This document shows positions 1 through 64,000 of a stretch of 64,000 nt of DNA, piece after piece; position 1 is the stretch's first letter; the number at the start of each line of letters is the position of its first letter. The position numbers and the translations under genes are program-made. Source of the DNA: Phallus indusiatus. Taxonomy: Eukaryota > Basidiomycota > Agaricomycetes > Phallales > Phallaceae. Where the stretch lies: NCBI GenBank assembly GCA_027605045.1, contig JAQFWX010000024.1, positions 124,001 through 188,000 on the forward strand, written 5' to 3'. The notes beneath the pieces were generated by a model. That model was not told the origin of the DNA. It searched no databases and saw only the letters and a list, made by a program, of their open reading frames with translations.

Positions 1-270
1 CTGGTTCCCTTACCTTCCCTGCCTACCTCCTGACGGCGCACATCAACATCACCGTTGCGTCATCGATTTGATTTGATTTAAGCACGTCTTGCACATGGAG
101 CTCTATTTATGGTCAGTACGCACTGGGTCAGCGGGGTATAGGTTTACAGTTTGGGCAATGACAACGCTTCTACATAACACGCATAGCACCGCCGACGTTC
201 ATACCTGTAGCACCTCCCCGCAAACCTATCCTCCGAACACAACATCTTCTCTCCATCAATACCTACATAC

Positions 271-1305
271 CATGCCTGAAACAACCAGTTTGAATGAGAA
301 AGCAGTGCGCTTTGTGAACCAAAGCGAAGGTAGCAAATTTCCCGCCGAAATGACCTCAGAAGGACCTGCGCCACTTTGCCAGTGATCGAAAATAAGTCTG
401 ATGAAATGATGAAGGATTTAGTAGCTCTCTTTCGTGATTTTCTGGGTGAGTTGCTTGCTTAAAAGATATATAGATTTCCCACAATCATCTGCATTCTAAT
501 CCAGAGGCATCAAAGACTACTCATTTTGATACGCAACGAAACGTAGCAGCACGCAAGAGATTTTTCGGACTGGCGAAAGATATATTGTCTGAAACTGGCT
601 GTAACTATCACTGAACGTCTGTCCATTTTCGGGTGCTCTAATATGACACATACCAGCAAATAATAGATATGACTTTGAGCAGAAGTATATTTCGAGAGAT
701 CGATTCGGAGAGGAAGCCGCTTACAACGCTCGTGTCTGGTTGATCTATCTCGATGAAGCAGAATTGTTTGATCGCGAGAGGGTAGAAGGATGGAGAGAGA
801 CCGTTGATGTTCTTCTCGTTTTCGTATAGATTCGTTTCCTTTTGTGCTCATTTTTTTTTTCAAAGCTAACTGTTTTCCTAGGCAGGTCTCTTTTCTGGTG
901 TTATCGCCGCATTCGTCTCACAGGCATCTCAAGGCCTTCAACAGGATAATACGCAAGTCACTGCCTCCTTGTTACTTGAAACGGTTCAGATACTACGAAC
1001 ACAATTCACCGGACTACCGGTAAGCCAAGTACCTAATACAACGTTGACGCCTACTTCGCCATTCACACCGTCGACAAACGCAGTTTTGGTGAACGGTCTT
1101 TGGTTTACCAGTCTGGCCGTCACATTGTCTACAGCGCTATTTGCCGTCCTTGCCAAACAATGACTGTATTACTACACGACTTCTGGTCCTAAGGAGAGAT
1201 GCCAGAACTTCAAGACCGAGATCAACTGGAAAACGAAAAGCCATGTGGATCATTTGATTCATTTCCAGGTGCGGATTGACAGACAGTGGCCTCGAGCTGT
1301 GTACG
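271..1305 (+). pseudogene. DUF6535 family copy A, chimeric fragment
   Basis: This is a decayed copy of the DUF6535 family found five more times on the minus strand. The ATG at 271 opens an N-terminus like the others (MPETTSLNEKA), but a frameshift near 380 breaks exon 1. Exons 2 (505-600), 3 (657-823) and 4 (from 882) can be matched to intact copies by their splice sites and encode the end of the N-terminal region and the first membrane segments. At 1161-1163 the Trp of the conserved AKQW motif is TGA. Homology stops near 1195. At about 1260-1305 a piece of the C-terminal region follows in the opposite orientation, matching 24350-24400 on the plus strand. So the locus joins a 5' fragment to an inverted 3' fragment. 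Non-functional with high probability. Confidence 0.8.
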
Positions 1306-1315
1306 CACACGTTCA

Positions 1316-4282
1316 GGTCTACCACAGTCTTCAGCTAGGTATGTGTGAAAAGATTCGATTAGTGCTTGTCCATTCCCTTCAAGAGGGCTCATAACCTTCA
1401 TACCTTACAGACATCCTAACGTCAATCCAAGTTCAGCCGACGGTACTGGTCGACATGCGGCAGTTAATCGCTGTGAAGTCTGCAAGAATTGTAGACTACA
1501 CGAGCTTCAAATAGATTTGGTAGTCACACGAATAGAGTGTTTCAAGGCCTCGTCAATTCGAAACTGGGGGAAACTAGATACAAAAAGTGGGGGTTTATAT
1601 ATGTTTTTAGAGACCACGATTAAGTAATGAAGAAAGATAGGGACGAGGAACATGAAGAAAACTTAAGTAAGGGAAATTAAGTAACGAAGATTATCAAAGG
1701 AAAAGGGTTCTCGGGCCGGGGCACTTGTAAGGATATACGAATCCCTTACAATCGCTGGCTTGTCGTCGTCCTCAATCACCTTTGCATGGTTTTTTTAAAT
1801 AGCGCAGAGAAAGGCGAGACTAGATTGTACACACGTGAATACTCAAAATAGTATCTTTTGGGAAACTGAAGATGCGCAACACCACGAGTTGGTCGGGTGC
1901 GCTCTCAGGACAAAAAAAAACTATGACACGGTGTAAAGGACGGCGTAACGAGACCAGCCTCGTCCGTGGCATAAAAAAGACATTCACTTCATATCCGTCA
2001 GTTCACGGGTGACTATTTCATTAAATAAGCTCACATGATGCCAGCCGCGATGGGTTTCAGACCCTAATTTACGAGCAAATTTAGGAGCAAAGAAAGTCTG
2101 GGCCTGCACGCCATTGCGTAAGACAGTCTTTCGTCTCCACGAGGGGCCGGTGCAGTTTTTCAGTGTGTAGTAAGTGGAATTTCGTCTGTATAACATTGAA
2201 AATCCGATTAGATTTTGTAAAGCTTGAGAAAAATGCCTTAACTTGGAGATGAGGCCTTGAGGCCTTGAGGTCCTCAGGTCTTAACCGGTGAACTAGTCAC
2301 GTGTCCATTACTGCCAACCACGATACGAGAGAAAGGGTTTTCGTGGACCTAAAACATTCCGAAAAGCTTCTCCATACTTACACCAGCAACTTCCTTCTCC
2401 AGATATACACGCACACGCACTTTTGACCACCCAAGCTGTACAACAGTTATGTTTGTCTCTAAAGGTATGTTCGTTCGCTGATTTGAAAGTTGATATCGTC
2501 CGACACTGTCTGTAGAGTGGTTGAATTTCATTCATAATGCCGATTATTACGTCCTACACAAAGACACACCAGCGTGGAAGAATATTTTTACACACCTCAC
2601 AAAGACCCATGTTCTTCCAGGCGTATCGTTTGCTCTAGGCTGCAATGAACAAGCTGGCTTGTTCAAATCACACGTTGGCGAACGTCAAACAGTCGGAAAG
2701 CACTTTCTGATATGCCAGTCGATCGGGAAGAAGAGTGAAGAGGGGAATGGGTTGCGCGGATAGTCACTGGTATCGCCGGATTATCAATAGAATGACAATG
2801 TGCGCGTTGTTCTCTTTCTCATCTGTGAATAACCGACTAGGTTGTATTTCAGATGACGTGTTATTTTGCTTCAATCAATCTTGTCTAATGGCATACTAGA
2901 AAAATACTATCGTGCTGTTATCTTGAAGGAGCGTCATATTATTCAATGAAGTATGTCGGCCTGCTTCGAACTCTCACAGACAGAATATGGCGCGTAAAAC
3001 TGGATCAATTTTCAAGGCGCTATATTCTTGCATATGAACATGTAAGTGATTATTCTGTCTAGCTTGACAACAATGGATGTTTACACTCTTGCAAGTAGCC
3101 CATCGCCTCCCAAACCCCGGTTTTGGCGTCAATTCCTATCCTTTAGGTTTTTCTTTTACTTTCCTTGGTTTATTATGTGCCAGTGTGCCGGGAGATATAA
3201 ATGGGATCGTGCAAGCGTTTTTCTTACCGCCTCAGGCCTCTGCATTGAGTCTGCATGATAGCACTAAAAATATGTCCCAGCCATCGTAATCGACATCCGT
3301 AAATGGCGTGTAATCCGATCATGAAAGCAGTGAGTGGACGCAAACATCACCTGTCCTGCGAAAGTCAGCTAAAGTTTTCTTATCCTCTCCTAAGTAATAT
3401 AGCTATAGGTGTCGAATTTACTTTTACTTCAATGATAGTTTGAGGTAAGAACTATTTGCCGCAAACTTATCACTCCTACACAGATAACTATGAGTATAGT
3501 ACATGCAAGCGAAGACCGGCGGCGGGAATCAAAACAGAGCTGAAGATTGAATCGGATGTGTTTTTTTTTTTTGTAGTAGTGCGTGTCTTGTGTTGGTATG
3601 CCCTTGAGTGACCGAAGATGACGTCTTTTTAAAAAAAAAACATTTTAAATCACTTGTCCCGTCTTCGGCCCACCAGCCCCTTGTTTGCAATATATTCTCC
3701 TGGTCTTACTTTTCAACTATGTTACTTGTTCTGTCGAGAAACGTATGCCGTTTATTGACAAAGTATCAAACGCTCTTGGTTTTTAGTCACAGTTCGTATT
3801 GTTTGTATCTGAAGGTTCATACATAATATTCCTTTATCTTACTCACTGCATCTAGAGAACGACTTCGCCTCGCCCCAACTATTGACTTGTATACAATCCT
3901 ATTTGCTCCCCAAAATGTTCGTGTTTCATTTATTGGATGGGGCGGATAGGAAACGTTAATGACCACGGTACTTGTGAGCAGATTCCGCACTGAGTTGATG
4001 GTCTGGCTTTTGGATCATCGGAAGAATCTGAGTGAGAGTTTGCAGCCTATCACACTCTCAAACCGTGTGTCTACCCTCACGAGAGATTAGTCGCGTCCGA
4101 TCATTGTAAAGATTGATTCGTAACTACGACAAATAAAAAGGAAAACCAGTTTTAACAATTAGAGCTCGTTTTGAAATAGAAGGATATGCCAATAATAAAT
4201 TAGCGTAACCCTTCAACAACAATAGATACATTCGATGCAGCTGTATTCTCGACTTGCTTGTACACTAATCCGCAACACGCAG
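1316..4282. repeat. Intergenic block, type R-B, no intact gene
   Basis: About 3 kb without a supportable gene. The stretch 1320-1450 resembles 44560-44650 and 52400-52480 (shared core CATCCTAACGTCAATC). The part from about 2300 to 4280 aligns by eye with 38695-40440 and 45180-46880, for example around the shared cores CGATACGAGAGAA and CCTAAAACATTCCGAA. It lies downstream of DUF6535 copy B and is best read as part of the duplicated unit. Short open frames here are not conserved between the block copies. Confidence 0.6.
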
Positions 4283-4354
4283 CTATTGATCTATTTGGCG
4301 GGGTGTCTTTGACCAAATGGACTCGAACGCCTTTTTCATCCAATTTCCTAAGGA

Positions 4355-5064
4355 TGTCGCAAAAACCGAAAGAGGTTTATTAACCATTATAAACTAAAAT
4401 TAGACTGTAAGGCGCCGGAGGGGTTTATAAATGGTTTATTTACAATCCAAGGCTCTTGTTTACCACAAGTTGTGTTTATAAATTAAGTCAATGGTTTTTT
4501 ATGCAATATCATAATGATCTTTTTTCTAGTTTAACTTTGCCAATATTAACATCACAAGTTGAAGTAGTTGTTAAAAATTTATATTGAAGATATTATGTAC
4601 ATACATAGTCTAGAATAGTCTAGAGTTTACACTACGCCACTAATAATTTGTAGTACACTAGACAGCTACTAATAGACTACTAATACTAAACTATTATCTA
4701 TCATTAGGCTGACACTATAATATAATAAACTACAAATACTAACAAGACTACTACTGTGCTTATTACTATTACGAGTTGGGCAAGACCGCCCTGTGCCTAT
4801 TACAACTACTACAAGGTGGGCAAGACCGCCGACTTGAAAATGAAACTAAGTCCCGAGTTTATATGGAAACCTAATCTTGCGCACAGACCATCCTCTTTTT
4901 TACGCTGTATGAGTTGCCTAGGTATTAGCCGATGAATGAGTTTACCCGATCACAGCTTGGCGAAGTTCCGGGGCATCGTGAAATTGAAAAATAAATGAAA
5001 AATAGTGCCGCGTTGAGTAAATAAACCTAATTTGGTTTATAAACCTCTTTCGGTTTTTGCGACA
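4355..5064. mobile_element. 710-bp inverted-repeat element (MITE-like)
   Basis: The two ends are inverted copies beginning TGTCGCAAAAACCG. The match is perfect for 26 bp and extends to about 32 bp with one mismatch. No transposase-like frame lies between them, so this is a non-autonomous element. The flanking dinucleotide GA (4353-4354 and 5065-5066) appears once at the equivalent site in other DUF6535 copies, once the 22-bp interval between a conserved CATCCAATTT and AGTTTTGAC is aligned, so it is a 2-bp target duplication. The interior is AT-rich with two copies of GGGCAAGACCGCC near 4780 and 4820. It sits in the last exon of copy B. Confidence 0.75.
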
Positions 5065-8000
5065 GAGGGGTAGTTTTGACGCTAGATGATTTAATGTCTC
5101 AGTAAGGAGACTTTCGGAGACAATGTGAAGAAAAGTACCTCAGATACCTGAGCACGTTCTTCGGTATCGTGATCCTTGTCCGACGCGACATTTCCAGGTG
5201 CAGATTGACCGGCAGTGACCTCAAGTTGTGTGTGAGACATACCTATAAGCTGTCCAAACTCACGCGCAGATGCCGTTAATGCAGGACGAATGTAGCCTCT
5301 GAATTCGTCATCCCACCGACATCTATGAGGTAAGTTTGCCAAGTCGTCAGATTGCGCTAGTTCATTCATAGAGTCAAATAGCCTGTTTAATCCGTCCCTC
5401 TCAAGCTTCGATTGTACGAGCCGGAAAAAACTTGTTGTTTCGCATTTGCAGAACACGAGGATTTTCCATAGTTGAAAAAGCACGGAGGGGTCGTAAAGAA
5501 TGGCTTCTTCTTCGCACCTACGGATTTGAGGAGGTCCATTATGATTGGGCGTAACTTCGTGACCCACTGTAGACCCGAACAATTCTCCAGCGTCAAAAGG
5601 GATTTTGAAAAGTGGGATACACGATCCTGTGCATGATCGAGATCATTCAGGAGGATTGTGGATAGATGCTGTCGGTTCTGGGGCACGAGCAGTAGCAAGA
5701 ACAGGGGAGGTGTGTTAAGCGTGAGATTCGAATTGAGATCTCGCGAGTACCATTGATATATGAGAGAGAGGTTGTGGTGGTCCGAAAAAGGCAAGGTGTT
5801 ATCAATCCAAGCATTGGTCGAGATACTCATATCACACAGAGATTGAACTGCCCAATATCTGGCTTTATCTGTCATAGACTCGGACCAGAACGAGTCCACG
5901 CAGCAAATCTCTGTGAAGAAACGAAGACCAACCTCTAATGTGTGAGAGCTTCTACAGGATATATGGTTCCAAAATCCGGGAACAACATTTTCCAAGGATT
6001 CCTGTCTTTTTTCTTTATCGGTGATCATCGGATCATCGGAAGTGAGGTTACGATAAATGGTGGTAAAGAGGAGATAGCGCGTTTCATAAGATTTGGCTTC
6101 CGATGAATAGTCGGGTTTTCCAAGCCCAAAATAACGAAACAGATATTCAAACTTCCACCATCCCAGTTCTTGACTATCAAAGCGTACTAACCCCCCGTTA
6201 CGGATAAGTTCACGAGTGGGATTGAATCCCCAGTTGAATAGACCAGCAGTTCCGCTGGTGAGTATATGCGTAGCCACCGTGGCATCAGTTGACGCTGTCG
6301 CTAAGAGTTGACCCCATATAGACAGTGGAAGACTGTAAGCACCGTTGATGATGTTATGGAGTATTCGGAGAGTTGGGTCCTCGCGATTGAGTGCAAATCC
6401 ACCATCTAAGATGATGCCTGCGATGCAGAGATAACTTTGATACTCTTCTTCCTCCAGCTGACCTTTTACCACATCGGGAGTATCCCAGAATACCCACCAG
6501 CTATTTCCACGAACCTGGAAATCCAAACACAGGGCATGACGTATATCCACTGTATTTCCTTCATTAGCCTCCAAAGTACGAGCGAGATCTTGGAGAATTG
6601 AGTATTCTATTTTTTCGTTGATAGTCGGATGTACAGCTGTGCATCGTGCGATAATTCGATGAACGCTTCGGTTTTGAGAAGCCTCATAAAGCCATACGAG
6701 CGCCTCGAAGTCAAGGGATGTTGCGTGTTTGACAGCTCTTTGGATATTGTCTTCTCTCCACTTTGTGAATTTTGGGAGGTTGTGAGAAAATATAATAGAT
6801 CGAAGACTTTGTAAACCACGGCGCACCGCACCAGCTAATCTTGAAATGTATATGAATACATGTCCAACAGTGCTTTGGGCGTGGTGAACGAGATGCCGAA
6901 CATTACTACGCTGAGCTTTGAGATTGATTTGTCTCCAGACGGCTTGAAAACCCCTATTTAGGGTCGTTTTGATTGCTTCGAAAACTTGTCGTAGAATAAA
7001 GAAGAAAATTCCAATGTAAATCGTCAACGACGTTGTGTATGGACATTCCGGGTACCAAATGGGCAGCATCACCGAAATAAAGTATAACGTATAGGTGATG
7101 CCCGCGATGAATACGATTGTCCCGGCGATATGGATATCCAACGGGAATAATAGTATAATAATGCCAGTAAGAAACATGCCGACCGCAAGATGAAGAAGGA
7201 TAGGGAGAAGCTCGACGACCGCCGCAACCTTCCACGATTCAAAGCCATTGTATCGCAACTGTCTGGCCCGAGCTCTTTCATTCGGGGTTCCGGGAATAGA
7301 TGACAGATAATAATAGAGCCACTGCTTCGCGAGAACAGCAAATAACGCCGTAGATAATGTAATCGCCAAACTCGTAAACCATAGACCGTTCACCAACAAT
7401 GTGTTTGTTGATGCTATAAATGGCGATGTAGGTGTCATTGTCGCGCTGGGTACATCGCTTGCCGATACCCCACTAAAGTTCGCTCGTAATAGTTGAACTG
7501 CTTCAGATAATAAAGATGCAGAAACTTGAGTATTGTCTTTCTGGAGACTTTGTGAGGCCTGGGATATGAACGTTGTTATAACGCCAGAAAAGAGACCAGC
7601 CTAATAAATAAAAATAAGCTCTGATACCATGATTACGAATAAATATTTTGCCTACAAATACGAGAAGTACGTCTACCGTCTCTTTCCACCCTTCTGCTTT
7701 CTCACGATCAGACGATTCGGCTTCGTCGAGGTATGTCAACCAAACGCGAGCATTTTCCGAAGCCTCCTCTCCATATTTATCTTGGGGATACTTTTGCTCG
7801 TAATCATATTTATTATTCGCTAATACTCATCACGTTAGATCACACAAATCAAAAGCAATTTCAGTTGATATACTCACAGCCAGTTTCGGGAGAAAAACCT
7901 TTAGCTAACCCGAAAAACCTTTTACGTCCTGTCTTGTCTTGTTGGGTTATATGAGAGGAGCCGGGAACTGGTTTGTTAGGAGCGGCCTCTAAAATGTACC

Positions 8001-8297
8001 TCGGTGAGAAATTTTCATATACCGTTTCATAAAACAAGGTGGCTTACCAAGGAAATCGCGGAAAAGGTTCACTAAATTCTCTATTCTTTCGTCAGACTGT
8101 TGTTCCCTCGCTGGCACAGCAGCAGGTTGGTCGACTTCTTCGTTCAAAGGAGCCGGTGCCACGTCTATGGACGGAGACTTCGGAGGTTCACTTTCAAGGT
8201 CGTCAGGCTCTCGCTGACCCGTTTTTGGATTTTCGCCTTCGTTAGTAGCCTCAATGTGCGGTGCCGTCTGTTCTTCTAAGTCAAGTATTTCCGACAT
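5037..8297 (-). pseudogene. DUF6535 family copy B, frameshifted and interrupted
   Basis: The gene follows the family plan: exon 1 8297-8048, exon 2 7988-7878, exon 3 7819-7656, exon 4 7600-5139, exon 5 from 5081. Exon 4 carries the conserved membrane domain and is open until about 5503. There, comparison with copies C and E shows eleven bases replaced by one, a net 10-bp deletion that shifts the frame and ends the protein about 40 codons later at 5387. Beyond it the family frame resumes (5582-5139). The last exon is split by the inverted-repeat element at 4355-5064: the original stop is stranded at 4283-4285 and the element's end supplies a new stop at 5037-5039. The ATG is chosen by alignment with the other copies (MSEILDLEE). 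Confidence 0.85.
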
Positions 8298-9583
8298 GGA
8301 GTGTTTTTGGTAATTGCGTACGAGAGTTATGTGTACAAGTAAGAGAGGTTCCGTAAAATGCGCCCAATTCAGAATGTAAGCAGTCTGACCCCTCGTTTTT
8401 ATTTCGCGCGTGATATGATATCAAAGTCGACACGTGAAATTATATGAATCATCAGTATTGAAACACAATTGTAACATGACAGGAAAGCCCGGAGACCAAT
8501 AGGACTTTCGGGAGCCTATTGGCAGATAAACGATGGACGACCATTGGGTCACATCACCCAATACCGTGCCTAAAATCATGGCAGGTCAACATCATGGCCT
8601 GTCATGCATGTCATGGCACAGAAAAAACCTCTTTCTATCTTCTCTTCTCAGCTTCAATTTTCGTACAGTCACTGAATCACACGAACCGCCACAGCGACTT
8701 GAAACAGAAAATCTATTTAGCAGCCTGCAATAATCAAGTCAGTTCATATGGTCACTCACATCTCTTGTATCGCAAGTATTGTCTACTATGTTACATCTCA
8801 TTCACACAGGTTTATCGGTTGGAAGCTGTCACCGCCTGATGGCCATATGCATGATGTGATCTGGTGATATATTAGCTCTTTGACAGTGTTTACAGCATTT
8901 TGAATTCATTTTGCTATTACAATGCGTCGAAGTTCCTAACATCAGCTAAAGATTCGATTATATCAGGTCAGCCACGTCACATAGGAAACTTGAGCGAGGC
9001 GCACATTGTAATCCCCTAAGACCGGATCGTGGCACAGCAATTTTCGGTGACCGATTACTGAACCGCACTTTACAAGTTCATGACTTATACCAATTCAGAT
9101 TGTGCTGCCTTGGTTTGGTAATAGAAAAACGTTGAGGTCTGACGATCTTCCAAACCAGCTTTGCATCGTCGACGACCATTTCATGTTCAGCAGCCTAATC
9201 AGGCCCCAACTCTGAAACGGTTTTGATTAGCGTGGAAAAAAGCGAAACGAGATATGTCGTACCACATGTGAATGACACCTTTACGGAAGAAGCGAAGATA
9301 GGCGATAGTATGAGTTTGTCCGGTGTCCTTAACATAACACGAATGAAGGGTACAGTGAAGTCAGAAGGATGGCATTAAAAGACCGACTACAATAGTAGAA
9401 GAAGAAATTCGCTTCATAGCTGTCAGATCACTAGTCAGCTTACATTACGCTAGTTGCGATGGGCTCTAAACCCTAACTCACTAACAAAGAAACGCCACCG
9501 TAAAATCATGATTCGTCTCCATGAAGGGTCGGATGCGCGTTTTCAGGCGCGTAATAGATTATATTTCGTCTGTAGAATATTTG
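8298..9583. repeat. Upstream block of copy B, type R-C
   Basis: Intergenic sequence upstream of copy B, similar to 27464-28800, 35665-36840, 43764-44890 and 51648-52740. Shared parts are a CCAAT cluster near 8490-8570, a pyrimidine-rich stretch near 8635-8660, and a segment near 9430-9580 with the core ATTTCGTCTGTA. The block is cut at its right end by the chromovirus and continues at 18781. No gene is supported. Confidence 0.6.
8490..8570 (-). promoter_or_regulatory. Conserved CCAAT/ATTGG promoter cluster of copy B
   Basis: Three CCAAT-type pentamers, in both orientations, lie here (GACCAATAGG, CTATTGGC, CCATTGGGTC). The last is about 247 bp upstream of the start codon. The same arrangement occurs 234-250 bp upstream of copies C, D, E and F. 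CCAAT boxes are bound by the HAP/NF-Y complex in fungi. Promoter function is inferred from position and conservation. Confidence 0.45.
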
Positions 9584-9588
9584 GCAGC
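9584..9588. repeat. Target-site duplication, left (GCAGC)
   Basis: GCAGC abuts the 5' LTR and is repeated at 18776-18780 after the 3' LTR. The empty site survives at about 28800 (TTGGCAGCTTAG), which confirms a 5-bp duplication and integration into a duplicated intergenic block. Confidence 0.9.
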
Positions 9589-9908
9589 TGTAACGGATCC
9601 ACCGTATGCGGTGGATTGAGTATATGCCACTTGGGCATATGCAGAGGGCTTCGCCCTCTGCAGTAATTACTATTAGTACTTCTAATAATAGAGGCGCTTA
9701 ACGCCTCTGGCTCGCCGTGACGCGGCGAGCCATTATGTAATAACTGTACATTAGTAGTAGTTACGCGCGTGCTGATTCAGCACGCGCATTTTGTTTTTAC
9801 ACCATCATAATACAGCACCCTTGGTCTGTTATATTGGTGTGAGGACTACAGCGTGATAAAACTTGTGTACCGTACGCGGTACACTATAAAAAGTAACGAA
9901 GCGTTACA
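9589..9908 (+). repeat. 5' LTR
   Basis: 320 bp with TGTAACG...CGTTACA ends. It contains at least eight short palindromes: 9597-9616 (8-bp arms), 9622-9640 (7), 9641-9661 (9), then AGAGGCG/CGCCTCT, GGCTCGCCG/CGGCGAGCC, GCGCGTGCTG/CAGCACGCGC, GTGTACCG/CGGTACAC and GTAACG/CGTTAC. A TATAAAA motif lies near 9885. Confidence 0.95.
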
Positions 9909-9993
9909 TCTTTTTTAACACCAAAGGCGTTAAAAACAACCCGCCGCTGTATTAAGCAAGCGAAATTAACCCTTCCTATTACAGGAGGATTCA

Positions 9994-12461
9994 ATGGCTC
10001 CTACTACCAGGAGTCAGAGTGCACCAGATCGTGGTACACCTGATTCCAATCAGCCTGACCCACCCGGGCCAGTGCAAACCGAAAATCCCGACCCGTCTAG
10101 GGAAGGAACCCTCGAAGGAGAGTCATCCACATGGGAGAGAGTGGATGCATCAACACAAAATCCCACTCGTCCTGCGTCGCAGACGATGGAACATCAGCCC
10201 CAACTCGCTGATGAAGAAGATGAGGACGTAAAGTCCGTAGCATCTGGTCGCTCCAGACTTAGCGTCAGGAGCGACAGGTCCATCCGAAGGGACGAGACGA
10301 TGAACGCTGTTCACGCATCGTTACTCGATGGCGTGAGGAACGGGAATATGTCCCCGTCAGAACTGCAGAGACTAGCTCGATTAATCGAGAATGTCAACGC
10401 AGGAGTTGAAAACCCCGAGCCAGAGCCTGTTACCACGGGCTTTGACAGGGACCAAGTCAGGACAACAGACTTGTCTCCTGAAGCAGAGCCTGCACGAGCA
10501 CGCTCTGACAAAGGAAAAAGCAGAGCGGTAGACCCGCCTGCACCAGGTACGGGATCTACTCGTCCTAGACCAGCAGGGCCGACGAGTCGCCTTGCCTATC
10601 AATTCACAAACCCAGCCCCACAAGCTAGGTTTGCTACACCGACGGGACCGACATATGCCAGTCCGTCACCAGCGACAGCTGGTAATTCCCAATCCCCTGA
10701 GCCTGCACCAACAGGCACCAGACAACGTTCCCAGAACGTTACCCCAGGACCGAGTACGCGTCCTGATAGACCTCCTACTCAAGGAGCTACAGCATATACA
10801 GCTCCTAGAAACCCCGGCCCCGAAATAGAGGCTGGCAGAGAAACAGTGAGACAAATGCACCGTTTCACAAGACAACCGCCTCACGAGTCTGACGCGGTTG
10901 GTGACTATATCGATACCGAGATAGCCACGCGACTGGTGAACCAGTCGCGAAATGGAGCACCCCACGAGAGGATGCTGAAGTGGTCGCCCAAGCTGCCCTC
11001 GAATACCAGAGGATAGCAAGGCTACTCTCCGACAGAGCAATCCGTACGCATGCACGGGCTGTGGAGACGGCCACTAACGCGCTCGAGGAAGCTGTAGCAG
11101 GCTCTCTCGAGACTGACACTCCCAACGAGCAGCAAATGCGGATCATCCAAGATAGGATCCGCATCGCGAGGGACGCGCGTATGAACGCGGTCCGCCATGC
11201 TCGTGTGCTTGAAGGTGGCTATAATGCCATCACTGGCGATAGGATCCCATCGCCAGACCCAGCCACAAGCTCAAGTCGTCCAGACGACAGAGCATCACCC
11301 CTGGCAGACAACTGCCAAGGCAAAGTGCCGAGCCCAATGGGCAGAGGCAAGCATCTGCTAACCCAGCAGAAGCACCACGTATCGATCCATATGATGGATA
11401 CGCTCGTCGACCACAGTATGGCGAGGATCTCCGCGCCACACCGTTCGATGAGGAACGTGTTGAAAGGTTTGACCCTTTCAACGACGACGCCCCAGTACTT
11501 GAGGGCGTCATAGCCATGGTTCAAGAAGCCCTGATTGCAAACAGGGATATGATGCCAGGCAACTCGCCCCTTGCGAAAGCAGGAGCGAAGATAGGGCTCC
11601 CGCCCACATATAGCGGCTCGTCCAGAGCCGAGGACTTCGACAACTTTGTGTCGGGTCTGTTACGCTGGCTACGCGTAAACCACCTGCTTGGAGAAGTCAG
11701 CCAAGCAGAGCAACTCTCCTTTCTAGGCATGCGCCTAGAAGGGTTGGCACAAGAGTGGTTCACCCAGAACGTGGAACGAGGTACTCGTCCCATGCATGAG
11801 TGGACCCTAGTCCCCGCTACGGAGACTACACGAACGATTCCTCCCACCCCACTCGAGAAGTGAGGTGGCGATCCAGTTCGAACGCGAACGGCAAGGATCG
11901 CACTCTGTACACGAATACATGAGTGCGTTACTCACGCTAGCCAACAGACTAGCGCACCCTCCTGATGATTATACATTCAGGAGGAGGTTCCTTGATGGGC
12001 TGAACCACAGCCTCGCCGCTGAAGTAGCATTCAGAGGCGGTAGTCCTGAGCAGATGTCTGCTAAGGAACTTCTTGCACTCGCCATCCAAGTAGAGGAGGC
12101 GTTCAAGAAGCGGAGGTCGATAACGGCCTCCCAAGGAAGCACTACCCGTCCAACGGGTAGTAGTGGCAGTAGTGGTAGTGGCAGCAGCAGCAGCCACACC
12201 AACTTGGCCAGACAAGCGCATTCAAACAATATGCGCTTGAACCAGAGGAACCAAGGTCCCTCTGCGCGTCCTCATGAGACGCGAACTAATGGCAATTCCC
12301 CATTGGGGAATCGCCCTCGAGCTCATCAAGCTCGAGAAATCATAACTCGCAGCCCGCTAGGACTGCCCCAACTAGTACGAACAATCGCACTAGCACTACC
12401 CCTCCCACGTGTTTCAACTGTGGGCAGGTGGGACATTACAGAAATGCGTGCCCCAGACTGA
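9994..12461 (+). pseudogene. gag: Chromovirus gag, interrupted frame
   Basis: Gag encodes the retrotransposon's structural particle protein. Coding begins at the ATG at 9994, just after a purine-rich AGGAGG. It runs through frames covering 9994-11016, 10980-11513, 11516-11863 and 11865-12461, and enters the protease frame. The N-terminal third is Pro/Thr/Arg-rich. The part near 11550-12120 is a typical Ty3 capsid region (a W-rich segment, then HEYM and RRRFLDGL motifs). A CX2CX4HX4C zinc knuckle for RNA binding lies at 12410-12451. Frame changes map to runs of four C at 10960-10963, 11298-11301, 11812-11815 and 12298-12301. Three look like a C5-to-C4 loss and the one at 11812 like a gain. Either recent mutations or consensus errors in a repeat explain this. 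Confidence 0.85.
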
Positions 12462-13387
12462 GACAGGTACGAGCCAATGTGGGTCGTATCGAAGAGGTTG
12501 AAGAGACCTCTGGCGAGACATCGAACGATGCCCCGCAGGAGAACGTGGAAGACCCCACAGCTGAACAAGCCGTGGAGGAAGAGGTGGCCCAAGACGAGCC
12601 CACCAACGACCCCGTCGAGGACGACGAGGGCATCCAATACCAATGGGACGATGATGACAATGGTCCCAGTGTATACATGCTCCTCACAATTGGTGACGAG
12701 TATGAGGAGCGCAGACTGCACTTCGCGGTCCACAAGTCATCGCCATTGGATGACAATGAGTCCTCGCTCGCTACGAGCAAGGAACCACTCTATGACCATA
12801 CGGCTAGAGTGAGCTCTCGTGCCCCAACACGAGACAGAAACGCATCGAGACCCATTGAGGGTTTCTGGCCAGTCAATGGCCAATTGGCCCACTGCCTAGT
12901 CGACAGTGGATGCCAGGGGATGATCATGTCCCCTCATTTCTCTCTTGCCACCGGGGCAAGAACCTTCAAGCTCGACAAACCTGTCGTGCTGCAGCTGGCC
13001 GTTAAGGGCAGCAAGTCTTCCATCCAGTATGGAACGTACACCCGAATCCAATTCGGAGGTATCGATGTCCAAGAGTACTTTGACATCGTCAACATCGATC
13101 ACTATGATGTGATCATTGGCGTCCCATTCCTGAGACGCTACAACATCTGCCTGGATTTCAGCAGAGGTACAATCACCCGCGACGGCGAGGTGATTGACAC
13201 CAATCACCATGTGATTGGACACGCTCCTGAAACAGGAGCGATGGTGCTAGCCAGCACCCAACATTCCAGCTCCTCCGTCCCTGAGATGACGGAAGAGAAT
13301 ATCCCAGCACTCATCGAGTACTGGAAGAACAAGTACAGTGACCTGTTCGGTCCTGTCCCTTCCCGACTTCCCCATTTCGGGAAGTGA
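12428..13387 (+). CDS. Gag C-terminus and retroviral-type aspartic protease
   Basis: This frame starts inside the zinc knuckle (GHYRNACP), continues through an acidic linker of about 100 residues rich in Glu and Asp, and then holds a Ty3-type protease. The active-site triad Asp-Ser-Gly is in LVDSGCQG near 12900, and the conserved DVIIGVPFLRRYN strand near 13110-13145 is present. The protease cuts the Gag-Pol polyprotein during particle maturation. The frame ends at 13387, four codons after a C4 run (13370-13373) where a one-base loss explains the shift into the reverse transcriptase frame. The start listed is only the frame opening, since in an intact element this is an internal part of a polyprotein. 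Confidence 0.85.
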   Translation: MGHYRNACPRLRQVRANVGRIEEVEETSGETSNDAPQENVEDPTAEQAVEEEVAQDEPTNDPVEDDEGIQYQWDDDDNGPSVYMLLTIGDEYEERRLHFAVHKSSPLDDNESSLATSKEPLYDHTARVSSRAPTRDRNASRPIEGFWPVNGQLAHCLVDSGCQGMIMSPHFSLATGARTFKLDKPVVLQLAVKGSKSSIQYGTYTRIQFGGIDVQEYFDIVNIDHYDVIIGVPFLRRYNICLDFSRGTITRDGEVIDTNHHVIGHAPETGAMVLASTQHSSSSVPEMTEENIPALIEYWKNKYSDLFGPVPSRLPHFGK

Positions 13388-15153
13388 ATCACCAGATTCC
13401 TCTTATTGAGCCCAATAAGAAGATCCGGTACCACCTTCCCAGGTGTCCGGATGCGCTCAAAGCGCTACTCGCTGAAAAGATTCAGCGATACGTAGCTGCA
13501 GGCTGGTGGGAACCAACTGTAGCTACACAGGCAATCCCTATGCTTTGCCTGCAGAAACGAGCCGTAGTCCTAGCACTACGGACCGTGTTCGATCTGCGCC
13601 TGCAGAACGAAAACACAGAGAAGGACGTAACGCCCTTCCCTGACCAGGAAACCATCCGCCAGAACGTGGCGAGACACAAATACAGATCAAAAATTGATCT
13701 GACTGAGGCGTACGAGCAAGTACGCATAGTCCCAGAGGACGTCCACAAGACGACCTTTGCCACCATCTATGGCACTTTCAAGAGCCATGTCATGCAGCAA
13801 GGAGACTGTAATGCCCCATCGACGTTTCAACGTCTGATGACTCACATATTTAGGGACTGCATCGGTCGTTCGACGGATGCATACATAGACGACGTGTTCG
13901 TCTATTCAAACACAATAGATCTGCATCAGCAGCATCTAGAGAATGCCTTCTCGCGTCTGCGAGAAGCACAACTTTACCTAAGTAGTCGTAAAGTTGATTT
14001 GTACTCTAAGCGACTGGAGTGCTTAGGCCACATCATCGACGATGATGGCATCCATCCCGATCACGAGAAGATGGACAAAATACGTGAGTGGAGAACTCCA
14101 CGCACGTATAACGATGTCCAGAAATTTCTGGGCCTCGTACAATACGTTGCGGCATACCTACCAGGGGTAGCCGCATACACTACACCACTATCAGGGTGTA
14201 CGTACAACAACAGACCGTTCGTATGGACGCCGTTGTTGAACAAGTGCTTTGATTCAATCAAAGCACTCACGCGAAAGGCTCCTATCTTGAAGCCTATTAA
14301 CGTGGACGACCCAGATCCAATTTGGGTCGTAACCGACGGCTCTAAATGTGGCGTCGGTGCCTATTATGGGCAAGGGCCTACATGGCAAACGTGTAGGCCA
14401 GCAGGGTTTCTCTCGAAGAAGTTCACCCCTGCTCAATACAACTACCGCACCCATGAGCATGAGCTCATCGCGGTACTTGAAGCCTTCCTCAAGTGGGAAG
14501 ACAAACTACTAGGGCGTAGATTCACCCTAGTAACGGACAACGAGGCCATGGTCCACTTCAAGACCCAGCCTCGCATGTCACCGCGTCAAGCACGGTGGTA
14601 TGAATACCTGTCTCGTTTTGACTACGAGACGATTCATGTCAAGGGCGTCACTAACAATGTCGCCGATGGCCTCTCTCGTTATTACGAAGAGGACACTCCG
14701 GATGAGGTTCACCCTCCGGAGGTATACGTCAATGCTGACGTTAGACTTGATCCCGAAGGGGATCATCTTCCCATCGAAAGAAGGGATGAAGTGAGAGTGA
14801 ACGTTATTACACGTTCACGAGTACGAGAGGAACCTCGAGTTGAAGGTCCCTCAAATACTACACCTTCTGATATTACAGAAGCGCAATCCGATGAGGATAT
14901 ACTTGCTCTAAGTGCAGAGCAAGACAGCAAGCTTCTTAAAGCCAAAATTGAGGGCTTTGCTGAATTCACCTCGCTGATACAGCAAGGTTATCACAAGGAC
15001 CCAGTATTTAAGCTGGTTCTTGCCAACCCGAACGCTCACAAGGCGTTTGGAATTAAAAATCAACTGATCTTTACCAAGAATCAGTTCCTCCGCGATGTAT
15101 TATGCGTCCCCATAACGCATTTTACAAGGGGAGGAGGATCACTGAGATTATAA
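13384..15153 (+). CDS. pol: Reverse transcriptase and RNase H
   Basis: The frame encodes the polymerase that copies element RNA into DNA. It has fingers and palm with FDLRLQN, SKIDLTEAYEQV (first catalytic Asp, near 13690) and AYIDDVFVYS (YIDD box, near 13890), then the thumb and connection (LGHIID...FLGLVQY). RNase H follows from about 14310 with the acidic residues in VVTDGSKCG, HEHELIAVLEA and TLVTDNEAM, ending near VADGLSRY. All catalytic acids that I can identify are present. The frame opens with a GTG codon that is not a real start. It closes at 15153 just past the C4 run at 15108-15111, where the integrase frame takes over. Confidence 0.95.
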   Translation: MNHQIPLIEPNKKIRYHLPRCPDALKALLAEKIQRYVAAGWWEPTVATQAIPMLCLQKRAVVLALRTVFDLRLQNENTEKDVTPFPDQETIRQNVARHKYRSKIDLTEAYEQVRIVPEDVHKTTFATIYGTFKSHVMQQGDCNAPSTFQRLMTHIFRDCIGRSTDAYIDDVFVYSNTIDLHQQHLENAFSRLREAQLYLSSRKVDLYSKRLECLGHIIDDDGIHPDHEKMDKIREWRTPRTYNDVQKFLGLVQYVAAYLPGVAAYTTPLSGCTYNNRPFVWTPLLNKCFDSIKALTRKAPILKPINVDDPDPIWVVTDGSKCGVGAYYGQGPTWQTCRPAGFLSKKFTPAQYNYRTHEHELIAVLEAFLKWEDKLLGRRFTLVTDNEAMVHFKTQPRMSPRQARWYEYLSRFDYETIHVKGVTNNVADGLSRYYEEDTPDEVHPPEVYVNADVRLDPEGDHLPIERRDEVRVNVITRSRVREEPRVEGPSNTTPSDITEAQSDEDILALSAEQDSKLLKAKIEGFAEFTSLIQQGYHKDPVFKLVLANPNAHKAFGIKNQLIFTKNQFLRDVLCVPITHFTRGGGSLRL

Positions 15154-16508
15154 TCAGTGAGGCCCACCAAATTGTTGGGCACTTCGGACGTTACAAAACG
15201 TCTCAGTACGTTAGACAAGCGTACTGGTGGAAATCGATGATTGAAGACATCGATACGTTCTGCAGATCCTGCGGAACGTGCCAGACCAATAAAGGGGAGA
15301 ATAATCACCCCAGTGGTCTGTTAAAACAACTCCCGATTCCCAATAGACCTTGGGAATCGATTGGAATGGACTTCGTCGGTCCATTACCCGTTTCAAACGG
15401 CCACGACTTCCTATTCGTCGTGATTGACAGACTGACCTCTATGGTTCGTCTGATGCCAACCACCACCAAGCTGACCGCCAAGGGCACAGCCTGGTTATAC
15501 CTCAGTGAAGTCGTAAGACTCCACGGTGTCCCTGACTCAATCGTGAGTGACAGGGATGCACGATTCACTGCCAAGTTCTGGCAGGAACTGCAACGCCTAA
15601 TGGGGACACGATTGCTCATGTCCACGGCGTTCCATCCGCAAACGGATGGATCTACCGAGCGAGCCAATCGCTCGATTGGCCAAATACTTCGTTCCGTGAT
15701 ACAGAACGATCAAAAAGATTGGGCCGAAAGGATCCCAATGGTGGAGTTTGCTATTAATAGCAGCACCAGCGAAACCACTGGTTTCGCGCCGTTTGAACTC
15801 AATTACGGCTATCTTCCCAGTTTGGGAAGGAAAATTGAGACGAACACCAAATTCAAAGGTGTTCAACACTTTGCTCAACAGGCAAAGTGGAATCTCATGA
15901 TAGCGCATGACGCTATCATAGCCAGTCGCGTTAAACAGGCTCACTACGCGAACAACTCACGGCGCGATGCACCGGAGTATAAAGAGGGTGACCTCGTCTA
16001 TCTGTCGACGAGGAACCTCAACCTCCCCAAGGGGAGAGTTAAGAAGTTGATCCCGCGTTATGTGGGACCATACAAAATATTGTCCGCTAAAGACAATATC
16101 ACAGTGAAACTTGAGCTCTCTGAGGAGCTCAAGCAACGTCGCATAAATCCCGTATTTCACGTGGATTTGATTAAACCTCACATCGCTAATGACGACGAGA
16201 GGTTTCCACGCCGCGATACACTCACGGCGTATGATTTTGGACAGCCAGACGATGCTGAATGGCACGTCGAGGAACTCCTAGCTCATCGCTGGAGTGGAAC
16301 TCGCGAGAAAGATCTCGAGTTCCTAGTCCAGTGGACCCTTGGGGATACCACTTGGGAACCTTACAGTAACTGTAAGGACTTGCAAGCTCTAGACGAGTAC
16401 TTGCAATTACGAGGCGTAAACGAGCCTCGGCAGCTGCCACGACTATCCAATCACGGAGAGTCGCGGACCAGCAACAAGCGCCCAGATCCCACTCGGGGAT
16501 CTGCTTGA
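15102..16508 (+). CDS. Integrase with C-terminal chromodomain
   Basis: Integrase inserts the cDNA into host DNA. The N-terminal zinc-binding His/Cys arrangement is visible (HQIVGH and CRSCGTCQ). The catalytic core has Asp in MDFVGP, Asp in VSDRDARF and Glu in DGSTERANR, so D, D and E are intact. A C-terminal domain with FHVDLIKP leads into a chromodomain near 16250-16420 (WHVEELLAHRW ... FLVQW ... TTWEP), which in chromoviruses is known to direct integration to modified histones. The frame overlaps the previous one by 52 bp because of the presumed base loss at 15108-15111. The ATG at 15102 is therefore probably internal to the polyprotein. Confidence 0.95.
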   Translation: MRPHNAFYKGRRITEIIISEAHQIVGHFGRYKTSQYVRQAYWWKSMIEDIDTFCRSCGTCQTNKGENNHPSGLLKQLPIPNRPWESIGMDFVGPLPVSNGHDFLFVVIDRLTSMVRLMPTTTKLTAKGTAWLYLSEVVRLHGVPDSIVSDRDARFTAKFWQELQRLMGTRLLMSTAFHPQTDGSTERANRSIGQILRSVIQNDQKDWAERIPMVEFAINSSTSETTGFAPFELNYGYLPSLGRKIETNTKFKGVQHFAQQAKWNLMIAHDAIIASRVKQAHYANNSRRDAPEYKEGDLVYLSTRNLNLPKGRVKKLIPRYVGPYKILSAKDNITVKLELSEELKQRRINPVFHVDLIKPHIANDDERFPRRDTLTAYDFGQPDDAEWHVEELLAHRWSGTREKDLEFLVQWTLGDTTWEPYSNCKDLQALDEYLQLRGVNEPRQLPRLSNHGESRTSNKRPDPTRGSA

Positions 16509-16565
16509 AGATCCCACCCACAGGGATCCACTGGCACTTCACTGCTACGCGGTGAGGTAATTTTC

Positions 16566-16600
16566 ACTTGGGCGCTCCATGAGGCCGCCCAAGTATATAA
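16566..16600 (+). promoter_or_regulatory. Hairpin plus TATA box ahead of the accessory ORFs
   Basis: TATATAA at 16594-16600 lies 43 bp upstream of the ATG at 16643. Directly before it is a perfect 9-bp-arm inverted repeat (16566-16594, arms ACTTGGGCG/CGCCCAAGT). The position suggests that the downstream ORFs are transcribed separately from gag-pol. This is an inference from position only. Confidence 0.45.
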
Positions 16601-16642
16601 CCCAAAAGTCCGTTCACGGTCTTTTCTCCCTCAACACCCCCC

Positions 16643-17784
16643 ATGCCTGACAGCAAGGGAAAGCAACGCGAACGATCACGCTCGCGGTCGCCTACGCCGC
16701 AACCTGTTAGTAGGTTCAAAAAGCAGAGGCTCAACTGGCCCTGCAAAGGTCCGAATGGACCTTAGACGCGATGGACGGATGCATATCCGTCTATCATAAC
16801 AATGATAGTTGCACTGCGTGCAACGACTTTGCCAGTCACCTGGCAGGCCCCGCTGGCAGCGGGGCAATCATCCTTGACCATGATATGGTCAAGCAGGCCG
16901 TCTACAAGGCCTTTCCCTTCATAAGGAGGGAGTACTATCATCTAGACGAACGTCTAGAAGAAGCTGAAAAGGACGTCAAGTCCTTGACAGACCACCTCGA
17001 CGATGCGAATCGTCGTATCTGCGAGCTGAAAGCTCGCATTGCTGAACTTGAACGTTCAGCGTCGACGGCAGGCCCGTCGACTACCCCATCGACCTCCAAA
17101 AAGCGGTCGAGAGACCAGGCCGATAAAGCGCCTGAACCATCCCAGACAGCCCCTTTGCCTGATATTTTCAACGACATGTCGTCTGACGACGACATGGAAG
17201 ACATAGTCGATGATAACGACTATGATGACGACGCCTCCATCGCGTCGTCCACCAAACGCAAACCTCAGCGTACCTACGCTGATGCAACCAAGGCATCGGG
17301 CTCTCGCGATGCTGCCCCGGTTTCTCCAAGGAAACCCTCTGGTCCGTATCCACGGACCAAGCCAGGATGGGACTCCAACCGGGACCCATGGCCCTTCTTC
17401 GTCAAGGGCTTCGACCCCACTGTTAGTGGGGATCACTCTCTGGTGCCTGGCACCCCCAATCCTACTGCATGGTATAACACCTGCAGCCTCGACGAACCAT
17501 TGTTCGTCGAGATTGGAACCCGGGTTTGGACCGACCCCCCGGTGTTCACGTACCCCGATGACAGGGGGGTTCACATGCGTATTTCATACGCATGGACTCG
17601 CTGGCGCAGATCCATGAAGGAGCGTCGCCTGGCGAGAAAGACCGCCAAGCTTGAAGCTATGGAGGCTGCCGCCAACCGTCCATCGGTGGTGTCTATCTCG
17701 GGAGAACTCATACACCCCGAGATCAAGTATTTAATCAATACTTGGAATGCGGACCCTAACCAGGTCCTCCTTACATCCGACTAA
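16643..17784 (+). CDS. Chromovirus accessory ORF 1, unknown function
   Basis: This frame sits between integrase and the 3' LTR, where Ty3 elements may carry an extra gene. The ATG at 16643 follows the TATA box and opens a basic RS-rich stretch (RERSRSRSPTP). After an A5 run at 16718-16722 the coding frame moves by one base and continues to 17784, with an in-frame ATG at 16771. The second part has a CTAC pair, a heptad-patterned coiled coil at about 16930-17055, a KKRSR nuclear-localisation-like motif, an acidic Asp-rich patch near 17180-17230, and an aromatic-rich domain (17380-17640). There is no signal peptide or membrane segment, so it is not an envelope gene. I do not recognise the family. 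A nuclear, nucleic-acid-associated role is only a guess from composition. Confidence 0.6.
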
Positions 17785-18398
17785 TGTCGGATGGATCATT
17801 AAACCCTCAAGATGTTGAGGTGTTCGCATGGCTCAAACGAGTCACACGTACTCGTGAAGTACGTGCCAAGTTCCTCGAGAAGGCGGCTGAGTGCCTCCTC
17901 GACCCCGCACTTACTGTGTGGGAAGAAGTTCTCGGTGGTAAGGGTAATTCCTCCACCCACCTGCCTTCCACGCTTATGGAAGGCTACACTCGTTCCTTCG
18001 AGTGCAAATCCCCCTCCTCCATTACCATAGAGGAGGTGATTCGCTCCATGCATGCCAATGGAGCGACGACAAGACGCGTCACTGAGGTGATCGCGCCCCT
18101 TCTCCAACGATACGCCAATGGAGAAGATGTCAATCGCATCGCGCATGACTATCGCGTGCGCCGTGGACTGGATCGTCCAACAAAAAAGGCGCGTACGACT
18201 CAGTCGTCCGCCCCCGCCGTCCATGCGTCGGCTTCACCTGCCAGCATCGTGGCAGGCCAGCCTAACAAGGTCTACTCCCCGTCCGTCCCAATTCAGATGA
18301 CGGACGAGGAATTGTTAAGGCCCCCTGAGGACCTTGACGCGCCGCATCCGAGTGCCTCGGAGAGCATGGAGATTGACTACAGCAATCCCTCTGACTGA
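17784..18398 (+). CDS. Chromovirus accessory ORF 2, unknown function
   Basis: A 204-residue frame whose ATG overlaps the stop of the previous ORF as TAATG (17782-17786). It could be translated by termination-reinitiation. It could equally be the same protein continued after a one-base loss near 17763, because sensible codons precede the ATG in this frame (GPPYIRLM). The protein begins with a compact helical-looking part (VEVFAWLKRV ... FLEKAAECLL). It then has a segment resembling a small helical DNA-binding fold (EEVIRSMHANGATTRRV ... VNRIAHDYRVRR), and a low-complexity Pro/Ser tail. No database family comes to mind. It ends 63 bp before the 3' LTR. Confidence 0.55.
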   Translation: MSDGSLNPQDVEVFAWLKRVTRTREVRAKFLEKAAECLLDPALTVWEEVLGGKGNSSTHLPSTLMEGYTRSFECKSPSSITIEEVIRSMHANGATTRRVTEVIAPLLQRYANGEDVNRIAHDYRVRRGLDRPTKKARTTQSSAPAVHASASPASIVAGQPNKVYSPSVPIQMTDEELLRPPEDLDAPHPSASESMEIDYSNPSD

Positions 18399-18450
18399 TT
18401 ACAGTCAGACGCCTCCTCTTCGCGATCCCATGACTTGGAGTCCAAGTCAC

Positions 18451-18460
18451 AAGGGGAGGA
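18451..18460 (+). other. Polypurine tract
   Basis: AAGGGGAGGA abuts the first base of the 3' LTR, the expected plus-strand primer for reverse transcription. Confidence 0.85.
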
Positions 18461-18775
18461 TGTAACGGATCCACCGTATGCGGTGGATTGAGTATATGCC
18501 ACTTGGGCATATGCAGAGGGCCCTCTGCAGTAATTACTATTAGTACTTCTAATAATAGAGGCGCTTAACGCCTCTGGCTCGCCGTGACGCGGCGAGCCAT
18601 TATGTAATAACTGTACATTAGTAGTAGTTACGCGCGTGCTGATTCAGCACGCGCATTTTGTTTTTACACCATCATAATACAGCACCCTTGGTCTGTTATA
18701 TTGGTGTGAGGACTACAGCGTGATAAAACTTGTGTACCGTACGCGGTACACTATAAAAAGTAACGAAGCGTTACA
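18461..18775 (+). repeat. 3' LTR
   Basis: 315 bp, identical by eye to the 5' LTR except that CTTCG is missing from the hairpin at 9641-9661, leaving the palindrome GCAGAGGGCCCTCTGC. Confidence 0.95.
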
Positions 18776-18780
18776 GCAGC
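18776..18780. repeat. Target-site duplication, right (GCAGC)
   Basis: Direct copy of 9584-9588 flanking the element. Confidence 0.9.
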
Positions 18781-21700
18781 TTAGTTAGAATTTTTGTGTC
18801 TGAAGAAAAAGAAATCTCCTGACGTGGATGTGACGCCGTTGTGCAACCGTTAACATTGACAGGACTCTGAGGACTGCGCAGTAATGCGAAGTGCAGCATT
18901 CATAGACTGCGACAACAAAATATCAGCATCGCCGTCATCCTACCTATCCATGCATGCCCTACCTTGAATATGAAGCTTCGTATGGCTGCCTTTCCGATCT
19001 CTCTTTGCGTCTCAATGATTACCACGGGTGTGACTACCGCGGAACGATCGCCTTCCATGCCTAGTCGAGGGTCGCAAATCTAGGAACCCACTAGCATTTG
19101 AGTGAATTATTTCTATGCAAGAGCCAGCGAGCACGTAGCACATTCAACAACATTCACGCCCTACATAGGGTGAAATGAGAAATTGTAACATGCTAGTTAT
19201 GGAAAAGAAATTGAGAACTGTTACCATGCCGGGTGGATATCGCATTCCTCTTTATCTCCTTCACGTTACTCGTTTCTTGATTGAGAGAGCGAAGGAGAAA
19301 CAGAACTGTAACGAGAGCGGGAGGAGTGACGTTAGCACATTTTGCATGGATCGTGAGCAAACTCGAGTTCCCCACTTGTTCGAATTTGGAGTGGCTAAGG
19401 TGACTCAGGTCCTCGGTAGAGCTGGTTTAATGCCACGCGGCAACGGTAGTAAAGAGGGCAGGATCCGGAGGTATAAGCGTAGACATAGAAGGCTGGCTTA
19501 GCGCTGGAGTATTCAGAGGTTGTGCGGTAGTGACAGATACAGCACGAGATGCAGCAAACAGGGATTCGCGAAGGGGTAGCTCTGAGCGCAATCTGTAACG
19601 AGACGGATTTTCGAACTTCCTTGACCGAGGATGCTTGGGAAGGTTCGACAACATGGGCTTGCTTGACAGGTTTCACCTGTCGAGTGGGCGCGACGATAGG
19701 CACTGGGACAGCCGTTGACGATGATAGTCTTCTGCTCCTCCAAAACAATTACCGTCACAATTTCTAAACCTCAATACTCGGAGATTGACTACTGCGTTGA
19801 GGATAATTCGGTAGAAAAGGGCTTCCAGCAAGTTGATACATGTTTCTTCAAGCTTGCTCAATGACAGCATCGCCACGCCGTGCCACCCGTCAGCGTTAAC
19901 GGGTAAATCTTTTCAAGTGTGATCTCATTGATGCGCGCATGTCTGATTATCGTGATTGGAAATCTGAGTTGGGTTCGTTTTTAACGGATAATTGATAACG
20001 TAGCTTACCATTCAATCGTGACGTCTAAACGTACTATTCCAACGAGATGATTGGAGAGCGATTGAAAGTTCTTGAACACCCGTAAGCATTTGGCGAATCG
20101 ACGTGATCTTAATATTAGCCTTGGCACGTCGAATGAAAACTCCCGCATGTTCAACAACTGCAAAAGGAATGTTTTTGCTAAGATAGCCTGATACTTTCGT
20201 TTGGAGAAAATTACGGCGAAAGTGTAGGTCATGACACGTACATGACAACGTCTAAAATTTTTTCCGACAAAAGTGTTTTACGCGTTATTGGTTCGATCTG
20301 ACGTCGCATCCACGGACCAGGCTGGATGATAGTTGTAAAGTGGAAAATATCGGATGGGCCCGGCTACTCCCGGTGTGACGTAAACAGTGTGACGCGATTC
20401 GTACTCGCTGGTTTATTTTCCGGAATCCACTCCCAATCCACACACCAATCTTCATCATCATGTCTGTGGATTCCCTTTCGCACCGGCCGTCTTATCCTAA
20501 CGTCTTTGATTGTGGACCGCGATGTGATATATAACGGCACTCCCATCGTGTCAATTCTTTTCTTCCGACTGGGCCGGTTTCATCATCTTTTATACGACAT
20601 TTCCGTGTTTTCTTTGTCATGTACAGCAGACCTATTCGTACTATTGCCCACCTTCCAATTTATCCAGCCGACGTAACCCTCATGTCGTATCTCCCACCAT
20701 CGTTGACGAGCGCGTCTCTTCCAACATTCGTTCAATATTTCAATTCCCAGCCTGATTGGCTCATCTTTGCCTGCTTTTGGCAATGAGAGAATGCTTTTCG
20801 GGTCGATACTCCTTGTTACTACACAAAATGGCGTTAACAAGAAACGACTTTTCATTTCAAGTGCAACTGGAAGCACCGGGGTGACCCTCGCATATCACGT
20901 CTTAGCTTCGAAAGTAGTAAGTACCAGCTATGTCGGAGCCTTTGAAACGAAGCAAAAATAGGTGTTCAACGAAAAGATAATGGTAGAAGGTATTGGAGAT
21001 ACTCGTTTACTATGCAAAGGCCGTCTAATAAACGTTTAGGCTATAATGTTGTTTCAGTTACACCAGACCTTAAGGAATCGAAATGTACATTCTTCAGTAT
21101 GACTTTTCCCTTCATCTTTGCCGTTTAAGTCCTTTTCAATTCCTTTGAGTAGCTTGGAAAGGGAAAACTCAAACTGCAACGGACAATTGGCGAGCGGTTT
21201 GATTTCCAATTGATTCGTCGTGGAAATGGTCAGATTACGGTCTAGGAGTATACTGAGAATTCATACGGCGCTGCTCGTGCTTATAGTTTTGCGTATCGCC
21301 TTGGGGATATGTACGTGACATATGACATTCAGACGTACTATAATCTACTCATACTATGTTTTAAGTTCTGTTGTGCATTCGTAGCCTCAAAAGAATGCTG
21401 TACCCAGAAAGTCTGTAATTGGAGGACCGGTGCGTTTACCAAATACGTTCATTGCAGTCTAATGAAAATGATATTTATTATCATGTCTCTCCACGACTCT
21501 TCGGAGATTTCCGTAAGCTGTTTTACTTGCAAATTTCCAGCTTGTCGCAGAAGGACTTGACATTTGATTGCAAAAATAATTCTGGAAAATATTTGCAGGC
21601 TAAACCAACGGCTGTCTGTGAAATAGCATGGAAGAGTGGGTCTTAAGATTTGATGTGGACAGGTGAGAAGAACGCGACCCACGTCACATCTCTCCCCGAG

Positions 21701-22079
21701 TCCCGTGTTCTTCTTCCAAAGCCATTCATCATTAATTCATCATTGCACATTCTTTGTGCTCCGACGTTTGGCGAGTTGCAGAAGTTTATCAATGGTATCA
21801 CTCAAAACTCAATCCCGGGCCGACTCGGAGAGTATGAGTACTTTGGGTACTTGGTTTTTTTTTTCAATTTTGGAAGGTATGGCTTTTAGTATCATACGGT
21901 GCACACAACAAACTACTTCCAAAAATGACCAGAAAGTCACCTGATGATGTTGACGAAGTTCCCTTGCATGTAGCAAGGGCTCTTGAAAGCACGTAGAAAT
22001 TGCTTCCGTGTTGCACTTATTTGTACATATTTGGTTGTCTACTACATCGACGAGTTGTAACGTTCCTTACTCTTAGACT
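18781..22079. repeat. Intergenic block, type R-A
   Basis: Duplicated sequence that aligns by eye with 28801-31880 and, in part, with 37656-38694 and 47090-47990. It contains a decayed gene (19390-20250) and no other supportable coding region. Short frames such as that near 21310-21560 have broken counterparts in the other copies. Confidence 0.65.
19390..20250 (-). pseudogene. Relic of a short multi-exon gene (R-A gene)
   Basis: Read on the minus strand, similar peptide pieces recur in each R-A block in the same order. The first is an exon with motifs like FSFDVPRL and KCLRVFKNFQSL (about 20230-20010). The next is a segment with LPVNADGWHGVAMLSLSKLEE (about 19920-19850), and the last is a Pro/Ser/Thr-rich tail with NTPALSQPS (about 19550-19480). 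Frames change between the pieces and stops intervene, so this copy is dead. Counterparts lie at 29140-29940, 37690-38560 and 46874-47460. The protein family is unknown to me. Confidence 0.4.
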
Positions 22080-23145
22080 AGGCTCTTACATGACCCGCTT
22101 TTCAAAAGGGCGGTTCTAACTTTAATCTTTATGCATGTACAGTGCGAATCCGCTTTATCAAGCCGATCATCGAACTCCAAAAGTTCTGTGTCCATATCCT
22201 GCGTAATCAGCTCTTTTTCAAAGTCTCTCAACAACCTCACGCTCTCCCGACTTTTCAATCTGGAAAGGACCACGTACGCGTTAAACAGTGTAAGGTAACC
22301 GCTCGGGGGTTACCTAAATCGACGATGACGGGAGACAATGTTTGACCTTGGGCTTTGTAATCCGTGAATGCGTACGTCTGTTAGGGCGACTCAGGGCACA
22401 CACCTAGAGGAGGGAAAACCTAAGATCTATTGAGGGGCAGCGACTAACTACTCACCTAGAGGAGGGAAAACCTAAGAGAACAAGCTTAGGTATCCCCCTC
22501 TAGGGAAAACGCATATAAGTACAGGATACGAAGCGCTCGACTGATCCCCATGGGATCCGAGGAGATACAGACAGAAATCGAGGAAAATCGAAGAGATCGA
22601 AAAATCGAGAAAACGATGGAACTAATGGAAACGGCAAAGTACGGGAAATGGAGGAAATCGTAACACGAAATGAAACCGAAAGAAATCGAAGAAATCGAAT
22701 AATCGGAAAAGGCGCTAGCGTACCGTGACAACGTCGCCGTTATTACGAATTGCGGACGATGAATCCTAATTTTTCCACCATTCTTCAGCTTGAAATCTCG
22801 TGCGACTTTGTCCGGTTCTACGGGCACGACACCTTCGGGTAAATTCTTGAGCTGTATGGTTGTGTGCAAGTCCAGGTGGAAAAGTATCAACTTGGGCAAG
22901 TATCGCAAGTGATGCTCGCGGGCCCCCCTCGATATCACTGTGTCCAAGTAGATCTTTTCCACGGTTCCAAGAGTCCCGTTAGCAAGGTGCGATTTAACCG
23001 ATATTTTAGTCATTATATACACTCTCATGCCTTCGAATAGGCCGAGCTTGTTCTGTAATTCCCATTTATCATGTTGATCACTTGCCCTCTTTTCATCATC
23101 TGTCAGTGCTCGTTTTGTTTCTCCGCGTATTCCGAGAATGAACAT
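22080..23145 (-). pseudogene. Helitron-type PIF1-like helicase fragment
   Basis: The C-terminal part of a PIF1-family helicase as carried by fungal Helitrons. One half (23145-22724) has GLFEGMRVYIMTK and HLANGTLGTVEKIYLD, the segment around the late helicase motifs. The other half (22370-22080) has YAFTDYKAQGQTL, a conserved helicase motif, and VVLSRLKSRESVRLLRDFE, the usual C-terminal end. The halves are separated by a 342-bp insertion, and a frameshift near 22290 breaks the second half. The N-terminal helicase motifs and the Rep nuclease domain are absent, so this is a truncated relic. Confidence 0.75.
22376..22717. mobile_element. 342-bp insertion in the helicase relic
   Basis: GCGTAC occurs at 22370-22375 and again at 22718-22723. 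Removing the interval plus one copy restores a continuous helicase reading across the site, which argues for an insertion with a 6-bp target duplication. Inside are a 25-bp direct repeat (22401-22425 and 22453-22477, core CACCTAGAGGAGGG) and a purine-rich stretch of repeated AAATCGAAGA-like units (22560-22700). Ends show no clear inverted repeats. Family unknown. Confidence 0.6.
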
Positions 23146-23149
23146 ATCA

Positions 23150-23435
23150 GAAGTGTTTTCCCTATGTTACGAAAGTTCTATCTTGAGGCCGTCTTATGGG
23201 AGGACTCGGACGATCGGAAACGAAGTGATACACTTGGAAAAAAAAAACCTACTCCGATAAAGAAAAAAGTACTGGACGGTCCGATGATGCCGGAGAAAGA
23301 AAACCAGAATTGATGAAGAAGCCAAGGGTTGAAAAGGTATGAACGTTATTATCATTAATTGTGCTCAAAATGACAAATGACTGTGTTTCTCGTTTTAGGA
23401 CATCGATGGTGGAGGTTACGCAGTTGTATAGAAGT
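23150..23435 (+). pseudogene. Possible captured gene-end fragment
   Basis: On the plus strand a Lys-rich frame (near 23220-23330) is followed by a credible intron (GTATGA at about 23337 to TTTTAG at about 23399) and a short terminal exon ending GGGYAVV and stop. It adjoins the helicase relic, and Helitrons are known to capture gene pieces. Frames within it do not join cleanly. The assignment is weak. Confidence 0.25.
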
Positions 23436-24156
23436 AGTTATAATTTTAGGATTGAAATACTTCTCTTAAATGAAACTAAGAAATGTGTAGGTTTAAATAA
23501 ACGTGTATGATTGTGTATATGTAAAGGCTGTGCTACATGCAAGGGCTCCGCGACCACAGGCGCCTCTAGTTGAAACAGTCTTAACCGCAGCAACTATTGA
23601 CGTCCTGGCAAAGCGTATTCTCTTCTCATCCATGGATCCGTCTTGAGCTATGACAAAATGCGTTTGTTTGCATCGTTCTGACGATGAACGACCCTCCCGA
23701 TGATCATCCTCTTTCGCCTCCCCACAACTATTAGCATATAATCACCACTCGTTTCTCCTCAAAAGACAGTTCACGTCTTCGTTACTCTGTTGAATGGTGT
23801 TCGTGACCACGGAGCTTCTCGGCAGTCTGCACTAAGCCGATGGTCCACTTTGATCATTGGGAGAATTTAATTATTAGTTGAGCATGTGACTACTGACTGC
23901 AGCCTATCAGCCTATCAGCCTATCACACTTCCAGACCACTATTTCCCTTACAAGAAATGTGTTCCGGCCAATTGATACTGTAAAAATTCATTTGTAATTA
24001 CGGCAAATACATACATTTCCAAACTTCAATCAGAACCCATTGAAATATAAGCGTATGCTGTTAATAAATAGCCCGATCCTTCAAAGCTTGGAAAACAACA
24101 GTGCATTCGATGCGGCTGTACTCTCAACTACCTGTACACGATTCCGCGACACGCAG
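23436..24156. other. Intergenic, 3' flank of copy C
   Basis: About 700 bp with no supportable gene. The part from about 23570 to 24150 resembles 31830-32380 (core GCAACTATTGACGTCCTGGC) and belongs to the duplicated unit. Confidence 0.5.
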
Positions 24157-27100
24157 CTATTGATCTATTTGGCGGGGTGTCTTTGACCAAATGGACTCGA
24201 ACGTCTTTTTCATCCAATTTGTTACGAAGTGGGAGTTTTGACGCTGGATTGAATGTCTCAGTAAGAGGACTTTCAAAGACAATGAAATTTGGGAAACGAA
24301 GTACCTCAGATACCTGAGCGCGTTCTACATCACGATCCTTGTTCGACGCTGCATTTCCAGGTGCAGATTGACCGGTAGTGACCTCGAGTTGTGTGTGGGA
24401 CACACCTGTAACTTGTCCAAATTCACGCACAGATGCTGCTAATGCAGAATGAACCATGTCTCTGAATTCGTCATCCAACCGGCATATATCAGGTACGTTT
24501 GCCAAGTCGTCAGAGTGCGCAAGTTCATTCATAGAGTCAAATAGCCTGTTTAACTCGTCCCTCTCAAGCTTCGATTTTACAAGCCGGAAAAAACTTGTTG
24601 TTTTGCATTTGGAGAACACGAGGAGTTTCCATAGTTGAAAAAGCACGGAGGGGTTGTAAAGAACTGTGAACAGGGGATTCTTCTTCGCGCTCACGGATTT
24701 GAGGAGGTCCATTATGATTGGGTATAACTTCGTGTTCTCTCTTAGAGACCGACAATTTTCGAGGTTGAAAAGGCATTTTGAAAGGTGGGATACTCGATCC
24801 TGTGTATGATCGAGATCATTCAGGAGGATTGTGGATAGATGTTGTCGGTTATGGGGCACAAGCAGCAGCAAGAACAGGGGAGGTATGTTAAGCGCGAAAT
24901 TCGGAATGAGATCTCGCGAGTACCATTGATATAGGAGGGAGAGGTCGTGGTGATTCGTAAAAGGCAGGTCATTATCTAGTTGAATGTTCATTGAGATCTT
25001 CATATGAGACAGAGATTGAACTGCGCAAAGTCTGGCTTGATCTGTCATAGACTCGCACCAAAACGAGTCCACGCAGCAAATATCTCCGAAGAAACGAAGA
25101 CCAACCTCTAATGTGCGAGGGCTACCAAATAACTTTGTATGGCGCTGAAACTCCTGAAAAACATTTTCCAAGGACTCCTGTCTTTTTTCTTTATCAGTGA
25201 TGATCGGATCATCAGAAGTGAGGTTACGATAAATGGCGGTAAAGAGGAGATAGCGCGTTTTATAAGATTTAGCTTCCGATGAATAGTCGGGGTCAACAAG
25301 CCCAAAATAACGAAACAGGTATTCAAACCTCCACCATCCCAGTTCTTCACTATTAAAGTGTACTAACCCCGCGTTACGGATAAGGTCACGGGTGGGATCG
25401 AGCTTCCACTTGAATAGACTGTCAGTTCCGCCGGTGAGTATATGCGTAGCCACCGTGGCATCAGCTGACGCTTCAGCTAATAGTTGACACCATATAGACA
25501 GTGGAAGACTGGAAGCACCGTTGATGGCATCAGGGAGAGTTTTGCGCAGTTCATATAACACGGAAAATGCAATGCGAAGATAGTTTTGATACTCTTCTTC
25601 CTCCAGCTGAACTTTTACCGCATCGGGAGAAAACCGAAGTGCCCACAAGAGAGTACGGTCGGAATCCTGGAGACCCAAACACAGGCCATGACGTATATCC
25701 ACTGTATTTCCTTCACTAACATCCAAGGTACGACAGAGATCTCCGCGAATTGAGCTTTCCATTTTTTCGCTGATAGTTGGATGAACGGCTGCGCATCGTG
25801 CGATAATTCGATGAACACTTCGGTTTTGAGAAGTCTCATAAAGCCATACGAGCGCCTCAAAGTCAAGGGATGTTGCGTGTTTGACAGCTCTTTTGATATT
25901 GTTTTCTCTCCACTTTGTGAATTTCGGGAGGTTGTAGGAAAATATAGTGGTTCGGAGTCTTTTTAAACCACGGCGAACTGCACCCGTTAATCTTGAAATG
26001 TACATGAATCCATGTCCAACGGTGCGTTGGGCGTAAAGAACGAGATGCCGAACATCACTACACAGAGCTTTGGAATTGATTTGTCTCCAGACGGCTTGAA
26101 AACCCCCATTTAGGATTGCGGTGATCTTTTGGAAAACTTGTTGTAGAATAAAGAAGAATATCCCGATGTAAATCGTCAACGACGTTGTATATGGACATTC
26201 CAGGTACCAAATGGGCAGCATCACCGAAATAAAATATAATGTATAGGTGATGCCCGCAATGAATACAATTGTCCCGGCGATATGAATATCCAACGGAAAC
26301 AATAGTATAATAATGCCAGTAAGGAACATGCCAACGGCGAGATGAAGGAGGATAGGGAGAAGCTCGACAATCGCTGCAACCTTCCACGACTCAAAGCCAT
26401 TATATCGCAACTGTCTGGCTCGAGCTTTTTCATTCGGGGTTCCGGGAATGGAAGTCAGATAATAATAGAGCCACTGCTTCGCGAGAACAGCAAATAACGC
26501 CGTAGATAATGTGATCGCCAAACTCGTAAACCATAGACCGTTCACCAACAATGTGTTTGTGGATGCTATAAATGGCGATGTAGGTGTCATTGTCGCGCTG
26601 GGTACATTGCTTGCCGGTACCCCACTAAAATTCGCTCGTAATAGCTGAACTGCTTCAGATAATAAGGATGCAGAAACTTGAGTATTGTCTTTCTGCAGAC
26701 TTTGTGATTCAGAGGCCTGAGAGATGAATGTTGTTATAACGCCAGAGAAGAGACCAGCCTGATATATAAAAATAAGCTCTGATATCATGATTACGAATAA
26801 ATATTCCGCCTACGAAAACAAGAAGTACGTCCACCGTCTCTTTCCACCCTTCTGCTCTCTCACGATCAAACGATTCGGCTTCGTCGAGGTATGTCAACCA
26901 AACGCGAGCATTGTCGGAAGCCTCTTCTCCAAATTTATCTCGGGGATACTTTTGCTCGTAATCATATCTATTATTCGCTAACATCCATCACGTTGAATCA
27001 ACCAAATTATACGGAAATTTCAATCAAGATACTCACATCCAGTTTCTTGAGAAAAACCTTTGGGTAGTCCGAAAAGCCTTTTACGTTCTGCCTTGTCTTG

Positions 27101-27463
27101 TTCAAGTTGGGTTATATGAGAAGAGCTGGGAACTGGTTTGTTAGGAGCGGCCTCTATAACGTACCTCGGTGATAAATCTTCATATACTGTTTCATGGAAC
27201 AGAAGTGACTTACCAAGAAAATCGCGGAAAAGGCTCATTAAATTCTCTATTCTTTCGTCAGACTGTTGTTCCGTCGTTGGCACAGCAGGAGGTTGGTCGC
27301 CTTCTTCGTTCAAAGGAGTCAATGCCACGTTTATGTACGGAGACGTGGGACGTTCACTTTGGTCATCAGGTCCTTTGGAAACCGTTCCAGAGCTTTCGCC
27401 ACCTTCGTTAGTAGCCTGAATGTGCGGTGCCGTTCTTTCTTCTAAGTCAAGTGTTTCCGACAT
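24157..27463 (-). CDS. DUF6535-domain multi-pass membrane protein, copy C (1023 aa)
   Basis: Five exons: 27463-27214, 27153-27037, 26977-26814, 26758-24305 and 24243-24157. Introns of 55-61 nt have GT-AG ends and all phases agree. The first 120 residues are polar and probably disordered. A conserved segment follows (YEQKYPRD ... YLDEAESFDRERAEGWKETVDVLLVF), then about five hydrophobic segments (roughly residues 172-192, 248-270, 303-331, 336-361 and 368-385), which form the DUF6535-like core. The remaining 600 residues look helical and soluble. The last exon encodes a conserved tail (SIWSKTPRQIDQ). The family is common in Agaricomycetes and has no known function. Membrane location is inferred from the hydrophobic segments. 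Open through 3 kb, so probably functional. Confidence 0.85.
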
Positions 27464-28800
27464 GGAGTGTTTCTGGTATTGCGTACGAGAGTTATGTGTA
27501 GAGGTAAGAGAGGTTCCGTAAAATGCGCCTAATCCAGAACTTAAGTAGCCTGCCGCCTCGTTTTTACATCGCGCGTGATATCAAGTCGATACGTGAAATT
27601 GTGTGAATGATCAGTATGGAACACAACAATAACATGACAGGAAGTCCAGAGACCAATACACTTTCCGGAGGCTATCGGCAAATAAACGATGAACGACCAT
27701 TGGGTCACGTCGCCAATACAGTGCCTATAATCTTTGTGATGGCAGGTATGTATGGCACAGCAAAAGCCTCTTCTTCTCTTCTCTTCTCTTCTCAGTTTCA
27801 ACTTTCGTACAGTCACTGAATCACACGAACCGCCACAGCGACTTCCAGAAAAAAATCTATTTAGCAACCTGCAATTATCAAGTCAGATCATATGGTCACT
27901 CACACCTTGTATCGCAAGTATGCTCTGTGTTATATCTCATTCACACTGACACCGCTGGATGGGCACGTGCATGATGTGGTCAGCTCTTTATCAATGTTTA
28001 TAACATTTTGAATTCATTTTGCTATTACAATACGTCGAAGTTCCTAACATCACCTAAAGATTCAATTAAATCCGGTCAGCCACGTCACATAAAAAACTTG
28101 AGCGAGGCGCACATTTTAATCGCCTAAGACCGAGTCGTGGCACAGCAATTTTCGATAATCGCCCCAATAGATCCTTATATATAAGCACGTTTTTGGTGAC
28201 TGATTACTGAACCGCACCTTACAAGTTCATGGTTTATAACAACTTAAGTTGAGCGCTGAAATATATCACAATCTTCAGCGAGCGTATCATTGTGCTGCCT
28301 TTATTTGGTAGTTGAGAAGCGTTGAAGTCTAACGATCTGCCAATTCACCTTTGCATCGTCGACGATCATTTCATGTTCAGCAGTCTAATCATGCTTCAAC
28401 TCTGAAACGGTTTTGAATAGCGTGGAAAAGGGCGAAACGAGATATGTCGTGCCATATGTGAATGATATATTTACGGAAAAAAACGAAGATGGGCGATAAC
28501 GGCCGGTACGATGGTGTTTTTAATACCGAAGCCCTACGACGCAAATGAAGGGCAGGGTGAAGGATGGCACAAAAAGACCGACTAAAAGAAATTCGCTTCA
28601 TATCTGTTAAATCACTACCCGCCATTTCATTGATTAAGCTCACGTTATGCCAGCCGCGATGGGTTCTGAGCCCTAGCTCACTGACAAAGAAAGTCTGCGT
28701 TTGCGCAACGCCACCGTAAAACAATGATTCGTCTTCATGAAGGGTCGGATGCGCATTTGCAGCCGGGTAATGGATTATATTTCGTCTGTAGAATATTGGC
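27464..28800. repeat. Upstream block of copy C, type R-C
   Basis: Similar to 8298-9583 over most of its length, including a (TTCTC)n-like tract near 27771-27798. No gene is supported. Its right end near 28800 holds the uninterrupted version of the chromovirus target site. Confidence 0.6.
27651..27720 (-). promoter_or_regulatory. Conserved CCAAT/ATTGG promoter cluster of copy C
   Basis: CCAAT-type pentamers around 27653, 27697-27703 and 27713, the central CCATTGG about 234 bp upstream of the start codon, as in the other copies. Confidence 0.45.
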
Positions 28801-31800
28801 AGCTTAGTTAGTTTTTTGTGTTTGAAGAAAAAGAAATCCCCTGATGTGGAGATGAGGATGAAATGAAATACTTACCTTGAGAAAGGTTTGGGAGTCGAGA
28901 CGTTCAAAGCAGCTTGAAAAATGCCCTGAATATCACGTCCCTAGGTCCCTCCTTATGTCCTCCGCATTGCTGTTCTTGATGAGAGGGCGAAGGAGAAACA
29001 GGGAGTGTAACGAGAGCGGGAGGTGCGACGTTAGCACCTTTTACATGTATCCTGTGTTCCCCAGTTGTTCGAGTTTGCAGCAGCTAAGGTGGAGCAGGTC
29101 TTCTGTGCAACTGGCTTTGAAGCAGGCGGCGACTGTATAATTAAGAAGCTGGCTTAAAAGTGACAGCGGCAGCAGTAGTAAAGGGCACATGAGGTACAGG
29201 CGTAAAGGTAGAAGGCTGGCTTAGCGCTGGAGTACTCAGAGGTTGCGCGACAGCAACAGATACAGCAACAGAGATTGGCAAAGGAGTAGTTCTGAAGTGA
29301 AGTCTGTGGCGAGATCTTTGAGCATCCATGACTGGCAACGCTTGGGACGACTCGACAACAAGGAGTTGCTTGACATGCGTCGGTTCAGGAACGGGATGAA
29401 AACCGTTGACAATGATGGGTTCTGCTCCTCCAAACAACTACTTCTGCGGGTTCGAAGGGATCCAGGATTGATTCCTGCAAGACGATTCGGTAAAACGCTG
29501 TCATAAGGGCTTCCAGAACGCAGATACAGGCCTCTTCGATCTTGCTCAAGGAAGGCATCGTCACGTCGTGCGACCCGTTAGCGTTAACAGGTAAGTCTCC
29601 CCCAGGGTGGTCTCGATGATGTGGGTATTGCTGATTCTCGTAATTGTAAAGGTTAACCGAGTTTTTTTTTTAGCGGATAATGGATAGCGCACCGTTCAAT
29701 CATGTAATCTAAACGTGCTCTTTCAACAAGATGACTGGAAAGATCCTAAACGACTGCAGGCATTTGGCGTATCACTGCAATCTCAATATTTGCTTGGAAC
29801 GCAGAATGAAAAGTTTGGCATGTTAACCACCTTCATTATTCCCAGGTATGGCGTCAACAAAGGCAATTAGAATGTTTCCCTTAAGATAGTTTGATGCTTT
29901 CGTTTGAACGGAAGAAAATGCGAAGAATGTAAGTCATACCATGCACATGTTCGGATGACGGTGTCTTTCATATTTTCCAACAAAGTGTTTTCACGCGTTA
30001 TTTGGTTCGGTTTGTCGCTGCATCCACGAACCAAGCTGGATGATAGTCGTGAGTGAAAAATATCGCATGGACGCGGCTACTCCCGGTGTGACATGCACAG
30101 TGTGACGCGATTGGTCTACCCCCTCCTACTCCCAATCCACCCTAAATCCACGTCCCAATCTTCATTTTCACGTCTGTAGATTCCCTTTTCACCAAGTTGA
30201 CAACATCCAATAACGCAACTGTCAATATTCTACAGAAGCAATCCAAATCTTACACACCGAAAAGTTATGTAAAACGCGCACTGGCCGTCTCATCCTAACG
30301 TCTCTGATGATGGACTGCGATGTAATGTGTGTTGGTATTCCCATTCTATCGATTATCCACAACTTGTGTTCATCACAAACATTTCTCCACATAGGACCCA
30401 TTTCATCGTCCTTTATACGACATTTCCGTGTGCCCTTGGAACTATTACACACAACCGACTTAATCGTACTCTTGCCCTCTTCCACCTTATTTCAACCGAC
30501 GTAATCCTCATGTAATCACCCACCATCGTTGACAAGCGCGTCTCCTCTAGCGCTCCACCTTCAGGCTCATACTACAGGTTTCGAACTTCGCTTGCTATTA
30601 GTAGTGAGAGAGAATGCCTTTCGGATACTCCTCGTTACAATGCTAAATGGCGTTAACGAGAGACGACTTGTGTTTTCAAGTGGAAGGGCGGGAAGTACTG
30701 GAGTGACCCCCGCTATATCACGTCTTGGCTTCGAAAAGTACCAGCTATGTCGGAGCTTTTGAGACGAAGTAAAAAATGGGTGTTCATTGAAAGGAAAATG
30801 GTAGAAGGTATTGGACATACTTGTTGACGATGCAAAGGCCGTCTCATAAACGTTTAGGCTATAATGTTGTTTCAGTTACATCAGACCTAAGGAATCGAGA
30901 TGTCATATATTCTTCAGCACGACCTTTTTCCTTCCTCGTTGTCGTTCAAGTCTTTTGCAATCCCTCCAAATTGCTAAGAAGTGGAAAACTCAAGCTGCAA
31001 CGGACAACTGGCGAGTGGTTTGATTCGCAATTTATCCGTCGTGGAAATGATCAGATCACAATCTAGGAGTATGCTGAGAACTCATACGGCACCGCCCCAT
31101 GCTTACAGTTTTGCGTATCGATCTGGGGATATGGACATGAGATATGACATCCAGACTAGCCGGCGTTGCATCACTCGTGGGTACTATAATCCAATTATAC
31201 TGAGACAGGTATGTTTTAAGTTCTGTTGTACATTTGTAGCCTCATAAGAGTGCTATACACGGAAAGAAAGATGTAATCCGTCTGTGGTTGGAATACTGGA
31301 GCGCGTTTACCAAATACGTCCATGTTGCAGTCTAATGAAATTGATACCCATCATCACGTCTCTCCACGACTCTTCGGAAATTTCCGTAAGCTGTTTTACT
31401 TGTAAATTTCCAACTTGTCGCAGAAGGACTTGACATTTGATTGCAAAAATAATTCTGGAAAATATTTGCGGGCTAAACCAACGGCTTTCTGTGAGCATGG
31501 AAGAGTGGGTTTTAAGATTTGATGTGGACAAGTGAGAAGAACGCGACCCATGTCACATCTCTCCCGAGTCCCGTGTTCATCTTCCAAAGCCATTCATCAT
31601 CGATTCATCATTGTACATTCTTTGTGCCCCAACGTTTGGTGAGTCGCAGACGTTTATCAATGGTGTTACTCAAAACTCAATCCCGGGTGGACTCGGAGCG
31701 AGAGTATAAGTACTTTGGGTAATTGGTTTTTGTAACATTGGAAGGTGTGGCTTTTAGTATTATACGGTGTACACAACAAACTGCTTCCAAATATGACCAG

Positions 31801-32386
31801 AAAGTCACCTGATAATGTTGCGAATTTGGGACAGTCTTAACCGGAGCAACTATTGACGTCCTGGCGAAAGCGCACATATTCTTCTCATCTATGAATCCGT
31901 CTTGAGCTATAACAAAATGCCTTTGTTTTGCATCGTTTTGACGACGAACGAACCTCTCGATGATCTTCCTCTTTCGCCTCGCCCAAACTATTGGCCTATA
32001 ATCACGACTCTTCTCTCCTCAAACACCTCACGTCTTCGTTACTCTGTTGGATGGTGTTCGTGACCACGATGGTCCACTTTTCGGATCATCGGGAGAATTT
32101 AATCAATAGTTGAGTGCGACTATTGACCGCAGCCTACCAGTCTATCACACTCTCAGACCATCATTTCCTTCACGAGAAATTAATTCCGGCCTATTGATAC
32201 TGTAAACATTTATTCAGATCTCATTTGTAACTACGGCAAATACAGTTTTGAATTTCAATCAGAACCTACTGAAATATAAGCGTATGCTGTTAATAAATAG
32301 CCCGTGCGATACTTCAAAGCTTCGACAACAACGGTGCATTCGACGCGGTTGGATTCTCAGCCTGTACATTATTCCGCGACACGCAG
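28801..32386. repeat. Intergenic block, type R-A, second copy
   Basis: Counterpart of 18781-22079 without the chromovirus. It is followed by sequence matching 23570-24150 and ends at the stop of copy D. The helicase relic of the first copy is absent here, so that fragment arrived after duplication or was lost. Includes relic gene pieces at 29140-29940. Confidence 0.6.
29140..29940 (-). pseudogene. Relic of the R-A gene, second copy
   Basis: Minus-strand pieces corresponding to 19390-20250: LPVNANGSHDV and SLSKIEEACICVLEAL near 29500-29600, and the Pro/Ser-rich STPALSQPS tail near 29210-29250. Frames are broken. The middle part differs by small insertions from the other copies. Confidence 0.35.
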
Positions 32387-35300
32387 CTACTGATCTATTT
32401 GACAAGGTGTCTTTGACCAAATAGACTCTAAAGCCCTTTTCATCCAATTTGCTCCGGAGCGGTAGTTTTGACGCTAGATAAATGTCTCAGTAAGGGGACG
32501 TTCGAAGGTGATGAAATCTGTGAAACAAGGTACCTCAGATACCTGAGCACGTTCTTCGCTATCGTGGTCCTTGTCCGACGCCGCATTTCCAGGTGCAGAT
32601 GGACCGGCAGTGGCCTCGAGTTGTGGGTAGGACACATCTATAAGCTGTTTAAACTCACGTGCAGATGCCGTTAATGCAAAATGAACATAGTTTCTGAATT
32701 CGCTATCCCACCGACATTTGAAAGATAAGTTTTCTAAGTCGTCAGATTGCGCCAGTTCATTCATAGCGTCAAATAGCTTGTCCAACTCATCCCTCTCTAA
32801 CTTCGATTTTACAAGCTGGAAAAAACTTTTTGTACCGCATTTGAGAAACACAAGGAGTTTCCATAGTTGAAAAAGCACGGAGGGGTCGTAAATAACGATG
32901 AACAGGGGATTCTTTTTTGAGCCCACGGATTTGAGGAGGTCCATTAATATTGGATATATGCTCGTTTCCTTGTGGATATATTGATAAACTGTCAGTTTAG
33001 AAAAACATTTTGAGAAGTGGGATACTCGATCCTGAATAGGATCATCCAGGAGGATTGTGGATAGATGGTGGCGATTCTGGGGCACGAGCAGCAGCATGAA
33101 AAGGGGAGGTGTAAAATATGAGAAATATGAGTCGATATCTCCCGAATACCATTTATATATGAGAGAGAGGCCCTGTACATCTGTCAAAGGCAAGTGGTTA
33201 TCCAGAGTGTTCGTCGAGATCCCCATATCAGACAGAGATTCGAGTGCAGACCGTCTGGCGCCGTCTGTCATAGACTCACACCAGAACGAGTCCACGCAGC
33301 AAAATTCTGTGAAGAAACGAAGGCCATTCTCTAATGTGCGAGGGCTAGCAGAGAATAAAAAGTGGGTCCGAATGCCCCCAACAACATCTTCCAAGGAATC
33401 CTGTCTCTGTTTTGTGTCGGTGATGATCGGATCATCGGAGGTGAGGTTCCGATAAATGGCGGTAAAGAGGAGATAGCACGTTTCATGAGTTTTAGCTTCC
33501 GATGAATAGTCGGGGTTTCCAAGCCCAAAGAAACGAAACATGTATTCAAACTGCCACCATCCCAGTTCTGAATCATAAAAGCGTACCAACCCCGCGTTAC
33601 GGATAAGATCACGGGTGGGATCAATTTTCCAATAGAATAGACGGCTAGGTCCGCGCATGAGTATATGCATAGCCACCATGGCATCAGTTGATGCGTCCGC
33701 TAAGAGTTGACACCATATGGACAGTGGAAGACTGGAAGCACCGATGGCATCGTGGAGTATTTGAAGAGTTCGGTGCTCGAGTTCACATTCATAATCTGAC
33801 AAGGTGTCTGCAATGCGAAGATAGCTTGAATATTTTTCATCCTCCAGCTGGCTGTCAGTAAATAGGATTTGCACCCGGCTATCCCCAACATTCTGGAGAA
33901 CCAAACACAGAATATGATGTATATCCACTTCACTATCGTGTAACGCATGACAGAGATCCTGGCGAATTGAGCGTCCAATTTTTTTGTTGATAGTTGGATG
34001 TACAGCTGTGCACCGTGCGATAATTCGATGAATACTTCGGTTCTGGGAAGTCTCATAGAGCCATACGAGCGCCTCAAAGTCAAGGGATGTTGCGTGTTTG
34101 ACAGCTCTTTTGATATTCTCTTCTCTCCACTTTGTGAATTTCGGGAGGTTGTAAGAAAATATAGTCGATCGGAGTCTTTGTAAACCATGGCCCACCGCAC
34201 CAGCTAATCTTGAAATGTACATGAGTCCATGTCCAGCGGTGCGTTGGGCGTAAAGAACGAGATGCCCAACATTACTACGCCGAGCTTTGAGATTGAATTG
34301 TCTCTGGACGGCTTGAAAACCCCTATTTAGTATCGCGGTGATCGCTTGGGAAATTTGTTGTAGAATAAAGAAGAATATCCCGATGTAAATCGTCAACGAT
34401 GTTGTGTATGGGCATTCCGGGTACCAAATGGGCAGCATCACCGAAATAAAATATAACGTATAGGTGATTCCCGCAATGAATACAATTGTCCCGGCGATAT
34501 GAATATCCAACGGAAACAATAGTATAATAATGCCAGTAAGGAACATGCCGACCGCAAGATGAAGAAGGATGGGGAGAAGCTCGACGATCACTGCAACCTT
34601 CCATGATTCAAAGCCATTGTATCGCAACTGTCTGGCCCGAGCTTTTTCATTCGGGGTTCCGGGAATGGAAGTCAGATAATAATAGAGCCACTGCTTCGCG
34701 AGAACAGCAAATAACGCCGTAGATAATGTGATCGCCAAACTCGTAAACCATAGACCGTTCACCAACAATGTGTTTGTTGATGCTGTAAATGGCGACGTAG
34801 GTGTCAATGTTGCGCTGGGTACATTGCTTGCCGGTACCCCACTAAAATTTGCTCGTAATAGTTGAACCGCTTCAGAGAGTAAAGATGCAGAAACTTGAGT
34901 ATTATCCTTCTGGAGACTTTGTGAGGCCTGGGATATGAAAGTTGTTATAACGCCAGAAAAGAGACCAGCCTGAAATATATTAGAATAAGCTTCAATATCA
35001 TGATTACGAATAAATATTTTGCCTACAAATACAAGAAGTACGTCCACTGTCTCTTTCCATCCTTCTGCTCTCTCACGATCAAACGATTCGGCTTCGTCGA
35101 GGTATGTCAACCAAACGCGAGCATTTTCCGAAGCTTCCTCTCCAAATTTATCTCGGGGATACTTTTGCTCGTAATCATATCTATTGTTGGCTAATATGCA
35201 TCACGTTGAATCAGCCAAATTATACCGAAATTTTAAATAAGATACTCACATCCAGTTTCTTGAGAAAAACCTTTGGGTATTCCGAAAAGCCTTTTACGTT

Positions 35301-35664
35301 CTGCCTTGTCTTGTTGGGTTATATGAGAAGAGCTGGGAACTGCTTTGTTAGGCGCAGTCTCTGAGATGTATTTAGATGAGTAATTTTCATATACCATTGT
35401 AATAAACAGAGACTTACCAAGGAGTTCGCGGAGGAGGCTGATTAATGTTTCTATTCTTTCATCAGACTGTTGTTCCGTCGTTGGCACAGTAGGAGGTTGG
35501 TCGCCTTCTTCGTTCAAAGGAGCCGATGCCACGTTTATGGACGGAGACTTGGAGCGTTCACTTTGGTTGTCAGGCTCTTGCTGACCCGTTCCAGAATTTT
35601 TGCCGCCTTCGTTAGACGCCTCCACGTGTGCCGTCATTTCTTTCAAGCTCAAGGTTTCCGACAT
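32387..35664 (-). CDS. DUF6535-domain multi-pass membrane protein, copy D (1014 aa)
   Basis: Exons 35664-35418, 35360-35250, 35190-35027, 34969-32534 and 32473-32387, with introns of 57-60 nt and consistent phases. Start chosen at MSETLSLKE by alignment, because an upstream in-frame ATG at 35742 lies in sequence that is not conserved as protein. The membrane core is nearly identical to copy C, while the stretch at about 33735-33920 differs strongly in sequence and length. Intron 3 (34970-35026) is 57 nt, keeps the frame and has no stop, so retention would add 19 residues. The terminal exon encodes the family tail SIWSKTPCQIDQ. No disabling change seen. Confidence 0.85.
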
Positions 35665-35862
35665 CGTGTCTCTGGTGACTGCGTGCGATATGAGGTTTTG
35701 CGGAGAGATAAGGGAGGTTTGGTGAAATGTGCAACAATTCATAATTTGAAAACGTAAACAGCCTCGTTTTTACCTCGTGCATATCAGACCTTTTTGATGC
35801 CGTAAATTTACATATGGGGAAGATGATCAACGGTGAATGCAGTAGCATGACAAGACAGTTTA

Positions 35863-35940
35863 GAGACCAATAAGAGTTTCGGAACCTTATTGAACCTATT
35901 GGCAGATAAACGACCATTGGGCCACATTACCAAATACCGT
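35863..35940 (-). promoter_or_regulatory. Conserved CCAAT/ATTGG promoter cluster of copy D
   Basis: Four CCAAT-type pentamers (near 35867, 35889, 35897 and 35914-35920), the last about 250 bp upstream of the start. Confidence 0.45.
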
Positions 35941-35973
35941 GCCTGAAATCTTTGCCATGGCACAGCCCTTCCC

Positions 35974-36015
35974 TTCTCTTCTCTTCTCTTCTCTTCTCTT
36001 CTCTTCTCTTTTCAG
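35974..36015. repeat. (TTCTC)n microsatellite
   Basis: About eight tandem TTCTC units. Shorter versions occupy the same place upstream of copies C (about 27771-27798) and F (about 51940-51970), so unit number varies between paralogous promoters. Confidence 0.85.
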
Positions 36016-36886
36016 CTTCGCTTTTAGCACTGTCACTGAATCGCACGAACCGCCACCAGCGTTTTGAAAAAAATTTAGAAACCTGCTATGTGCGAAGACA
36101 TGAACATGATTATAATCGACTTGGATCATATAATACATCGAAGGAGTCACCTAAAGATTCAATTAAATCAGGTCAGCCAAGTCACATAGAAAACCTGAGC
36201 GAAGCGCACATTTCAATTACCTGAGACCGGGTCGTGACACAGCGATTCTGGATAATCGCTCCAATAAATCCTCATATACATACACGTTTGATGACCGATT
36301 ACTGAATCGGATCTTAATGGCTTCATGATTCATTGACAAGAAGACTTCATCGTTAACGATAACGTTTGGTGCTCAGATTTATCACGATCTTTAGCGAGCG
36401 TATCGTTGTGCTACGTTGGTTTGGTAGTCGAGTTGTAGTCGAGACACGTCGAAACCCAACGGTCCGCCAAATTGCCTTTGCATCGTCGACGTTCATTCAA
36501 CGTTCAGCAGCCAATCAGGCTCCAACTCTGGAACGGTTTTGAATGGCGTAGAAGAAGGCGAATCGAGATATAAAGAAACCGACTAGAAGAAGGAATTCGT
36601 TTCATAGCTGTCAGATCACTAGTCCGCTATTTCATTGATTAAGCTGACATTATGCCAGTCGCGATGGGTTCTGAGTCCTAGTTCACTAACAAAAAAAGCC
36701 TGCGTTTGCGCAACGCCAGCGTAAAATGATGATTCGTCTGCGTGTTTGCAGCGCGTAATAGATTAAATTTCGTCTATAGAATATTGGCAGCTCAGTTAGA
36801 TTTTGTGTTTGAAAAGAAAAAAATCCCCTGACGTGGAGGCAAGACCGTCATGCAACCGTTAACAGGACTCCAAGGCGAGTCTGTAG

Positions 36887-37166
36887 TGTTGGAAGTCAGC
36901 TTATACTTCGACGAGTCTATGAAGACTTAATGTCTGAGTAGTAGTAGTAGCGACTCAGAGATCTCTAGATAGGAGGCGTACGATAGTATAACCTGATGAG
37001 GAGAAGTGTAACTACAGATTGAATACTATATACTATCTGATATGGTCCGTGCATAAGGAAACTGCTACGCGGGATATCTAATATCAGTACTGATCTTAAT
37101 CAGACCTAAAGGAAGAGTATAGCTAAATATAACGAGCCATGTGAGATTGCCCACATAATTCCAACA
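36887..37166 (-). repeat. Copia-like LTR (280 bp)
   Basis: The segment has TGTTGGAA...TTCCAACA ends typical of Ty1/copia LTRs. Read on the minus strand, a purine-rich tract GATTGAGGGGAAG (37166-37178) directly precedes it, which marks it as a 3' LTR of a minus-strand element. Only one LTR is present. The other end of the element is missing. Confidence 0.65.
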
Positions 37167-37205
37167 CTTCCCCTCAATCGAACATGTCTCGGACAGACAT
37201 AGTTC

Positions 37206-37625
37206 TCATCTCCTCCCTGCTGGGGTGTTGGTTAATGCGGCAGCGGCTGCATTTGCTCGAGCCCTGCATTTATCTCGTTGTGATTGTTGAGCCCGCCTTC
37301 TTAATTCTAATGACTCAGCGACTATGAGTGCTGAATTGGCATGAGGTGAGTAGGTGGGAGGTATCTGCTGCGGGCCATACGGCATAGTCTGGTATAGAGG
37401 AGGTAAGACGAAGTTACCACTTTTGGCTTCTTTCTTCCTCCGATTATTAGAGGCGATACGACGTCGAACTGCGGCAGGATTCTTGGATTTGCAGTCTATG
37501 GCTGCGTGTCCTCGAGCGTGGCATTTGGTGCACTTGACGCCACCAGATGTCTTCTTAGAAGGAGCGGTGGTAGCTGCTCCTCTGGTTTCAAGCTTATCGA
37601 CGCGCGCTGACACATCGCCGATCAT
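37206..37625 (-). CDS. Gag-like zinc-knuckle ORF of a truncated retroelement
   Basis: A 139-residue frame on the minus strand. It carries a CX2CX4HX4C zinc knuckle (CTKCHARGHAAIDC, near 37530-37490), a basic stretch (RRRIASNNRRKKEA), a Pro/Tyr-rich segment and an Ala-rich tail. Zinc knuckles of this type bind RNA in retroelement Gag proteins. It lies 28 bp upstream of the polypurine tract and LTR, with no protease, integrase or polymerase between. Either pol was deleted or the element was non-autonomous and carried only gag. At its 5' end the frame stays open for a few codons (TVFNQLSG) before the sequence reverts to the R-A block near 37655, so the N-terminus is truncated. Confidence 0.55.
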   Translation of the reverse strand: MIGDVSARVDKLETRGAATTAPSKKTSGGVKCTKCHARGHAAIDCKSKNPAAVRRRIASNNRRKKEAKSGNFVLPPLYQTMPYGPQQIPPTYSPHANSALIVAESLELRRRAQQSQRDKCRARANAAAAALTNTPAGRR

Positions 37626-37655
37626 GCCCGAAAGCTGGTTGAATACAGTGTGGAT

Positions 37656-38694
37656 GTATCAGCTAAGGTGGACCAGGTCTTCGGTGCATCTGGTTTTGGA
37701 GCAGGTGCTGATTGTATAATTGGTTGAGCTGGTTTAAAAGCACGGCACTAATGTGAGTAGAGGGCACAGGAAGTACAGGCGTATGGCATCTAGAAGACCG
37801 GAGGCTCGGCGTTGGAGTGCTCAAAAGTTGTGTGATAGCGGCAGATACAGCAGGATATCATGATGCAGCAACAGGGATTGGCGAAGGAGTAGTTCTGGCT
37901 GCAATCTGTAGCGAGACGGGACCTTGATCTTCCTTAACTGTGGAAGCTGGGAAGGTTCGATAACATGGGCTTGCTTGACAGGTTCTGCCTGGGCACGACG
38001 ACAGGCGACGGGAGCAAGGGATGACAGCCGTTGACAATGATGACCTTCTGCTCCTCCAAACCAACTACGGCTGCGGGTTCTAAGCCTCAGTGCTCAGAGA
38101 TTGATTATTGCTGAAGATGATTCGGTAGAAAGGGCTTCCAGCACGTAGATACATGTTTCTTCAAACTTGCTCAACGACAGCATCGCTACGCCGTGCTACC
38201 CGTCAGCGTTGGCGGGTAAGTCTCCTCCAGTGTGATCTCGTTGATGTGCGCATGGCTGATTCCCGTGATTGGAAACCTTAGTCGAGTTCTTTTTTTAACG
38301 GATAATTGATAACATAGCTTACCGTTCAATCGTGACGTCTAAATGTGCTCTTCCAACGAGATGATTGGAGAGTGATTGAAAGTTCTTGAACACCCGTAAG
38401 CATTTGGGGAATCGATGTGATCTCAATATTTGCCTTGGCACGTCGAATGAAAATTTGGTACGTTCAACAAATGCAAAGGGAATGTTATAGCCTGATACTT
38501 TCGCTTGGACGGGAGAAAATTACGGCGAAGAGTGTAGGTCATAACACGTACATGTTATGATGACAACGTCCAAAATGTTTTCCAACAAAGGTGTTTCTCG
38601 GTGTTATATGGTTCGATTTGTCGTCGCATCCACGGACCAGGCTGGATGATAGTTGTAAGTAAAAAAATATCGGATGGGCCCGGCTACTTCCGGA
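37656..38694. repeat. Intergenic block, type R-A, partial third copy
   Basis: Matches 19390-20370 in order and contains pieces of the R-A relic gene (37690-38560, minus strand, for example ANADG and SKFEETCIYVLEAL). Similarity ends abruptly at about 38694, after the shared CGGATGGGCCCGGCTACT. Confidence 0.6.
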
Positions 38695-40449
38695 CTAAAC
38701 GCTAAAGGGACATCAAATTATGTAAATCGAGTTCCCACGATATGAAGATACCCGCAGACGCACTTTTGACCACATTGCAACACCTCTGTTGTTAAGGGTA
38801 TGTTTGTTCGCTGACTTGAACGTTGATATCATCCGACTCTGAATTTGTAGAGTGATATTGATTTTTATTTCTCAAGCGAATTGCGTTCTGCACGAAAACA
38901 CACCAACGCGAAAAAATATTCTTACACACTTAACAAGAAAGGTCCACGTTTTTCCACACTTATCGTTTGCTTGGTGCAATGAACTCGAGGGCCGTCATGT
39001 TCGAATCATCCGCTGGTAAACCCCAAACAGTTCGAGCTTCGTAACACTTTTTCTGGTAGGCCAGTCCACCGAGAAGAAGAGCGAAAAAGGGAGCGGGTTG
39101 CGGGAATGGTCACTAGTATCGCCGTATTGCAATGTGCGCGTTGTTTTCTTTTCATTTGCGAAAAACTGACTAAGTTGTATTTTCAGATGACGTGTTATTT
39201 TTGCGTCATGACTCCTTGCCTAAGCATACCCAAAAAATATATATATCATCGTGCGCGTTTTCTAAAATGACATGTCGGCCTGCTTCAAATCACGGTAGTG
39301 CGTAAGGCTGGATCAATTTTCAAGGCGATATACTTTTGCATCTGAAGATGTAAGTGACTATTTGGTCCAGCTTGACAACAATGGATGCTCACGCTCTTGC
39401 CACGTAACTCGACGCGAGTGTGCGGTAAGATATGAATGGGATTGTGCAAGCGTTTTCTTCCTACTGTCTCAGGCGTTTGCATTGAATCTGCACCGTAAGA
39501 CTAAAAATCTGCCCCAGTCATCGTATTATGCGTAATAAACACTCGATACTATTGTCCGTAGAAAAGACATTATCCGATCGCGAAAGTGAGTGGACACCGC
39601 GACATCACCTGGGTCGACTATTTTCTTATCCTTTTCTGAGGAAATATAGGCGTGGGTTTCGAATTCCCTTTACTTCAATATTAGTTTTAGGTAAGCACGT
39701 TTTGCCACCAGCCCGTCACCCCTACGAAGACTCTAACTATGAGCGTATTGGTAGTACATGCTAACAAAGACCGACACTGGTGTCAAAAATCAAGACGGAG
39801 TTGTCGAAGATCGACTTGGATTTGTAGCCCTTTCCCTAACAATCCGAACTGCGTGTTTTGTGTGGGTATGCTCTTGAGGTTCTGACGGCGGCGCCTTTCT
39901 TCAAAAATCATTTCAGATCACTTGTCCCACCTTCGGACCGCCCCCAGTTATATTCTCCCAGACTTACATTCCAAGTATCGAACCCTCTTAGTCTTCGGTT
40001 CATATTGCGTGTTTCTCAATGTTCATACATATTCCTCTATCTTACTCGCTGCATCCGCAGAACGACTTCGCTTTGCCGCAACTATTGGCTTATAAACCCT
40101 GCTATTTGCTCTCTAAAGAATTCGTTTTGTTGCTCCGTTGGAGCCTTGGAGGTGGCGGAATGGAAGTGTTAATGACCACGGAAGAATTTGATTGGGAGTT
40201 AGCAGCCTATTACACTCTCAAATCTTGTCTTTTTCCCTCACGAGATTAGCTGCGGCCAATCATATTGTAAAGATTCATTCGTAACTTCGGCAAATAGTAT
40301 TATGAAGAACAGTTTAAACAACCAGAGCGCCCCTGGAAATATGAGTGTATGCTCATAATAAATAGCTCGGCACTTTAAAAACAGGAAATACACTCGATGC
40401 TGAGCTGTGTTCTCGGCTCTCTTTATACTAATCCTCCCGCAACACCCAG
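38695..40449. repeat. Intergenic block, type R-B, second copy
   Basis: Matches 2350-4282 and 45260-46880. No supportable gene. Runs directly into the stop region of copy E. Confidence 0.6.
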
Positions 40450-43400
40450 CTATTGATCTATTTGACGGGGTGGCTTGGACCAAACGGACTCGAACGCCTG
40501 AACGCCTTTTTTCATCCAATCAGTTACGAAGTGGTATTTTTGACGCTAGATGATGGAATGTCTCAGTAAGAGGACTTTCAAAGACGATGAAATCTGTGAA
40601 AAAAACTTGTACCTCATATACCTGAGCACGCTCTTCGGTATCATGATCCTTGTTCGACGCCACATTGCCAGGTGCAGATTGTCCGGCAGTAGCATCAAGT
40701 TGTGTATGGGACACACCTATAAGTTGCCCAAACTCACGCGCAGATGCCGTTAATGCAGGATGGACATAGTCTCTGAATTCGTCATCCCACTGACATCTAT
40801 CAAATAAGTCTGCCAAGTAGTCAGTTTGCGCCAGTTCATTCATAGAGCCAAATAGCCTGTTTAACCCCTCCGTCTCAAGTTTCGATTTTACAAGCCGGAA
40901 AAAACTTTTTGTTTCGCATTCGGAGAACACGAGGAGTTTCCATAGTTGAAAAAGCACGGAGGGGTCGTAAAGAATGGTGAACAGGGGATTCTTCTTCACA
41001 CCCACGGATTCGAGGAGGTCCATTATGATTGGGTATATGATGTCCCTTTTCAGAGAAATGCAATTTTCGAGGTTCAAAAGACATTTTGAAAAGTGGAATA
41101 CTCGATCCTGGGCCTGATCGAGATCGTTCAGGAGGATTGTGGATAGATGATGTCGGTTCTGGGGCAAGAGCAGCAGCAAGAACAGGGGAGGTGTGTAAAT
41201 TGTGAGATTCGATTTGAGATCTCGTGAGTACCATTGATATATGAGAGGGAGGTCATGGTGATCCGTAAAAGGCAAGTGGTTATCTAGTTGAGTGTTTATC
41301 GAGGTCGTCATTTTAGACAGAGATTGAACTGCCCAACATCTGGTTATATCTGTCATAAACTCACACCAGAATGATTCCACGCAGAAAATCTCTGTGAAGA
41401 AACGGAGGACATACTCTAATGTGTAATGGCTACCAGAGAACATAAGATGGGTCTGAAAGCTGTAAAACACATTTTTCAAGTAATCCTGTCTCTGTTCCGT
41501 GTCGGTAATGATCGGATCGTCGGAAGTGAGGTTACGATAAATGGCGGTAAAAAGGAGATGGCGCGTTTCATGAGATTTGGCTTCCGATGAATAATCGGGG
41601 TCACCAAGCCTGAAGTAACGAAACAGGCATTCAAACTTCCACCATCCCAGTTCTTCACTATCAAAGCTTACTAACCCCGCGTTACGGATAAGTTCACGGG
41701 TGGGATTGAATTTCCACTTGAATAGACCAGCAGTTCCGCGGGTGAGTATATGCATAGCCACCGTAGCATCAATTGACGTGTCCGCTAAGAATTGACCCCA
41801 TATGGCCAGTGGAAGACTGGAAGCATCGTTGATGACATTAAGGAGAGTTTTGCGCTGCGGTCCATATGACGCGGATTCTGCAATGCGAAGATAGTTTTGA
41901 TACTCTTCTTCCTCCAGCTGACCTTTTACCACACGGAGAGTATCCCAGACTCCCGGCCAGACAGACCCAAAATCCCGGACACACAAACACAGACTATGAC
42001 GTATATCCACTGTATTTCCTTCACCAACCTCTAAAGTAAGACGGAGATCCCAGCGAATTGAGCTTTCCATTTTTTCGCTGATAATTGGATGAACAGCTGT
42101 GCATCGTGCGATAATTCGATGGACACTTCGGTTCTGAGAAGCCTCATAGAGCCATACGAGCGCCTCGAAGTCAAGGGATGTTGCGTGTTTGACAGCTCTT
42201 CTGATATTCTCTTCTCTCCACTTTGTGAATTTCGGGAGGTTGTAGGAAAATATAGTGGATAGGAGTCTTTTTAAACCACGGCGGACTGCACCAGCTAATC
42301 TTGAAATGTACATGAATCCATGTCCAACGGTGCATTGGGCGTAAAGAACGAGATGCCAAACATCACTATGCCGAGCTTTGGAATTGATTTGTCTCCGAAC
42401 AGCTTGAAAACCCCCATTTAGGATCGCGGTGACCTTTTGGAAAACTTGTTGTAGAATAAAGAAGAGTATCCCGATGTAAATCGTCAACGACGTTGTATAT
42501 GGGCATTCCGGGTACCAAATGGGCAGTATCACCGAAATAAAATATAACGTATAGGTGATGCCCGCAATGAATACAATCGTCCCGGCGATATGAATATCCA
42601 ACGGGAACAATAGTATAATGATGCCAGTAAGGAACATGCCGACGGCAAGATGAAGAAGGATGGGGAGAAGCTCGACGATCGCTGCAACCTTCCATGACTC
42701 AAAGCCATTGTATCGCAACTGTCTGGCTCGAGCTTTTTCGTTCGCCGTTCCGGGAATAGAAGACAGATAATAATAAAGCCACTGCTTCGCGAGAACAGCA
42801 AATAACGCCGTAGATAATGTAATCGCCAAACTTGTAAACCATAGACCGTTCACCAACAATGTGTTTGTTGATGCTGTGAATGGCGACGTAGGTGTTAATG
42901 TCGCGCTGGGTACATCGCTTGCTGGTACTCCACTAAAATTTGCTCGTAATAATTGAACTGCTTCAGATAATAAGGATGCAGAAACTTGGGTATTGTCTTT
43001 TTGCAGGCTTTGCGAAGCCTGGGATATGAATGTTGTTATAACGCCAGAAAAAAGACCAGCCTGAAATATATTAGAATAAGCTTCAATATCATGATTACGA
43101 ATAAATATTTTGCCTACAAATACAAGAAGTACGTCCACTGTCTCTTTCCATCCTTCTGCTCTCTCACGATCAAACGATTCGGCTTCGTCGAGGTATGTCA
43201 ACCAAACGCGAGCATTTTCCGAAGCTTCCTCTCCAAATTTATCTCGGGGATACTTTTGCTCGTAATCATATCTATTATTTGCTAATACGCATCACGTTAG
43301 ATCACACAAATCAAAGTCAATTTCAGTTGACATGCTCACAGCCAGTTTCGGGAGAAAAACCTTTAGCTATTCCGAAAACTCTTTTACGTCCTGCCTTGTC

Positions 43401-43763
43401 TTGTTGGGTTATATGAGAAGAGCCGGAAACTGCTTTGGTAGGAGCGGCCTCTAAAATGTACCTCGGTGAGAAATTTTGATACTATACCGTTTCATGAAAC
43501 AAAGGTGACTTACCAAGGAAATCGCGGAAAAGGCTTACTAAATTCTCTATTCTTTCATCAAACTGTTGACCCGTCGCTGAAACGGGAACAGACTGTTGGC
43601 TTTCTTCGTCCGAAGAAGTGGAGGTCCCGTTTATGGACGGAGACTTGGGATGTTCACTTTGGTCATCAAGTCGTTTCGAAACCGTTCGAGAGCTTTCGCC
43701 ACCTTCGTAAGTAGCCTCAACGTGTGATGTCGTTTTTTGTTCTAAGTCAAGTATTTCCGACAT
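40450..43763 (-). CDS. DUF6535-domain multi-pass membrane protein, copy E (1022 aa)
   Basis: Exons 43763-43514, 43450-43340, 43281-43118, 43060-40613 and 40545-40450, with introns of 57-67 nt. Phases and length agree with a continuous product. As in copy D, intron 3 (43061-43117) is a 57-nt in-frame stretch. The N-terminal disordered part differs from copies C and D and resembles copy F (SSDEESQQSVPVSATGQQ), while the membrane core is almost unchanged. The terminal exon is three codons longer than in copies C and D (a repeated QAF-type insertion) before the common SVWSKPPRQIDQ end. The variable stretch lies at about 41830-42005. Probably functional. Confidence 0.85.
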
Positions 43764-44890
43764 GGAGTGTTTCTGGTGATTGCGTGTGAGTATATATGTG
43801 TGTAGAGGTAAGAGAGGTTCCGTAAAATGCGTCCAATTCAGAACTTAAGCAGCCTTGCAGCCTCGTTTTTATATCGCGCGTGTTTTCAAAATCGATATGC
43901 AAAATTCTATGAATGATCAGTGTTGAACCCAATAATAACATGATAAGAAATCCCAGAGACCAATAGGACTTTCGGGAGCCTATTGACAGATAAGCGATCA
44001 ACGACCATTGGGTCACATCGCCCAATACCGTGCCAAAAAATCTTTGTCACGGCACAGCAAAAGCCTCTTATCTATCTTCTTTTCCTTCTCTTCTCTTTCA
44101 GCTTCGATTTTGGCACTCTCACTACATCGCACGAACCGCCACAAGCTGCCATAGCGACTTGAAATTTTTTTTTGTTGAGCAACCTCCTACATGTCAAGTT
44201 CAATCACATAGTCACTTACGTCTTCAGATGAAGTACCACAACCAAGCCAAGCTCTATACCATGTCATCTCTCCTTGATTAAGCAGATATTCCACTGATGA
44301 AATTCCGATACCACTCGGACGGACATGACTCGAACCCGGTGATATATTAACTTCTTTTGCAGTTCTCACAGTACAGCTTGGATTTCTATTGCACTGCTAC
44401 AGCGGAGGAGTCCATAACACACACCTATAAGATTCAATTTAATCATGTCAGCCAATCATAGGAAACTTAAATGACGCGTACAAATTCAAAACTACCACGA
44501 TCTTCAGCCAGGCGGCCAACTAATAAAGGATAAGCTTAAGAATGAAATCTTGCCAGGCATGTCTGTGCTGGTTCGTTTCCCTCGAGAGGGTAGTCTTCAT
44601 ACCATGCGGACATCCTAACGTCAATCCGAGTTCGAACTCTCAATAAGTATACAAGCATTGATTGCAGCCTATGCATTGAACATGAAATTCTCCTTGACAA
44701 CAGATGGTTTGCAAAAGTCAATGAGGGTTGTATGATGCCAACTGCGATGGTTTCGGACCCTGATTTACGAACAGGGAGAGTGGGCCTGCACGCCATTGCG
44801 TAAGACAGTTTTTTGTCTCCGTCAGGAGCCAGCACGGGTTTTGAGTGTATAGGTGAAATTAAAAAATTTCGTCTGTATAACATTAACAGC
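43764..44890. repeat. Upstream block of copy E, type R-C
   Basis: Similar to 51648-52740, more so than to the other R-C copies, for example in the segment 44400-44560. No gene supported. Confidence 0.55.
43955..44030 (-). promoter_or_regulatory. Conserved CCAAT/ATTGG promoter cluster of copy E
   Basis: CCAAT-type pentamers near 43959, 43980, 44005-44011 and 44022, the CCATTGG about 242 bp upstream of the start codon. Confidence 0.45.
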
Positions 44891-46880
44891 TCGATTAGAT
44901 TTTGTAAGCTTGAAGAAAAAGAAATTCTCCAACTTGGAGATGAGGTTGTGCGACGGGACTCGGAGAGTTGCGTGTTACCGTGAAGTGCAGCGTTCTGGAC
45001 TCTTGCATTTACGAAGTACCAAAGTATGCCTAAATTAAGAAACAAGCGTGGATCAAAAGGCAAAGTAATCGTATTGAAGATCATACTTACCAACTGCAGA
45101 ATGAAGCAAGCCCGAAGTTCAAAGGGAAAAGTTTGAATTTCAGACGCGCCGTGCGAACTGCGTGGGCGCTTAAGCGCTAGCGCTTACCAGTCAACTCAAC
45201 CAACGCGTCCACAACTGACAACCGCGATACGAGAGAAGTTTTTTCGTAACCCTAAAACATTCCGAAGAGCTTTTTCCTTCTCCATTTTTTATATCACTAC
45301 TCCCAAAGATACCCGCAAATGCACTTTTAATCCCCCAGTTACAAGTTGTACAACAGTTACGTTTGTCTCTGAAGGTTTGCTCGTTCGTTAGTTTGAAAGT
45401 TGATGTCGTCTAAATTTGTGACTTTAGCTTCTTTAGTACGATTACGACATGCGCCAAAACATACTTGCACGAAAGAATATTCTTACACATCTAATAACGA
45501 CGGTCCATGTTTTTCCAGGCTTATTTTTTGTTACGCTTCAATGAACTAGAAGACCGTCTGTGCTCGAATTTCTCGTTGGTAAACTTCAAACAGTCCGATA
45601 TTTGAACGCAGTCTCTCTGGCATATCAATCTTTTGAGAAGAAGAGCGGAGGTCTGGAGTGGGTCGCGCGAATAGTCACTAGTATCGCTGGACTGTTATTA
45701 GAATGTGCGCATTGTTTTCTTTCTCATCTGTGAATAACTGACTAGTGTTAATTTTTGCGTCAGTGACTTCTTGTCTAACGGCATGTTGAAAAAAGTATTA
45801 TCGTACCGTTATCTTAAAGGAGCGTCATGCTATCTAATGTGTGTCAAGCTCTCACAATCGAGATATGGCGCGTAAGGCTGGATCAATTCTTAAGGCGCTA
45901 TACTCTTGCATCTTAACGTGTAAGTGACTATCTGGTCCAACTTGACAACAATAGATGCTCACACTCTTGCAAGTAGCTCATCGCCAATGTGCCGGGAGAT
46001 ATAAATGGGATTGTGCAAGCGTTTTTCTTCCTACCGCCTCAGGCTTCTGCATTGAGTTTGCACGGTAACACCAAAAATATGCCCAACCATCGTAATTGAC
46101 ATCCGTAAAAGGCGTATAATCCGATCATGTGGGTGGACGCAAACATCACCTGCCCTACTAGTATGAAAGTCGGCTATTTTCTTATCCTCTCTTTCCCTTA
46201 TTTACAGCTATGGGTATCGAATTCGCTTTTACTTCATGTTAGTTTGAGGTAAGAACTTCTTTTGCCGCAAGCCTATCACTCCTACAAAGATAACTATAAA
46301 AGCATATTACATTGCAAACGAAGACAGCGGCAAGAATCAAGACAGAGTTGAAAATCGAATCGGATGTGTCGCTTTTTTCCTAGAGAGCGCAGTGCGTGTT
46401 TTGTGTTGCTATGCTCTTAAGTCACTGACTATGACATCTTTTTTCAGAACTCATTTTTAGATCGCTTGTCCCGTCTTCGGCCCACCAGTCCCTTGTTCGC
46501 GATCAGCCATATTCTCCTAGTCTTACTTTCCAACCATGTTGCTTGTTCTGCTGAGAAACGTATGCCATTTATTGACAAAATACCGAACGCTCTTGGTCTT
46601 CAGTTATAGCTCGTATTGCTTGTATCTTGAGGTTCATACCTTATCTTACTCACTGCATCTACAGAACGACTTCGCATCGCCGCAACTATTGGCTTATTAC
46701 TCCTATTTATACCCCAAGATGCTCGTGTTTGTTGGATGGGGCGGATAGGAAGTGTTAATGACCACGGTACTTGTGAGCGGTCTGCACTGAGTTGATGGTC
46801 TACCTTTTGGATCATCGGAAGAATTTGATTGGGAGTTTGCAGCATGTCACGCTCGCAAACCCTGTGTTTTCCCTCACGAG
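44891..46880. repeat. Intergenic block, type R-B, third copy
   Basis: Aligns with 2210-4090 nearly along its length, for example TTGGAGATGAGG, CCTAAAACATTCCGAAGAGC and GCCGGGAGATATAAATGGGAT. No supportable gene. Similarity to R-B ends near 46880. Confidence 0.6.
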
Positions 46881-47460
46881 ATTAGTTGTGTTGAGGGAGC
46901 AAACGGGTTAGGCGGGGAATTGACCAGAAAAGGAAATTCAAGAGTAAACGAAGCGCGAGCGATAGTCGAGGAAATAGGACGCATATCAGTCCGATTCGGA
47001 GCAGCTAACCACACTAGGCTCTCGCGACGTATATGCGGCAGCCACAAACAATTTAAAAGCTGAGTGACCTTCAGCAGTAGTTCAAAGTCATCGCCTTCCC
47101 CGTCCGTGTCCGCGTTGGCGAGTAAGTCTCTTCCAGTGTGATTGTGAATACGCTGATACCCGTGATTGGACATGTTAGTCAAATTCTTTTTTCACTGATA
47201 ATTGATAACGAAGCATACCAATCAACGTGTCACCTAACGTGCTCTTCCAACGAGATGATGGAGAGGTGATTGAAAGATTTTGAACATCCGTAAGCATTTG
47301 GCGTATCGCTGTGATCTCAACGTTTGCTTTAGAACGTCGAATGAAAACTCCGGTACGTTCAGCAAAGGCAAGGTGAATGTTTTCGTTAAGACAGCCTGAC
47401 AATGCTTTCGTTGAACAGAAGAAAAATTACGGCGTAGAGCGTAAGTCATAACACATACTA
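46874..47460 (-). pseudogene. Relic of the R-A gene, best-preserved C-terminal part
   Basis: The minus-strand frame 47182-46874 (102 codons) continues the SNHG...LLANADT motif seen in the other R-A copies into a sequence not present there (GDDFELLLKVTQLLNCLWL ... TDMRPISSTIARA). Upstream frames 47449-47234 carry VPEFSFDV and KCLRMFKIFQSP in a different phase, compatible with an intron between them. The sequence suggests a former helical protein. I do not recognise the family, and frame disruptions make function unlikely. Confidence 0.35.
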
Positions 47461-48219
47461 CATGTTTGGTGACAGGGCCTTCACTATTTCCAGCGAAAGG
47501 GTTTTTACGCGTAATTTGGTTCGATTTGTCGTTGCATTCACGAACCTACGAGCTGGATGATAGTCGTGAATGAAATATCGGATGGGCTCGGCTACTCCCG
47601 GTGTGACGTAAACAGTGACACCATTTGAATTCGCTGGTTTACTTCCAATCCTTCATTCTAAATCCACATCCCAATCTTCATCATCACATCTGTGAATTTC
47701 CCTTTATTTATTCCGATAGAAAGGCACCCAATGATTATAACGAACTGTCAATATTTTAGAGACGCAATCCCAATTACTACATAGTACACACCGAAAGCGC
47801 GTATTCAAGTTGGCCGTCTCGTCCTAACGTCTCTGATGATGGATTACGATGTAATGTATATTGGCATTCCCATCGTGTCAATTTGCAGTCTGTATTTCAT
47901 CGGACACTTTTTCTCCCGAATGGGCCCGTTTCGTCATCCTTTATACGGCATTTCGATGTGCGCCTGGAAGAATCGCGCACATTTCCCTTACGAGAAATTT
48001 GTTCCGGCCAATGATATTGTAAACACTCATGAAATTTTCATTTGTAACTACGGCAAATGCAGTTTTGTATTTTAATCAGAATCCATTGAAGTATAAGCGT
48101 GTGCTGTTAATAAACAGCCCGACCCCGGGCCTTCAAAGCTTCAACAACAACGATGCATTCGAGGCGGCTGTATTCTCAGCTATCTGTACATTAGTCATCC
48201 GCGACACGCAGCTATTGAC
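47461..48219. repeat. Intergenic, R-A type remainder and 3' flank of copy F
   Basis: Resembles 20250-20600 and then 32160-32390. No supportable gene. Confidence 0.5.
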
Positions 48220-51200
48220 TCATTGACTGGGTGTCTTTGGCCAAATGGACTCGAAGACCTTTTTCATCCAATTAGTTATGAAGTGGTAGTTTCGACGCTA
48301 GATAAATGTCTCAGTAAGGGAACTTTCAAAGGTGATGAAATGTGTGAAAAAAAAGTACCTCAGATACCTGAGCACGCTCTTCGGTATCGTAGTCCTTGCC
48401 CGACGCCGCATTTCCAGGTCCAGATTGTCCAGATTGTCCGGCAGTGACCTCAAGTTGTTTAAACTCACGCGCAGATGCTGGTGATGCAGAACGAATATGG
48501 TTTATTACTTCACTATTCCACTGCTGACGTCCATAAGGTGAGTTTTCAGATTGGTTATATGATCGCAATAGTTCATTTATAGAGGCAAATAGCTCGTCCA
48601 ACGTCTCCCCGTCAACCTTTGATTCCAAAAGCAGGAAATACTTGTTTGTATCGCATTTGGAAAGCGCAATGAGCTTCCATAATTGTAAAAGCACGGATGG
48701 ATGGTAAAGAATGGTGAACAGGGGTTTCTCCTTCGGGCCGACGGATTTGAGGAGGTCCATTAAGATTGGATATAGGCTCGTTTCCTTGTCGATGATACGA
48801 GAATTCTCCAGGTTATGCAAACATTTTGAGAAGTTGGATACTTGATTCTGGGCCGGATCATTCAGGAGGATTGTGGACAGATGGCGGCGGTTCTGGGGCA
48901 CGAGCAGCAGCACGAAAAGGGGAGGTGTGAAATATGAGAGGTATGAGTTGATATCTCGCGAGTACCCTCGATATATGAGAGAGAGGTCGTGACTGTCCGT
49001 CAAAGGCAAGTAGATAATGAGAGTGTTTATCGAGATCCTCAGATCAAACAGAAAACAAGCTGCGCAACCTCTGGCTTTATCTGTCATAGACTCACACCAG
49101 AACGAGTCGACGCAGCAAATCTCTGTGAAGAAACGGAGGGCAACCTCCAATCGATCTAATTGGCGAGAGCGATGAGAGAATGCAAACACACGATTCCGAA
49201 AGCTGTGAAACACGTTTTCCAAGGAACCCTGTCTCTTTTCTTTGTCGGTGATGAGCGGATCATCGGAGGTGAGGTTGCGATAGATGGTGATAAGGAGGAG
49301 ATAGCACATTTGGTCAGTTTTGGCCTCCGATGAATAGTTGGGGTTTTCAAGTTTAAAGTAACGAAACAGGTGTTGAAACTTCCACCATCCCAGTTTTACA
49401 CTATTTAAGTGTGTTAAACCCGCGTCATGGATAAGGTCACGGGCGGGATTGAATCCCCAGTTGAATAGACCGTCGGTTAGGGGGGTGAGTATATGCGCAG
49501 CCACCGTGGCATCAGTTGACGTCTTCTCTAAGAGATGACACCACATGGTCAGTGGAAGACTGAAATCACCGTCGATGGCATTGAGGAGAATTTGGCGCTC
49601 CGGCTTATATTGGGATGCGGTCTCTGCAATGCGAAGATAGCTTTGATACTCTCCTTCCTCCAGCTGACTTTCTACCCCATTGGGAATACGGAATAGACTC
49701 CAGAACCTAGATCGCCAAAAATTTCTAAAAGGCAGATAAAAACATAACCCATGACGTAAATCCACTATATTTGTTGTGCTGGCTTCTAAAGTATTAAAGA
49801 GACCCTGGGAAATCCGCCATTCAAGTCGTTCCCTGATAATTGGATGCACGGCTGCGCACTGTGCAATTATTCGATGAACGCTTCGGTTTTGAGAAGTCAC
49901 ATACAGCCAATTGACCGCTTCAAAGTCAAGAAATGTTGCATTTTTGACAGCTTGTTTAATATTCTCTTCTCTCCACTTTGTGAATCCCGGAAGGTCATCG
50001 GAAAATATGATGGATCGGAGTCTATGAGAACCACTGCGCACGGCACGAGCTAAATTTGAAACGAACATAGATCCATGTCGGACGAGGCTTTGGGCGAGAT
50101 GCTCGACAGTAAACCGAATTTTGAAATTTGTTTTTATCCAGACAACTTGAAAGCCCTTGTTTATCTTCTGGAAAAATTTTCGTAGACAAAAGAGGAGGAT
50201 CCCAATGTAAATCGTCAACGAGGTGGTATACGGGCATTCAGGGCACCAAATAGGCAACATCACCGAAATGAAATATAAAGTAAAGGTAACGCCGGCAATA
50301 ATGACGATCGTCCAGGCGACATGAACATCCAACGGAAACAATAATATAATAATACCAGTGAGGAACATGCCGACCGCAAGATGAAGGAGTATAGGGAGGA
50401 GGTCGACAATGGCCGCAACCCTCCACGACTCAAAGCCGTTGAATCGCAACTGCCTGGCTCGAGCTTTTTCGTTCGCTGTTCCAGGGATGGAAGACAAGTA
50501 ATAATATAACCATTGCTTGGCGAGCACAGCAAACAGCGCAACGGATAATGTAATCGCCAGACTGGTGAACCATAGGCCGTTCACTAGCAATGTGTTCGTT
50601 GATGCTGTGAATGGCGACGTAGGTGTCAACGTCGAGACGGGTACATCGCTTGCCGGTACTCCACTAAAACTCGCTCGTAGCAGTTGAACTGCTTCAAATA
50701 GAAGGGATGCAGAAACTTGAGTATTATCTCTCTGCAAACTTTGTGAGGCCTGTGAGATGAATGTTGTGATAACGCCAGAGAAGAGACCAGCCTGGTATAT
50801 GTAAAATAAGTTTTGATGTTATGATTACGAATAAAGTTTCTCCCTACAAAAACCAAAAGTACATCCACTGTCTCTTTCCATCCCTCTGCCCTCTCACGAT
50901 CAAACGCTTCGGCTTCATCGAGGTAAGTCAGCCAGATACGAGCACTTTCCGCGGCTTCCTTCCCAAATTCGTCCGGCGGATACTTTCTCTCGTAATCATA
51001 TTTATTATTCGCTTATATGCGTAATATTAGACTACAGAAGTTAAACAAAATCTTAATTGTCACACTCACATCCAGTTTCTTGAGAAAAACCTTTGGCTAG
51101 TCCGAAAACCCTTGTGCGCCTTACTTTGTTAGGCGCGGCCTCTGAGTTTCCGAATTCATCCCGTGTAGGTTTCTTCTCGTAATCATATTCTGCTAGTATG

Positions 51201-51647
51201 CATCACGTCAGACTTCATTTCCACATTTACAGCCAGTTTTTTTTAGAAACACCTGTGGCTAGTCCGGAAACCCGTTCACGTCCTGCGTTTTGTTGTGTGC
51301 CAGGATGAGAAGAAGTGAAAGCCAGTCTGTTAGGTGCAGCCTCTGAGATGTATTCAGGTGAGCAATTCTCATACCAATTCATAAAACAGAAACTTACCAA
51401 GGAAATCGCGGAAAAGACTCACTAAATTCTCTATTCTTTCATCAAATTGTTGGCCCGTCGCTGAAACGGGAACAGACTGTTCGCTTTCTTTGTCCGAAGA
51501 AGTGGGGGTCCCGTTTATGGATGGAGACATGGGACGTTCACTCTGGTCATCGGACCCTTTCGGAACCGTTCGAGAGCTTTCACCACCTTCGGTAGTAGCC
51601 TCAACGTGTGGTGCCGTCTTCTCTTCTAAGTCAAGTATTTCCGACAT
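48220..51647 (-). CDS. DUF6535-domain multi-pass membrane protein, copy F (998 aa)
   Basis: The most divergent copy. Exon 1 51647-51398, exon 2 51141-51070, exon 3 51011-50848, exon 4 50791-48359, exon 5 48297-48220. Exon 2 exists twice. The version at about 51342-51237 has an extra A in a poly-A run and would shift the frame, whereas the shorter version at 51141-51070 keeps it, so I take the inner one and a 256-nt first intron. The membrane core keeps the family pattern with more substitutions (FRIPNG in the variable stretch 49570-49760). The start is MSEILDLEEK by alignment, not the upstream ATG at 51716. The tail ends SIWPKTPSQ, two or three residues shorter than in the others. Confidence 0.75.
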
Positions 51648-52740
51648 GGTGTTTCTGGTGATTGCGTACGAGAGTTTATGTTTAGAGGTAAGGGAGGTTC
51701 CGTAAAATGCGCCCAAATCAGAACTTAAGTAGCCTGCCGCCTCGTTTTTACATCGCGCGTGATATTAAAGTCAGTACGTGAAATTATGTGAATAATCAGT
51801 ATTGAACGCAACAATAACATGATAGGAAAATCCAGAAACCAATAGGACTTTTGGGAGGCAATCGGCAGATAAACGAGGAACGGCCATTGGGCCACATCGC
51901 GAATACCGTGTCTAAAATCTTTGTCACGGCACAGCAAAGCCTCTTCTCTTCTCTTCTCTTCTCTTCTCTTTGCAGCTTCGATTTTGGCACTGTCACTGCA
52001 TCGCACGAACCGCCACAGTGACTTGAATTTCTATCGAGCAACCTGCTATGTGCGAAAAAGTGTTATAATCACATTCAATCATATAGTTACTTACGTCTTC
52101 AAGTTCTAATACCATACCATCTCTCGTTGAACACGCAGGTATTTCACTGACAAAATTTCGATATCACTCGGACGGACGAACCCGGTGATATATTAGCTTC
52201 TTTGGAGTTCTCACAGTACAGCTTAGATTCCTATTACACTGATACAGCGAAGGGGTCCATAACACACCACCTATAAGATTTAATTTAATCATATCAGCCA
52301 ATCAAAGGAAACTTAAACGACGCGAACACATACAAAATTACCACGATCTTCAGTCTGACAGCGCATTAGTAAATAATAAGCTCAAATGAACTCTTGCTAG
52401 GCATGTATGTGCTAGTTCGTCTCCTTCAAAAGGGTAACCTTCATACCGTGCGGACATCCTAACGTCAATCAGAGTTCAGTCGACAAACTCTCAATAAGTA
52501 TACAAGCATTGACGGCTTACGCATAGAACATGAAATCTCCTTCAAGTTGACGACGGATGATTTGCAAAACACGCCAATGAGAGTCGTATGATGCTAGCTG
52601 CAACGGGTTTCGACCCTGATTCACGAACAGGAAAAGTCTGGGCCTGCACGCCGTGGCGTAAGACAGTTTTTCGTCTTCGCGAGGGGCCGGTGCGTTCAAT
52701 GTATAATAAGCGGAATTTCGTCTGTATAACATTGCCCGAG
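51648..52740. repeat. Upstream block of copy F, type R-C
   Basis: Last copy of the upstream block. It includes a TTCTC tract near 51940-51970. Similarity to the array fades after about 52740, which marks the array boundary. Confidence 0.55.
51838..51900 (-). promoter_or_regulatory. Conserved CCAAT/ATTGG promoter cluster of copy F
   Basis: CCAAT at about 51839 and CCATTGG at 51884-51890, about 237 bp upstream of the start. One of the pentamers kept in other copies is altered here. Confidence 0.4.
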
Positions 52741-52849
52741 TAGATTCAAGCGTGGATGAAGAGATAGAGTGATCGCATTGAAGAACATACTACCAATTAC
52801 AGAGGAACATCGCCCAGATTGCTGATGAACTTCAGCGTTTTTACATTTA

Positions 52850-53242
52850 CAGAAGATAAAAGTGTTGATTCCAAGTTTTCCAGAATTTTGCTAAAGAAGA
52901 TGATACTTGTCTATACTGGGAACCGGAAGGCAAATGGGATGTGACTTATAAATGTTAGTTCCGAGCGAAACTTGCGCGAAAAATCTGTTTAACCCGCTAA
53001 CAAGCGTGTTTTCCAGAATTAGCTTCTTCGACATCTTATGGAACATTGGTCCGCCGTGGACGAAGAGAATCAACAGCTGGCATGGGAGTTGACGAATCCT
53101 AGTAGTACTTGGTGTCCTCTATCCGTTTAAAACATGTCGGAAGGATCGGATGACGCAGTAAAGGAGACTGAGGAGAACCAATCCGTCTGTGTGGTGCAAG
53201 AATATGAAGACATAACGGTGGCGACCCAGATTATAAGGGGGT
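52850..53242 (+). pseudogene. Possible remnant of an unidentified gene
   Basis: Two plus-strand pieces read like real protein: FAKEDDTCLYWEPEGKWDV at about 52885-52945, and HLMEHWSAVDEENQQLAWEL at about 53030-53095, which ends in a stop near 53130. A plausible intron (GTTAGT to TTCCAG, 52955-53018) separates them, but the splice would create a stop. A further 36-codon frame starts at about 53133. No family recognised. Likely a remnant at the edge of the array. Confidence 0.25.
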
Positions 53243-54513
53243 AATGTAGATGAGGTTGATGACATCATGAGTACTACGAAAATAACGATGATAACGACAA
53301 TGATATTGAATGATGTTACGATTCGGAGGATGGCAAAGACGACAATCATGAAGATAAAAATTAAACAAAGAAGGAAAAGGAGAATACAGCAGAAATACGT
53401 ACGTGAATTTTCTCTTAATGTTACACGTTATTATATCTCAACATTGAAAAAGACCTGCAAACAAAAATCGAGTCTGAGGCACGTCAGGTAGGTCACGCGG
53501 TTGTCACACGGTATCGGACGCGTCCATGGACAACCTTGAACCAGCCCCTCATCGAAGTGCATCGTGCTTCCGCGCCCAAATCATTGTTCTTTTCACATCG
53601 TATTCGCGACAATATAACTAGCGCCTCTTTTTAAGAAGCTATTATGGAGATCTTCGCACACCTTCTAAAGTCTAGAGAGCTCCAACCTGGCTCCACCCAA
53701 CGCTCCGCTTACTAAGAAACAACACAAATCCAAAATCTCATCAAGAACTTTGAATAGCAATAGGCTTAAGAATTAGCGAGCCGTCTATTGCTCAAGTCGC
53801 ACCTTCGTTGTCCGTCATACCTACTGCCTTAAACGAAGTTGGCACCGTCATCAAAAGAGAAGGTAGTGATTGTGTCACGACTGTGGTGGGTGGCGAGTAG
53901 GGCCGAAAGGATGCACTATTTCATGCCAAGGTATAATCTCGCCATTACGTGCAAGGATTGCGTTTACATTGCCGTTTCGGCTTCACAGGCATCGCTGACT
54001 CATGCGGAAATATGGAATTTCAAGAGACGTCGGAATCACAAGACTGAAATACTGGTGTTTTGCTGTAATGCTATGTTCAAAAAATCATCATTGGTACTGT
54101 CAAGTTGTATTGCACTTGTATCCGACATCGTGTCAGACATTAGCACTAGCGACAAGCCATCGATTGTGGCTGTGTTCAACTCAATACTCATCGCCTTTGT
54201 GTTGTCACCGGGATTGGAGTCGATACGCTTTCTCTTCTACCTTCAATTCAATAAACGCACGGTCTTTTGACAAATGCCAGGGTTTAATCTAATTTTGAAG
54301 CTGACAGCGATAGAATTCGGGTACAGTACGTCTTTCAAACAATTCAAAACTGCTGAACCAACTGACATGTGTGTTATGATAGTGATGTCATGACCTTCAC
54401 ACTCTATACCCTTTCAACCTTCGATGTCTCATTCCTGAATGCACGGTATTTCACCTTTGGCGTATCCCTTAAATAAGCTTCACCTTCAAAGCTTCACCCG
54501 TTATCATCACACA
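53243..54513. other. Intergenic, no supportable gene
   Basis: About 1.3 kb between the array and the protease gene. An ORF at 53839-54270 has no recognisable feature. A TTAAATA motif near 54464 could serve as TATA box for the protease gene. Confidence 0.4.
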
Positions 54514-56423
54514 ATGTCCTCTACACCCTCCAAACCCACTGTTATCCCTGTCAAGCACACTGGTTACAAACCCTCCAGTCTTGCTGCCTACGCTCATATT
54601 GTTAGAAAACACAATATTGACAGTCCGCTCATATTCGCCCACAAAGGATCCGTATTCATTGACACGCGTGTTGAACACGAACCCCAGACTCAGACTCAGG
54701 CTGATCTTGTCGACTCTGATACCATCAAGAGACATCGCGGTCTTCCACTTTCCAGTGAAATTCCTTACGTACCTCCAGCAGGAGGTAGGTCATTCATTCT
54801 TAATTTGTTTCATTATTATAATTCTGACTTGTTTCATAAATAGTTCATGAAGTTCCGGCCAATATTTTAGGGAGTGGAGCAGCATACGTTGTCCCTGTTA
54901 CAATTGGTACACCCGGTGTAACATTGAATCTGGACTTCGATACTGCATCCGGTGATCTATGGGTTCTGAGTAACGAGCTCGATTCAAAGGTCACTGCCGG
55001 CCATGTATGAACGAGCTTGGAAATGAAAACTCGCCTTTATGATATACAGCTTACATTTCTTCTTTTTATTCTAGATCGTCTACAATCCTTCCAAGTCATC
55101 TACAGCTGTGAAAGACCTGCATTCCTATTGGGCTACATCTTATGCAGATGAAACTTCTGCGGATGTGAGTTGTTGAAATCGGGTAGCTTTCAATGCACAG
55201 CTGAACCGTTTGTGATTCGATTAGGGAAGCATCTACATAGATAGTAAGTATTATGATATGTATACATATCAATTACAAACCGTTAAATCTAACGATTCGG
55301 GTAGCGATCAAGATAGGTGATCTAACCGTTCCTAATCAAGCCGTCGGAGTCGCTGAGGACTTGGATGGTGATTTGGGAAAAGGACGGGACGGGTAAGTTG
55401 ATTATGGCCAACTTACCTGAAGTATGCATTTTGATTGGACTTGTGAAGACTTCTAGGTTTAGGCTGGCCAGTACTCAACTCTGTTGGCCCTACGCCGGTA
55501 GCAACTCCAGTTGAAAATATCATCAAACAAAAACTCGCGTCTGGTATATTCAGGTCTGTAATTTTGACTCTGGTTTATCTATTTATCAAACTCATTGCGT
55601 ATTATTGAATCACCATTAGCGTGGCTCTCAACCAAGGAGATAGTCATGGTTTTTACACTTTTGGTGGAATTGATGCTGCGCGCGCCGGAGTCAAAGAATC
55701 CGAGTAAGCTTTCTCTCTCAGTAGCAGATCAAATAACTAAATGCTTTCTTACCAATTAGTATAACATATAACAATCTCGTAAATAAAGACCAAGGATTTT
55801 GGCAAGTCCAAAGTGAGACTACCATCATCAACGGAGAGAAAATAACCAACAAAGGCAATACTGCTACTATCGATACTGGTGCTAGTCTGTTGTTGGTTTC
55901 AGAAACCATTACAAACAAAATTTACGGAGCGATTCCTGGGGCCAAGCTTTTAACTGGTGCTAATGCGCCAGGATGGGTTTACCCTGTCACCAGCAATGAC
56001 AAAGGTACACATATGCTATATGCGCAATGATTTCATGTATTTATTGAGGTTTTTGCAGTGCCTGATGTTGCTTTCGCGGTCGGCGATAAAACGTATAGAG
56101 TAAATGCCTCTAATTTCGCATACGCGAGTTACGGTAAGGATATGCTTTACGGAGGGGTGAGTATCAAAGAAATTAACTTATTATGCTGTTTTTGACCCTC
56201 AAATTCTTCCTATTTGAAGATTCAGAGCCGAGGTCATAGAGGTCATGATGTTTTCGGAGATGTTTTTCTCAAGGTTTGTCTGAATTCAAAATAGTTCAAC
56301 GGAATAAAAGATGTCGCTAATTGGTTCAATACCGTTGTGAAATAAAATGTATATGTCGTCTTTGATCAAGAGAAAGCAAGACTCGGCGTTGCTCAAAGAA
56401 CAGGGAATGTGCCGGGGGTATAG
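54514..56423 (+). CDS. A1-family (pepsin-type) aspartic protease, 421 aa
   Basis: A pepsin-like endopeptidase in eleven exons: 54514-54784, 54844-55004, 55075-55164, 55225-55243, 55305-55392, 55449-55553, 55620-55703, 55760-56004, 56059-56156, 56220-56273 and 56373-56423. The total is divisible by three. Both catalytic Asp motifs are intact: DTASGDLW (exon 2) and [10 protein letters not shown] (exon 8). DGLLGLGWP and the FGGID strand are also typical. Neither possible start (54514, or in-frame 54439) gives a hydrophobic signal peptide, unlike secreted relatives, so location is uncertain. The family-typical start of the last exon ([14 protein letters not shown], coding from 56346) is preceded by AA instead of AG. 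The next usable acceptor (56371-56372) would drop nine residues. Confidence 0.85.
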
Positions 56424-57406
56424 TTATTTATAGCGGTTCTTGGTCGCAATCCATTGTTCTGTTCCTTGTGAAGCGTGCGCGCAGGAGCGTACAGGAAGGA
56501 TAAGGAAACCAGATGTTTGTGTGTGATAAAAAAAGATAGCGTAAAATAAAATGTAGAGTAGTTAAGCCGAATAAAAGCGACTTAAATGCTAATTGTGGGA
56601 CTGAAGGAAAAGCTGCGATACAATCCAAGAAACTTGATGATATTTGGTCTCTCGAAACGACGGGTTTATATACAGAATGTAGTTCAGCGTCCGAGTGAAA
56701 AACGGAACACTGGTTATCTAAAATGTGAAGAAAAAGAGGGAAAAGCATGTGAAAAATAAATGCATGGTCTGAGAAATGGAAATTCAAGAGTTTTTTACTG
56801 AATAAAATCGCGGTTACAATGTAGGAACAGGGGAGAAAATGTGAAAAAAAGTGAGGGATCAAGCCAAACCCAAGTCTAAGCCATTAATTTCTTTTATAAT
56901 TTCCATCCGGAGCACGGTAATTGTGCATATACGCTAGTCTGGCCGTGCTACACTGCTCGGAGTAATACTACGTCCGGGGCGCCAATTATGCTTATTCTCT
57001 TCCTAAGTCGTTTCCGTGAGCAACACTTGCTCGTCGGGGCTTTTGTGCATCCCCATCAACTGTCATATAATCTTGAAAACGCAACTCAAAAAAAGCAATT
57101 GTAATGTAAAATTCTTGTCAAACATGCATTATATACATGATTGGTACACAGCTATGGCGATACTCGCGATCATTGAACTACGCATACAACGTGTGTGATT
57201 TAACATTCAACAGTAAAGTACAACCTATCGAGAGAGAAAACAACCTTCATCGAAACTGTCTTTTGAAGCAAAGATCTGATTTGTGTAACGCTACACGCGC
57301 AATAACCAACCCAAAGTCTCTAATTCCTAGAGACCAGGTAGGTGCACCAACGGATCTTCCAAACGCTTTGCTCAGAGAAGGAAAAACGAGAAGTGCATCG
57401 GGTGCA
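56424..57406. other. Convergent intergenic region
   Basis: About 1 kb between the 3' ends of two convergent genes. No supportable coding sequence. ORFs on the minus strand (56428-56862) lack coding character. Confidence 0.5.
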
Positions 57407-59726
57407 TCAGGAGGGAACAAAACCAAGCACTTGTGAGAGATCAAGATCAAGATCAAATTCAAAATCAAAGAGAACTTTGAGAAACGTACGAGTTTTTTCG
57501 TAAATAAGTCGTCACTGAAGCTAGTCCAGATGCTCTTCGACGACGATTTGAATTTCGGGTCCAGGTAAACTCTCGCGAATGCATTCGTTTTGCTGAACCT
57601 CAGATGATTAGTGTTCTCAAAGAGCTTGGTGATATCGTCTTGCAGATAGTAACCATGGACGGATAACACGAGTTCGTCATCAATTGGTGTAATGAAATCT
57701 CGGAAAACACGAGACCTGTCGTCTCTAATGCAAATGGGAATTCTCGAGTCATTTTCGAGGTGAAGAATGAAGCCGGGGTAATCTCTAAATCCACCAACCG
57801 ATCCTTTGTTAGTTTCTTTGTTTTGTTTTGATGATTGGAATGTTACCTACCGTTTGGGAATAATCTGGTCATTGGGTTCGGAAGGTCTAAGAGCCGGAGA
57901 TGCACTGGTTTTGGAATTGGAATTGGAAGCAGAGTTAGATCGATTAATTGGTATGGGTGGCGACGCTTGTTTTCTGCCTTGTTCTGCGAGTGGTGACGAC
58001 AGTTTAGGTCGGAATGATATTGCTGAAGAGGGTGATGGAGACTTCAGTGAAGCAGAACGAGATATAGGGCGGGATGCGCCGTTCAAAGGAGCAGGTGAGA
58101 CAGGACTCGGAGACGACATTGAGCGTTGTTGTGTCTGTAATCGAGGCGGCGGGGTCGCTTAATGAAAGAATTAGAGATTCTACCTGCAAAACTGAGAAGT
58201 TCTTGCTCACTGTAACCGCCAGGGATAGAAATTGGAGGGAGGGCACCATTAGTGTTCGAGGTATCTTGCATGTCGCAGTCGTGTTCAGGCTCGGGCTTCT
58301 GCAAAAAGAGCAGAAAAAGAAAAAAAAGCACCGTCAATATCCCGGTTGCCCGTGCCGAGCAATGCCGAAGTAATATGCTTACCTCAGCAGGTAGATCGTC
58401 GTCCTCGTCCGAGGAGATCATGATAATCTCGGATTCAGGCTCGGGCTCTTCGGGTTTGAATTCTTTATGATCATCGTCAGATATATGGGACTCGGGTTCT
58501 TCCGGCTTTTCGGCGGCAGCGGCAGCGGCGTCGACGACGAGAATGTCGTCCACTTCAAGTCGATCAGCCTCCGAGGACGAAAATGACGCTGGCGGGAAGT
58601 CTTCAGTGTTTGGCGCTTCTACGGGGGTTGTAGGAATTGTCTCGACGATGTCGGAGTCTTCATAATCTGGAAGATCGTTGAGCACGGCTATTGGGGGTAA
58701 TCTCCATGCTGGGGTTATTTCTCTGTTCGTTGTTGTTGTGGCAATCTTGACATTGTTGAAAGAACGGTTGCCATTGGATAAACTCAATTGTTCGAAGGGC
58801 AGCGTTTGTTGGACGTCGTCGGCGTCTGTGCTAGTAAACCAGGGTGAGATTTGGTTTTAAAAAGGTGGTGTCAAGGACATGCTTACTGCTCTGTGTCGCT
58901 GTCGATCTGAATAGGCTCCACCGCGTATCGAGGAACTGTAATCACAGTGGGCGAATTCTCTACTACTGGCGTATATGACATCTTGTCATCCTCATCGTCA
59001 TCTTCATCGTCGTCGTTATTGTTAGTGGTGATGGTAGTGCTGGTAGTTGTGGTGGTGCTGGTACTGCGACTTCGCTTTCGCTTTCGTTTAGACGCACTGG
59101 AAGGAAGAGGAGACGCGACGCTGTTGAAGTAGATATAAAAAAGATTCATAAGGATTGAGTGAAAGAGACGCACCGTTTTTCTCCTCGTTTGCTGGATTTT
59201 CGTTTTCTTGAAAGAGGTGCATCTTGTTTGGATTTGGATTCATCTTAACCAAGAAATAATCGGAGATTAGTGTTACTTTATACGACAAAGGCTCTCTTGT
59301 GAACCTACCTATATACCTTTCGGTAGCGGGTATGAGAGACTTCAGGATATACGTTTCTGGGTCAATCCCATGAGAGTTCCAAAAGCGTTTCAAAATGAGT
59401 GGATCGTCCTGAAAGACTGGATGGAACTCGGACTCCAGCCTGAAGTGATGTAGCAATGTTACTATCGACGTCTCTCACGTTCAGTCCGGGGACACGATAT
59501 GGGTTTTCTTACGTTAGTGAATAATTTTTATCATCGAACCACTATATGTAAAATTAAAAGAAATGTTAAATATACTTTAAAAAGAAGAAAAGAAACCAAA
59601 AATGGGTACTTTGACGGTGAATACCTCATGGAACGAAGTGAATGTGAACACGAATATGTGATCTTTACTTGTGATGGTGACATACCCAATATCTACCATC
59701 TTCATCTGTACTGTACAATTGTGCAT
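57407..59726 (-). CDS. Nuclear-type protein of unknown function, 576 aa
   Basis: Ten exons fit in phase: 59726-59625, 59541-59513, 59439-59309, 59243-59174, 59120-58887, 58830-58383, 58298-58211, 58157-57851, 57784-57486 and 57429-57407. The start at 59726 directly follows an in-frame TGA. Layout: a structured N-terminus of about 90 residues (HEWFDDKNYSL ... FWNSHGIDPETY), two basic nuclear-localisation-like clusters (RKRKSSKRG and KRKRKRSR), a Thr run and Asp/Glu-rich tract, a long acidic disordered middle (58750-58390), and a Ser/Pro-rich stretch. A folded C-terminal part of about 100 residues follows (DYPGFILHLEND ... HGYYLQDDITKLF). I do not recognise the family. Nuclear location is inferred from composition. 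The exon model is my own reconstruction. Confidence 0.65.
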
Positions 59727-60488
59727 TCAGAATACGTTCTAAGGAAATCAATGAGATACAGAAGAAACCGCAATTAGAGAGAACATCTCACCAACAACGA
59801 AGCTCATTCAAGGGAATTATATCGCTGTTGAAGCAGCCTGAGCGTGGAAAACGCCGTCTGGCTGATGGTTCGATGTTGGTGATGATTGAATAAGCTTGGC
59901 GCCCTGGACATCTTTGGAATCGTCGAGAAAAAACATGCCAAACTCTGACAGTCGTGCTAGCGGCCGACTCAACGTACAAAGAATTTTGAACAAAGTGATC
60001 GTCCTGCCAGCTGTATACACGCGCGCACTGAAACGCCGCAATTACTGGTGCGATTAGTTCAATTTATGGCGTGACGTCATTGCTTAGTCATTATGAAGAT
60101 CTAATAATATTGAGAATCGTCGCAATATGGGGGTAAATCGTCGAAGATCGAATGAAATTGTCCAATGTGTTTAATAAAGTGGGGTACAACTTGGATACAA
60201 GCTATTTGTGTTATTACATTGGAAAAAAACCAAGATACAAGGCCAGCTTGGGATGGGATGCAGGGGATAGAATACAAAATGCTATGAGGATAATGTGACA
60301 TGCAGTATTGAAAGTACTAGTAGAAGGTATACGATGGAAATGAGAATGTCGTGAGACGGAGATGAAGATGAGGATTGCGCTTCTAGGAAGACGAAAAAAA
60401 TAGAGAGAATGAAGCAAAAACAGAGATAATGAAAAAACGAAGAGAGCGGGTGAAAAAAAAAACCATCCACGTAATTCTTTTAAATCAC
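59727..60488. other. Intergenic region
   Basis: About 760 bp between the start of one minus-strand gene and the stop of the next. No supportable gene. Presumably holds the promoter of the 576-aa protein gene and the 3' UTR of the RING gene. Confidence 0.5.
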
Positions 60489-62362
60489 TCATTCGGTTCT
60501 AAGCCAAACTGGTAACTCTAGCTGTCCAGCGTAAACAGGATATTCCAAAGAACCAGACCCAGAACTCTCGCCATTGACATGCAACATCGCATGAGTCAAA
60601 GAAAAGTCGACATCTTCGTCCTTTTCTTCTTTATTTTGTAATTCTAGTTTCTTCACATCGGTACCGCGCGTTTGCTCGCGTTCTTTGATCGCAGCTTCGT
60701 CGTCGACAGCATCAGAGGATGGATCAACCGAGCTTGAACGCGACCCAAAGAGACTCTCGACGATTTCTTCAACTGAACGTAGAGAACGAGAACGAGAAGA
60801 GTTGGGTACTGATGACGACACTGAGTTGAAGACATTGGAATGAGAGCATTGTTCTGAGTGCGAGGGAACTGGAACTGGCGATGGCGATGGTGATGGCGAT
60901 GCTCGAAGAGATTTAACGTCAGCTTCACTGTCATTTGCAAAGTCGACTTCGACGGGTCCTTCTATGCCTTCTTCTGAGACAGTGAAGATATCAATGCCTT
61001 CGAGAAAGTCGAGTTGTGGGGGTGGCTCCGGAGTTTCATTCCAAACTGGTCGTGGTCGTGATCTGACTTCGAAATCGGGTGTAGGTGATGATTCTCTAGA
61101 TGGAATTAACGTGTCAGTTTGTGAAGAAGTTCGAGGTAATGGTGCTGGTGTTGATGGTGCAAGAGATTGGTTTACAATTGGACCGGATGTGGTCGAAGGA
61201 ATAGAGCCACCGATATAGGGATAAGGATAAATACCCCTCGGCAAGCGACGACGACGACGACGCGGTATATTAGCATTCATATCTTCCGCATCTGCATCCG
61301 TAATATCTGCCGAAAGCCATCTTCTTCTAAGCTCAACTAGGCGTTCTTCAAAGGTAAACGAAGGAGCTGGGAGAAGTGGTACGGGACTCGGAGATTCATT
61401 ACGGCCCGATAACGGAATCGGAGCCTGTTCTTCGCGTTCTTCTTGTTCTTCTTGTTCTTCTTGTTGATAGTTATCAGCAAACGGATCAGCTAGAAAGATG
61501 CCCCTCCAGACATCGCGCCGTCGACCCCATCTCAAGTCTCTGTCCATCAGAGCCGTGGGTGACAAAGGGGTAGGACGTAGCTCGTCAATGACGTGCCGGA
61601 GAGTGTAATCAATGACAGGCCTGCGTCTGATGGTTGCCTTGCAGACGGGGCATTCTTTTTTGCAGTAAATCATGGAACGGAAACGATGGCGTCGTGGTAG
61701 CTCGGATAGGGATTGGGATCGAGAGACGGATAGGATTGGAGGGAAAGAAAGTCCGCCCTTTTCTTCACCACCGTTGTCAGAATCATCGTCCGTTGAGACC
61801 ATCCCATCATCGTATAATGGATACCAGTCTAGTTGGCGCGCTAATATGAAGCATCTCCTCAAACATTTTAGACAAGCGGAATGACCGCAGTCGAGACTGT
61901 TTAAGGTAGATGTCAGTCGGACAAAGGGGTAGAAGACAAAGGCGTAAAGGGGACATACATGTAAGGGTTTCTCATCGTATCCCTACAGATACTGCATTGA
62001 AGGCGTTCATGTACCTTTTGTATGATCTCTACATTGATACGAGCTTCCTGTTGAATAATGAAATGGGATAGTAAGTGTCGGTTGAAACAAAAGGGGACAG
62101 AAGAGCCCAAGGAGGAGGCCATATATAACGAGGCGAATTCGTTGAGTTCTTTTCTTACCTTCTCGAGTTCCAAGTAACGTTTAGTTATCTCATCGAGTTT
62201 CTCCTTCAGGTTTACTATGTCGTCGGTTCCCGCTGTCCAGAAACTGCTACTCTCGCCAACCTCTTCGCTTGGCTCAATGCGCGGCCTTTTAGCTACACCG
62301 CCAGGGCTGAGCTTCGAAGGTTGCGTGAGCGACTGTTTGCGTTTAGTAGAGACCGATGGCAT
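60489..62362 (-). CDS. RING-finger protein, probable E3 ubiquitin ligase, 566 aa
   Basis: Exons 62362-62159, 62047-61959 and 61896-60489, with phases consistent. The first intron (111 nt) keeps the frame without a stop, so its removal is inferred from GTAAGA and TTCAACAG. A short coiled-coil-like helix (residues about 50-82) precedes a C3HC4 RING: Cys86 and Cys89 (CSIC), Cys101, His103, Cys106 and Cys109 (CGHSACLKC), then Cys180 and Cys183 (CPVC). About 70 residues separate the sixth and seventh ligands, far more than usual. The insert is acidic and Ser-rich. The rest is low-complexity with Arg-rich (RRRRRRLPRG) and Ser/Pro-rich parts. RING proteins of this kind bring E2 enzymes to substrates. 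The substrate is unknown. Confidence 0.8.
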
Positions 62363-63014
62363 GGTTTATCTAATGTGCCCGGTTGTGAGATAGGACACGT
62401 GGTAAACAGGCATGGGGTAGGAGACGTGCCTTGAGAAGGTTGTAAAAGGTATAGGGATATGGTAAATTCGCGAAAGGACAGTAGTAGAATCTAAAATCGT
62501 TTCTTGGTCCCCAAATTTGTTAAAATAATCCATTTTTATACGTTTCTTGACGTTCCCAAACAAGCCTCTGTGGTCAGCCACGACAAAGCCAGGGTAAAGC
62601 CTTGTCCATAATTGTTCGGGCTAGAGAAACCATATCCTTGTCATATTCTTCGGAAAGATAATTAGCCGGGTGACTTTGAGCAGTTTAGACATGACCAGAG
62701 ACAAGAAGAGGAGGAAAACAAGAACATCGAACAAAATAATGAGTGAGTCACGCCAGGGCAGCACGACTGTAGACAACAACAGGCTGCATTTTGCGCCAAG
62801 CGCCCGGTTCTCTAACATGAAAGAGTGGAGTAAATCAGCGTGACAGTGACAAATCGTGACATTCAGCTTTACTCCGGATTTTTCCTGAAGACACTAAGTA
62901 TCCCCCCACCACACATCCCAAAGGTCCATCGATTCTCTCAGTTATTTCCATTCTCTTTCTCTCCCTTTTTTTAATCGTGCGGTGCCCCGTGCCATTCAAA
63001 TATATTCAACTGTG
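62363..63014. promoter_or_regulatory. Divergent intergenic region
   Basis: About 650 bp between the start codons of the RING gene (minus) and the RS/RD-rich gene (plus), so it must hold both promoters. A pyrimidine-rich tract (62935-62975) lies just before the second gene, a common feature near fungal transcription starts. No coding sequence supported. Confidence 0.5.
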
Positions 63015-64000
63015 ATGACTGACATTCCCTCAGGCATAAAGCGGTCCTATGAGGGTGAACATGAGGGATCATGGTTAAAGCGTCCGAGAGACGATGGGGC
63101 TCGCTCCCGTGATAAAAGAGATTCTTACAGAGACAGGGAAAGGGATAGGGATAGGGATTCGTCGTATCGAAGGGATAGGAGTCGAGAAAGGGAGAGAAGT
63201 CGAGGTGGGTATCACAGGGATGATGATTATCGTCGCCGCCACTCTAGAGAACGCGATCGCCACCGAGACAGAGATAGAACAAGGGACAGAGATCGCAGTA
63301 GGCCTATCTCTAAGGATGCGGCTCGACGTCGAGACGGTCATAACGAAAAGAACGGACATAGTCGACATAGATCCCGTAGTCGGCCCCTCGACGCTGAAGA
63401 AGAGAAACCTGTGGATGTGCTAAACTATAAAGATGGAGATTCAGAGATGGAAGAAGGCGAGTAAGTATGGTTTCAATTTGTAATTGTGCTCAGCTTCTGA
63501 AATTCCATTCTGTCTTAAAATAATCATCAAAGAATTGCTTCTGTTCCTCCCCCTCCGCCTAAGAAATATATGGGTCGAGCACCCATTACTCCAAAATCTC
63601 CATCACCACTACAACATCCTCACCCTTCAAAACCTTCAGAACCAAAGCCAGAACTAGAGCAACAACCTCCTCAACCTCCTCAACCACAGGCCGAGATTAA
63701 CATCACGACTCCACAAGAAGAACTAGACGAAGAATCGCTAGAGAAGCAGATGGCAGCACGTCGAGCACGCCGAGAAGCAATCCGTGCCAAATACGCAGCT
63801 ATTTCAACACCACTTGCTTCCCAATCACAATCACCCCGAGAAGAAACGCCAGTAGCCTCTATCAGGCCGATGGTCCACGATCTTACTTTAGAAGAGAAAG
63901 AAAAGCCAAAACTTTCTGTAGAACGTGATAGTACACCAGGACCTGGTCCATCTGGTCGCAGTACTGTTGCGCCTGCGCCTGCTTCTCGGTCAACTTCGCC
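63015..64000 (+). CDS. Arg/Asp/Ser-rich nuclear protein, 5' part (possible PRP4-type kinase)
   Basis: Partial gene running off the window. Exon 1 is 63015-63460. The intron runs from GTAAGT to TCAAAG (63461-63532), and exon 2 continues past 64000 in frame. The start chosen is MTDIPSGIKRSYEG. An in-frame upstream ATG at 62982 is possible. Residues 20-130 are dominated by RD, RE and RS dipeptides, as in splicing factors. Exon 2 gives a Pro-rich linker and then DEESLEKQMAARRARREAI, which resembles the charged segment preceding the kinase domain in PRP4-like splicing kinases. The kinase itself would lie beyond the window, so the assignment is tentative. A nuclear role in splicing is the most likely reading. 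Confidence 0.55.

Follow-up and report, generated by a model that had tools for sequence, protein, structure and literature searches.

A Ty3-type LTR retrotransposon of Phallus indusiatus is densely occupied by short, perfect, local inverted repeats, and about 120 short hairpins are predicted in its RNA across nearly the whole sequence, including the genes. The hairpin excess is present in all 30 of the family loci examined through their reverse transcriptase (RT) region, and changes inherited among these copies leave the number of stems constant, whereas private changes erode it. Comparison of the copies suggests that this folding is maintained by natural selection, and the element probably represents a hyper-structured RNA selected within protein constraints, the counterpart in a retrotransposon of the genome-scale ordered RNA structure (GORS) of persistent positive-strand RNA viruses. 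Under this explanation, the transcript would have been selected along its whole length, chiefly through synonymous choices, toward dense local stem-loops with stems of about 7-8 bp and loops mostly of 3-13 nt.

The element spans 9.2 kb (positions 9589-18775) of the window, a 64,000-nt stretch of DNA (GCA_027605045.1, contig JAQFWX010000024.1, forward strand 124,001-188,000) to which all coordinates refer. Its domain order (Pfam RVP_2, RVT_1, RT_RNaseH and Integrase_H2C2, that is, protease, RT, RNase H and then integrase) is that of Ty3-type elements (Metaviridae). As in other elements of this type, the long terminal repeats (LTRs) have TG...CA ends and a 5-bp duplication, GCAGC, flanks the insertion; a single 5-nt indel is the sole difference between the two LTRs. 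The element, recently active, is one young member of a Ty3-type LTR retrotransposon family present in multiple copies, and its main features are the following.

9584-9588, unstranded: left copy of the GCAGC target-site duplication (5 bp), identical to 18776-18780
9589-9908, forward strand: 5' LTR (320 bp) with TGTAACG...CGTTACA ends and 7 non-overlapping hairpins (arms of at least 7 bp)
9640-9662, forward strand: hairpin with 10-bp arms and a loop of 3; its 3' LTR counterpart (18512-18529) is shorter by the 5 bases that distinguish the LTRs
9765-9787, forward strand: LTR hairpin with 11-bp arms and a loop of 1
9994-11016, forward strand: gag-region ORF, assigned by position and without a Pfam match, with 10 non-overlapping hairpins (arms of at least 7 bp)
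12428-13387, forward strand: gag/protease frame (RVP_2), within a longer open frame from 12290 that carries a CCHC knuckle (by eye)
13384-15153, forward strand: RT-RNase H frame, with 24 non-overlapping hairpins (arms of at least 7 bp) within 13384-15101
14243-14267, forward strand: longest perfect hairpin, with 12-bp arms and a loop of 1
15102-16508, forward strand: integrase (H2C2 and SH3_Tf2-1; rve and chromodomain slightly under cut-off), with 24 hairpins (arms of at least 7 bp)
16077-16099, forward strand: hairpin with a double change from A-T to G-C at pair 16079/16097
16771-17784, forward strand: extra ORF 3' of the integrase (337 aa), with 20.7 hairpins per kb (arms of at least 7 bp), a density exceeded only by the LTR
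17784-18398, forward strand: second extra ORF of 204 aa that overlaps its predecessor's stop
18461-18775, forward strand: 3' LTR (315 bp)
18776-18780, unstranded: right copy of the GCAGC target-site duplication

A chromodomain (PF00385) scores 24.8 bits against a cut-off of 25.1 at its expected location, the integrase C-terminus, and the element is probably a chromovirus. Reading by eye located no TGG-type primer site right behind the 5' LTR; in self-priming Ty3-type elements (Tf1-like), the 5' end of the RNA is complementary to the primer-binding site. The 337-aa ORF returned neither a Pfam match nor a homologue. Among the best 120 of 572 protein matches, relatives are 44-64% identical and those with a named source belong to the Agaricomycetes, and no DNA of relatives from other organisms was found in viral_contigs or genome_contigs.

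Counting perfect inverted repeats with arms of at least 8 bp and loops of up to 15 nt yielded 75 instances in the element and only 13 across the 54.8 kb of window outside it. The initial annotation, made by reading the sequence, had reported more than fifty such hairpins and nothing similar alongside, and understated the signal; all twelve hairpins that it named are present, some with arms one base longer (10 bp at 10928-10949, 9 bp at 18431-18449). With the 3' LTR excluded, there are 198, 116, 70 and 23 repeats with arms of at least 6, 7, 8 and 9 bp, respectively, against means of 26.7, 6.5, 1.8 and 0.45 and maxima of 42, 15, 5 and 2 in 60 dinucleotide shuffles. Hairpin density is likewise lost in synonymous-codon shuffles (100 per piece for eight ORF pieces). 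All eight pieces exceed the shuffle maximum at arms of at least 7 or at least 8 bp, with 13 repeats of the latter class in the RT-RNase H piece (shuffle mean 0.49, maximum 3) and 14 in the 3' ORF piece (mean 0.73, maximum 4). Two gag pieces do so at one cut-off only, since 9994-11016 has 2 repeats with arms of at least 8 bp and 11516-11863 has 2 with arms of at least 7 bp, each against a shuffle maximum of 2. The excess is limited to loops of up to about 20 nt, with effective loops of 3-4 nt the most frequent. For loops of 41-300 nt, arms of at least 8 bp are no more numerous than in shuffles (25 versus 25.3, three shuffles), so the excess is local and long-range inverted repeats are ruled out. 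Extension of stems beyond 8 bp is near chance (23/70).

Folding energies predicted in 300-nt windows were 40.8% stronger than in dinucleotide shuffles (mean z -7.46), with z below -2 in 58/58 windows, and codon shuffles of four ORFs still left differences of 32.7-40.5%. The same measure gave 29.2% for the RNA phage MS2, 16.3% for a sister family in the same genome, 5.5% and 6.0% for two copia-type loci and 2.3% for flanking DNA. In span-limited folding the predicted paired fraction is 0.63 versus 0.57 in shuffles, a small gap; by these predictions the element differs from shuffles in stability and little in paired fraction. The element shares with GORS a genome-wide excess of folding, coding regions included, over controls shuffled in sequence order. 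Passages of PMC3950689 place the GORS threshold at a 3% folding-energy difference and give 10.9% and 9.0% for native HCV and MNV segments; the difference found here, across the whole element, was obtained with another folding program and concerns an LTR retrotransposon and stems that are short and perfect. MS2 (Leviviricetes) is also packed with local structure (22/22 windows at z below -2), but its replication is unrelated and it has 0.8 perfect arms of at least 8 bp per kb, compared to 7.9 in the element. In yeast Ty3, an LTR element of the same type whose genomic RNA structure has been mapped, probing assigned about 19.4% of the RNA to a well-folded core, according to passages of PMC11381356, whereas in the element every window surpasses its shuffles, here by prediction only.

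The hairpin excess is absent from eight copia-type loci; on this comparison, as on the shuffles, the refuting conditions named in the initial annotation went in favour of its reading. Ty3-type comparisons comprised just two items, a 1.5-kb fragment of another element, which lacks the excess, and the sister family (L069-L074), which is intermediate. The RT protein of this sister family is 76% identical to that of the element, and the two can be aligned over protease, RT-RNase H and integrase. Like the element, it presents excess short stems (in L069, 56 with 6-bp and 22 with 7-bp arms, where 14.5 and 3.7 are expected), but almost none with arms of at least 8 bp (2 in 6 kb). Among pairs changed on both sides between the families, 18/45 are again Watson-Crick, compared to 62/281 in slid controls (p=0.014). 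Runs of at least four pairs persist in the sister family for 19/52 stems, a figure that was not used as evidence because sequence identity alone could give as much.

Changes among 30 copies were polarised by parsimony on a tree of region 11884-16653, in place of polarisation by the sister alone; L009, the window copy itself, was omitted, as were changes near the ends (2/213 internal, 10/467 terminal) and sites with an ambiguous root state. Stem gains and losses number 24 and 26 on internal, inherited branches and 30 and 81 on terminal, private ones (p=0.012), where decay is close to the random-mutation rate. Losses to A-C or other non-pairs make up 10/211 internal and 60/457 terminal changes (p=0.0006; p=0.057 in one node-collapsed variant of the A-C loss-rate test). 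On the sense strand, the ratio of losses to G-U and to A-C is 16:9 on internal and 21:56 on terminal branches (p=0.0016), and 12:3 versus 11:30 at codon position 3 alone (p=0.0006). This contrast had p<0.05 in 15/15 whole-region variants (three arm cut-offs, each with the base analysis, collapsed nodes, removal of a diverged block and removal of two sets of copies); by position, the second half of the region shows it (p=0.001) and the first half does not (p=0.47). It owes much to the terminal branches, on which fewer of the G-U-type than of the A-C-type changes fall in arms (24/192 versus 56/219, p=0.001); on internal branches alone the figures, 16/95 and 9/95, do not differ significantly (p=0.20). 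Mismatches present in at least three copies compared with those in fewer (G-U:A-C 19:21 versus 25:50) point in the same direction without significance (p=0.16).

Polymorphism is not lowered in arms (0.113, versus 0.127 in loops and 0.100 elsewhere), consistent with most variants being private decay. Covariation within the family is weak because its copies are 97-100% alike: two Watson-Crick types that differ at both bases occur in seven pairs, and in 1-3 pairs of slid controls. The pair 16079/16097 is A-T in 25/31 and G-C in 6/31 aligned rows, a double change that parsimony assigns to three branches, two internal and one terminal. In a diverged block of L028, stems lie at partly new places; one new stem has an arm in which three bases of an Arg-Arg codon pair changed with the amino acids kept, and another arm with Ile-Val and Thr-Ala changes (frames read by eye). 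In 30 LTRs, hairpins with arms of at least 7 bp contain 11 variable positions, both G-T and A-C, too few for a contrast.

The benefit of such structure can be proposed at a lower level of confidence. Self-structured RNA would be a poor pairing partner for antisense RNA, small RNAs and the products of host RNA-dependent RNA polymerase, and stems of this length are too short for Dicer. It is thus conceivable, as a tentative proposal, that the hairpins armour the genomic RNA against antisense and small RNAs in a host with RNA interference genes, as interchangeable stems of 7-8 bp, each below Dicer length, with density rather than particular hairpins under selection and a strengthening from about 6-7 bp to about 8 bp after the split from the sister family. 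The main alternative benefit, somewhat less probable and overlapping with the favoured explanation in that the same RNA structure is selected, would be compaction and packaging by Gag. Coat proteins of RNA phages bind many stem-loops, and Gag may be envisaged likewise; the gag frame carries a CCHC knuckle, stems spread through LTR, spacers and ORFs, and predicted folding is stronger than in MS2. However, no common loop motif was seen, no special tetraloop is enriched on either strand (the 24 effective sense tetraloops include one GNRA and one UNCG), and the copia-type loci of the same genome, presumably also packaged, lack the structure.

Two causes had been put forward initially, selection for a highly structured RNA, which the branch tests favour, and repeated template switching, which arm divergence and the lack of arm rewriting disfavour. 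In the latter, fold-back switching during reverse transcription would copy arm onto arm and generate perfect hairpins without selection on structure, and PMC8794818 reports that template switching in DNA replication creates and maintains short perfect RNA hairpins. The perfect Watson-Crick stems and local loops would fit such a process, biased correction could also yield the balance of gains and losses on internal branches, and changes within 12 nt of each other are slightly commoner there (38/211 versus 60/457, p=0.10). Against it, divergence from the sister is no higher in arms than outside them (5' arms 0.337, 3' arms 0.287, rest 0.307; 5'/3' gap p=0.13, not significant), and in arms it is dominated by codon position 3, as elsewhere. 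Rewriting of whole arms was not found on the branches of the 30-copy tree, and hairpins with at least two changes in the same arm on a single branch are not in excess on internal branches (4 among 211 changes, versus 10 among 457 terminal ones, p=1). Correction also yields Watson-Crick pairs and alone would not keep sense G-U while removing sense A-C at codon position 3, an objection that lapses if correction is confined to plus-strand DNA synthesis. We consider template switching unlikely.

The selected strand is likely the sense RNA, although the evidence conflicts. Near-perfect stems had been described as differing by G-T pairs, which would still pair in RNA, but the opposite was found: internal sense-strand mismatches in present-day stems are A-C in 30 cases and G-T in 7 (p=0.007 against slides keeping codon phase), and a G-T excess cannot serve as an indicator of sense RNA. 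The same tendency, without significance, is present in six other copies; after removal of overlapping stems and with a stricter score, the ratio is 11:4 (p=0.43) in the element and 7:0 (p=0.049) in L075. In pol, many of the listed A-C pairs involve codon positions 1 or 2 and are invariant among the copies, which does not fully account for the excess. The measure has little power, since MS2 itself presents no clear G-T excess (13:10). Sense A-C is G-T on the minus strand, and helices that allow wobble reach 15 bp on the antisense and 12 bp on the sense strand (one shuffle each as control), as would be expected if the selected hairpins formed in single-stranded minus-strand cDNA or antisense RNA. 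Yet A-C-type losses are the rarer on internal branches (9/211 versus 16/211 changes; 3 versus 12 when only codon position 3 is counted), the reverse of what minus-strand pairing predicts, and selection on that strand is about as unlikely as template switching. Finally, an origin by chance from composition, codon usage or amino-acid repeats can be dismissed despite the higher G+C content of the element (0.53, against 0.43-0.44 in the remaining window), since both types of shuffle preserve these features and lose the signal, loops of 41-300 nt show no excess, and hairpins are no sparser in the non-coding LTR.

Searches of published papers returned no equivalent of this organisation, as the initial annotation had supposed, nor an earlier LTR retrotransposon whose whole RNA, enzyme genes included, is shaped by selection for folding. 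Copies of differing age lie beside a less structured sister family in one genome, which makes the question of shield versus packaging testable. If selection for folding is indeed at work, synonymous sites in such elements would be far from neutral, and dating by divergence would be affected.

The Ty3-type LTR retrotransposon at 9589-18775 of the window contains 75 perfect inverted repeats with arms of at least 8 bp and loops of up to 15 nt, versus 13 in the remaining 54.8 kb, bearing out the more than fifty reported for this element in the initial annotation. Without its 3' LTR the element presents 70, whereas 60 dinucleotide shuffles average 1.8 and never exceed 5; arm counts at cut-offs of 6, 7, 8 and 9 bp are 198, 116, 70 and 23. 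The excess also survives synonymous-codon shuffling, a check put forward in the initial annotation, with all eight ORF pieces exceeding the maximum of their own 100 shuffles for arms of at least 7 or at least 8 bp (for two gag pieces, at just one of the two thresholds). When loops of up to 40 nt are allowed, 123 non-overlapping hairpins with arms of at least 7 bp are found across the LTR, the spacers and all ORFs, separated by a median gap of 33.5 nt. Their effective loops span 3-13 nt in 107 of the 123, most frequently 3 nt (20 hairpins) and 4 nt (24 hairpins), and no excess of arms of at least 8 bp was detected for loops of 41-300 nt (25 vs 25.3 in 3 shuffles). Until a length of 8 bp is reached, the majority of stems extend by at least one further base pair; beyond it a third do, which is near chance, and the longest sense-strand helix with G-U pairs allowed (loops 3-60) measures 12 bp.

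In 300-nt windows, each compared with 20 dinucleotide-preserving shuffles, the predicted folding of the element's sense strand is 40.8% more stable than that of its shuffles (z<-2 in 58/58 windows, mean z -7.46), and the excess is 32.7-40.5% for four element ORFs against codon-preserving shuffles. It falls to 16.3% in a related Ty3 sister family of the same genome (13.2% for pol by codon shuffles), 5.5% and 6.0% in two copia-type loci, 2.3% in the flank and 1.6% in a single 1.5-kb fragment from a different Ty3 element. The RNA phage MS2 reaches 29.2%, below the element, and the E. coli 16S and 23S rRNAs, whose structure involves longer-range pairing, only 4.4% and 2.8% by this local measure. 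In 150-nt windows the antisense excess (33.9%) is close to the sense excess (44.1%), because Watson-Crick stems pair on both strands.

The element is flanked by a 5-bp target-site duplication (GCAGC) and presents the Ty3 domain order of protease, reverse transcriptase (RT), RNase H and integrase; a match to the chromodomain scores slightly below the Pfam cut-off. Its LTRs differ solely by one 5-nt indel. The gag and pol frames of this copy are broken at several places; in other copies, open frames spanning the RT region reach 2020 codons.

9589-18775: element with TG...CA ends, 5' LTR of 320 bp and 3' LTR of 315 bp
9640-9662 versus 18512-18529: the 5-nt LTR indel, affecting the loop region of a hairpin with 10-bp arms
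9912-9936: hairpin in the expected primer-binding-site region after the 5' LTR
16771-18398: two overlapping ORFs 3' of integrase (337 aa and 204 aa), without Pfam matches

The usual TGG primer-binding site was not seen after the 5' LTR (9909-9950) and a hairpin takes its place, so priming may be unusual. No homologue of the 337-aa ORF was identified at E<=0.001 among 2172 candidates, and 12 aligned 3' ends contain only 9 variable sites in the post-integrase ORFs, too few for a coding test.

Matches to the RT region were identified at no fewer than 40 places in the host genome (from 40 scored among 133 candidates). Each of the 30 RT-region loci analysed, the window copy included, contains 5.9-7.8 arms of at least 8 bp per kb, and eight loci with other integrases, copia-type by their domains, contain 0.3-0.9. 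The sister family, with an RT protein 76% identical to that of the element, is enriched in arms of 6 and 7 bp and hardly in arms of 8. At one locus (L060), a reverse-oriented family LTR adjoins the RT sequence of another family copy, which suggests a nested insertion.

Changes were inferred site by site over 11884-16653 on a tree of 30 aligned copies rooted with the sister family, in which terminal branches carry mostly neutral changes private to one copy and internal branches passed through active copies. Terminal branches gained 30 and lost 81 stems (arms of at least 7 bp) among 457 changes (6.6% and 17.7%), near the 5-7% gain and 21% loss expected from random mutation, whereas internal branches gained 24 and lost 26 among 211 (p=0.012). 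Read on the sense strand, losses to A-C and other non-pairs fall from 60/457 on terminal to 10/211 on internal branches (p=0.0006), while losses to G-U do not (21/457 and 16/211). At codon position 3, the ratio of G-U to A-C losses is 12:3 internally versus 11:30 terminally (p=0.0006). This G-U:A-C branch contrast held at p<0.05 in all 15 whole-region variants (arm cut-offs of 6, 7 and 8, collapsed nodes, removal of a diverged block and of two copy sets); when the region is split by position with arms of at least 7 bp, the second half carries it (p=0.001), against p=0.47 in the first. Within internal branches alone, G-U-type and A-C-type arm transitions (16/95 vs 9/95) do not differ significantly (p=0.20). 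Between families, pairs changed on both sides are again Watson-Crick in 18/45 cases versus 62/281 in slid controls (p=0.014), and an A-T to G-C double change at pair 16079/16097 is present in 6/31 rows. In one copy (L028), stems occupy partly new positions at about 11884-12400; one new stem has three bases changed in an Arg-Arg arm with the amino acids kept, and its opposite arm brings Ile-Val and Thr-Ala changes. Selection for structure in the element is well supported. The diverged block, at about 11884-12400, is common to L028 and two other loci (L033 and L037), a pattern that suggests recombination with an otherwise unseen lineage.

The strand under selection is likely, though not proven, to be the sense strand. 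Pairing in minus-strand cDNA would suit the present-day stems of the window copy, where A-C mismatches exceed G-T 30:7, beyond the codon-phase effect (p=0.007), a leaning shared without significance by six other copies; wobble-allowed helices are also longer on the antisense strand. The contrast between internal and terminal branches opposes this alternative. Among the private changes of terminal branches, C>T and A>G fall within arms less often (24/192) than G>A and T>C (56/219; p=0.001), a strand asymmetry that contributes to the G-U:A-C contrast. These observations are why the sense strand is graded no higher. Template switching as the process making or maintaining the perfect hairpins, also proposed in the initial annotation, is disfavoured: changes lying within 12 nt of one another are slightly more frequent internally (38 of 211 vs 60 of 457, p=0.10), but divergence from the sister family is no higher in arms than at the remaining sites, the arms have an ordinary codon-position profile and show no significant 5' versus 3' difference, and single arms seldom carry two or more changes from the same branch, without internal enrichment (4 hairpins among 211 changes vs 10 among 457).

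The literature covered, mainly titles and the openings of abstracts, with most subscription papers outside its scope, yielded no retrotransposon of like organisation. The host genome contains several Argonaute-type and RdRP-type genes (20 Piwi and 33 RdRP exon matches); some form equal-scoring pairs on separate contigs, representing two haplotypes or duplications. No shared loop motif was seen among the element hairpins. Given that the stems are many, short, interchangeable, never above 12 bp and without such a motif, a general property, either resistance to annealing or compaction, suits them better than specific signals. This structure is missing from the copia-type loci and from the other Ty3 fragment, which are presumably packaged as well; we therefore lean towards an anti-silencing shield, in which self-structured RNA would pair poorly with antisense and small RNAs, over packaging.
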